Shown here: positions 1 to 43,509 of the stretch, piece after piece | How positions within the stretch are numbered: position 1 is the first letter of the stretch | Layout: each line of letters opens with the position of its first letter | Assembly: GCA_947074105.1 (NCBI GenBank) | Contig: CAMTON010000026.1 | Span: forward strand, 1-43,509 | DNA length: 43,509 nt | Source of the DNA: an uncultured Bacteroidales bacterium | GTDB taxonomy: Bacteria; Bacteroidota; Bacteroidia; Bacteroidales; JAUNSR01 | Direction of reading: 5' to 3' | Notes under the pieces: generated by a model | Told to the model about the DNA's origin: nothing | Seen by the model: only the letters and a program-made list of their open reading frames with translations | Database searches by the model: none | Position numbers and translations under genes: made by a program

Positions 1-892
1 CTCTCATTTTTGCAATCTCCATGAAATAGTTCATAGAAATACCCCAGAAGAAAGACAAGCGAGGTGCAAAAGCATCGATATCCATTCCCGCATTAATTCC
101 GGCACGAAGATACTCAAGACCGTCGGCAAGAGTATATGCCATTTCAATATCAGCAGTTGCTCCTGCTTCCTGCATATGATAGCCGGAGATAGAGATGGAA
201 TTGAATTTAGGCATGTTCTTAGAAGTATACTCAAAGATATCCGCGATAATTTTCATCGAAAATTCCGGTGGGTAAATATATGTATTACGAACCATGAATT
301 CTTTAAGGATATCATTCTGGATGGTTCCGGCCATTTCTTCAAGTTTTGCTCCCTGTTCAAGACCTGCATTAATATAAAAGGCAAGTACGGGAAGTACACC
401 GCCGTTCATAGTCATTGATACAGACATCTTATTTAAAGGAATACCATCGAAAAGAACTTTCATATCCTCAATCGAACAGATAGATACTCCGGCTTTACCT
501 ACGTCACCAACTACACGCTGATGATCGGCATCGTATCCTCTATGGGTAGCAAGGTCGAAAGCAACAGAAAGACCTTTCTGACCTGAAGCAAGATTTCTAC
601 GATAGAATGCGTTAGATTCTTCCGCCGTAGAAAATCCCGCATACTGGCGGATTGTCCATGGACGCATAGGATACATTCCGGAATAAGGACCTCTTAAAAA
701 AGGAGGAAGTCCGGCAACATATTGAAGATGTTCCATTCCTTCAAGGTCATCCTTTGTATAAACTGATTTAACAGGAATCAGTTCCGGAGTCATCCAGTCT
801 GATTTAATCCCGTTTTCTTTTGCCCATTCGGCAACATTTGATGAACCAAATCCATCAGATGATATATTTATATTCTTAAAATTAGGTCTCAT
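1..892 (-). CDS. mutB: methylmalonyl-CoA mutase large subunit, N-terminal part (cut by window edge)
   Basis: Catalytic large subunit of the adenosylcobalamin-dependent mutase that interconverts succinyl-CoA and (R)-methylmalonyl-CoA in the propionate pathway. The frame opens at an ATG ([11 protein letters not shown]) and stays open for 297 codons to the left edge of the window. It shows the substrate-binding TIM-barrel signatures [32 protein letters not shown] and [12 protein letters not shown], all typical of the large subunit. The C-terminal B12-binding domain with the DxHxxG histidine lies outside the window, so its integrity cannot be judged. The gene starts 1 nt after the mutA stop, so the two are translationally coupled and form one operon read from the promoter upstream of mutA. 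Identity is secure; only the 3' end is missing. Confidence 0.97.
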
Positions 893-893
893 A

Positions 894-2756
894 TTACTTC
901 AGAAGTTTTTCATTAAACGCCTTTAAAGTTTCAAGAACGTTTGATTTAACGTTAATGTAGTTTTCAATTCCTTTAGCTTTTAATTCCGGCATACAAGCAG
1001 GAGCACCGGCAACAACAAGTATTGCTTTATCGCCAATTGCTTCATAAGCCTGAGGAGCAAGCTCAACATACTCATCGTCACTAGAGCATAGTACGATGAT
1101 ATCAGCCTGAGCATCCAAAGCTGCTTTAACTCCGTCTTCGATAGTTTCGAAACCTAAATTATCTATATTTTCATAACCTGCGCATCCGAAGAAATTACAT
1201 GAGAACTGTGCGCGGGCAAGTCTCATTGCAAGATTCCCTATAGTAAGCATAAAAGCTTTAGGACGTTTAGATGAATGTTCTGTCTGAAGTCTTAACTGTT
1301 CGAATTCATAAGCAAGACGCGCAGTATTGATTTTTTCAAACTCTGTCTTTTTATTATCACATCCGCAACCGCATCCTTCAGGAGATGTTTCTTTCTGAAT
1401 CTTATCAAGCGCAAACTCGTTGAAGTTTGGATATTGATTTGTTCCAAGAAGAATTTCTCTTCTTGAAGAAACAGCCTGCATTCTTTTAACTGCGGAATTG
1501 TTGACTTCTTTCTGAACCTCTCCGTTAAGAACAAGTTCGATAAATCCTCCCTTATCTTCAATTTCAAGGAAAAGTTTCCATGCCTGTTCTGCAATAGACA
1601 TTGTAAGATTTTCAATATAATAAGAACCTGCAGAAGGGTCTACAACTTTATCAAGATGCGATTCATCTTTCAAAAGTAATTGCTGATTTCTTGCAATTCT
1701 TTCAGAAAAATCATCCGGGTTCTTATAAGGGAAATCATAAGGAGTAACGACAATAGAATCTACTCCTGCAAGCGCAGCCGACATAGCTTCTGTCTGAGAA
1801 CGAAGCATATTAACATTTGCGTCATATATAGTCATATTAAATTCAGAAGTTGTAGCATTAACTTTCATTTTTGCAGAACAACCACATTCAGGCTTATACT
1901 GAGATACGATCTGAGCCCAAAGCATTCTTCCTGCACGGAATTTTGCTATTTCCATGAAATAGTTAACGCCGATTCCCATATTGAATTTAATCTTACTAGC
2001 TACTTCATCAATATCGAAACCTGCTTCAGTCATTTTAACGATAAGATCATTTCCCCAGGCAAGAGCATAGCCCAGTTCCTGAGAAATATAAGAACCTCCG
2101 TTGTTTATGATATCCGAATTTACGCTTAAAATTTTGTATGATGGAAGTTCTTTAGATGCTTTAAGATCTTCAATTAACTTATCAAAGAAATTAGGTACTC
2201 TGTGACCTTCCTGCATCATTCTTCCGATTGTGTCGCCATTGAAAGAACCCTGACATTTTTTCAGATCGTATGATTTAGATTTAAGATAGTCACTTACGAT
2301 AACGATAAGTTCTGCTGTTTTTCTCTGACAGCAACTGAAATTAAGTTCGATATTTTCAGCATCAACGCCATCAAGAATCTTTGCTATAGCTTCTGCGTTA
2401 ACAAGGTCTCTGCTTAATCTGATTCCGAAAGAGTTAACTCCTTTTTCTGTCAGTTCTTTAATTTTCGCATTTGCAGTCGCAGGATCTTCAACTTTGATGT
2501 TTTGACGAATAAGCCAGTTATTGTTTGTTTTCGTACCTCTAACATAAGGGAATTCACCCGGCAAAGAATTGATTGTTTTTAAGTTTTCGATGTCTTCAGA
2601 TCGGTACATCGGCTTTACTTCAAAGCCTTCATTAGTTCTCCAGACCAGTTTCTTGGAGAAATCTGCACCTTTAAGGTCCTCTGTTACCTTATTCATCCAT
2701 GTTTCTGTTGAAACAGGAGGGAACTCGGTAAAGAGCTTTTCTTTACATTCTGCCAT
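894..2756 (-). CDS. mutA: methylmalonyl-CoA mutase small subunit
   Basis: Small, non-catalytic subunit of heterodimeric methylmalonyl-CoA mutase, about 620 residues. The sequence has the mutase barrel (residues about 40-450) and a C-terminal Rossmann-like cobalamin-domain homologue (about 485-620) without the DxHxxG cobalt-ligand motif, as is normal for this subunit. I chose the ATG at 2756 ([18 protein letters not shown]) because family members usually begin there and AGAAG precedes it; an in-frame ATG at 2783 would add nine residues with no family match. A cysteine cluster, CGCGC, sits in the linker between the two domains near residue 460. It is first in the mutA-mutB operon. A matching promoter and a perfect inverted repeat lie just upstream. 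Confidence 0.96.
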
Positions 2757-2787
2757 AATTCTTCTATTATAAATTTGAATCATTAAT

Positions 2788-2810
2788 TAACGTAATATGG
2801 ATTTACGTTA
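2788..2810 (-). promoter_or_regulatory. perfect 8-bp inverted repeat upstream of mutA (candidate operator)
   Basis: Arms TAACGTAA (2788-2795) and TTACGTTA (2803-2810) are perfectly complementary around a 7-nt spacer. The element lies in the leader between the predicted transcription start (about 2859) and the mutA ATG. A short A/T-rich perfect dyad with a CG step is what a dimeric repressor would bind; an RNA hairpin blocking initiation is the alternative. No U-tract follows, so it is not a terminator. Function is inference. Confidence 0.4.
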
Positions 2811-2865
2811 CAGTTTCTCATTAGTATTTTGTTATCTAAATAGTTGTATTGGTTTTACAACACGG

Positions 2866-2895
2866 CAAATTTACAATAATTGATAATATGACAAA
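2866..2895 (-). promoter_or_regulatory. Bacteroidota-type promoter of mutA-mutB
   Basis: On the minus strand a -33 box TTTG (2895-2892) is followed after 18 nt by TAAATTTG (2873-2866), a full match to the -7 consensus TAnnTTTG of Bacteroides-type primary-sigma promoters. The predicted start is near 2859, giving a leader of about 100 nt that includes the inverted repeat at 2788-2810. Confidence 0.65.
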
Positions 2896-2990
2896 GTTTT
2901 TTTGATACAAATGTATATTTATAATAAAACAGATAATTTTAATTATTAAAATAAACTTAAAAGCAATAAGTAGCTCTTAGAAAAAAGGCA

Positions 2991-3626
2991 TTAATCTTCC
3001 TCAAAGTATGTTTTACGTTCGAAATATAGTAGGGGATGATACTCTTTAAACAATACTTTCACGTACCATTGCTGATCATCTTTATATGCATATCTTTCTT
3101 GATACATGTCGCCGCCTGTTCTGTTGCATATTTTTATTATAAGACGACCGTAATTATCATAAGTATAAGAAATTGCATCAACAATATTTGCTTCTACATC
3201 CCTTATTGTGCATAATTTAAGGCGATTCATATTGTCGTAAGCAAGATTTATAGAAATCTTAAGTTTCTTATTCGGGAAATATATATATATATTATTTATC
3301 AGACCTTCGGCAGAAGTCTTATAGCTTATACTGTCGTTAATTGCTATTACAGACTCTATCTGATTAGTATTTTCAACAAATAAAAGAGAATTTATGTAAT
3401 CCAGGATATCGTCCTGTGTAGTATTTCCGCTTATTTCCGAGACGCTGAGAAGCTCCCCTTTATCGATTTCACTACCGTTAATTACCGCTTTATAAATCAG
3501 TTCAAAAGTTCTGCTTTTAGATTGAGATTGACTTTTCAGGTTCTTTCCGGTTTCTGCGGCAAAAATCAGGCTGAACCCGCTAATAAAAAATACAGCAACC
3601 AAACATATCAATTTAAGATTTTTCAT
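2991..3626 (-). CDS. secreted hypothetical protein with YD/RHS-like repeats
   Basis: A 211-residue protein that I cannot assign to a named function. Residues 1-23 (MKNLKLICLVAVFFISGFSL and following) form a clear Sec signal peptide ending near AAE, so it is exported. The C-terminal half holds two tyrosine/aspartate-rich strands, YDNMNRLKLCTIRD and YTYDNYGRLIIKICNR, which resemble YD repeats of RHS-type cell-surface proteins, but only two or three copies are present and no toxin or core domain is visible. It may be a small periplasmic or surface protein with a beta-sheet fold. It lies 42 nt after the thioredoxin-like gene on the same strand and may be co-transcribed with it. Confidence 0.75.
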   Translation of the reverse strand: MKNLKLICLVAVFFISGFSLIFAAETGKNLKSQSQSKSRTFELIYKAVINGSEIDKGELLSVSEISGNTTQDDILDYINSLLFVENTNQIESVIAINDSISYKTSAEGLINNIYIYFPNKKLKISINLAYDNMNRLKLCTIRDVEANIVDAISYTYDNYGRLIIKICNRTGGDMYQERYAYKDDQQWYVKVLFKEYHPLLYFERKTYFEED

Positions 3627-3668
3627 ACCCGCTACACATTAATCCACGTTCAACATTTTTGTAATCTG

Positions 3669-4013
3669 TTATATATCAAATACTTTTCTTATCTTTTCTC
3701 TGAGCTTATCCTTGTGGATTTCACCAAGTATCTCTACCGGTTTATCATTTTCAGAAAAAAACATAAAAGTGGGTGTAGCTTCAATGTTAAATAGCTTAGC
3801 TATATCATGTTCGCCGGTAATTTCAGTTTTAAAAAAGTCAACTTCTTTAAACTCATCAGACAATTCCTCAAAAACAGGCTCCATTGCAAGGCAGTGCGGA
3901 CATGTTGAAATGTAAAATTCAATAATCATGTTTCTTTTCAATGGTTCTGAATCAGAGCGTTTTATTTCGTTTATTATTTCAGTAAAGTCATTTTTATGTA
4001 ATTCTTTCACCAT
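3669..4013 (-). CDS. thioredoxin-family protein (CPHC)
   Basis: A small (114-residue) thioredoxin-fold protein for thiol-disulfide exchange. It has the active-site stretch IIEFYISTCPHCLAMEP with CPHC instead of the CGPC of standard thioredoxins, and the cis-proline loop EATPTFMFF. CPHC is the dipeptide of DsbA-like oxidants, so it may be more oxidising than a typical thioredoxin. There is no signal peptide, so it should be cytoplasmic. The start is the ATG at 4013 (MVKELHKNDF); an upstream TTG at 4052 is open but adds nothing typical of the family. The secreted YD-like protein follows 42 nt downstream. The exact subfamily is uncertain. Confidence 0.85.
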   Translation of the reverse strand: MVKELHKNDFTEIINEIKRSDSEPLKRNMIIEFYISTCPHCLAMEPVFEELSDEFKEVDFFKTEITGEHDIAKLFNIEATPTFMFFSENDKPVEILGEIHKDKLREKIRKVFDI

Positions 4014-4090
4014 AACTAAAACAGAATGTTTAATTTGGTTAATTTTAGTCAATTATTAAAACACGCAACTTATTCTATATGAATAAAATA

Positions 4091-4126
4091 ACCCTGATAT
4101 ATTCTATTATTAGAACATATCAGGGT
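4091..4126 (-). terminator. hairpin downstream of sensor-kinase gene
   Basis: A perfect 10-bp stem (ACCCTGATAT with ATATCAGGGT) around a 16-nt loop lies between the kinase stop and the thioredoxin gene. On the minus strand the stem is followed by TATTTTATTC, a modest U-rich tail. It probably ends the mfd-kinase operon. Confidence 0.6.
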
Positions 4127-4195
4127 ATTCATAGTTTATTTTTTATGTTTAAAAGATTGTAATTGAAAAGCCAAAATTTTAACACTCAAATGCTT

Positions 4196-6148
4196 CTATT
4201 CATATATCTTATTATATAAAGCAGTAATAATCTGTTCCCTCATTTCGGGGATAGCAATGGGTTTATTAATAAATAAATTAAGGTTATCGGAAATACTATT
4301 CCCGGAATCATCTTTTTCATAAAGACATCTGCAAATGATAATCTTCTTATTCGGACTTATCTGACGGATCACATCATTAATAATATAGTTTCTTCTCTGT
4401 CGATTCTCTATATCTATAATGAACAGATTAGGCCTTTCTTCATATTGCGCCTCTATAAACTGTTCTTCATCATAGAAAATCTTAAAGTTATAGTGAGGAA
4501 AGATATTTTTAAGTGAAAAAAGAGAAAGAGAGTCGTTATCTCCGAAAATGAATATCACTTTCTTCTTTTTATTGGCAACCATATCGTTATACTCATTTTC
4601 ATACGTCGAGATATAAGGTATGAAATCAGATTTCGTATTAATCGTAAAATATATGCTTGTGCCGATTCCTACTTCCGAACTGATTTTAATTTCTGCTCCA
4701 AGTTTCAGTGCTATGGTTTTCACTATCGGCAGGCCAAGACCTACACCGGAAGAAAATTCATCCGATTTTTCAAAAGGTAGCACAACACGGTTGATATCGT
4801 TGGTTTTAATTCCTGAACCTGAATCGGTCACAATAATATCGACTTTTCCGTCGGATACAACATACTCAATAAGAATATATCCTGAAGTTGTATTGTTTAT
4901 CGCATTGTCTAAAAGCTTGGATAATGCAATATGAAGAAGATATTTGTCGGAAAGAACTGTAGAATCGTCTTTCATATTTACAAGCATGATTCTTACACTG
5001 CTGTTTTCTCCATTATTGTATTCATTTTTTAATGAATTCAGAAAATCCCATAATGCTATATAGTGAGGTACTATTTTAAACTGGTTATTTATTATCGAGA
5101 TATACTCTGAAATAGAATTAATCTGAGATAAAAGAGATTTATTTGCTATAGATATAGCATGATTATATTCAGTCTGATAATTATTCTTGTCATTTAAAAG
5201 AAGTTCGGAAAACCCTGTGATAATATTAAGAGGCGTTCTTAATTCATGACTTAAATGGGTCAGGAAGTGAGTTTTCACTGATTCTGAATGTTTGATATGT
5301 CTTATTATCTTTTCAAGTTCATATTTATTATTATTTATCTCATCGACTTCCTTTGTTATGCATATGATATTCTCGGTTTCTATATCAGATCCGGGAATAT
5401 AGTAAAGGTAGTTGTTGTTCCATTTATTAGAAAGATTCTTATCATTCTTTATCTTCAGGAAAAAGAATGAAAATTTTTTTTCTGCAATACTGTTTAAATA
5501 CCATTTTTTAAAAATATCAAAGTCATATTCATCAAGGTTCTTAAACATAAATCTTTTAGAGAAGCCATAATCCAGTTTGAAATTGTTTATGGCACCGTTT
5601 TGCATTATGATTTTTTTCTTCTCTATATTAAGGTGCCAGACTTTGAAATCCAGATAATAGGAAAACTGAAATATCTTGGATATATTCCTGAAATACGCAT
5701 TTTCAAGAGTAGAAACGGCATTTTTAAAATATTCAGTGTTCCAGATGCAAAAATTTTCCGGAAATAAAGTAATCGGATTATTATAAGCAGAAACTTCAGT
5801 ATCAAGTTTTCTTACATAAATATAGATATGACCATTCTCGGAGCTAAACTTAAGTTCTATGTTTATTTTATTTCTGGATTCATAAATAAATGACTTAAAA
5901 TTCATATCCAGATTTCCTTCTTCCGGAAACCGTTCGATTTTATCGAGTATTATTTCCTGATGCTTTATGGGAAGTAAATCGATCATGTCATAATATAATA
6001 TATCTGAATCAAACGACAGAAAAGGAAATAGCAATAACAGATAATCTATTCCTTGAAAAGTCTTATTTTCTAATGAATAAATTAATAGCAAAGCGTCTTT
6101 ATCTATCAAAGATCTATTTAGTTTTTTTATCTGATCTGTTAACTTCAT
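4196..6148 (-). CDS. cytosolic hybrid sensor histidine kinase
   Basis: A sensor kinase of about 650 residues with a fused receiver domain. The H-box HLSHELRTPLNIITG places the phospho-accepting histidine near residue 301. The ATPase domain keeps the N-box (LLDNAIN, about 414), the G1 box DSGSGI (about 440) and the G2 box GVGLGLPIVK (about 467), so it should bind ATP. Residues about 530-650 look like a receiver, with acidic pocket FGDND, phospho-acceptor candidate LFIID (about 576) and the lysine of NKP; the usual Thr/Ser position appears to be a cysteine (IICRC). No membrane segments are visible, so the N-terminal 280 residues are presumably a cytosolic input domain that I do not recognise. 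The start is the ATG at 6148 (MKLTDQIKKL), 28 nt from the previous stop; a TTG at 6157 is possible. It is organised like the upstream gene. Confidence 0.85.
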   Translation of the reverse strand: MKLTDQIKKLNRSLIDKDALLLIYSLENKTFQGIDYLLLLFPFLSFDSDILYYDMIDLLPIKHQEIILDKIERFPEEGNLDMNFKSFIYESRNKINIELKFSSENGHIYIYVRKLDTEVSAYNNPITLFPENFCIWNTEYFKNAVSTLENAYFRNISKIFQFSYYLDFKVWHLNIEKKKIIMQNGAINNFKLDYGFSKRFMFKNLDEYDFDIFKKWYLNSIAEKKFSFFFLKIKNDKNLSNKWNNNYLYYIPGSDIETENIICITKEVDEINNNKYELEKIIRHIKHSESVKTHFLTHLSHELRTPLNIITGFSELLLNDKNNYQTEYNHAISIANKSLLSQINSISEYISIINNQFKIVPHYIALWDFLNSLKNEYNNGENSSVRIMLVNMKDDSTVLSDKYLLHIALSKLLDNAINNTTSGYILIEYVVSDGKVDIIVTDSGSGIKTNDINRVVLPFEKSDEFSSGVGLGLPIVKTIALKLGAEIKISSEVGIGTSIYFTINTKSDFIPYISTYENEYNDMVANKKKKVIFIFGDNDSLSLFSLKNIFPHYNFKIFYDEEQFIEAQYEERPNLFIIDIENRQRRNYIINDVIRQISPNKKIIICRCLYEKDDSGNSISDNLNLFINKPIAIPEMREQIITALYNKIYE

Positions 6149-6176
6149 CAGTTGCAATATTGTAATTCGTGTTTAA

Positions 6177-8435
6177 TTATTTTGATATAAAATCCATTAC
6201 CTGATCAACACTGAAAGGAATTGTCAGTATTTCAACATTATCAAACATATCTTCGCCGTTTAAATAACTTATCATTTCCTGATCATTATTGTATAATACA
6301 AGCAATATTTCAGATAAAGGATAATCTTTCTTTATTTCAGTCAGTAGCTCTACTAAATCACTATCTATATTATATGAAGTGATAATAAGGGGATTTTCCT
6401 GGGAATAATTATTCTTAAGTGAAAGATAGCAATCTGCCTTTTTAACAGAGAATCTCCGGCTCAGAGTATTATAGATAGCAGTTGAAAAAGTAGATTCATT
6501 TTCGTAAATCATGATATTTATATCATTTTTGCCCTCTGTACCAGCAGTCATCTTATAACTTAACTCATCATTAGTTTCAGTTGATGAAACAGTTGTTTCA
6601 ATCACAAAAATATCATTGCCTTTATCATCATTATAAAGATTGATATTAGAGTCAACAAGCAAAGAATATGAGATGGCAATATCCATATCAAGTTCAAGGC
6701 TTTTGTTATAAATATTTTTATCTAAGAACTGCATATATGATATTGATTCAAAGTTGCTGAAATCGTGGTCTGTTTCTTTTGAATCGGAAATTATAAACAA
6801 CAGTTTGCAATCTGATATTTTGGCATATATTACAGGTTCTTTTTTTCTGTTTGACTGAGAAAAGCAAAATACAAGACAGGCGATTGCTACTGCTAACTTC
6901 TCAATCTTATATGTTGAAATAATTACATCATAGTCATAATAAGGCTTAATGGAAATAGTTTTATTCTTTGATCTGACCACTTCCGCCACAATCTTAAGAA
7001 ACTGACTTATATATATCTTCTCATCTGATTTTCCGGAGTTTATCTCCGGCTCCGTATAAGAATACTCAAGAGAACTGTCTAATATAGAAAGCAGTTTATC
7101 GGTATATTTCTTTATATTTCCATAATATAGTATCTTATTCTCATGATTCAGATCATTCTCTTTGCTTAAGATCTCTGAATATCCTATAAGTTTATTTACG
7201 GGAGCTTTTAATTCATGATGGATCAATTTCAGAAATGCAATCTGGAAAGCATGTAAAGACTCGGCTTCTTTATTTAAACGACGTATGTCTTCCTTATGAT
7301 TTTCTATTTTTCTGAGATTTTTAAGATATCCGAAAACCAGATTGCTATTAGGATTTCTGGTATCTACAACGCCAGTAAGCTGAAAAGGTACTGGTCGGCT
7401 ATCATTGATAATAAGTCTTATGTTATTTCTGAAAGAAAGATAATTATTCTTATAAGCTTCGTCCTTTATTTTATTTATGACCTTAAAATCATCATCGTAT
7501 ATAATTCCTTTTAATTCTTTTATTTTTATGTGCTTAGATGTATTTAAAAAAGAAGAATAGCTGTCAATGTTGAATTTTGCTGTCTCTATTATAACTTCCT
7601 TATTTTTAATATCCAGATGCCATGGTATTAACTCAAACTGTTCGGCAAACTGGGTGATAAGGTTTTCACAACTGAAATATCTCTTCTGAAGAGCAATAAG
7701 AATATTGATATTCTCGAAATATTCAAGTATCACCTTTTTTTTATCCCATGATTCTGATTCTGTTTTCTTCAGAAGATATGTCACGTCATCGTTATTATAT
7801 TCACTTATATTAAATATATAAGGCTTGTTTTGTGATAATACCGTGATTCTTTTGTATTCGTCTGATTTAAGGAAACCGGGATGTGATTCAAGAAAAGATA
7901 TTCCTTTTTCATTGCATAAAAGCAATGAGTTTTCTTCGCGGTCTTTTATAAAAACAGGAGTACAAAATTTATTAATCTCATCTATAAATGCATCATACTG
8001 TTTTTTTTCTTTTTCATCAGATTTTTCTATAAGGATAAGGATGCAGTCTGAGTCTTTCAGGCTGTTGCCTGAAAGTGAAATATCCAGTTTGTAATAAGAG
8101 TTTTGAGAATAAAAAAACAATATAAGATTTTCAGATTCAGATGAAAAAAGAAGAAATAATCCGGTTTTTTCACCTGCATTATATTTTTCAATTTCTTCTG
8201 TAATGAAGATCTCTATTTGTCGTCTTAGTTCAGAATATGTGTTTTTATCATGACTGTCATTAATATCTGATTTCTTTTCACTGATTTTGAAAACCATAAG
8301 ATTAAGATCAGGATCGGATATTAGATTTTGAGCGGTTTGATAAATATCAGGTGTTTTATGTGTAGATAAATATGACATAATGTGTTTAATCGAGGAATCC
8401 GGATTAAATAGTATAAATTCGGATTCCGTCAACAA
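6177..8435 (-). CDS. degenerate hybrid sensor kinase (probable pseudokinase)
   Basis: A protein of about 750 residues with the same layout as its downstream neighbour but without key catalytic features. The H-box is kept (LIHHELKAPVNKLIGYSEIL, His near residue 405). In the following ATPase region the N-box asparagine is gone (IACLVFC where the partner has LLDNAIN), the G1 box reads ISDSKET instead of DSGSG, and the G2 glycines are absent (DMDIAISYSLL). The C-terminal receiver-like domain (about 635-752) has SYNID where LFIID would be expected, so its phospho-acceptor is doubtful. No membrane segment is seen. The annotated start is TTG at 8435; the first in-frame ATG is at 8378 (MSYLSTHKTP). 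It lies 35 nt after mfd and just upstream of the intact kinase, suggesting that the two proteins work together. Confidence 0.8.
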   Translation of the reverse strand: MLTESEFILFNPDSSIKHIMSYLSTHKTPDIYQTAQNLISDPDLNLMVFKISEKKSDINDSHDKNTYSELRRQIEIFITEEIEKYNAGEKTGLFLLFSSESENLILFFYSQNSYYKLDISLSGNSLKDSDCILILIEKSDEKEKKQYDAFIDEINKFCTPVFIKDREENSLLLCNEKGISFLESHPGFLKSDEYKRITVLSQNKPYIFNISEYNNDDVTYLLKKTESESWDKKKVILEYFENINILIALQKRYFSCENLITQFAEQFELIPWHLDIKNKEVIIETAKFNIDSYSSFLNTSKHIKIKELKGIIYDDDFKVINKIKDEAYKNNYLSFRNNIRLIINDSRPVPFQLTGVVDTRNPNSNLVFGYLKNLRKIENHKEDIRRLNKEAESLHAFQIAFLKLIHHELKAPVNKLIGYSEILSKENDLNHENKILYYGNIKKYTDKLLSILDSSLEYSYTEPEINSGKSDEKIYISQFLKIVAEVVRSKNKTISIKPYYDYDVIISTYKIEKLAVAIACLVFCFSQSNRKKEPVIYAKISDCKLLFIISDSKETDHDFSNFESISYMQFLDKNIYNKSLELDMDIAISYSLLVDSNINLYNDDKGNDIFVIETTVSSTETNDELSYKMTAGTEGKNDINIMIYENESTFSTAIYNTLSRRFSVKKADCYLSLKNNYSQENPLIITSYNIDSDLVELLTEIKKDYPLSEILLVLYNNDQEMISYLNGEDMFDNVEILTIPFSVDQVMDFISK

Positions 8436-8470
8436 AAATTATAAAAATCAAAGATTTCACAAAGTAAGAA

Positions 8471-11400
8471 TTATTTTAAATGATTTGTATACTCCTTAAC
8501 TTCATTTAAAATATTTAGAGCCTTTTCCACTGTATATACTTTCTCTCTAAGAAGATATCTCTTATTCTTATTCTCCTTTATCTGAGTTTCCTTAGGATGA
8601 TTCTGTAAATAGGAGAGAAGAGCTCCGAATTCTTCCGACTGAAAATACTGTTCATTATTACCGGAAAGGAAATACAGATATAGTTTATCGTTTTTTAGCA
8701 TCACTTTCTCAATACCAAGACTTTTAGCCATGATACGAAGATTGACAATCCTGATAAGCTCCATACTTTCGTGAGGTATGGTTCCGAAGCGATCTTTTAT
8801 TTTCAGAATGAATTTTTCAATATCTGCTTCCTTGTCAATTGAGTCAAGCTCTTTATATAAAGAAATTCTCTCAGCGGAAGAAGGTATATATTCATTCGGG
8901 AAAAGAAGTTCCATATCAGATTCGACAATACACTCGCTAAGCCATTTGCTGTTGTCCCTTAGTTCATTGCCTTCGACATAAAGATCTGAGAACTCATCAT
9001 TTTTAAGTTCCTCTACAGCTTCCTTAAGTATTTTCTGATATGTTTCATAGCCAAGATCTGCAATAAAACCGCTTTGTTCACCTCCTAGAAGGTTGCCCGC
9101 ACCTCTTATATCAAGATCCTGCATTGCGATATGGATTCCGCTTCCAAGTTCAGAAAAGTTTTCTATCGCCTGAAGTCTGCGTCTTGACTCTGTGCTCAAT
9201 GAATGAAGCGGAGGAGCAAGCAGATAGCAGAATGCCTTTTTATTGCTTCTGCCAACACGTCCCCTTAACTGATGCAATTCGCTCAGTCCGAAATTCTGAG
9301 CATTATTGACAATTATGGTATTTGCATTAGGTATATCGATACCTGATTCAATAATGGTCGTGGACAACAGTACATCATATTCGTGATTGCTGAAGTCGAT
9401 AATATTCTTTTCCAGAGTCTGAGGATCCATTTGTCCGTGACCTATTACGACACGTGCGTCAGGTACAAGCTTTATTATCTGATCTCTTAATTCACCAAGA
9501 TTCTGTACGCGGTTATTTATAAAGAAGACCTGTCCGTTACGGCTCATCTCAAAATTGATAGCTTCTTTTATTATCTCATCGTCAAACCGGTGGATTTCAG
9601 TCTGAATCGGAAATCTGTTCGGTGGCGGAGTAGATATAACCGAAAGGTCGCGCGCTCCCATAAGGGAGAACTGTAATGTTCTCGGTATAGGAGTTGCCGT
9701 CATTGTCAGTGTATCGACGTTAGTTTTTATCTGTTTAAGTTTCTCTTTTACCGCAACACCGAATTTCTGTTCTTCATCGATTATCAGAAGACCGAGATCT
9801 TTAAAATGTATATCCTTTCCGATCAGCTTATGAGTACCGATAATTATGTCGGGTTTTCCTTCAGCAAGTGACTGCGTCAGTTTTTTTACATCCGCCGCTT
9901 TTCTCGCTCTTGTCAGATAGTCAATTTCAACAGGGAAATCTTTAAGCCTTTCTTTAAATGTCTTATAATGCTGAAAAGCCAATACAGTAGTCGGTACAAG
10001 TACCGCAACTTGTTTTCCGTCGCACACAGCTTTAAATGCAGCACGAATAGCAATTTCCGTTTTCCCGAATCCTACATCGCCACAAATAAGTCGATCCATA
10101 GGTTTCGGATTTTCCATATCTTTTTTTACTTCCACTGTAGAAGTATACTGGTCCGGAGTATCTTCATAAATAAACGAGGCTTCCAATTCCTGCTGAAGAA
10201 ATGAGTCCGGAGAAAATGAATGTCCGCGTTCGTCTTTTCTTTTTGCGTAAAGACGGATAAGATCGCGGGCAATGTCTTTCATCTTACTCTTTGTCTTATC
10301 TTTCATTTTCTCCCATGCTCCTGAACCAAGCTTATTGATCTTAGGAGCATGTCCATCTTTCGCTCTGTATTTTGCCAGTTTATGAAGAGAATGTATATTG
10401 ACAAAAAGGATATCGTCGTTAAGATAGATAAGCTTGATCACTTCCTGTGTCTTTCCGTTAACAGGCATTCTTACAAGCCCTCCGAATTTTGCTACTCCGT
10501 GATCTACATGAACTATATAATCGCCAATCTCAAACTGATTAAGTTCCTTAAGTGAAATAGCAAGTTTGCCGCTTCTTGCTTTATCACTTTTAAGATTGTA
10601 TTTATGGAAACGGTCGAATATCTGATGATCCGTAAAATAGCAGCATGCCATATCCTCGTCTACAAACCCCTCATGCAGAGTTTTTATTACTGGAGTAAAA
10701 CTGATATCGTCATTACGGTCTTCAAAAATTGCCTTGATCCTGTCTATCTGCTTTTCATTGTCACTAAGGATGTATATTTTGTAACCTTTGCTTATATAAT
10801 CTTTAAATGATTGAGCCACAAGATCGAAATTCTTGTGGAACATAGGTTGTAATGATGTATGAAATTCTATTGTGGAGGGTGTGGAAGAAAATGATTTGGG
10901 CCCGAATTCTATTCTTTTAAAAGAAAATAGTTCTCGTGCAAATTTATCACCGTCCACAAGCTTTGTCTTTATAGTAAGGTCGCCTTCTTCAGATATAAGA
11001 AGCTGTTCGGATATATCTTCATTAACAATCGCTTTCACTCTTTCGCAGATCCATGCCATATCTTTGAATCCAAGCAAAGTGTCGGGTGATATAAATTCCA
11101 GAAGCGATACCCCTGTAGCTTCATTTGACTGAAGATTAGGAATAATGAATATTTCGTCAAGTTTTTCTTTGGAAAGCTGCGAGTCGATTTCAAATATCCT
11201 TATGCTGTCTACTTCATCTCCAAAGAAGTCGATACGGAAAGGCAGGTCATTGGAAAATGAATAAACATCTATGATTGATCCTCTCTGTGCATATTGTCCC
11301 GGCTCATATACATAGTCTACACGTTGAAATCCGAATTCAAATAATACTTCGGATACGAATATAGGATTGATTTTCTCACCTCGGCTTATTCTGAGAGTCT

Positions 11401-11830
11401 TGTCGGAAAGAGTCTTCTGTGATACTACTTTTTCGGCCAGCGCATCGGGATAGGTGACTATCATTACAGGTTGTTGCTGTTTCAGCCTGTTTAGGACCTC
11501 TGTTCTCAGGATTTCCGAAGCACCGTCTATCTGACCGTATTTAATCGCTCTCTTATAAGCTGAAGGGAAAAAAAGAATATTCTCAGTTCCGGAAATCTGA
11601 GTCAGGTCATGGAAGAAATATCCGGCCTCTTCAAGGTCATTAAGAACGAAAATATACTGATTCTTATTTTTATTTACTTTTTCATCTATAAGAGGTGCAA
11701 GAAATGCAGCTGCCGCCGATCCTTTAAGTCCTGAAAGAAAGACCGACTGTTCGTTATTGTTAATCAGCTTCTCAAGTGCCGCAAATCGTGGCTTCGAAAT
11801 AATATAGGAGGTTAAATCTTTACTCTGCAT
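8471..11830 (-). CDS. mfd: transcription-repair coupling factor Mfd
   Basis: ATP-dependent translocase that pushes stalled RNA polymerase off DNA at lesions and recruits UvrA for nucleotide excision repair. At 1119 residues it has family length. The N-terminal UvrB-like module is followed by the RNA-polymerase-interacting domain (HVDHGVAKFGGL), then the helicase motor with Walker A GDVGFGKTE (about 585), DEEQ box (about 686), motif III TATPIPRTL and motif VI QLRGRVGRS, and the C-terminal TRCF domain. The ATG at 11830 gives the conserved start. It is first in the probable mfd-kinase-kinase operon and is divergent from htrA across the long spacer with the 22-nt array. Confidence 0.98.
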   Translation of the reverse strand: MQSKDLTSYIISKPRFAALEKLINNNEQSVFLSGLKGSAAAAFLAPLIDEKVNKNKNQYIFVLNDLEEAGYFFHDLTQISGTENILFFPSAYKRAIKYGQIDGASEILRTEVLNRLKQQQPVMIVTYPDALAEKVVSQKTLSDKTLRISRGEKINPIFVSEVLFEFGFQRVDYVYEPGQYAQRGSIIDVYSFSNDLPFRIDFFGDEVDSIRIFEIDSQLSKEKLDEIFIIPNLQSNEATGVSLLEFISPDTLLGFKDMAWICERVKAIVNEDISEQLLISEEGDLTIKTKLVDGDKFARELFSFKRIEFGPKSFSSTPSTIEFHTSLQPMFHKNFDLVAQSFKDYISKGYKIYILSDNEKQIDRIKAIFEDRNDDISFTPVIKTLHEGFVDEDMACCYFTDHQIFDRFHKYNLKSDKARSGKLAISLKELNQFEIGDYIVHVDHGVAKFGGLVRMPVNGKTQEVIKLIYLNDDILFVNIHSLHKLAKYRAKDGHAPKINKLGSGAWEKMKDKTKSKMKDIARDLIRLYAKRKDERGHSFSPDSFLQQELEASFIYEDTPDQYTSTVEVKKDMENPKPMDRLICGDVGFGKTEIAIRAAFKAVCDGKQVAVLVPTTVLAFQHYKTFKERLKDFPVEIDYLTRARKAADVKKLTQSLAEGKPDIIIGTHKLIGKDIHFKDLGLLIIDEEQKFGVAVKEKLKQIKTNVDTLTMTATPIPRTLQFSLMGARDLSVISTPPPNRFPIQTEIHRFDDEIIKEAINFEMSRNGQVFFINNRVQNLGELRDQIIKLVPDARVVIGHGQMDPQTLEKNIIDFSNHEYDVLLSTTIIESGIDIPNANTIIVNNAQNFGLSELHQLRGRVGRSNKKAFCYLLAPPLHSLSTESRRRLQAIENFSELGSGIHIAMQDLDIRGAGNLLGGEQSGFIADLGYETYQKILKEAVEELKNDEFSDLYVEGNELRDNSKWLSECIVESDMELLFPNEYIPSSAERISLYKELDSIDKEADIEKFILKIKDRFGTIPHESMELIRIVNLRIMAKSLGIEKVMLKNDKLYLYFLSGNNEQYFQSEEFGALLSYLQNHPKETQIKENKNKRYLLREKVYTVEKALNILNEVKEYTNHLK

Positions 11831-11855
11831 TTAAGAATATTTTTTATATATAATA

Positions 11856-11863
11856 CAAAGTTA
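11856..11863 (-). promoter_or_regulatory. mfd: -7 element of a candidate mfd promoter
   Basis: The minus strand reads TAACTTTG, an exact TAnnTTTG match, 26 nt before the mfd ATG. No good -33 TTTG is seen at the proper distance, so support rests on the -7 box alone. The predicted leader is only about 20 nt. Confidence 0.4.
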
Positions 11864-11947
11864 TCAGTTTTTATTATTAACGATTCAGTTCTTAGTTTAA
11901 TGAATTTAAAAAACTCATTTTTTCTATAACAGGATTATTCTGCTTTT

Positions 11948-12048
11948 TATGACAAGACGTACACTTGTCATATTGCAACTGTACACTTGCAATATTGTCA
12001 TCGGACGATGGTAATATAACAACTGTACACTTTTTTATCACAGTTGTT
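11948..12048. repeat. array of four 22-nt-spaced palindromic units (GTACACTT core)
   Basis: Units begin near 11949, 11971, 11993 and 12015. The core GTACAC recurs at 11959, 11981 and 12025 (spacing 22 and 44); the third unit has diverged (GGACGA at 12003). Each unit is an inverted repeat: 9-bp arms at 11948-11956/11964-11972, 9-bp arms at 11970-11978/11987-11995, a 10-bp stem with two G-U pairs at 11994-12003/12006-12015, and 9-bp arms at 12018-12026/12040-12048. The arm sequences differ between units yet stay complementary. The spacing of about two helical turns suits binding of dimeric proteins on one DNA face; a series of RNA hairpins is the alternative. Function unknown. Confidence 0.7.
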
Positions 12049-12387
12049 CACAAAACGGAACTTTTAATCATATTCTTATTAAGACTTATAAAGATTGATA
12101 TGTACTTTTTAAACCTGAAGTATGTTTAGTGTTAAATAATAATAACAAAGTGTTGTTTTTTATAGGATAGGATAATAAAATATTAAGAATATGTGTTTAT
12201 TTAGTACTTGTTATTGCAAGGTACTAAAATAGTCATGTGAGAGCCTTATGAAAATGCAATACTTAAAAATAATTATAGATATAAAAATTGTTATGAAAAA
12301 AATGAATAAAATAAAGTTTCAATTTGTTTAATCATTGTAAATGTTAGAATAATAAGTAATTAAAAAACAAGATAAAAAGTATAGATT

Positions 12388-13890
12388 ATGAAAAATTACG
12401 GTAAACAATTAATATATTTTGGTGCTGTAGCCTTAGTGAGTGCAGGTGTAAGTGCCGGTACATTTAAATTTCTTGAAAGACGCGGAGGGGAGATAATCTA
12501 CAATTCCGATTCTACTCAGATATTTGCAAAACCGGTAGGTTATACTCTGACAAATCATACCCAGGCATTTGAAACAGACTTCACAGACGCTGCAGAGCGA
12601 ACTGTAAATGCAGTAGTGCATATCAAATCAACAGTGAAATCCAGTGATGCCGTTTCATCGGGAGACCCTTTCTTTGACTTGTTTTTTGGTAACAGACAGC
12701 GTAATCAGACTAAACCACAGGAAAAAGTAGGTTATGGTTCTGGGGTTATTATTTCGTCTGACGGATATATCGTTACAAATAATCACGTTATCGACAGCTC
12801 TGATGATATAGAGATTATTATGAATAATAATAAGAAGTATAAAGCGGTATTAATAGGTACGGATCCGACAACAGATATTGCGCTTCTTAAGGTTGAGGCC
12901 GAAGGGTTGCCGGTTATAAATTTCGGAGATTCTGATGCCCTTAAAGTAGGAGAATGGGTTCTTGCTGTCGGTAATCCGTTCATGCTGAACTCGACTGTTA
13001 CAGCCGGAATTGTCAGTGCTAAAGCCAGGAGTATAGGTATTATAAGCGGTCAGAGAAATCATATGGGAATAGAATCCTTTATACAGACTGATGCAGCTGT
13101 TAATCCCGGAAATAGTGGAGGAGCTCTTGTGAATCTTAAAGGAGACCTTGTGGGAATAAATACGGCAATATTCTCACAGACAGGTAATTATGCTGGTTAT
13201 TCATTTGCCGTTCCTTCTAGTATTGTAAGCAAAGTAGTTACTGACCTTAAACAATTTGGTACTGTACAACGTGCCGTTCTTGGTATTGAGATTGCTGAAA
13301 TGACAGATGAACTTTCAAAAGAGAAGAATCTTAATCTTATTGAAGGAATTTATGTTCACGGTGTAAAAGATAACGGAGCAGCAGCGCTGGCAGGAATAAA
13401 AGACGGTGATATCATTACGGCTATAAATGGTATTAAGGTTAAGACAATCGCTCAGCTTCAGGAACAGGTAAGCCGTTACAGACCGGGCGATAAGATTCAG
13501 GTGACATATGAAAGAAATGGTAACTCAAAATCTGTAGCTGTCGTACTTAAAAACACTATAGGTAATACTGAAGTCGTTAAACAGCAGGGTATCGAGAGTC
13601 TTGGTGCTTCCTTTAAAGAACCGAGCAGTGCCGATAAAAGTAAACTTGCTATAAGATACGGTGTGCAGGTCGAATCGGTTTCTGACGGTAAATTCAAGCA
13701 GGCAGGAGTAAAAGAGGGCTTTATTATTATGAAGATTAATGATATTAGGGTAAATTCGCCAAAAGATGTCGATAAAATATATAAGGATCTTACTTCAAGT
13801 AAAAGAGCAGACAGGGAACCGGTGATGTTTATAGCGGGAATTTATCCTAACGGAAAGACTGCTTACTATGCGATTGACGTTTCAAAATAG
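12388..13890 (+). CDS. htrA: HtrA/DegP-family periplasmic serine protease
   Basis: Trypsin-like protease and chaperone of the envelope that degrades misfolded exported proteins. Residues 8-24 form an uncleaved-anchor or signal segment. The protease domain (about 65-260) carries the complete triad: His133 in TNNHVID, Asp163 in TTDIALLKV and Ser243 in NPGNSGGAL. Two PDZ domains follow (about 280-385, with GDIITAINGIKV, and about 400-495, with GFIIMKINDIRV). The length of 500 residues matches two-PDZ DegP proteins. It lies upstream of rpoD on the same strand, separated by about 300 nt with a hairpin, and is divergent from mfd. It is probably stress-regulated, but no sigma-E-like site was recognised. 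Confidence 0.95.
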   Translation: MKNYGKQLIYFGAVALVSAGVSAGTFKFLERRGGEIIYNSDSTQIFAKPVGYTLTNHTQAFETDFTDAAERTVNAVVHIKSTVKSSDAVSSGDPFFDLFFGNRQRNQTKPQEKVGYGSGVIISSDGYIVTNNHVIDSSDDIEIIMNNNKKYKAVLIGTDPTTDIALLKVEAEGLPVINFGDSDALKVGEWVLAVGNPFMLNSTVTAGIVSAKARSIGIISGQRNHMGIESFIQTDAAVNPGNSGGALVNLKGDLVGINTAIFSQTGNYAGYSFAVPSSIVSKVVTDLKQFGTVQRAVLGIEIAEMTDELSKEKNLNLIEGIYVHGVKDNGAAALAGIKDGDIITAINGIKVKTIAQLQEQVSRYRPGDKIQVTYERNGNSKSVAVVLKNTIGNTEVVKQQGIESLGASFKEPSSADKSKLAIRYGVQVESVSDGKFKQAGVKEGFIIMKINDIRVNSPKDVDKIYKDLTSSKRADREPVMFIAGIYPNGKTAYYAIDVSK

Positions 13891-14194
13891 TTAACAATAT
13901 TTAATCAAATATTATTTATAGAACAAATAATTTTCTGTTACTTAGCGTCGAAAAGTGTGGTATCACACGACAATAATTATTAAGAAAAAGTGCAAGTATT
14001 TAAAGACGGAGTGTAATATTCTGAAATTCAATGTTTAAATTTAGAAAATTGAGATATTGTACAAACAATCAGATATAAATGATGTTTTTTATAAAGGAGC
14101 AGATAATATAAATAGTTATATTATCTGCCTCTGTCTATAAAGAAAGTATTATATAATAAGAAGTTGCATCAATGCTCCAAATCATAATTGTGGA
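13891..14194 (+). other. spacer between htrA and rpoD
   Basis: No ORF. It contains a small GTGTG/CACAC hairpin (13955-13968) after htrA and the strong 13-bp hairpin at 14099-14128. Nothing else is recognised. Confidence 0.6.
14099..14128. repeat. perfect 13-bp inverted repeat upstream of rpoD
   Basis: Arms GCAGATAATATAA (14099-14111) and TTATATTATCTGC (14116-14128) flank a 4-nt loop. No U-tract follows on the plus strand, so a simple intrinsic terminator is unlikely; on the minus strand TCCTTTATAAAAAAC follows, also without a run of T. It lies 67 nt before the rpoD ATG, so it may be a leader hairpin or a protein-binding dyad controlling the sigma factor gene. Confidence 0.55.
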
Positions 14195-15055
14195 ATGAGA
14201 CAATTAAAAATAACAAAATCGATTACAAATAGAGAGAGTGCCTCTCTGGACAAGTATCTTCAAGAGATTGGACGTGAAGACCTTATTACTGTTGAAGAGG
14301 AAGTAGAATTAGCCCAGCGCATTAAAAAAGGAGATAGAATTGCCCTTGAAAAGCTGACAAGAGCAAATCTTAGATTCGTTGTTTCGGTAGCAAAACAATA
14401 TCAGAATCAGGGTTTGAGTTTGCCGGATTTGATCAATGAAGGTAATCTAGGGCTTATAAAAGCCGCAGAAAAATTTGATGAAACGCGTGGATTTAAATTC
14501 ATTTCTTATGCAGTATGGTGGATCAGACAGTCGATTCTTCAGGCTCTAGCAGAGCAATCAAGAATTGTCAGACTTCCGTTAAACCAGGTTGGGTCTTTGA
14601 ATAAGATCAGCAAGGCATTTTCGAAATTTGAACAGGAAAACGAAAGAAAGCCTTCTCCGGAAGAGCTTGCTGACGAACTGGACATCCCGGTTGACAAGAT
14701 TTCTGATACTTTGAAAGTTTCAGGACGTCATATTTCTGTTGATGCTCCTTTCGTAGAAGGAGAGGACAACAGCCTTCTGGATGTTTTGGTAAATGACGAT
14801 TCTCCTATCGCAGACAGATCATTGATCAATGAGTCTCTTGCAAAAGAAATTGACAGAGCTCTTCAGACACTTGCGGATAGAGAGAGAGACATTATCAGAA
14901 TGTTTTTCGGAATTGGTTGCCAGGAAATGACTCTTGAGGAAATCGGAGATAAATTCGGTCTTACACGTGAACGAGTACGTCAGATCAAAGAAAAAGCAAT
15001 CAGAAAATTGCGTCAGAAATCAAGAAGTGATTTATTGAAGTCATATCTTGGATAA
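14195..15055 (+). CDS. rpoD: primary sigma factor RpoD (sigma-ABfr type)
   Basis: Housekeeping RNA polymerase sigma factor. At 286 residues it is short because Bacteroidota primary sigmas lack region 1.1 and the non-conserved insert. The sequence begins [20 protein letters not shown], the usual start in this phylum. It shows region 1.2 ([12 protein letters not shown]), region 2 with the RpoD box ([19 protein letters not shown]) and the -10-recognition helix ([15 protein letters not shown]), region 3, and region 4.2 ([18 protein letters not shown]). This factor recognises the TAnnTTTG -7 boxes seen elsewhere in the window. A strong terminator follows. Confidence 0.98.
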
Positions 15056-15085
15056 TGATAAAAATATGATTTTTATGATATTGAG

Positions 15086-15120
15086 AAGAGAGTGGGAATT
15101 ATCCTGCTCTCTTTTTTATT
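15086..15120 (+). terminator. intrinsic terminator of rpoD
   Basis: A 12-bp stem with two G-U pairs (15086-15097 with 15102-15113), ATTA loop, followed by a run of seven T. Classic rho-independent terminator, 30 nt after the rpoD stop. Confidence 0.85.
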
Positions 15121-15210
15121 ATATATACAATCATTCTTCTTCTTATTTATATCTAAAATCTATAAATGGAGAATCACTTGGTTAGTTGCTTCACGCCGGA
15201 TATATAAAAG

Positions 15211-15258
15211 AAAAGGAACCGTCGAATGCATTATTACGTGCATTCAGCGATTCCTTTT
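15211..15258. terminator. long imperfect hairpin between convergent genes
   Basis: Two 20-nt arms (15211-15230 and 15239-15258) pair along nearly their whole length: AAAAGGAA/TTCCTTTT outside and AATGCA/TGCATT inside, with two mismatches between. A/T runs on both sides fit a bidirectional terminator between rpoD and the DUF3332-type gene. Confidence 0.55.
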
Positions 15259-15282
15259 ATATTTTATTCTTGTTGGTTTTGA

Positions 15283-15306
15283 TTAAAATAAAATCCGTGG
15301 GGATTT
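15283..15306 (-). terminator. terminator of the DUF3332-type gene
   Basis: On the minus strand AAATCC-CCAC-GGATTT forms a 6-bp stem followed by TATTTTAATC, immediately after the TAA at 15310. Short, but well placed. Confidence 0.5.
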
Positions 15307-15309
15307 ATT

Positions 15310-15849
15310 TTATCTGTTAGCAAAGAATGTGCTGCTTTTAGCAGCCTGCTGAACCAATGCAAGACCAGCCTGGTCAAGAGTGATATTTACAGCATCATTG
15401 TTGATGTAAAGTACTGCATTGTTTTCATCAAGAAGTGTGATAAGTTTGTAAGTTGAATCTTCGAAACTTACGCTCCATGTTTTAGATCCTTCTTCAAATA
15501 CAAGATCAAGACTTTCTTCAGCATCTGTATTTGTAAGTTTGTATCCGTTTTCCAGTGGCTCAAGAAGGAAGTTTCCGTTTTCTGTTTTGATTTCCTGTGT
15601 TACAGCAGGAGATGCATGGCCTGTCCAGAACTCAATTGTGTTAAATACTAAAGCATCAGCAAGAGCGCAAACTCCATAAACAGGGATGATGCTGAAAGCA
15701 AGGAATACTACTTCGTTAACGAATTTAGTTCCGATTTTCTGATTCCAGTCAAGAACTTTGTTTGTTAGTCTGAAAGGACCTACGCAAGATGTACTTGCAA
15801 TAAGAATTGCTAAAGACGCAGCTAAATAAGCACTTTTTGATTTTCTCAT
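15310..15849 (-). CDS. DUF3332-type lipoprotein/membrane protein
   Basis: A 179-residue protein resembling the DUF3332 family, whose function is unknown. The N-terminus (residues 1-22) is a signal sequence ending in a cysteine (Cys22, SCVGPF), so it is probably a lipoprotein, although the lipobox is weak (STSC). The family hallmark CVGPFRLTNKVLDWN follows. A hydrophobic stretch, VVFLAFSIIPVYGVCALADA, spans about residues 47-66, and the C-terminal half is a beta-rich soluble region (NGNFLLEPLENGYKL). It is transcribed alone, with a terminator hairpin on each side. Family assignment is from memory of the motif and is fairly confident; no role is proposed. Confidence 0.8.
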   Translation of the reverse strand: MRKSKSAYLAASLAILIASTSCVGPFRLTNKVLDWNQKIGTKFVNEVVFLAFSIIPVYGVCALADALVFNTIEFWTGHASPAVTQEIKTENGNFLLEPLENGYKLTNTDAEESLDLVFEEGSKTWSVSFEDSTYKLITLLDENNAVLYINNDAVNITLDQAGLALVQQAAKSSTFFANR

Positions 15850-15909
15850 TTTTTGTTTTTGAATTAATAATTAAAATTATAAGTATGTGTTATCTGAAAA
15901 ATAAAGAGG

Positions 15910-15937
15910 CCGTTCTTATGAAAAGAACGGTCTTTTT
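15910..15937 (-). terminator. terminator hairpin after the acyl-CoA synthetase gene
   Basis: An 8-bp perfect stem CCGTTCTT (15910-15917) with AAGAACGG (15923-15930), extended by weak pairs. On the minus strand CTCTTTATTTTT follows; on plus TCTTTTTATA follows, so it can act both ways. Confidence 0.75.
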
Positions 15938-16003
15938 ATATACTAGATTCAGAATTAAAAATAATTATAAATCTATTTTTATATTTGAATGATGAATTCT
16001 TTA

Positions 16004-17650
16004 TTATTGATAAAGATATCTTTTGATACTGCGTTTAGGTGTTTTTTCAAATTCTTCGTAATGTATCTTTATCTTGGAAATCTGGCTGTATGACGGAAGT
16101 TGAGGATTTAGTGAATTTACGTTTTCCTGCATTTTCTGTTCAATCATGTCTGAAGTAATTCCCTGTTTTTCAGCGTTTTCAAAATCAGGATAAATAAGTG
16201 CAACGATTTTGCCTTCCTGCTCTACGATAAGAGATTCAGCAACGTAAGGCATATTGTTAAGCTGATCTTCAATCTCTTCAGGATATATATTCTGTCCCGA
16301 TGGGCCAAGTATCATATTTTTACTTCTTCCTCTAAGAAACAGGAATCCGTCTTTGTCGATAATTCCCATATCTCCCGTGTTAAGCCATCCATCTTTAAGT
16401 ACTGATTTTGTAGCTTCCTCATTTTTGAAATATCCAAGCATTACATTAGCACCTCTTACATGGACTTCGCCTACAACATTTTCAGGATCATTAGAGTCTA
16501 CTCTTGCTTCCATTCTTTCGACAACTTTTCCGCAAGAAGTATATTTTGCATCTTGCCATGAAGAATAGGAGATAAGAGGACCGCATTCTGTCATTCCGTA
16601 ACCAACAGTATAAGGGAAGTCAATTCTTCTCAGAAACTGTTCTACATCTTTATTAAGTGCCGCGCCTCCGATGATCATTTCCTGAAGGTTACCGCCAAAT
16701 GTTTCGTGAAGTTTTCCTTTTACCTTGTTTAGTAGTTGCTGATCTACGAAAGGAACATGAAGCATAACCTTGATTAATGGTTTGTCAAGAAGAGGGAACA
16801 CCTTTGTTTTAATGATCTTTTCGATAATTAACGGTACTGCAACGATTAACTTTGGCTTGATTTCCGCAAAAGCATCCATTATGATTTTTGGAGAAGGCGT
16901 TCTTGTAAGGAAATGTATATGACCACCTTTCGCAATAGGATGGAGAACTTCGACTGCAAGTCCGTACATATGTGCCATAGGCAGCATAGAGATGAACTTA
17001 TCGCCCGCTTTCAGGAATTTAAGATTTTCAATACAGAATTTGATATTCGACCATATGCTTCTGTAAGGCAGCATAACTCCTTTTGAAAAACCTGTAGAAC
17101 CTGATGTATAGTTTATAAGAGCAAGTTCGTCAGGAGAGTCCTGATGATATTCTACATCAGCAGGAGTAAATCTGTTAGGATATTTTTTGCCGAAAAGTTC
17201 GTTCAAGCGTAGTCTTGAATTTGATATTGCTTCATTTCTTGAAAAAAGAAGTTCAAAATCAACAAGATTTATTGCAGAAACAACATCTTCGATTTTTGAT
17301 TCATTTAGGTTTTCCCATACATTATCACCAGCAAAAAGAATTTTGGCTTCAGAATGATTGATAATATGGTGGATATTATCCGGTTTGAAATCATGCAGGA
17401 TAGGTACAACAACCGCCCCGTAAGTTATAACAGAAATGAATGAAACAGCCCAGTTTGCACTATTACGTCCGCATAGGGCTACTTTGTCACCTTTCTTAAG
17501 ACCAGCAGCCTCAAACATTATATGGATCTTTTCTATCTTTCTTGCAACATCTTTATAAAGATATGTTGAGCCCTTATAATCGGTAAGCGCCGGCATTTCC
17601 CAGTTCTTTTTAATTGATTCCTCAATATACTTATTAAAACTGTCTTGCAT
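16004..17650 (-). CDS. long-chain fatty acid-CoA ligase (AMP-forming)
   Basis: Member of the acyl-adenylate-forming superfamily that activates fatty acids to acyl-CoA at the inner face of the membrane. At 548 residues it has the ATP/AMP motif YTSGSTGFSKGVMLP (about residue 178), the YGMTECGP motif (adenine pocket), LNTGDMGIIDKDGFLFLRGR (motif with the ribose-binding Asp) and the C-terminal hinge SGQNIYPEEIE. The final catalytic lysine is plausibly in TPKRSIKRYL. The pattern resembles FadD-like enzymes more than menaquinone-type MenE, but substrate chain length cannot be read from sequence. It lies between pheS and the DUF3332-type gene, with hairpins on both sides, so it is probably monocistronic. 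Confidence 0.88.
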   Translation of the reverse strand: MQDSFNKYIEESIKKNWEMPALTDYKGSTYLYKDVARKIEKIHIMFEAAGLKKGDKVALCGRNSANWAVSFISVITYGAVVVPILHDFKPDNIHHIINHSEAKILFAGDNVWENLNESKIEDVVSAINLVDFELLFSRNEAISNSRLRLNELFGKKYPNRFTPADVEYHQDSPDELALINYTSGSTGFSKGVMLPYRSIWSNIKFCIENLKFLKAGDKFISMLPMAHMYGLAVEVLHPIAKGGHIHFLTRTPSPKIIMDAFAEIKPKLIVAVPLIIEKIIKTKVFPLLDKPLIKVMLHVPFVDQQLLNKVKGKLHETFGGNLQEMIIGGAALNKDVEQFLRRIDFPYTVGYGMTECGPLISYSSWQDAKYTSCGKVVERMEARVDSNDPENVVGEVHVRGANVMLGYFKNEEATKSVLKDGWLNTGDMGIIDKDGFLFLRGRSKNMILGPSGQNIYPEEIEDQLNNMPYVAESLIVEQEGKIVALIYPDFENAEKQGITSDMIEQKMQENVNSLNPQLPSYSQISKIKIHYEEFEKTPKRSIKRYLYQ

Positions 17651-17706
17651 ATTTATATATGTGTTTGATTTAAAGTGAAGGATATGTTAATTATAAGTCA
17701 AATAAA

Positions 17707-17736
17707 AAAGCGATATGAAAAATATCATACCGCTTT
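17707..17736 (-). terminator. terminator of pheS
   Basis: A 12-bp stem with one A-C mismatch (17707-17718 with 17725-17736). On the minus strand CGCTTTTTTATTTG follows the stem, a good U-tract. It lies 25 nt after the pheS stop. Confidence 0.75.
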
Positions 17737-17760
17737 ATATATTTTTTTCTTGATAAAATC

Positions 17761-18780
17761 TTAATGAGCGGATTCAAACTGATCTAAGAATCTGATATCA
17801 TTCTCAGAGAATAGTCTCAGGTCTTTTACTCTGTATTTAAGATTTGTGATTCTTTCGATACCCATACCAAGGGCATAGCCTGAATAAACTTTACTGTCAA
17901 TGCCGTTTGCTTCAAGCACATTAGGATCTACCATACCACAACCAAGGATTTCAACCCATCCTGTATGTTTGCAGAAAGGACATCCTTTTCCACCGCAGAT
18001 ATTACATGAGATATCCATTTCAGCAGAAGGTTCTGTGAAAGGGAAATATGAAGGTCTTAGTCTGATCTGCGTATCGGCACCAAACATTTCTTTAGCAAAA
18101 AACAACAGAACCTGTTTAAGGTCAGCAAATGATACGTTTTTGTCCACATATAATGCTTCTACCTGATGGAAGAAACAGTGTGCTCTGTATGAAATTGCTT
18201 CATTTCTGTAAACTCGTCCCGGACAAATGATACGGATCGGAGGCTGAGTGCTCTCCATAACGCGAGTCTGAACAGAAGATGTATGTGTGCGAAGTATTAC
18301 ATCAGGCTGAGACTGAATAAAGAAAGTGTCCTGCATATCACGTGCAGGATGATCTTCGGCAAAGTTTAATGACCCGAATACATGCCAGTCGTCTTCGATT
18401 TCCGGACCTTCTGCAATTGAAAAACCAAGTCTTGAGAAAATATCAATGATTTCATCCTTAACGATTGAAAGGGGATGACGCGTTCCGATATATTCCGGAT
18501 AAGATGTTTTTGTAAGGTCAATATCCTGGACTACGTTATCCAGTGATTTATGCTGTTCTTTAAGATCGTTGATTTTATTTGTAGCTTTTTCTTTAAGTTC
18601 ATTAAGCATCTGACCGATCTGTTTCTTTTCTTCCTGAGCAACATTTCGGAAATCAGCCATAAGCTGAGAGATTTCTCCTTTTTTACTTAAATACTTAATT
18701 CTTAATGCTTCAATATCTTCCAGAGAAGACGCTTTGCAATCTTCTATCTCAACAATAAGATTTTTAATTTTATTTATCAT
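17761..18780 (-). CDS. pheS: phenylalanyl-tRNA synthetase alpha subunit
   Basis: Catalytic subunit of the class II enzyme that charges tRNA-Phe, working as an (alpha-beta)2 tetramer. At 339 residues it has an N-terminal coiled coil (about 1-90), motif 1 around HPLSIVKDEIIDIFSRLGF, motif 2 with AHCFFHQVEALYVDKN and motif 3 GYALGMGIERITNLKY. The cysteine-rich loop CNICGGKGCPFCKHTGW before the active-site strand is common in bacterial PheS. pheT is not adjacent, which is usual in Bacteroidales. It is divergent from tilS. Confidence 0.97.
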   Translation of the reverse strand: MINKIKNLIVEIEDCKASSLEDIEALRIKYLSKKGEISQLMADFRNVAQEEKKQIGQMLNELKEKATNKINDLKEQHKSLDNVVQDIDLTKTSYPEYIGTRHPLSIVKDEIIDIFSRLGFSIAEGPEIEDDWHVFGSLNFAEDHPARDMQDTFFIQSQPDVILRTHTSSVQTRVMESTQPPIRIICPGRVYRNEAISYRAHCFFHQVEALYVDKNVSFADLKQVLLFFAKEMFGADTQIRLRPSYFPFTEPSAEMDISCNICGGKGCPFCKHTGWVEILGCGMVDPNVLEANGIDSKVYSGYALGMGIERITNLKYRVKDLRLFSENDIRFLDQFESAH

Positions 18781-18806
18781 ATTCTGATCAATTTCTTTTT
18801 CTTGCG

Positions 18807-18814
18807 CAAAAATA
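18807..18814 (-). promoter_or_regulatory. pheS: -7 element of a candidate pheS promoter
   Basis: The minus strand reads TATTTTTG, an exact TAnnTTTG match 27 nt before the pheS ATG. No -33 TTTG is seen at the expected distance. A leader this short leaves no room for a T-box or attenuator. Confidence 0.4.
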
Positions 18815-18857
18815 ATAAAACATACGTCAGATATACTCTAAATAATGGTAATATTTT

Positions 18858-18865
18858 TAATTTTG
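18858..18865 (+). promoter_or_regulatory. tilS: -7 element of a candidate tilS promoter
   Basis: TAATTTTG matches TAnnTTTG and lies 90 nt before the tilS ATG. The -33 region is not convincing. Confidence 0.35.
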
Positions 18866-18955
18866 GCAATATAATATGACAGAATAAGTCTTAAACAGAA
18901 CCTATTTATTCCAATTTCGTTTTAATTTTAATGAATTACTTGTACATTACAGATT

Positions 18956-20314
18956 ATGCATAAAGAACTGATTCCATATGATGTTTTTATCCAGAATAAA
19001 GTATCTGCCTTTATAAAAGAGAATAATATTTTTGATAAAAAATCGCCGATCATTATCGGCCTTAGCGGAGGTGCCGATTCTTCGGCTTTATTAGATATAC
19101 TTATTTCTCTTGGATATAAATGTATAGCAGCTCACTGTAATTTTCAGCTGAGAGGGCAGGAGTCATATCGTGATTCTGCATTTTCGAGATTACTGGCAAA
19201 GGAATACGGAATACCTTACAGGGAAATCGTTTTTGATACAAAAGAATATGCCTCTTCGAATAAAGTTTCGATAGAGATGGCAGCAAGAGATCTCAGATAT
19301 GAATGGTTTAATGAATTGTTGCAGACTTATTCGGCACAGTCAATAGCTGTTGCACATCACAGAGATGACACAATAGAAACATTTTTCCTTAATCTTCTGA
19401 GAGGAACTGGTGTTGCGGGGCTGTCAGGAATAAATACCGTGAACGGAAAGATTGTAAGGCCTTTAAATTGTCTTTCCCGCGATGAAATAATCAAATATCT
19501 TAAGTTTAAGAGTCTGGAATATGTAAATGACAGCACTAATAAAAAGGATATTTATACACGAAATAAAATAAGACTGGATCTCATACCATTATTAAAAGAG
19601 ATTAATCCTAATGCCTGTGAAGCCATTATTAAGACTATCTCAAATTTAAAGGAAACAGAAATAGTTTATCAGAGTGCAATAGCTGATATTAAAAAAGAAA
19701 TCATCGAAGTTGCAGATCAGTCATATAAGATAGATATAAAAAAGTTGTTGCAGACAATCGCTCCTAAGACTGTTCTTTTTGAAATACTTAAAGATTATGG
19801 CGCTAATTCCTCTAATCTTGATGATATTTATAATTCACTGAATTCTATTTCTGGTAAACATTTTTATATAGGAAACTGTATAATAGTAAAAGACAGAGAT
19901 TATCTCATTATTTGTAAGAGAGAAGATTATGATGCTGAGCATGAGCAATATTTTATATTTCAGGATGTTGCTCAACTGACAACACCGATCCAGATGAATA
20001 TTGAGTATATTAAAAACTTTCCGGGAATAAACATTCCTAAATCAAAGGATGTCGGTTGTTTTGATGTTTCTAAAATTGTTTTTCCTCTTGTCCTTAGAAA
20101 ATGGAAGAAAGGAGATAAGTTTGTTCCTTTCGGAATGACAGGAATGAAAAAGTTAAGTGATTATTTTTCGGATAATAAATTTTCTCTTGTTGAAAAGAGA
20201 AATACATGGGTCTTATGTTCAGGTGATAATATTATCTGGATCGTGGGAGAAAGAATTGATAATCGATTCAGAGTTACTTCTTATACAACCGAAACATTAC
20301 TGATTTCTCTTTGA
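18956..20314 (+). CDS. tilS: tRNA(Ile)-lysidine synthase
   Basis: ATP-dependent ligase that attaches lysine to C34 of the CAU-anticodon tRNA-Ile, switching it from methionine to isoleucine; essential for AUA decoding. The N-terminal PP-loop ATPase motif SGGADS (Ser37-Ser42) is intact, followed by the family motifs HCNFQLRGQESYRDSAF and AVAHHRDDTIETFFLNLLRGTG, and the C-terminal TilS domain (KWKKGDKFVPFGMTGMKKLSDY). Length 452 is normal. It is divergent from pheS and followed by rho about 290 nt downstream. Confidence 0.96.
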   Translation: MHKELIPYDVFIQNKVSAFIKENNIFDKKSPIIIGLSGGADSSALLDILISLGYKCIAAHCNFQLRGQESYRDSAFSRLLAKEYGIPYREIVFDTKEYASSNKVSIEMAARDLRYEWFNELLQTYSAQSIAVAHHRDDTIETFFLNLLRGTGVAGLSGINTVNGKIVRPLNCLSRDEIIKYLKFKSLEYVNDSTNKKDIYTRNKIRLDLIPLLKEINPNACEAIIKTISNLKETEIVYQSAIADIKKEIIEVADQSYKIDIKKLLQTIAPKTVLFEILKDYGANSSNLDDIYNSLNSISGKHFYIGNCIIVKDRDYLIICKREDYDAEHEQYFIFQDVAQLTTPIQMNIEYIKNFPGINIPKSKDVGCFDVSKIVFPLVLRKWKKGDKFVPFGMTGMKKLSDYFSDNKFSLVEKRNTWVLCSGDNIIWIVGERIDNRFRVTSYTTETLLISL

Positions 20315-20477
20315 AAATGAGAGTGTTTTGTTTTTGGCCAGATAGAATGATTGATTCTTTTTCTAATAGGACAGAGGGATATGAGAATTAAATATTCTCT
20401 GAAAAGCTTTAATATCTGCAGAAAAAACTGTTAATGCTTTTTTTAGGATAAAAATGCATATAATTAAAAAATTAGAC

Positions 20478-20485
20478 TATTTTTG
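20478..20485 (+). promoter_or_regulatory. rho: -7 element of a candidate rho promoter
   Basis: TATTTTTG matches TAnnTTTG 118 nt before the rho ATG; no TTTG at -33. The resulting leader of about 110 nt carries a small GCCG/CGGC hairpin (20502-20514), which could take part in Rho autoregulation. Inference only. Confidence 0.4.
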
Positions 20486-20603
20486 TTGCATATAATTCTC
20501 CGCCGACTTCCGGCACTCACAGAATCCTTTCTCAATTTTTTTATAAGGCACACGATTTTATGCCTTTATTCTTTAAAACATAATTACGTTTTATATTTCC
20601 AAA

Positions 20604-22784
20604 ATGTATAATATATTAGAACTACAAGAGAAGCAATTGCCGGAGTTGCAGGCAATTGCCAAACAAATGAAAATTAATAAAGCTGAATCAATACAAAAAG
20701 ACGAATTGGTTTATAAAATACTTGATCAGCAGGCAATCGATGCAGCAGGAAAGAAAATTTCTGCTGAAAAAGAGAAATCTATTAAAACACCAAAGAAAAA
20801 GACAACTCCTAAACAGCCAAAATCAAAGACTAAAACGGTGCAGCCTAAAACTTCAGTCAAAGATGACCAAACAGCTTTAGATGCTGATAATGAATCAAAA
20901 GATATTAATGAATCAACATCTGTAAAAAGCAGAGGCGCAAAAAAAACTACAAAAGCAAAAATCACTAAAAAGGAAGATCAGGCTTCAGCTTCAGCGCCTA
21001 AGGACGTAAAGAAGACTGCGAATAAATCAAAGAATAAAACATCAGATAAAGTAATTAAAAAGGTAAATCCTGCGCTTTCTGAAGATTCATCATTTAATGA
21101 AGATGAAAAAACTTTACCTTTTGATAATAATGCGGCCTTAACCGATAATCAGTCTCAGGATCTTAATGATTTGAATAAGACTGAAATAAAAAATGATTTG
21201 AATACACCTGATTTAAATCAGGAAAATAGTGGCATTTTGCCTTTTGAAAACAAAACTGATGAAGTCAAAACATCTGATGTTAAACAGACTGAAGAGTCTG
21301 AAGACGGTAAAGGTTCTAATGATAAAGCTAATATCATAGAGCAGAACCGAAAAGCATTTCAGACGTTTTTCCCAATAAAAAATACTATTCTCCCTTCTAA
21401 AAAGAATAACGCTAATCAACCAAAGGAGCAACCTCAACAAAGTTTCTCCAAGCCAAATAATCAGAGACAGCAACAAAACAATAATCAGTCTGCTGATAAA
21501 GGTGATAGAATAGATAATCAGAAAAATAAAAATCTTAGAAATAAGCAGGATTATTCCGATAAAAATATTGCAGTATCAGATTCTGAAAATGTAAAACCTG
21601 CTGCTCCTGTAAAGGCTGTAGTTACTGCGAAATCAGCTTCTTCTGTGAAAAATTCTTCTTTTGATTTTGATGGTTTTCTTTTTGGATCGGGTGTACTGGA
21701 AATCCTTGCCGACGGTTATGGATTCTTACGTTCTGCTGATTATAACTATTTCTCATCTCCGGATGATATTTATGTTTCACAGTCACAGATTAAACTTTTC
21801 GGATTAAAAACAGGTGATCTTGTAGAAGGTCCTATAAGACCTCCTAAAGAAGGTGAGAAGTTTTTCCCTCTGGTAAAAGTTGACAGAATAAATGGGCGTT
21901 CTCCTGAATTTGTAAGAGACAGAGTTCCTTTTGAACATCTGACACCTTTATTTCCGGATGAGAAATTTAATCTGACAAAAGGATACTCAGATTCAATTTC
22001 TTCAAGAATTGTAGATCTGTTTTCTCCTATCGGAAAAGGTCAGAGAGCTTTGATTGTCGCACCTCCTAAAACAGGTAAGACAGTATTGCTTAAGGATATA
22101 GCAAATGCTATTTCAGCAAATCACCCTGAAGTATACATGATAATTCTTCTAATCGATGAAAGACCTGAAGAGGTTACAGATATGGCAAGAAGCGTTAACG
22201 CAGAAGTTATCTCTTCTACTTTTGATGAACCGGCAGACCGTCATGTAAAAGTGGCCGATATGGTTCTTGAAAAAGCTAAGCGACTTACTGAGTGCGGACA
22301 TGACGTAGTTATCCTTCTGGATTCTATAACTCGCCTTGCAAGAGCTTTCAATACTGTTGCTCCGGCATCAGGTAGAGTGCTTTCCGGAGGTGTTGATGCT
22401 AATGCATTACAGAAACCAAAACGTTTCTTTGGAGCTGCAAGAAATATCGAGAATGGCGGAAGTCTTACGATTATTGCGACTGCTCTGATTGAAACAGGCT
22501 CTAAAATGGATGAAGTTATCTTTGAAGAGTTTAAGGGAACAGGTAATATGGAACTTCAGCTTGACAGAAAACTTTCTAACAAGCGTATATATCCGGCTCT
22601 TGATATTCTTTCTTCAAGTACAAGACGCGATGATCTTCTTCATGATAAGGATACATTAAACAGAATGTGGATTGTAAGAAAACATCTTTCAGATATGAAT
22701 TCTGTTGAAGCTATGACGTTTATGCTTGGTCAAATGGAGCATACACGAAATAATCAGGAAATGCTTTTATCAATTAACGGTTAA
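20604..22784 (+). CDS. rho: transcription termination factor Rho with long disordered insertion
   Basis: Hexameric RNA-dependent ATPase that terminates transcription. The core is complete: N-terminal Rho helical segment (residues 1-45), cold-shock-like RNA-binding fold ([20 protein letters not shown], about 355-430), P-loop APPKTGKT (about 490), Walker [18 protein letters not shown]-loop and R-loop region [20 protein letters not shown]. At 726 residues it is about 300 longer than E. coli Rho because residues about 45-350 form a low-complexity stretch, first Lys/Ser/Thr/Pro rich, then Asp/Asn rich, then Gln/Asn rich (QRQQQNNNQ). Such insertions are typical of Bacteroidota, and that of B. thetaiotaomicron Rho has been reported to drive phase separation; whether this one does is inference. 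Confidence 0.97.
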
Positions 22785-23347
22785 TATTGTGGGATGAATA
22801 TTAATTCCATGGTTAAAATATCGTAGATTTTATATTTACATTCATATTATAAAGAAAGCGGGAAATCTTTTAACAGATTATCCCGCTTTTTCGTTATTAA
22901 TAAAGTCTTAATATAAAATGATTTCTATTTATATCTTAACAACTCCTTTTTTGATGATTTTCTCTGTTTCAGATATAAGCTCTTGCTTTCTGTGATATTA
23001 TAGTAATCTAAACTTAATATCAGTAATATTTGTATCTCTTACTTACTCTCTTATTATATCTGTGTTCTGTATCAAGATCAATAATATAGATTTGTTGCCT
23101 CCATTGATTTTTGATATAAGATTATCCAAAAAAAATTATAGAGATAGGCTTTCTTTTCACTAAAGAATTGATCATGACAAAAGATTAATACCAAATACTA
23201 TTAAAATCAATAATATAGATCTCAATTACTATCCCGGAACAATTTAAAACTATGAATCACAATATTATATATACGATATTATATATATATGAATAAATAG
23301 TTATCATAATTATGTCCCTTGTTATTTGATTTCTGATAATCTGTATT
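22785..23347. other. 563-nt spacer between convergent rho and an exchanger gene
   Basis: Very AT-rich with no supportable ORF. It contains the rho terminator and a 15-bp direct repeat, ATCAATAATATAGAT, at 23077-23091 and 23206-23220. AT dinucleotide-rich stretches lie at 23262-23290. No promoter or RNA gene is recognised. Confidence 0.6.
22855..22891 (+). terminator. intrinsic terminator of rho
   Basis: Stem AAAGCGGGA + AATCT (22855-22868) with AGATT + TCCCGCTTT (22875-22889), one bulged A, 6-nt loop, then a T-run. Good rho-independent terminator 70 nt after the stop. Confidence 0.85.
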
Positions 23348-25063
23348 TTACATCAGTAAGACTATCAAAAGCGCTCCAATCAGATTAACCACAACTCCTA
23401 CAGCATATGTAAGAGAATATCCAAGTGTAGGAATATCACTGTCGAGCTGATCAGTTATAGCTCCAAGAGACGGAGTACTTGTTCTTGCACCTGCGATGCA
23501 TCCAAGAGTTATAGGACTTTTGAATTTGAATACGAATTTTCCCAGAAATATTCCGAAAAATAAAGGAAATGACGTTGCTATAGCTCCGTAAACCAATATT
23601 TCCCATCCCAGGCTCTGTAAGCTTGTACCAAAACTTGGAGCTGCTACGATTCCTATTATAGCAACATACATACTTAGTCCCAGAGTTCTCATAAGCCATA
23701 CTGAAGCATCAGGAATTGAGCCGAAAGTTGGTCGTTTAGAGCGTAACCATCCAAGGAATAAACCTGCCAGAAGTGTACCTCCGCTAGATCCAAGACTTAC
23801 AGGTATTTTTCCCGCCTTAATCATTAATGATCCGAAATAAACACCAATAACTATACCAATACATAGGAATATGATATCTGTAATATTTGTTGGACGGTCG
23901 ATAAAACCAATTTTTTTAGCAGCCCGTTCTACATCGGAAGGTATACCCGCAATTTCAATTACGTCACCCGACATCAGTTCTGTTCCTGGGCGGATTTTAA
24001 GATTCATATCACCTCTTGTAAGACGCTTAATACTTACTCCGTGCATGAAATCTTCAAGTAAAAGCTGAACAATAGTCTTTCCTGCAAAAGTCTTTTTATT
24101 TATCATAACCGGGAGATTTTCTGCAGGAAAATTAAGAAGATCATAATCTGCAATTTCATTACCGATTGTTCCGGTAAGATTTACCGCGTATTCTCTTCTT
24201 CCGCTTAAAACGACATCATCACCGGGATAAATCATCGTCTTAGGAGTCACATAATTTATTGTACCCTCATGACGCAGTCTAGCTACAAAGATTCTTTCAT
24301 GCCGGTTAAATAGAAGAGCTTCCACTTCTTCTACTGATCTGCCTTCTGCTCCAAACCATTCGCTGCCTATATGATATGCTCTGAAAGTGACAGGTCTTAA
24401 TGCAGAGAATATTGCAGGAGTATTATCGGTTATATGCTGATCTCCAAGATTGTTTTCCAGTTCTGCGACTTCGGCTTTTACTTTTTTAATTCCTCCTAAC
24501 AGACGAGGTCCGATGATACTCAGAATAAATGCAGAACCTGCTGCGCCAAAGATATATGTAATAGAATAACAAACAGGAACGGCAGCAATCAGTTCAGCTT
24601 TTAAAGCATCTGAGTAGTTAGGATTTCCGCTTATTGTTTCCGGCACAATGCCCAATGCTCCTGAAATTGTCTGAGATCCGGCAAACATCCCTCCAGCCTG
24701 TCCTACATTATATCCTGCTATTTTAGCCATAATGAATACCGAGCCGAAACATGCCGTACATATTAATAAAGCAAATAAAACCTGCTTTATTCCGTTAGAA
24801 GCTACAGATCTGAAAAACTGAGGCCCTACAGCATAACCGGTAGTAAATAAAAACAACAGGAAAAAAGATGATTTCATAGGGCCGGGAACGTCAATTCCCA
24901 GTTGTCCGATCAGTAGACCTGCCAGTAAGGCACTGGCAACAGTTCCAAGTGAGAAAAATCCAATCTTTATTTTCCCTACAATAAATCCTATTCCGACAGC
25001 CAGAAAAACAGCTGACTCAGGATATTTATGAAGAATATTTACAAACCAGTCTACCACTACCAT
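23348..25063 (-). CDS. AspT/YidE/YbjL-family exchanger (probable aspartate:alanine-type antiporter)
   Basis: A 571-residue inner-membrane transporter. Two homologous membrane halves (about residues 10-195 and 395-571) carry the duplicated family motif, first as AGSQTISGALGIVPETISGN and then as AGARTSTPSLGAITDQLDSD, and enclose two TrkA-C/RCK-like cytosolic regulatory segments (about 200-380). This is the architecture of the aspartate-alanine antiporter family. The substrate is inferred only from the family; many members are uncharacterised. The 90-residue acidic protein ends 11 nt upstream and is probably co-transcribed. A paralogue lies about 800 nt further upstream. Confidence 0.88.
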   Translation of the reverse strand: MVVVDWFVNILHKYPESAVFLAVGIGFIVGKIKIGFFSLGTVASALLAGLLIGQLGIDVPGPMKSSFFLLFLFTTGYAVGPQFFRSVASNGIKQVLFALLICTACFGSVFIMAKIAGYNVGQAGGMFAGSQTISGALGIVPETISGNPNYSDALKAELIAAVPVCYSITYIFGAAGSAFILSIIGPRLLGGIKKVKAEVAELENNLGDQHITDNTPAIFSALRPVTFRAYHIGSEWFGAEGRSVEEVEALLFNRHERIFVARLRHEGTINYVTPKTMIYPGDDVVLSGRREYAVNLTGTIGNEIADYDLLNFPAENLPVMINKKTFAGKTIVQLLLEDFMHGVSIKRLTRGDMNLKIRPGTELMSGDVIEIAGIPSDVERAAKKIGFIDRPTNITDIIFLCIGIVIGVYFGSLMIKAGKIPVSLGSSGGTLLAGLFLGWLRSKRPTFGSIPDASVWLMRTLGLSMYVAIIGIVAAPSFGTSLQSLGWEILVYGAIATSFPLFFGIFLGKFVFKFKSPITLGCIAGARTSTPSLGAITDQLDSDIPTLGYSLTYAVGVVVNLIGALLIVLLM

Positions 25064-25074
25064 GTGCCAAAATA

Positions 25075-25347
25075 TTAATAGTTATCGTAAATGTCAATCC
25101 AGTTATCAAACTCATCGTCGACGTTTCTCCACATGCCGGTTGAAAGATCTGAACGTTCTTCTTTCTGTTCGAAATCAAATAACCATGGGACAAAATTAGG
25201 ATCGTTTTTAGAAAGATGGCGTGCATATTCGGCACGTGTCATATCGCCTTTATCGGGATCTGCATTATATTTATCTACCATCATCTTTGTTTTTTCTTCT
25301 GAAACCGTCGGTTTCTTTTTGTCATCAGCATTATTCTGTGTGTCCAT
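25075..25347 (-). CDS. small acidic hypothetical protein
   Basis: A 90-residue soluble protein of unknown function, rich in Asp, Glu and Lys, with no signal peptide or membrane segment. Recognisable stretches are TRAEYARHLSKNDPNFVPWLFDF and an aromatic-acidic C-terminus (DEFDNWIDIYDNY). The overlapping plus-strand ORF (25091-25363) has no such composition and is taken as a shadow. The gene lies 11 nt before an AspT-type exchanger, so it may be an accessory or regulatory partner; this rests on position alone. Confidence 0.7.
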   Translation of the reverse strand: MDTQNNADDKKKPTVSEEKTKMMVDKYNADPDKGDMTRAEYARHLSKNDPNFVPWLFDFEQKEERSDLSTGMWRNVDDEFDNWIDIYDNY

Positions 25348-25836
25348 ATCTTTATTAATTTAATGTTTTAGTATTAAAACATAGTTTTAACAAATAAGTT
25401 TATATTATCTTCTATAAGAAAGTAGAATAACTTAAAATCAACAAAATATATATAACATAAAAGACTGATAAAAGAGATGATATGTGTACATAAAAGCAGT
25501 AGCGGGTTATAATGCAAAGAATTTATCCTGAGCTTAAGAAGGTGATATCCGGCCGTAAATGCGATAATAGATTAGTTTGATTAATATAATAAGCGGATGG
25601 CGAAAATTTCGTAAAAGTATTTTTTTATGAGTTTAATGTAAGTTATTAGATGAAAAATGAAAGATTTAGGAAGACGGATTTATTGAACTGATAAAATAGA
25701 GTAAAGCATAATATTTGAAAATAAAGGATTCAATTTAAATAGATTTTAAAACAAAAAAACTCATCTGTTTAATAACAGATGAGTTTTTATATAAAGTTGT
25801 ATTATTATGAATCGATTAACTTATTATAATATCACA
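25348..25836. other. 489-nt spacer between two exchanger transcription units
   Basis: No convincing ORF. Apart from the terminator at 25755-25788 I see no repeat, RNA gene or full promoter. Segment 25500-25620 is slightly more GC-rich (GATATCCGGCCG), possibly decayed sequence. Confidence 0.55.
25755..25788 (-). terminator. bidirectional terminator of the fbp-exchanger operon
   Basis: A perfect 15-bp stem, AAAAACTCATCTGTT (25755-25769) with its complement (25774-25788), and a TAAT loop. A-run and T-run on either side allow termination in both directions. It lies about 50 nt after the exchanger stop. Confidence 0.88.
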
Positions 25837-27423
25837 TTATACATAAGCAAGGATCTGAATTACTACGATAAGAAGTACAAGTGCAATTGGATATACTGTC
25901 GCATAAGCAACTGTTGGCATATTTGTTCTTGTCATAGAGTCACATGCTGCAAGACCAGGAGTAGAAGTCATACCACCCGTAAGTGCACCAAGCAGATATA
26001 ATATATTCATTTTATATACATATCTAGCCACTATAGTTGCGATTAGCATAGGGATAAGCGTGATTGCTCCACCAACCATAAACAGTGTTATACCGTGCTG
26101 CTGGAATGTCGCTACGATCTGCTGACCGGCAGAAGTACCTACACCGGCAAGGAACATGATAAGACCAAGTTGTCTTAAAAGTGTATTTGAGCTTCCTGAC
26201 ATTGTCCACATGATAGGTCCTGTTTTACCGATACCACTAAGAGTGATCGCAACAAGAAGTACACCACCTGTAAGACCAGGAGAGAAAGAAAGTCCGTTTC
26301 CTAAAGCGATATTGATTTTTCCGAATAAAACACCTAGAACGATACCTGCCGCAATAGGGAAGAAGTTTGTACTTGAAACCGCTTTATCATCATTACCGAA
26401 GATTCTTGCAATCTGTTTAAGTTCTTCTTTAGGAGACGTGATTGTAAGTTTATCACCGAATTTAAGTTTCAGGTCAGCAGAAGGAGTGATCTCAATACCC
26501 GATCTTCTTACTCTGGTTGCTGTCGCACCGTAATTTCCAAGAAGGTTAAGAGAACCAAGAGTTTCATTTACAAGTTTTGTATTTGTAAGAAGAATCTGTT
26601 CGATTTCAACACCCTCTTTCAAAGGAGGTTCAACGTCTGTACTTTTTCCAAGAAGCATCTCTACTCTGTCAAGAGCATCAATTGTTCCTACCGCTTTAAC
26701 AATATCTCCTTCGTGAAGAAGTGCGTTAGGTTTAGGAAGAAGTGCTTTTCCGTCATGCAGAAGTCTTGATACATTAGCTCCGGTCATAGTTCTTATCTTA
26801 AGATCAGCTATGCTTTTTCCAAATACCGTGCTGTTTGTTATAACGAAAGAACGTGCCGAGATAGCCGGGTACTGATCAACCTGTTCAGATTCGATTTTGT
26901 CATCAAGTTCATTGATGTTTACACGCATCAGTTTAGGAAGAAGTTTAACAAACAGGATTACACCGATAACTCCGAACGGATAAGCGATACCGTAACCGAT
27001 TGAAGAAAGAGATGAACCTGTTGCTTCGATTGCTGACGCAAGACCCGGAGTAGAAGTAAGAGCTCCTGCAAGAAGACCAGTTACCGTTGCAGCGTCAATT
27101 TCGAAAAACCATCCGCATAAATAAGACACAAGTCCGGCAGAACCGATAAGAATAGTTGTCAATACCGCAAGCTGACGTCCTTTACTTTTAAAGGAGTCAA
27201 GAAATCCGGGACCTGCCTGGATACCGATAGTGAAAATAAACAGAATCATACCGAAATTCTGAATGTCTGCAGGAATTAATATTCCGAAATGACCAAAAAG
27301 TAAGGCGATGAAAATTACTGCCGAAACATCCAGCGAAACACCTTTAATCTTAATTGATCCCAGCATATAGCCTAAGGCTACAATAACGAATAATGAGAAA
27401 TACGAGTTTTGGAAAAGCTCCAT
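25837..27423 (-). CDS. AspT/YidE/YbjL-family exchanger, second copy
   Basis: A 528-residue inner-membrane protein with the same plan as the exchanger at 23348: two membrane halves with the repeated motif AGALTSTPGLASAIEATGSS and GALTGGMTSTPGLAACDS, and central TrkA-C-like segments (about 190-350, for example NSTVFGKSIADLKI). The two copies differ markedly, so this is an old duplication. The AspT-family substrate guess is a dicarboxylate or amino acid; not shown by sequence. It is last in a probable operon after fbp and the 141-residue protein (45-nt gap), and its strong terminator follows. Confidence 0.88.
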   Translation of the reverse strand: MELFQNSYFSLFVIVALGYMLGSIKIKGVSLDVSAVIFIALLFGHFGILIPADIQNFGMILFIFTIGIQAGPGFLDSFKSKGRQLAVLTTILIGSAGLVSYLCGWFFEIDAATVTGLLAGALTSTPGLASAIEATGSSLSSIGYGIAYPFGVIGVILFVKLLPKLMRVNINELDDKIESEQVDQYPAISARSFVITNSTVFGKSIADLKIRTMTGANVSRLLHDGKALLPKPNALLHEGDIVKAVGTIDALDRVEMLLGKSTDVEPPLKEGVEIEQILLTNTKLVNETLGSLNLLGNYGATATRVRRSGIEITPSADLKLKFGDKLTITSPKEELKQIARIFGNDDKAVSSTNFFPIAAGIVLGVLFGKINIALGNGLSFSPGLTGGVLLVAITLSGIGKTGPIMWTMSGSSNTLLRQLGLIMFLAGVGTSAGQQIVATFQQHGITLFMVGGAITLIPMLIATIVARYVYKMNILYLLGALTGGMTSTPGLAACDSMTRTNMPTVAYATVYPIALVLLIVVIQILAYV

Positions 27424-27468
27424 AGCATAATGTGATTTTAAATTTTCCGCAAAGATATAAAAGAGTAT

Positions 27469-27894
27469 TTAATTTACATCAAATTCCACCAACTCATCAG
27501 GCGAAGAAATGATAATTTCTTTGCATTTTGCAGCTTCTAAATGGAAAAAACGGAAAATATAATCCACATATTTGAATAATGCAGCTTCATCAGGAGCTTC
27601 TATCGTCAGATTATCGTGAGTATATATCGAAATCCCGTTTTTTAGCTGAATATCGAAATCAAACATACTTAGATTCCCGTTTTCAAAACTTGGCTGTATT
27701 ATATCCTTTATGGAAGTATAATTATCAAGATCCGAAACAAGATAGTAATTTTCTGAATCCGCATCAAGAAGATACATTTCATGTATATCTGCGGGTTTTA
27801 TGTTATCCATAATACAATCCAGAACCTGTATCACTGAAAAATCAAGAGCGATTTCCTGAGAAACATATAAAACGGCAAGTTTTTTAGTAGCCAT
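27469..27894 (-). CDS. hypothetical protein between fbp and an exchanger gene
   Basis: A 141-residue soluble acidic protein with no recognised family. It begins MATKKLAVLYVSQEIALDF, with a beta strand at the start, and ends in an acidic tail; there is no signal peptide, membrane segment or obvious catalytic motif. The start 11 nt after the fbp stop is the only ATG giving a full-length frame. Its place in an operon with a gluconeogenic phosphatase and a transporter hints at a metabolic or sensory role, but nothing in the sequence proves it. Confidence 0.75.
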   Translation of the reverse strand: MATKKLAVLYVSQEIALDFSVIQVLDCIMDNIKPADIHEMYLLDADSENYYLVSDLDNYTSIKDIIQPSFENGNLSMFDFDIQLKNGISIYTHDNLTIEAPDEAALFKYVDYIFRFFHLEAAKCKEIIISSPDELVEFDVN

Positions 27895-27905
27895 AATTTA
27901 ATTAT

Positions 27906-29897
27906 TTATTTTTTTTCTTTTATAAGGCCTCCGCGATAAGCAAGAAGCAGTTTTTGTAAATCTTTTATCTGGTTAGCCAGTTCCTTACCCCGGTCAGTAT
28001 CACGTACTTTCAGTCTTTGGGCTTTAAATTCAAGGATCTGAATTGTAGAGATGATATCCTGGCCTTCCATAATAGCTTCTTCAGCCGATTCAAACGGTTC
28101 ATGCTGAACAAGGAGCAGTCCGTGAGAATTATATATCAGCGTGTATCCGGCAATACCTGTCTCACTCTGATATGCTTTCGAGAAACCTCCGTCTATAACG
28201 AGAAGTTTTCCGTTTGCTCTGAGCGGTGTTTCACCTTTTATGGTTTTTACAGGTATATGACCGTTTATTATTCTTGAATTATCAGGATCAAGACCGAATT
28301 CCTTAAGAATCTCATCACAGACAGATTCTTCGTTTATCATTTTATAATAATCTCCTTTTTTCTCCTTATGAGTTTCCTTGTCGGCTATAAAATAGCGTTC
28401 AAAAGTAGCCATCTTATCTTTGTTGAATAAAGGAGAATCTGCTCCACACCACAGATACCACATATAATCAACTGCAAAACTTTTATTTACAGAATCCTGC
28501 TCATCGAAATAAGCAGTTCTTACAAGCTTGTCAATAGTGTCGAAAAGAGGTTTGCCTTTAAATACCGTATTAAGAAGTTTAACTTCCTTAAGCGAACCGT
28601 CAGCATTAAGAGGAATAGAAGCGTGATATAGAAGATTAGAGTTTCTTGTCAGATATAAGCTTCCCTTAGCATAAAGACAACGTATATGCTTATGCAGTTT
28701 TTCGCTGTTTTTAAAAGAATGTCTCAGCTTTTCCATAAGATCTTCTTCTTCTGCTGTAAGAGCATAAGGATTTTTAGGATCTACGGTCGGAAGATTAGGA
28801 TCAACCAGGTCATAATCCTTATTATTTATATATATTGTATTATTTTCATAATTGATCTTATCTAGCATATTTCTTGAATCCATATCAAACTGAGGACGAC
28901 GGTTTATAATCTGCCCTTCAAGTTTAAACTGAATTATCGCTATAGCCTTATGCATCTGGCTCAGCATTCTCAGGGTCTTATCCTTATGATTATCAGAGTC
29001 GCTGATCTTAGATTTGAAATTCTTGCATGGATCATCTCCGTAAGTTTCCATTGCAAAAGTTGCAAGCGGAAGAAGACTTACCCCGTAACCGTCCTCAAGA
29101 GTCTCAAGATTGGCATATCTTAGGCTTATTCTTATCACATTCGCAATGCAGGCATCATTCCCTGCAGCCGCACCCATCCACAGAATATCGTGATTTCCCC
29201 ACTGGATGTCGAAATCATGATATCCGCATAATGTTTCCATTATGATATGTGCGCCGGGTCCTCTGTCGTATATATCACCAACTATATGCAGAGTGTCGAT
29301 CGTAAGACGTTGAATCACCTTACATATCGCAATGATAAATTCGTCAGCGCGTCTTATTGATATTATACTTGAAATGATACTGTTGAAATAATCATGTTTG
29401 TCTGTCTGTTGCTGAGATTCATGAAGAAGCTCTTCAATGATATACGCGAAATCTTTTGGAAGTGATTTACGTACTTTCGAACGAGAATATTTAGAAGATA
29501 CTATTCTGGCAACTTCTATTATCTGATGCAGAGTAGTGCGATACCAGTCGTCAAGGTCATTCTCGGTTTTTTTGATAAGTTCAAGTTTCTCTTCAGGATA
29601 ATAAATCAGAGTACAAAGTTCTCTTTTTGCATTCTCCCGCAAAGTAGATCCGAATATATCATCCACTTTTCTTCTGACAACGCCTGACGCATTTTTTAGA
29701 ACGTGCTGAAAGGCTTCATATTCTCCGTGAAGATCGGTAAGAAAATGCTCTGTGCCTTTAGGCAGGTTAAGAATTGCCTCCAGATTTATTATTTCCGAGC
29801 TTGCCTGAGCAATGGTAGGGAAGTTATTTGATAAAAGGGAAAGATATCGGAGATCTTTTCCCACTTCCTCCAATTTTAGTTTAATGTTTTCAATCAT
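27906..29897 (-). CDS. fbp: fructose-1,6-bisphosphatase class III
   Basis: Hydrolyses fructose 1,6-bisphosphate to fructose 6-phosphate in gluconeogenesis. This is the large class III type (Bacillus Fbp-like), 663 residues, unrelated to E. coli Fbp. It belongs to the calcineurin-like metallophosphoesterase fold: TDLHGEYEAFQHVL (Asp55, His57), GDIYDRGPG (about 208) and WGNHDILWMG (about 232) supply the metal ligands, and a late GHIPVK stretch completes the site. First gene of a probable operon with the 141-residue protein and an exchanger. Manganese dependence is known for the family. Confidence 0.97.
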   Translation of the reverse strand: MIENIKLKLEEVGKDLRYLSLLSNNFPTIAQASSEIINLEAILNLPKGTEHFLTDLHGEYEAFQHVLKNASGVVRRKVDDIFGSTLRENAKRELCTLIYYPEEKLELIKKTENDLDDWYRTTLHQIIEVARIVSSKYSRSKVRKSLPKDFAYIIEELLHESQQQTDKHDYFNSIISSIISIRRADEFIIAICKVIQRLTIDTLHIVGDIYDRGPGAHIIMETLCGYHDFDIQWGNHDILWMGAAAGNDACIANVIRISLRYANLETLEDGYGVSLLPLATFAMETYGDDPCKNFKSKISDSDNHKDKTLRMLSQMHKAIAIIQFKLEGQIINRRPQFDMDSRNMLDKINYENNTIYINNKDYDLVDPNLPTVDPKNPYALTAEEEDLMEKLRHSFKNSEKLHKHIRCLYAKGSLYLTRNSNLLYHASIPLNADGSLKEVKLLNTVFKGKPLFDTIDKLVRTAYFDEQDSVNKSFAVDYMWYLWCGADSPLFNKDKMATFERYFIADKETHKEKKGDYYKMINEESVCDEILKEFGLDPDNSRIINGHIPVKTIKGETPLRANGKLLVIDGGFSKAYQSETGIAGYTLIYNSHGLLLVQHEPFESAEEAIMEGQDIISTIQILEFKAQRLKVRDTDRGKELANQIKDLQKLLLAYRGGLIKEKK

Positions 29898-29908
29898 AAT
29901 TTTTTTTA

Positions 29909-29938
29909 CAAAGTAATTATAAATTTGATTATAATCAA
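29909..29938 (-). promoter_or_regulatory. fbp: candidate fbp promoter
   Basis: On the minus strand TTG (29938-29936) is followed after 19 nt by TTACTTTG (29916-29909), one mismatch from TAnnTTTG. Weak but at a sensible distance, giving almost no leader. Confidence 0.3.
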
Positions 29939-30129
29939 TTTAAAAATATTAGGTTTCAACTGAAAGACATCAATATTATTTTCAGGAAAGCCGGTAACAA
30001 CAATCCCCTTAATCGAATAATATACATAATTGATTATGTCGGCAGATCATTGCTTCTGTTTCCACGGTTTAATATATGGCTTTAAAAGGCCCTCATAAAA
30101 CCCAATAGATTAAAGGTTTAAGAAAAAAC

Positions 30130-30161
30130 AAACTGCGGGATGTATTCTCATCTCGCAGTTT
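30130..30161 (-). terminator. terminator after the ferritin-like gene
   Basis: A 13-bp stem with one G-U pair (30130-30142 with 30149-30161) and a 6-nt loop. On the minus strand GTTTTTTCTT follows. It lies about 90 nt after the gene it most likely serves. Confidence 0.78.
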
Positions 30162-30251
30162 ACTGAAAATAAAAAAAGAAATAAACGATATTTTTTCTGA
30201 CGTTGAGATAAGTCATATTTTCGCCCTTTTCAGACAGAAAATAAATTTATA

Positions 30252-30773
30252 TTATTTCGACATACTTTTTTTAATGTCATCAAATGCTCTTTCTATATCA
30301 GTAAGATAATCGGTCAGATCCAGTTCATGTTCTTCCTCTTCTGCAAGTATATGTTTTGCGAGATCTGCAGTGACATAATCTATACCTTCCGTCATAGCTG
30401 CGATTTTCTGATAATGCGCGATCGCACATCTCTCACCGGCTATGTTGTCTTTTAAAAGAGCGATAACTCCGAAATCTGTCGGCTTGAGATACTTGCATTT
30501 TGCTATCTCAAACCATTCCTGAGGAGATAGTACAGGCACGCCTTCAAGTTCTTTGATTCTCTGAGCAAGAAGTTTGGCATGTTCAAATTCTTCTGATGCA
30601 TGTTCCAGAAATTCTGATTCAACTTCAGGACGGTTAAATCCTATAACTACCTGCGCACCTACCCAGTACTGATAAAAAGCAAGCCACTCTTCGGCAAGAG
30701 CGGAGTTTAATTCCTCGATAAGTTTTTTTACATCAAGTTTTGAATTCAAAATCTCTACTGATTCAGCAGCCAT
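30252..30773 (-). CDS. Dps-like ferritin (DPSL/thioferritin type)
   Basis: Ferritin-fold protein of 173 residues, probably an iron-storing and peroxide-detoxifying cage. Di-iron ligands are visible as EEWLAFYQYW, EHASEEFEHAKLL (ExxxxxxEHA) and ILAEEEEHELDL. Two cysteines, one in IAKCKYLKP and one in GERCAIAHYQ, fit the thioferritin motif of Dps-like proteins such as that of Bacteroides fragilis. The start is the ATG at 30773 (MAAESVEILN); an upstream TTG at 30806 is open but unlikely. Transcribed alone. Oxidative-stress induction is known for relatives; no OxyR site was identified here. Confidence 0.88.
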   Translation of the reverse strand: MAAESVEILNSKLDVKKLIEELNSALAEEWLAFYQYWVGAQVVIGFNRPEVESEFLEHASEEFEHAKLLAQRIKELEGVPVLSPQEWFEIAKCKYLKPTDFGVIALLKDNIAGERCAIAHYQKIAAMTEGIDYVTADLAKHILAEEEEHELDLTDYLTDIERAFDDIKKSMSK

Positions 30774-30951
30774 AACATAATTTTTTAGTTGATAATAATT
30801 TTTCAATAAACACTATTAAAGAAACACCGATTGTCATTAATTGGTTTATAAGATTCCGGTTAAAAAAATGAGTATCTGAAAAATGAACTTTAATAAGGGT
30901 TTATTTATATTATAATCACCTGTATGGTTAGTAAATAGAGATAAAAACCAT

Positions 30952-30959
30952 TATTTTTG
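30952..30959 (+). promoter_or_regulatory. -7 element of the DUF4286-ruvC(-metH) promoter
   Basis: TATTTTTG is an exact TAnnTTTG match, 39 nt before the first ATG. The -33 region has only GGTTAG, a partial match. Confidence 0.5.
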
Positions 30960-30997
30960 CGATAAATGAAAAATTTAGCGTTTATAACTGTTACAAA

Positions 30998-31309
30998 ATG
31001 ATAATTTTTAATACAACATTCAATGTAGAATTGAATATAGAAAACGAATTCACCGATTATATAAAATCTGAATATATTCCTGTCGCTCTTAATGACGGCA
31101 CTCTGTCGGATCCGCGCCTTGCGGAGATTCTTTCAACACAGGAAGACGGAGAGGGGAAAAACTTCGCTCTGCAGTTTAATGTAGAAAACATCGATGTTCT
31201 GAACGAATGGTATATCTCGTGTGGCGCACCACTTAATAATGAAATGACAGCGAGATTCGGAAAAAGCGTACTTGGCTTTTCCACCCTAATGAAAGAAATC
31301 CCTCTTTAA
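30998..31309 (+). CDS. DUF4286-type small protein
   Basis: A 103-residue protein resembling the DUF4286 family, common in Bacteroidota and of unknown function. It has a ferredoxin-like alternation of strands and helices (MIIFNTTFNVELNIENEF, FALQFNVENIDVLNEW) and a C-terminal GKSVLGFSTLMKEI stretch. No catalytic residues are evident. It ends 3 nt before ruvC, so the two are co-translated. Confidence 0.85.
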   Translation: MIIFNTTFNVELNIENEFTDYIKSEYIPVALNDGTLSDPRLAEILSTQEDGEGKNFALQFNVENIDVLNEWYISCGAPLNNEMTARFGKSVLGFSTLMKEIPL

Positions 31310-31312
31310 ATA

Positions 31313-31867
31313 ATGAATGAAAGAATTATTTTAGGCATTGACCCGGGAACAAATGTTATGGGATACGGAGTTATCGTAATACGAAAGAATACGCCGTCAC
31401 TTGTCGTAATGGGAGTGCTTATGTTGAATAAACTCGACAGTCATTATCTGAGATTAAAAAAGATATATGAACGTGTCACTTCCATCATCGATCAGTATAA
31501 TCCCGATGAGCTTGCCATCGAGGCTCCGTTTTTCGGAAAGAACGTACAGTCAATGCTGAAATTGGGTCGTGCCCAGGGTGTTGCCATGGCAGCAGCACTT
31601 AACAGAGATATTCCTATAACGGAATATGCGCCGTTGAAGATAAAGATGTCAATCACGGGCAGCGGTGCCGCTTCAAAGGATCAGGTAGCCGGAATGGTAA
31701 AAAGAATCCTGAAACTTTCTGATGATGAACTTGACAAAAAACTTGATGCTACCGATGCCGTAGCTGCTGCTTTATGTCATTTCTATCAGAGCAACCGTCC
31801 TTCTCAGGATAAATCATATTCCAACTGGAAGGATTTCGCGGCAAAGAATCCGTCCCGAATAAAATAA
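31313..31867 (+). CDS. ruvC: Holliday junction resolvase RuvC
   Basis: Endonuclease that cuts four-way junctions with RuvAB during recombination. The RNase H-like fold shows all four acidic catalytic residues: Asp10 in [13 protein letters not shown], Glu70 in LAIEAPFF, and Asp145/Asp148 in [12 protein letters not shown]. Length 184 is usual. Coupled to the DUF4286-type gene; metH starts 72 nt later, after a small hairpin, and may be read from the same promoter. Confidence 0.97.
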
Positions 31868-31899
31868 TAAGTTACTCACCGCAACATATCTGTTGTTTC

Positions 31900-31918
31900 T
31901 TTCCGCAATCAGCGGAAA
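31900..31918 (+). promoter_or_regulatory. small hairpin between ruvC and metH
   Basis: TTTCCGC-AATCA-GCGGAAA, a perfect 7-bp stem, 21 nt before the metH ATG. No U-run follows, so it is not a standard terminator; it could be an mRNA processing or stability element. Confidence 0.4.
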
Positions 31919-31939
31919 ACCGTAATAATATTTAAGGTA

Positions 31940-34900
31940 ATGGTAAATATCAAAGATATATTAAAAGAACGTGTGTTGGTTCTTGATGGTGCAATGGGCA
32001 CCATGATTCAGAAGTTATCACTTACAGAATCAGATTTCAGGGGAGAGGAATTCCGTGACTGGAATGTGAACCTTAAAGGATGCAACGATATCCTGTCAAT
32101 AACTCAACCCGATAAGATCAAGCGTATCCATATCGAATATCTTGAAGCCGGAGCGGATATAATTGAAACGAACAGTTTCAACTCAACTTCCGTCTCTCTT
32201 GCTGATTACGATCTTGCCGGTTATGCCGCAAGAATAAACTATTGTTCCGCAATGATAGCCAGAGAGGCTGCCGATCTGTTTAATCTTAATGATCCTTCAA
32301 AACCGCGTTTCGTAGCCGGTTCCATAGGACCGACCAACCGTACTGCATCTATTTCGCCCGACGTAAGTTCACCTGCTGAAAGAAATATAACATTCGACGA
32401 ACTGGCAGAAGCATATTATGTTCAGACAAAAGCTCTTATAGACGGTGGTGTGGATCTTCTTCTTATTGAAACCATCTTTGATACACTTAATGCCAAAGCA
32501 GCCATTTTCGGAGCTGAAAAGGCTATTGCCGAAACAAGACCAGTTCCGATAATGCTTTCTCTTACCGTTTCCGATAAATCCGGACGTACGCTTTCAGGTC
32601 AGACAATCGAAGCTTTTCTTGCTTCCGTTATGCATGCCGATGTTCTTTCTGTAGGACTTAACTGTTCTTTCGGAGCTACCGATATGCTTCCGTTCCTTCG
32701 TGAACTTGGCGAAAAGAGTGTAAACTTCATTTCGGCATATCCTAACGCGGGACTTCCAAACCGCTTCGGTGAATATGATGAAACTCCTCAGACGATGCGT
32801 GACAATGTCAAGGCATTTACTGATGAATCACTTGTAAATATTCTGGGCGGCTGTTGCGGTACTACACCCGAACATATCAGTGAAATATGCAGACTTGCGG
32901 AAACAGCAAAACCGCATCAGATAAGCAATCCTGAACAAGGATCGGTACTTTCCGGTCTTGAAGTACTTCATATTAACTCATCGAATAATTTTCTTAACAT
33001 AGGAGAGAGATGTAACGTAGCGGGAAGCCGCAAATTCCTTCGTCTTATAAAGGAGAAGAAATATGATGAAGCACTCGAGATAGCAAGAGCACAGGTAGAA
33101 GCAGGAGCTCAGGTGATAGATATAAACATGGACGATGCTATGCTTGAAGCGGAGCAGGAGATGGTCACTTTCCTTAATCTTATAGCGAGTGATCCCGATA
33201 TCTGTAAAGTACCCCTGATGATCGACTCGTCAAAGTTCAATGTTATCGAATCCGGCCTTAAATGCGTTCAGGGAAAACCTGTGGTAAACTCCATATCGCT
33301 TAAAGAGGGAGAGGATAGTTTCCTTGAAAAAGCAGCCCTTATAAAGAAAATGGGTGCGGCTGTCGTTGTTATGGCTTTCGACGAAACAGGACAGGCTGAT
33401 ACTTTTGAACGAAAGAAAGAGATATGCGAACGCGCATATAATCTTCTGACACAACGCATTGATTTTAATCCACATGATATAATCTTCGATCCTAACGTGC
33501 TGGCAATAGCTACGGGAATCAAAGAACATAATAATTATGCCAGAGATTTTATAGAAGCTACAAGGTGGATAAAAGCCAATCTCCCTCATGCTATGATCAG
33601 CGGAGGTATAAGTAATCTGTCTTTCTCTTTCCGTGGCAACAATTACCTCAGAGAGGTGATGCACTCAGTATTTCTTTACCATGCAATAAAAGCGGGTATG
33701 GATATGGGTATTGTCAATCCGTCTTCATCAATAGATTATCAGGATATACCTGCCGATCTTCTTACTCTGGTTGAAGATGTAGTCCTTAACCGTGATGAAG
33801 ATGCTACAGAGCGTCTTATAGATATCGCTCATGAATTAAAAGAAAAAGAAACTTCAAAAGGTCCTTCAAAGGCTGATGACCTTGAGGGCAAGAGCATAGA
33901 GGAAAAAATAATATTTGCGCTTCGTAAAGGCATCACTGAAAATCTTGATACCTATATTTCCGAAGCGTTACAGAAATATGACAGAGCTGTCGATATAATT
34001 GACGGACCTCTTATGCAGGCAATGAATGAAGTAGGGCGTCTTTTCGGAGAAGGAAAAATGTTTCTTCCTCAGGTTGTGAAAAGTGCAAGAACGATGAAAA
34101 AAGCTGTAGAATTGCTTACTCCGACTATCGAAGCACAGAAAGAAAGTGCTTCTACGACCAAAGCGGGTAAATTCGTTATAGCGACCGTTAAAGGCGACGT
34201 TCATGACATCGGCAAAAACATTGTGGGAATAATTCTCGCTTGCAACAATTATGAAGTTATCGACCTTGGGGTAATGGTTCCTACCGAAGAGATCATTAAA
34301 GCTGCGATCGAGTTTAAAGCTGATTTTGTCGGTCTTAGCGGACTGATCACTCCGTCGCTTGAAGAGATGTGCAATGTGGCAAAGGATATGGAACGAAAAG
34401 GTCTTAATATTCCGCTTATGATAGGTGGTGCCACTACATCTGAACTTCATACAGCCGTTAAGATTGCACCAAATTATTCCGGACCTGTGTTCCATCTTAA
34501 GGATGCTGCACAGAATCCTATTGTTGCGGCAAGACTTCAGAATCCTTCAACTAAAGAGGAAGCTGTAAACGAACTGAAAACCTATCAGGAAGATCTCAGA
34601 GAGTCGTTAAAGGAAAAGAAATGTATCTCAATAGAAGACGCCCGACGTCGTGCTTTTAAGTCTGCGCCGGAAACTCAGATGATTGGTGCTCCTTTAACTC
34701 CGGGCAGAACGTTGATTGAAAATATTCCGGTTTCTGAAATCCGGAGCTTTATAAACTGGAAATATTTCTTTAACGCATGGAAAGTATCCGGAAGCTTCCC
34801 GTTTTCAGAGGAATTCCTTTCGGATAACAGTAAGTTTGAGTCATGGATAGTTACGGTGCCTGCCGATAAGAGAGATAAGGCACTTCATGCTTTCAATCTG

Positions 34901-35581
34901 TATCGAGATGCAAATAAAATGCTTGACGAACTCAATCTTACAATGAACTGTATAGTCGGATTATATAACGCATATTCAGAAAACGACAGCATATTTATTC
35001 AGACAGGAAATGAAACTTTTGAAATTCCTACTCTTCGTCAGCAGTCTGACACTCCTGTCTCTCTTTCTCTTTCCGATTTTATCGCACCAGAGGGGAAAGG
35101 TGATCATATAGGAACATTTGCTGTTGCAATTGGTCCTGAATACACTGCATATCTTAAGGAATTCAATAAATCGGGCGACGATTACGACTCTATTCTTCTT
35201 CAGACTCTGGGCGACCGTCTTGCAGAAGCAACAAGCGAATGGCTTCATAAAAAAGTAAGACAGGAACTATGGGGTTATGAAAAAGAAGAAATTAAGACCG
35301 GTGATCATCAGGGCATTCGTCCTGCTGTTGGTTATCCTTCACTTCCCGATATGTCGCTTAACTTTATCCTTGACGGAATCCTTGATTTCAAATCTATCGG
35401 AATCAGCATGACGGAGCACGGAGCTATGTCTCCTTCTTCAAGCGTAAGCGGTATATATATAGCACATCCTGAATCATCTTATTTCATGCTTGGTGATATT
35501 GACAATGATCAAATGCATGAATATGCAGATAAAAGGGGTGTTAATACGGATGAAATTTTAAAATATACTTCAAAGGTTTAA
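31940..35581 (+). CDS. metH: cobalamin-dependent methionine synthase
   Basis: Transfers a methyl group from 5-methyltetrahydrofolate through cobalamin to homocysteine. At 1213 residues it is full length, with all four modules in order: homocysteine-binding domain with zinc cysteines in LNCSFG (about 242) and GGCCGTTPEH (about 304-305); pterin-binding barrel (about 340-640); B12 domain with DVHDIGKNIVG (about 753, the DxHxxG cobalt ligand) and the SGLITPS loop; and the C-terminal reactivation domain with RPAVGYPSLPD for AdoMet binding. No cobalamin riboswitch is visible upstream, and the leader may be shared with ruvC. Terminator follows. Confidence 0.97.
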   Translation: MVNIKDILKERVLVLDGAMGTMIQKLSLTESDFRGEEFRDWNVNLKGCNDILSITQPDKIKRIHIEYLEAGADIIETNSFNSTSVSLADYDLAGYAARINYCSAMIAREAADLFNLNDPSKPRFVAGSIGPTNRTASISPDVSSPAERNITFDELAEAYYVQTKALIDGGVDLLLIETIFDTLNAKAAIFGAEKAIAETRPVPIMLSLTVSDKSGRTLSGQTIEAFLASVMHADVLSVGLNCSFGATDMLPFLRELGEKSVNFISAYPNAGLPNRFGEYDETPQTMRDNVKAFTDESLVNILGGCCGTTPEHISEICRLAETAKPHQISNPEQGSVLSGLEVLHINSSNNFLNIGERCNVAGSRKFLRLIKEKKYDEALEIARAQVEAGAQVIDINMDDAMLEAEQEMVTFLNLIASDPDICKVPLMIDSSKFNVIESGLKCVQGKPVVNSISLKEGEDSFLEKAALIKKMGAAVVVMAFDETGQADTFERKKEICERAYNLLTQRIDFNPHDIIFDPNVLAIATGIKEHNNYARDFIEATRWIKANLPHAMISGGISNLSFSFRGNNYLREVMHSVFLYHAIKAGMDMGIVNPSSSIDYQDIPADLLTLVEDVVLNRDEDATERLIDIAHELKEKETSKGPSKADDLEGKSIEEKIIFALRKGITENLDTYISEALQKYDRAVDIIDGPLMQAMNEVGRLFGEGKMFLPQVVKSARTMKKAVELLTPTIEAQKESASTTKAGKFVIATVKGDVHDIGKNIVGIILACNNYEVIDLGVMVPTEEIIKAAIEFKADFVGLSGLITPSLEEMCNVAKDMERKGLNIPLMIGGATTSELHTAVKIAPNYSGPVFHLKDAAQNPIVAARLQNPSTKEEAVNELKTYQEDLRESLKEKKCISIEDARRRAFKSAPETQMIGAPLTPGRTLIENIPVSEIRSFINWKYFFNAWKVSGSFPFSEEFLSDNSKFESWIVTVPADKRDKALHAFNLYRDANKMLDELNLTMNCIVGLYNAYSENDSIFIQTGNETFEIPTLRQQSDTPVSLSLSDFIAPEGKGDHIGTFAVAIGPEYTAYLKEFNKSGDDYDSILLQTLGDRLAEATSEWLHKKVRQELWGYEKEEIKTGDHQGIRPAVGYPSLPDMSLNFILDGILDFKSIGISMTEHGAMSPSSSVSGIYIAHPESSYFMLGDIDNDQMHEYADKRGVNTDEILKYTSKV

Positions 35582-35922
35582 AGAATGTAAAATAATTCTT
35601 TTAATGATTATTTTTTATTCTTCTTTGCAGCAAATACTTTACTATTAGTATAAAAAAAGCCTCTTGTGAATAATGTACCTCTTGAACAGGATCTGATCCC
35701 GTTTGAGAGGTTTTTCTTTTTTTGGTCTTCATTGACTTTCGTTTACTCTTCACACATTCCTCTTTACTCTTCCTGTTCACTCAGAACTCAATATCCTTCA
35801 TTCATACAGAATAAAGTTTAATTAAACCTATTCTCCGAAATCATTGTTATAATTATGCTATAAAGGAGCTACCGTCCATAGTATCCGGTTTCTTCTGAAG
35901 CAACACTAATAACAGGAATGAT
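35582..35922. other. spacer after metH
   Basis: 341 nt without an ORF. An AAAGAAT/ATTCTTT hairpin overlaps the metH stop; the strong terminator is at 35678-35720. Beyond it a pyrimidine-rich stretch has a 10-nt direct repeat, TTTACTCTTC, at 35742 and 35763 (offset 21). No consensus promoter for the next gene is seen. Confidence 0.6.
35678..35720 (+). terminator. terminator after metH
   Basis: Ten-bp stem with two G-U pairs (35678-35687 with 35701-35710), an inner GGAT/ATCC stem, then TTTTTCTTTTTTT. Clear rho-independent terminator about 95 nt after the stop. Confidence 0.85.
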
Positions 35923-36282
35923 ATGAACAACATGAAGATAGTGTCATTGATATGTGTCGGTGCGCTTGTACTTATATTATTACCGCTTTATAACTGGTTT
36001 CCATGGCTTCCTTTATGGGCGGAAAAAGTGTTCAACTCACTTGTCTGTGCCGGAACCTTATGGATGGCCTGGCGTCATTACCGTCAGAAATCGGTCGGAA
36101 TCTGGAATCTGGCACTTGTTATGATAGCCATATATTTCAATCCGATTTTCATAATAAAGTTTGAGAGCACATATATAAATGCTTTCATAGATCTTATATG
36201 CATTCTCTTCCTTGCTTTTTTCGCTTTCAGAAAAGAGTATCCTGAAGAAAAAGAAAGTTCGGAAAAGGATAACCGGGAATAA
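35923..36282 (+). CDS. small membrane protein (DUF6804-like)
   Basis: A 119-residue inner-membrane protein with about four hydrophobic segments: residues 6-22, 35-52 (weak), 60-75 and 85-103, then a charged tail (EKESSEKDNRE). The AIYFNPIF motif between segments 3 and 4 resembles the DUF6804 family of small membrane proteins; that assignment is tentative. No function can be given. Its own terminator follows and the next gene is convergent, so it is monocistronic. Confidence 0.75.
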   Translation: MNNMKIVSLICVGALVLILLPLYNWFPWLPLWAEKVFNSLVCAGTLWMAWRHYRQKSVGIWNLALVMIAIYFNPIFIIKFESTYINAFIDLICILFLAFFAFRKEYPEEKESSEKDNRE

Positions 36283-36298
36283 GAAATCTGTAAAATAT

Positions 36299-36340
36299 AA
36301 AAGGACTGAGCCTTATCATTTAAAGCTCAGTCCTTTTTAT
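36299..36340. terminator. bidirectional terminator between convergent genes
   Basis: A perfect 13-bp stem, AAAAGGACTGAGC (36299-36311) with its complement (36325-36337), followed by T-runs on both strands. It serves the membrane protein gene (plus) and the symporter gene (minus). Confidence 0.88.
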
Positions 36341-36354
36341 ATTTTATCCGTTTA

Positions 36355-37752
36355 TCATATATCCGCGGTCTTTCCTTCCGCTTTCTCTGTTTCTACGGTT
36401 TCCTCATTGAAAACCTGAGTCTCGTCAAGGCGGTCTTCCCACAGGTAATACCTTGTTTCAGCTACTATGACCGACGACAACAGCAACAGCGAAACAAGAT
36501 TCGGAATAGCCATAAGAGCGTTCATACAATCTGAGATATTCCATACAAGAGTCATATCCATTATAGAACCTATAAAAATCGCCGCTATCCATATAAACCT
36601 GTAGCCGATTATTATACGGCTTCCGCCGATATATTCTATAGACTTCTCAGCATAATAAGACCATCCGAGAATGGTGGAAAATGCGAAAGTCGTTATTCCT
36701 ACCGACAAAATAAGCGAACCGACATAAGGTATCTTGTCAAAAGCCGCCTTCGTGAGTGCTGCACCGTGAGTATGATCGATTTCAGGATATGCAATGATAC
36801 TGCTTACAAGCACAAGACCGGTAAGAGCACATATTACTACTGTGTCCCAGAATGTACCTGTTGAAGAAACAAGAGCCTGGCGTACCGAATTTCTTGTTTT
36901 TGCGGCAGCGGCAACAATAGGAGCGGAGCCTAAACCTGACTCATTTGAGAAAAGCCCTCTCGCTATACCGAAACGCGAAGCCATGATAATGGTCGAACCA
37001 ACGAAACCGCCTCCGGCTGCTTTTGAAGAAAAAGCACTGTCAACGATAAGAGCAAGACTCTCCGACAGAAAGGCACGGTTGAAATACAGTATCACAAGAC
37101 AGCCTATAATATAGAAGAGAGCCATAAAAGGCACAAGATGTTCACAAACTTTAGATATACCTTTTACTCCGAATATTATCACCAGAGCAACCAGACCGGC
37201 AATCACCGCACCTGAATATACCGGAGGGATATGCCAAGTATTCTGAAGCATCATCGTTATGGAGTTGGCCTGAACGGTGTTTCCGATACCGAACGCCGCT
37301 ATTGCCGCGAATATGCAGAACAGAATGGCAAGCCATCTCATCCCGAGTCCTTTTTCAAGAGCATACATCGGACCGCCTGACAATTCTCCCTTTTCGTTTT
37401 TTACACGGTATTTCACTGCAAGAAGTCCTTCCGCATATTTGGTGGACATACCGAGAACACCGGTAATCCAGCACCATAATACCGCACCCGGACCTCCAAG
37501 ACTTACTGCAGTTGCCATACCGATAATATTTCCCGTACCGATAGTTGCTGCCAGCGAAGTCGCTAAGGCACCGAACTGACTCACGTCACCGCTTGTTCCC
37601 TTGTCTTTTGTTACTGAAAGTTTTATCGCCTTAAACAGATGCCTTTGAGGAAATCTTAGTCTGATCGTAAGAAACAGATGTGTTCCGATCAGAAGGATTA
37701 TCATCGGCCATCCCCATAAATAGGAACTTAGTGATGAGAAGAATTGATCCAT
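36355..37752 (-). CDS. sodium:alanine/glycine symporter (AGCS family)
   Basis: Inner-membrane transporter importing alanine or glycine with sodium. The protein of about 465 residues has the family patterns GALATSLAATIGTGNIIGMATAVSLGGPGAVLW (discontinuous unwound helix), SGGPMYALEKGLG, and GLFSNESGLGSAPIVAAAA, and about ten membrane segments. The start is the ATG at 37752 (MDQFFSSLSSYLWG); the upstream TTG at 37806 adds a basic stretch with no family match. Substrate preference cannot be told from sequence. Monocistronic. Confidence 0.93.
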   Translation of the reverse strand: MDQFFSSLSSYLWGWPMIILLIGTHLFLTIRLRFPQRHLFKAIKLSVTKDKGTSGDVSQFGALATSLAATIGTGNIIGMATAVSLGGPGAVLWCWITGVLGMSTKYAEGLLAVKYRVKNEKGELSGGPMYALEKGLGMRWLAILFCIFAAIAAFGIGNTVQANSITMMLQNTWHIPPVYSGAVIAGLVALVIIFGVKGISKVCEHLVPFMALFYIIGCLVILYFNRAFLSESLALIVDSAFSSKAAGGGFVGSTIIMASRFGIARGLFSNESGLGSAPIVAAAAKTRNSVRQALVSSTGTFWDTVVICALTGLVLVSSIIAYPEIDHTHGAALTKAAFDKIPYVGSLILSVGITTFAFSTILGWSYYAEKSIEYIGGSRIIIGYRFIWIAAIFIGSIMDMTLVWNISDCMNALMAIPNLVSLLLLSSVIVAETRYYLWEDRLDETQVFNEETVETEKAEGKTADI

Positions 37753-37927
37753 AATAAATAACAGTTTTATAATTAAACGTAATCTTCGGTGGAAAATTGT
37801 TTGCAAAATTGTGCAATATGTAGCAATATATGAAATATTTTCTGTTTATGAAAACAAAATTTCGTTACAATATCTCAACTTTTTAATCCGTTTTTAAAAA
37901 TTGTGTATTTATTAAGTATTATCAGCC

Positions 37928-39913
37928 CTAATTTTTATCCGATGTCAGTCCCTGCCAGTCGTCGGTACGGAAAGGAGAGGCAGGCAGTTCATCGGAATTT
38001 ATAAGGTTGCATACCGGATTTGTAGCCCAGGCATATCTGACCGCTATCGGATCTTTTATATCCTCGCAATATACAATAACCTCGTTACCGCTTATCTCTG
38101 CTTTCGCCCATCTGAATTTTCTGTCAGGACCTGCAACCGCAAAACCCGACAATTCTTTATTATCAGAAGTTTTAAGGCCTTCCGCATGTTTGAAACTGAT
38201 CCGGACTTTATTTCCTTCTATCTTATATGAATCATATAAAGGTCCGCTGAATGCTATGTTTTCTCCATAAGTATTGGCACGTGCCGCAAGCGCGAGACGA
38301 CGTCCGACTTCCTGTTTGTTTTTCGGATGGATATCATCTGCATCACCTATATCTATAGTGACAGCCATCCCCGTATTCTCAAGGTTCAGTGTCATCAACT
38401 GTGCTTCACGAAGTTCTGCCCAGTCGGAATTTCCCGGATATTCGGGAGACTGACGGAAATTGGCAAGCTGTACGAAATAGAAAGGGAAGTTGTCATTCCA
38501 TTTCTCTCTCCAGTCTTTTATCATAAGAGGAAACAGTTCGCGATACTGATAAGCACGTGAAGCATTACTTTCTCCCTGATACCATATTGCACCTTTTATC
38601 TTATAAGGCACAAGCGGGGCTATCATAGCGTTGTAAAGCAATGTAGGATGATTAGGTGAGTCATAATTTCGCGGGGCGGCAGGAAGATCCTTTGCCGAAA
38701 GAGAAGCACAATATTTCCATCTACCGTCAATTGCCATCACATTATCATCAGAGAGTTTCAGCACCTGCCTTATGTCCTTATCATAAAGACCACCGTCACC
38801 GGAAGTGTCATGTACTCTTACGCTGATCACCGAACGGCCTTTCTTTACAAGGTTTTCAGGCACGCTGTAACTTCGAGACTTATTCCATCCTTCCGTGCGT
38901 CCTATCTCAGTTCCGTTGAAATAGGTGATATCATTATCGTCTATCATTCCAAGATCAAGAGTCAGACGTTTTGAATCCCACTCTTCGGGAATATCCACTT
39001 CTTTGCGAAACCAGACTATTCCGTCATAATCATATAATCCCTGACTTTCCCATATGCCCGGAACATTCATTTCACCCCATTCCGAGTCATCAAAATTCAC
39101 TTTACAATATAATCCTTTACCGTTTTCAAGACCCGGATCAGAGTCTGTTATAAGTTTATGCCATTTTGCAAGATCGGCATGATATTTTTCCCTGAAATTC
39201 TGATTTACTGCCGCTATTTCTTCAATTTTCATGACGGGATCCGTGAAGTCGGGCATTTCCGACAACATTTCACCGCTTGTCCATGCTTCAGCTACCGTTC
39301 CACCCCATGATGTACTTATAAGCCCCACCGGCACATCCTGACTGATATGGATATTGCTTCCGAAAAAATAAGCAACCGACGAAAATTCGGGAATTGTCGC
39401 CGGACTGCATTCCACCCATCCTCCGGATTCTGTTACTACATCATCCTGCGGCTTCATTGCGGTTGTCTTTTTTACATGGAAAAGCCTTATATCCGGAAAT
39501 TCAGCTTTTTCTATCTCTTTCTTGTAATCATTGATCTTTCCCCATCCCGCAAGAGGCATCTCCATATTCGACTGGCCGGAGCATATCCATACTTCACCGA
39601 TCATGACATTGTTTAGTTTTGTCTTGCTGCCGTCTGATATTTCAATATGATAAGGTCCGCCGTAAACAGGAGTCTGAAGTCCGGCATGCCATTTACCATC
39701 GTTGCCGGCCGTTACGGAATATTCTTTCTTATCCCACGATGTTGTGATTTTTACCTGTTTTCCGGGCTTAGCCTCGCCCCATATCGGAGCTGTTGACTGC
39801 TGTTGGAGAACCATATTGTCGGTAAACAATGCCGGTAATTTGATTTTTGCTTCACCTGTTACGGAAATAAGAGATAAAGCCGTAATCACGGTTAATAGAT
39901 TTCGTCGTTTCAT
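37928..39913 (-). CDS. sialate O-acetylesterase
   Basis: Exported esterase that removes O-acetyl groups from sialic acids (or from acetylated xylan in some relatives). Residues 1-22 are a signal peptide. The SGNH-type SASA domain has WICSGQSNMEMPLAGWG (nucleophile Ser near residue 114), WYQGESNASRAY (about 446) and DADDIHPKNKQEVG (catalytic Asp/His near 528). A beta-sandwich domain (about 280-380, WFRKEVDIPEEWDSKRLTL) is inserted, as is normal in the bacterial family of about 650 residues. The next upstream gene on this strand encodes a GH43 enzyme; a terminator separates the two, so the units are distinct. Confidence 0.93.
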   Translation of the reverse strand: MKRRNLLTVITALSLISVTGEAKIKLPALFTDNMVLQQQSTAPIWGEAKPGKQVKITTSWDKKEYSVTAGNDGKWHAGLQTPVYGGPYHIEISDGSKTKLNNVMIGEVWICSGQSNMEMPLAGWGKINDYKKEIEKAEFPDIRLFHVKKTTAMKPQDDVVTESGGWVECSPATIPEFSSVAYFFGSNIHISQDVPVGLISTSWGGTVAEAWTSGEMLSEMPDFTDPVMKIEEIAAVNQNFREKYHADLAKWHKLITDSDPGLENGKGLYCKVNFDDSEWGEMNVPGIWESQGLYDYDGIVWFRKEVDIPEEWDSKRLTLDLGMIDDNDITYFNGTEIGRTEGWNKSRSYSVPENLVKKGRSVISVRVHDTSGDGGLYDKDIRQVLKLSDDNVMAIDGRWKYCASLSAKDLPAAPRNYDSPNHPTLLYNAMIAPLVPYKIKGAIWYQGESNASRAYQYRELFPLMIKDWREKWNDNFPFYFVQLANFRQSPEYPGNSDWAELREAQLMTLNLENTGMAVTIDIGDADDIHPKNKQEVGRRLALAARANTYGENIAFSGPLYDSYKIEGNKVRISFKHAEGLKTSDNKELSGFAVAGPDRKFRWAKAEISGNEVIVYCEDIKDPIAVRYAWATNPVCNLINSDELPASPFRTDDWQGLTSDKN

Positions 39914-40013
39914 GTTAGATTTATAATATGTATGTATTTATGATCACGCAATATAGTTATTTTGATTTTTATATTTATTTGTTTAAATAAGATAAAAATT
40001 ATATTTCTGTCAT

Positions 40014-40052
40014 GAATAAAAAAAGGCCATGCATCTAAAAAGACGCATGGCC
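40014..40052 (-). terminator. terminator of the GH43 gene
   Basis: Stem GGCCATGC with GCATGGCC (40025-40032/40045-40052), three more pairs inside, then TTTTTTTATTC on the minus strand. Strong intrinsic terminator 28 nt after the stop. Confidence 0.88.
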
Positions 40053-40079
40053 GGTAATATTACAATATGTAATAACTTT

Positions 40080-41111
40080 TTATTTCAATTTCACACCTGT
40101 GTGAGTCGGAACAACAGGAGCGATCGTACCGTCTGGATTGAAATACATACGGTCGATACAAACTTCGCGGTGGAAGCCCGGACCTTTTTCACGATCAAGA
40201 TAATCCTTGTTTATACGGTGATAAACCATATACCACTCATCTTTACCGGGAATCTGAAGAACAGAATTGTGTGCAGGACCGTAGATTTCTTCTCCTGCAT
40301 TCTGAATAAGGATAACCGGAGAATCCGCAACTTTGATATCACCAAGAGGAGAATCTGAAGTACCGTAAGCCACATGATAGTTAGGAGAACCTGTATCGTC
40401 AACCGACCAAAGGAAATAATATACACCGTTACGGTAGATCACGTAAGGAGCTTCGCGGAAAGCATAATCCTGAAGAGTACCACCTTGCGGAGTCATAACT
40501 TTTATAGTCGATTCATCAATAGATGTCATATCGTCGTTAAGTTCTGCACCTGCCATATAACCGTTACCCCAATAGAAATAACTTTTTCCTGTCTTAGGAT
40601 CTGTAAACACGTCACCATCGATCTGCTGTCCCCAGCCTACAGGAGAATTTTTGATCATCGGTTTTCCAAGATCCGTGAAAGGACCAGTAGGAGAGTCTGC
40701 CGTAGCGACACCTATCTGTTTGCCTGTTCCGTCAACGCTGTTACCACTGAAATAGAAGAAATATTTATACTGACCGTCGATCATCTTTTCTTCGATACAC
40801 GGAGCCCATGCGTTACCGTCTGCCCATGAAACCTGATCAGTAGAAAGGTCAAGGATAGTTCCTTCATCTTTCCAGTTAGTAAGATCGTCAGACGAGAAAA
40901 CATTAAACTTATAGCCTCCCCATCCCGGATGACCGTCAGAAGTAGGGTAGATATAGAATTTACCTGTTTTCTGAGAATAAAGAACGTCAGGGTCTGCGTA
41001 AAAACCATTTAATACGGGATTTGAAGATGTTTCTGTCGTAACTTTCTTTTCAGAAGCACAACCGGTAAAAAGACATAAAGTTGCCGTAACGGCAAGAATG
41101 TTTTTAATCAT
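40080..41111 (-). CDS. glycoside hydrolase family 43 lipoprotein
   Basis: Secreted arabinan/xylan-type hydrolase of the five-bladed beta-propeller family GH43, 343 residues. The signal peptide ends in the lipobox LFTGC (Cys18), so it is lipid-anchored. Catalytic acids are visible: base Asp in FYADPDV (about 40), transition-state Asp probably in QIDGDVFTDP (about 163) and acid Glu in FREAPYVIYRNG (about 219). The C-terminal HNSVLQIPGKDEWYMVYHR strand with the metal-ligand histidine is also typical. The precise activity (arabinofuranosidase, xylosidase or arabinanase) cannot be assigned. No SusC/D genes are in the window. Confidence 0.92.
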   Translation of the reverse strand: MIKNILAVTATLCLFTGCASEKKVTTETSSNPVLNGFYADPDVLYSQKTGKFYIYPTSDGHPGWGGYKFNVFSSDDLTNWKDEGTILDLSTDQVSWADGNAWAPCIEEKMIDGQYKYFFYFSGNSVDGTGKQIGVATADSPTGPFTDLGKPMIKNSPVGWGQQIDGDVFTDPKTGKSYFYWGNGYMAGAELNDDMTSIDESTIKVMTPQGGTLQDYAFREAPYVIYRNGVYYFLWSVDDTGSPNYHVAYGTSDSPLGDIKVADSPVILIQNAGEEIYGPAHNSVLQIPGKDEWYMVYHRINKDYLDREKGPGFHREVCIDRMYFNPDGTIAPVVPTHTGVKLK

Positions 41112-41195
41112 TGTAGATAAGTGTTAATATATTAAATAGATAATGTGTACTGTTTTACAAATAAATTTACTTTTAATAATATTTCTTTGCACAGG

Positions 41196-41226
41196 CAAAA
41201 ATAAACGTAAATGTTACATAAATCAA
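41196..41226 (-). promoter_or_regulatory. candidate promoter of the GH43 gene
   Basis: On the minus strand TTG (41226-41224) precedes TATTTTTG (41203-41196) with a 20-nt spacer. A leader of about 78 nt results. Confidence 0.5.
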
Positions 41227-41422
41227 TATGTTAATTCAGAAAAAGCGGTTAAAAATCGGTAATATTATCTTTATCATGATAAAATATATGGTCAAAATTT
41301 AAATAAAATCGTCATAACACTCTTTTATGTCAAAAATGACGAATATATGATCTACGTATGAAATATTTTTACAGAAATTGATTTTAATGTGCAAATATTA
41401 GCTACAATATAGTATAAAACCT

Positions 41423-41453
41423 TTTGATAGCAAACTAATTTGAATTATCTTTG
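41423..41453 (+). promoter_or_regulatory. rpsP: promoter of rpsP
   Basis: TTTG (41423-41426), 19-nt spacer, then TATCTTTG (41446-41453), a complete match to the Bacteroidota -33/-7 consensus. Predicted leader about 35 nt. Confidence 0.75.
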
Positions 41454-41495
41454 CCACGCAAAATTTTATTATAAACAATTTAAAACATTTTCAAA

Positions 41496-42029
41496 ATGGC
41501 TACAAAGATCAGATTACAACGTCATGGTCGTAAAGGTTACGCATTCTATCAGATCGTAATTGCAGATAGCAGAGCACCACGTGATGGTAAGTTTATTGAA
41601 AGAATTGGTTCTTACAATCCAAACACAAACCCTGCAACAATCAACCTGAACTTCGAAAGAGCTCTTCACTGGGTTCAGACAGGAGCTCAGCCAACTGACA
41701 CAGCTCGTAACATTCTTTCTGACGAAGGAGTTTACATGATGAAACATCTTCTTGGCGGTGTTAAGAAAGGTGCTTTCTCTATGGAAGAGTGCCAGGCTAA
41801 GTTTGAGGCTTGGATGAAAAAGAAAACAGCTACGGTTGACGCTGCTAAAGCTAAACTAAGCGACGCTAAGATCGCAGATCTTAAAGCTCGCCTTGAAGCT
41901 GAAAAAGCTGTAAACGCTGCCAAAGCTGAGGCTGTTGCCGCTAAGAAAGCTGAAAAAGCTGCTGCGGAAGCAGAAACAGAAGCTGAAGCTCCTGCAGAGG
42001 AAGCTCCTGCTGCTGAAAGTGCTGAATAA
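41496..42029 (+). CDS. rpsP: 30S ribosomal protein S16 with extended C-terminus
   Basis: Small-subunit ribosomal protein binding 16S rRNA. Residues 1-85 are the conserved S16 core ([36 protein letters not shown]). The family is usually 80-90 residues; here about 90 more follow, ending in a low-complexity Ala/Glu/Lys helix (about 105-177). Long tails of this kind are common in Bacteroidota S16. In contrast to Proteobacteria, rimM, trmD and rplS are not adjacent; a terminator follows directly. Confidence 0.97.
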
Positions 42030-42054
42030 TTATCTGATATTATATAAGCATTGG

Positions 42055-42089
42055 AAAGGGATACATAGTTGCTATGTGTCCCTTTTTTT
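42055..42089 (+). terminator. terminator of rpsP
   Basis: A 14-bp stem with a T-G pair (42055-42068 with 42072-42085), TTG loop, run of seven T. Strong. Confidence 0.88.
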
Positions 42090-42240
42090 ATGTCCTGAAT
42101 TTTATGATATTGTGATAAATATCCCTTTTTCTCTATCATGATTATTATTTCATATACTTAGCTGATTTGAAAACCGGCAATGTTACAAATAAAAAGCGGA
42201 TAGAACTTTAAAAGATATATTTTTCAGATAATACTGATAC

Positions 42241-42350
42241 CGGCAGCGACTATCGGGAAAGGTTCGTTCTGACTGTGGTAAGTGTTCGTCCTGTCTCCGG
42301 GAAGAGGTCGGGTTAACATCGGGAGATGTTCGTAAAAAAGGTAGGGGGTA
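42241..42350. repeat. degenerate tandem repeat, 22-nt period, about five units
   Basis: Units start at 42241, 42263, 42285, 42307 and 42329. Clearest are 42263-42284 (TTCGTTCTGACTGTGGTAAG and 2 more bases) and 42285-42306 (TTCGTCCTGTCTCCGGGAAG and 2 more), identical at 16 of 22 positions. TTCGT opens units 2, 3 and 5, and a CGGGA-type block recurs near the end of units 1, 3 and 4. It is more GC-rich than its surroundings and does not encode an open frame. Function unknown. Confidence 0.6.
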
Positions 42351-42371
42351 TTATGGAAAGGAAGTGATAAT

Positions 42372-42554
42372 ATGAAAAAAGGATTACAAGACGAAGAGGA
42401 AGAATTCGAACAATATAAAATTGGAAATATTGTAGAACATGATATATTTGGAAAAGGAACAATTTTAGAGTCTTTTGATAATGGCTCATATCAGGTATAA
42501 TTTGAAAAAGCTAAGAGAACAATCAGAGGATGTTTCTTAGCCCTTAAAGATTAA
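42372..42554 (+). pseudogene. small Tudor-like (UvrD C-terminal-type) gene with an in-frame stop
   Basis: An ORF of 42 codons starts at 42372 (MKKGLQDEEEEFEQYKIGN) after a good AAAGGAAGTG ribosome site, and ends with TAA at 42498-42500. The same frame continues for 17 codons (FEKAKRTIRGCFLALKD) to a TAA at 42552. Read through, IGNIVEHDIFGKGTILESFD...YQV-x-FEKAKRTIRG looks like the Tudor-like fold at the C-terminus of UvrD/PcrA helicases (GDxVxHxxFGxGxVxxxxxxxxxVxF). The stop replaces a residue before FEK, as one change AAA to TAA would do. So it is probably a decayed stand-alone domain or the remnant of a larger gene; a sequencing error is possible so near a contig end. Confidence 0.55.
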
Positions 42555-42583
42555 ATATAAGAATAAAATATTCGTAGATCTTA

Positions 42584-43463
42584 TTATTTATTATTTGAGA
42601 ATTCTGCTAGAATCCTTTGCTGTAATTGTTTTGACTTGTTTATTTGCTCTTTGAATGTCTCAATCATTTTGTCCGGTTTTGTTCTGTACCAATCTCCTTC
42701 ACACGGAAACTGCCATGACATTGAGATCCTTGGTCTTTTATTTTTATTAGATATATTTACTCTTGTCATAGCTTCCGAAGATACTTTACGAAAATGTTCT
42801 TCCCATCTTTTGATTATGGCTACATTTTTTTTAAGATTTTTTTTCTCCCAATACTCTTTGGAAACAGCCAGTTTAAAAGTCCCGTTTTGAAAAGCAAAAT
42901 CAAAATCAACCTTATCTTCGCTTATATCTTTAAAGGAATTGAAGATAATAGACAAATTAGCGTTCCCGTGAGTTTCTGTTATGTTATAATAATAGCAATC
43001 ATTTAGGTCTAACTTATTTATTATATCATTTAAAAAACATTTTTGTAAAATTGTTTCAAGCTGATTATTTGCTATGTAGTTATCAGAGGATTTTAAATTT
43101 TTCTTCTTTGATCCATCTGTGAAAATAATTTTGTATTCATCAATATGATAATTGTTAATAAAGTTATTTTTAAGATTAATATAATTATTCAAAGAATCAA
43201 GATATTCTTTAAAAACATAATAAGAGTCAAGAGAGGAGTCTTTTTCAGAGAAAAATCCGGTTAATAAGTTTGCTAACTTATCATATCATATGAGAAACTT
43301 ATCCATTCTTGTTCTTTAGGTTCCTCATCCATAAAACTAAGCAACACATATTTTCTTAATGCAGAAGAATAATTTTTTTCGGTAATAGTTCGGTATTTAT
43401 TTAATTGATCTCCGTGAACAGAACTTTTGATTTTATTTTCAATTACTATAATGCATGTTTTAT
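42584..43463 (-). pseudogene. PD-(D/E)XK-nuclease-like gene, frameshifted and truncated at the contig end
   Basis: Two overlapping frames together make one protein. The upstream frame (43463 down to a stop at 43271-43273) reads YKTCIIVIENKIKSSVHGDQ and later EWISFSYDMIS-stop; IENKI is the ExK active-site pattern of PD-(D/E)XK nucleases (PDDEXK_4-like, with a following QL.KY motif). The downstream frame, open from about 43285, reads YDKLANLLTGFFSEKDSSLD and continues to a stop at 42584. A 5-nt tandem duplication (ATCAT twice, 43280-43289) sits exactly at the break; removing one copy restores SFSYDKLANLLTGFF. The N-terminus is lost at the contig end. A member of this superfamily could be a nuclease in a restriction, defence or repair role, but that is not shown. 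Confidence 0.65.
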
Positions 43464-43509
43464 AGATCGGAAGAGCACACGTCTGAACTCCAGTCACTCC
43501 GGAGAATCT
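43464..43509 (+). other. Illumina TruSeq adapter and index (not genomic)
   Basis: Positions 43464-43497 are the 34-nt TruSeq index-adapter sequence (begins AGATCGGAAGAGC and ends CCAGTCAC). Positions 43498-43505 read TCCGGAGA, which I recognise as a TruSeq HT i7 index (D702), and 43506-43509 (ATCT) start the following adapter part. The minus strand here encodes the well-known artefact peptide MTGVQTCALPI. No biology should be read from it. Confidence 0.97.

Follow-up and report, generated by a model that had tools for sequence, protein, structure and literature searches.

Plasmid iterons are short sites, repeated in tandem about every 22 bp, that are bound cooperatively on one face of the DNA, and each replicon carries one such array, adjoining its rep gene. 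Landmark sites on chromosomes include those of Noc (about 70 sites with a 14-bp palindrome) and SlmA (24–52 sites, GTGAGTACTCAC), and matS (23 sites) (PMC4726725, PMC3116907). Archaeal SegB has a palindromic motif with 39 enrichment peaks (46 sites) dispersed along the chromosome (PMC12284271). REP and BIME sequences with RAYT (GTAG and CGTC REPs) are short intergenic palindromic repeats that occur in tens to hundreds of copies, belong to families specific to a species, and form multi-unit clusters (PMC3733652, PMC12306157). In some Bacteroidetes, TAACTGA direct repeats form short intergenic arrays (PMC4679880).

In this study, we analyzed a 43,509-nt stretch of an uncultured Bacteroidales genome (contig CAMTON010000026.1 of assembly GCA_947074105.1; hereafter the window), in which four palindromic sites at 22-nt steps lie between mfd and htrA. 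This array is one of approximately 80 in the genome. The sites of Noc, SlmA, matS, and SegB would be its nearest functional analogs in number and scale. Like Noc, SlmA, and matS sites, the arrays are palindromic, are not tied to gene function, and amount to many sequence-specific sites spread over the chromosome; the SlmA site is also GTAC-centered. However, the sites of these three systems are single, often genic, and share a motif among relatives, whereas the arrays have four sites per locus, are solely intergenic, and use a motif that depends on the species, the geometry being conserved in relatives instead. The SegB motif is 13 bp long, mostly intragenic, and conserved across genera, and the arrays differ in all three respects.

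The arrays resemble REP/BIME elements in being intergenic, palindromic, multi-unit, species-specific, and present in many copies (~80). They differ in their fixed four units at 22 nt, even spacing, near-absence of decayed copies, and a motif that changes while the geometry stays. Column counts over 77 copies revealed no GTAG or CGTC tag at a stem end, and a search for RAYT (Y1_Tnp, PF01797) was negative in all five genomes of the genus (drafts, 71–96% complete) and positive in five control genomes, so that a RAYT/REP association was rejected. As in MITEs and REPINs, the elements are non-coding, roughly 100 bp long, dispersed, palindromic at the ends in some copies, and missing at orthologous sites, most of the orthologous spacers in the nearest relative being array-free. 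Unlike MITEs and REPINs, they have no target-site duplication, no parent transposon was found among the genes beside the arrays, and their copies are 67% alike with near-intact fixed positions. The ~80 arrays per chromosome contrast with the one per replicon of plasmid iterons. The TAACTGA repeats are a single heptamer in direct orientation, variable in number, without dyads and near start codons, unlike the 4 × 22 arrays. A CRISPR array was excluded, as the units are 67% alike, just four in number, and present at ~80 loci with no recurrent neighbor gene. No description of four-fold 22-nt arrays was found in a literature search, and the opinion of the first-pass annotation of the window that no named element matches holds within the searches made.

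Structure of the array between mfd and htrA

The spacer lies between mfd (8471–11830, minus strand) and a Do-family htrA (12388–13890, plus strand), which is followed by the primary sigma factor gene. The array consists of four 8-nt cores at steps of exactly 22 nt, joined by 14-nt linkers with ATAT at their center (Table 1). The first-pass annotation correctly placed GTACAC at 11959, 11981, and 12025, and the 44-nt gap that it left is occupied by a variant core, the third of the four. All of the inverted repeats it described were located, including TATGACAAG/CTTGTCATA at 11948–11956/11964–11972, ATATTGCAACTGT/ACACTTGCAATAT, and the fourth one, AACAACTGT/ACAGTTGTT, at 12018–12026/12040–12048 across the right end. 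This last repeat extends beyond the array; it is private to the window copy and outside the family pattern.

Taken alone, the pattern in this single spacer is modestly significant (P about 0.002–0.01). Dinucleotide shuffling of the spacer (3,000 replicates) gave P = 0.0017 for three occurrences of one hexamer on a 22-nt grid and P = 0.01 for a blind score combining palindromes and period at 22 nt. Among the periods from 15 to 30, 22 nt had the highest score and none equaled it.

Table 1 Features of the array in the window
Feature	Position	Strand	Remark
Left boundary T-tract	11944..11948	.	T 77–84% at −11 to −9, 77 flank-oriented copies
Core 1 ACGTACAC	11957..11964	.	Sequence
Linker 1 TTGTCATATTGCAA	11965..11978	.	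Same letters in another copy, contig C51
Core 2 CTGTACAC	11979..11986	.	Sequence
Linker 2 TTGCAATATTGTCA	11987..12000	.	Sequence
Core 3, variant TCGGACGA, GGAC center at 12003	12001..12008	.	Fixed G and C retained at 22-nt step
Linker 3 TGGTAATATAACAA	12009..12022	.	Sequence
Core 4 CTGTACAC	12023..12030	.	Sequence
Right boundary T6 (end type B)	12031..12036	.	T 57–96% at +75 to +80, 77 copies
Complete array, 4 cores at 22-nt steps	11957..12030	.	1 of ~80 genome-wide

A family of arrays in one genome

Approximately 80 intergenic arrays were found in the 3.86-Mb genome, with concordant results from BLAST, a sequence-only model, and a fixed-base pattern. The pattern, GNNCNNT....ATAT....ANN extended over three cores, matched 164 times genome-wide with up to two mismatches and 171 times with up to three, versus 0 and 2 matches, respectively, in the reversed control. 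The arrays are built from four GNNC-centered sites 22 nt apart, with TKNNNATATNNNMA linkers between them and T/A tracts at the bounds. Nearly all have four cores; an array on contig C12 has a fifth, and one on C1 has three. The mfd–htrA setting, which the first-pass annotation had pointed out, is incidental because ~80 other spacers hold the element and the nearest relative has none there.

In a gap-free alignment of 77 copies, the G, C, T, A-T-T of ATAT, and A of each 22-nt unit are near-invariant, with 10 departures in 1,771 at these fixed positions, which were picked after inspection, versus 1,400 in 3,927 (36%) elsewhere. Counted over 18 fixed positions, 123 matches have no mismatch, 35 have one, one has two, and three have three. 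This distribution is a cliff with no visible tail of decayed copies, and both the cliff and the genome counts are independent of the choice of columns. Pairwise identity among the aligned copies averages 67% and reaches at most 0.89, and no near-identical recent copies were seen. The variable positions of the 77 copies draw on limited sets of letters, and the half-linkers, each six letters long, on a small lexicon (TGACAA, TTGTCA, TTGCAA, TTGCGA, TGTTAA, TTTTCA, and others). Half-linker words serve all six half-positions in the 77 arrays and follow internal rules, such as position 9 fixing position 12.

Boundaries, neighboring genes, and spacing

A T-tract lies ~8–11 nt ahead of the first core and an A-tract at a like distance past the last one. 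The ends are of two types, GGTTGCA-like and GYCTTTTTT, which combine freely. None of the 80 arrays is located inside a long ORF. The neighboring genes are in tandem at 43 arrays, converging at 18, and diverging at 14, and five arrays lie at a contig edge; many arrays are closer to the 3′ end of an adjacent gene. In tandem spacers, end type and linker polarity are both independent of transcription, and the T6 end is downstream as frequently as upstream. A terminator function was rejected on these grounds. Direct k-mers in the flanks were no commoner than in permuted flanks, which gives no indication of target-site duplication. The neighbors are unrelated housekeeping genes, and no gene family recurs among them, transposase-like or cognate-factor candidates included; a recurring neighbor gene as the cognate factor was therefore rejected.

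On contigs with more than one array, all 15 gaps between arrays are at least 9.5 kb (P about 0.001). In the nearest relative, G001, none of the nine gaps over all families is below 20.3 kb, and the coefficient of variation is 0.30 versus 0.83 expected; P was 0.00015 and 0.00075 in different versions of the test (minimum gap or coefficient of variation, conditional or unconditional). The tests were conceived post hoc from the positions, with G001 as an independent replicate, and the positions come from draft assemblies and a blind scan of incomplete sensitivity. The even spacing in G001 spans three unrelated families, which suggests that those families do the same job.

Symmetry and pairing

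The symmetry of the arrays is carried by fixed positions at 11/22-nt steps. Over the whole population of copies, no excess pairing was found along any hairpin axis or antidiagonal, and a single consensus hairpin was rejected for this reason. In pooled units, the complementarity of the arms falls below that of shuffled ones (cores, z −2.3; linkers, z −3.9) because the linkers are directional, with one polarity per array. Polarity is mostly constant within an array, linkers 1 and 3 having the same polarity in 24 cases and the opposite in 7. The compensating arm changes reported in the first-pass annotation are thus present within the window copy and are not a rule across copies, where the covariation test was null or negative.

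Part of the structural signal was retained in the variant cores. A variant core is paired with its own reverse complement in 11 arrays versus 3.0 expected (0 of 5,000 shuffles), for example CTGTCCGC/GCGGACAG and CCGAACGG/CCGTTCGG, and direct pairs of variant cores are not in excess (3 versus 2.8 expected). The inverted pairs could result from selection on a hairpin or from template-switch copying between palindrome arms. Outer palindrome positions covary in family A of G001 (z 4.4) and do not in G002, another genome of the genus (z 0.7).

Arrays in related genomes

A model of the motif was run against 94 Bacteroidales genomes from other genera and gave only weak, unrelated matches (E 1e-4 to 1e-2), none of them convincing. 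Its one match in the same genus, in G001 (E 0.0017), proved on inspection to be a different array. The motif pattern had zero matches in the same-genus genomes G001, G003, and G004, and its two matches in G002 are chance matches in an unrelated GCCCGTTGCCGATATCGGCAACGGGC sequence. At C54:220 (L114) and C344:2936 (L116) of G002, GCCCGTTGCCGATATCGGCAACGGGC is followed by GTTGC, with a perfect palindrome at the ~22-nt scale. Three motif patterns had no match in viral_contigs, and a phage origin was rejected accordingly.

G001 is the nearest relative (the MAG that yielded L063; HtrA 89%), and its mfd–htrA spacer contains no array. The lack of conservation that the first-pass annotation named as a refutation thus applies to this spacer, but relatives do have the architecture, spelled in other letters. 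We used a blind scan that scores palindromes at a fixed step with no motif supplied, and arrays in the present genome, G001, and G002 were essentially confined to step 22. In the 1.2 Mb of G001 scanned, ~21 arrays of several unrelated families were found, with the motifs ACACCTTGCAAGGTGT (family A), CCTAWANGCNTWTAGG (family B), and GTTATCAATTGATAAC (family C). Family B occupies at least 11 loci in the whole genome, and it had no significant match in any of the other four; all of its BLAST-found loci within the scanned part had already turned up in the blind scan. In G002, at least 14 arrays are present, each made of four TGNCAYGNNCRTGNCA palindromes 22 nt apart. No arrays were found by blind scanning of 117 kb of G003 and 289 kb of G004, which is weak evidence of absence.

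The spacers of G001 that are orthologous to those holding arrays here are mostly empty (17/21; 13/15 for adjacent pairs), and some of the empty ones are shorter in G001. Nevertheless, arrays are over-represented in them compared with other spacers (4/21 versus 15/366, P = 0.015), also when only long spacers are considered (4/15 versus 15/201, P = 0.03).

Several further features were observed in these genomes. In G002, several arrays, such as those at L133, L134, L138, and L141, are flanked by inverted repeats unique to each copy, for example AAAGGGCTAAAAAGTTT / AAACTTTTTAGCCCTTT, as though a private hairpin enclosed the array in its loop. Beyond the 1.2-Mb stretch, G001 has a lone GGGC-cored 4 × 22 array (C24:6298-6381; L109 1500-1584) upstream of genes for a response regulator with a Fis-type HTH and a histidine kinase. 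Two copies of a motif, AGTTTGGGCATAT.CC.ATAAAT, are found near it (L109 ~1600-1750). In a genome of another family, a 22-nt tandem repeat of 10 copies has ATAT and CCATGG/CCACGG centers 11 nt apart (L095 1421-1648); it was set aside as a single-locus minisatellite, perhaps unrelated.

Discussion

That the arrays lie between genes in random orientation, with a fixed geometry, an even spacing, and next to no decay, argues for sites that are kept by selection and act as DNA. We propose, with a probability of roughly 0.4, that the host maintains these arrays as DNA sites to which a dimeric, rapidly evolving protein binds cooperatively and that they serve as chromosome landmarks. Four dimers of a putative sequence-specific protein would sit side by side, one per dyad, binding cooperatively. 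The 22-bp step corresponds to two helical turns, which would place the four sites on one face, and four dyads at this distance suit side-by-side dimers. From such a binding array we infer a landmark along the chromosome for organization, segregation, or division control, as for Noc, SlmA, MatP, and SegB sites. The site letters would evolve rapidly together with the binding protein while the array geometry is retained. The 4 × 22 architecture with unrelated motifs in G001 and G002 and the over-representation in orthologous G001 spacers are consistent with these landing arrays. Against them count that the cognate protein was not found and no gene family repeats beside the arrays, that the motif differs between species of one genus and G001 alone has at least three, that most orthologous spacers are empty, and that the spacing tests are post hoc on draft genomes. 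The inverted-complementary variant cores hint at a hairpin step, which simple protein binding does not explain.

The main rival is a non-autonomous REP/MITE-like mobile element, in which a putative transposase reads the four-hairpin geometry rather than the letters, families drift and multiply within each species, and copies are kept apart by target immunity. We consider this possible but somewhat less likely. It accounts well for the species-specific families and the empty, sometimes shorter, orthologous spacers, and it agrees with the dispersal between genes in random orientation, the unique inverted flanks in G002, the excess of inverted-complementary cores, and the covariation in family A of G001. 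It does not account for the missing decayed copies, and recent copies above an identity of 0.89 are likewise lacking. Y1_Tnp/RAYT was not found in any of the five draft genomes of the genus, target-site duplication was not found, and no copy adjoins a recurrent transposase-like gene family. Moreover, immunity would have to span families of unrelated letters unless the geometry itself is recognized. If the arrays are mobile, they would be a REP-like family without its usual transposase, with recognition of structure and an immunity range of ~10–20 kb.

The first-pass annotation had offered RNA hairpins or one-face dimer sites, and the tests favor sites at the DNA level. A string of RNA hairpins selected for base pairing, as an mRNA 3′ stabilizer, terminator, or small RNA, is unlikely because the orientation is blind to transcription and the arms in general do not covary across copies. 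The palindromes can fold as RNA, the compensating variant cores are in excess, right ends are frequently CTTTTTT, and arrays are commonly nearer to a 3′ end of a neighbor; yet the T6 end has no preferred side in tandem gene pairs, the family shows no positive covariation either end-to-end or within palindromes, divergent spacers house 14 of the 75 arrays with two assigned neighbors, and no Rfam match came near any gathering score. Cooperative dimer arrays are typical of operators and all copies are intergenic, as expected if one transcription factor controlled a large regulon of ~80 promoters, but this is very improbable: 18 of the spacers are convergent and thus offer no promoter, the arrays differ widely in their orientation and in their distance to gene starts, the neighbors are unrelated housekeeping genes, and a regulon gives no reason to expect regular spacing on the kilobase scale. 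Dyads arising by chance in an AT-rich spacer would be compatible with the blind score of the lone spacer (P of about 0.01); the 164 genome-wide matches versus none in the reversed control refute them, and we give this explanation practically no weight.

Returning to landing arrays, we suggest, more tentatively, that they may form a previously undescribed landmark system in a Bacteroidales genus, consisting of quasi-regular intergenic arrays of exactly four dyads at 22 bp with conserved geometry. The recognition sequence would be rewritten genome-wide between species, with families coexisting in one genome yet keeping a mutual distance. If so, the system would parallel, in bacteria, the rapidly evolving sequences of centromeres or recombination hotspots with a stable architecture. 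Landing arrays would also constitute a chromosome-wide site system ruled by geometry rather than sequence, and a natural instance of dozens of sites in a genome changing letters together, so that the co-evolution of a DNA-binding protein with its sites across the genome could be tested directly in close relatives. Motif-based surveys would miss this class under either the landmark or the mobile reading because each species needs an architecture scan. In the present genome, contigs C42, C74, C103, C109, and C144 terminate inside or beside an array, which suggests that short-read assembly struggles with arrays.
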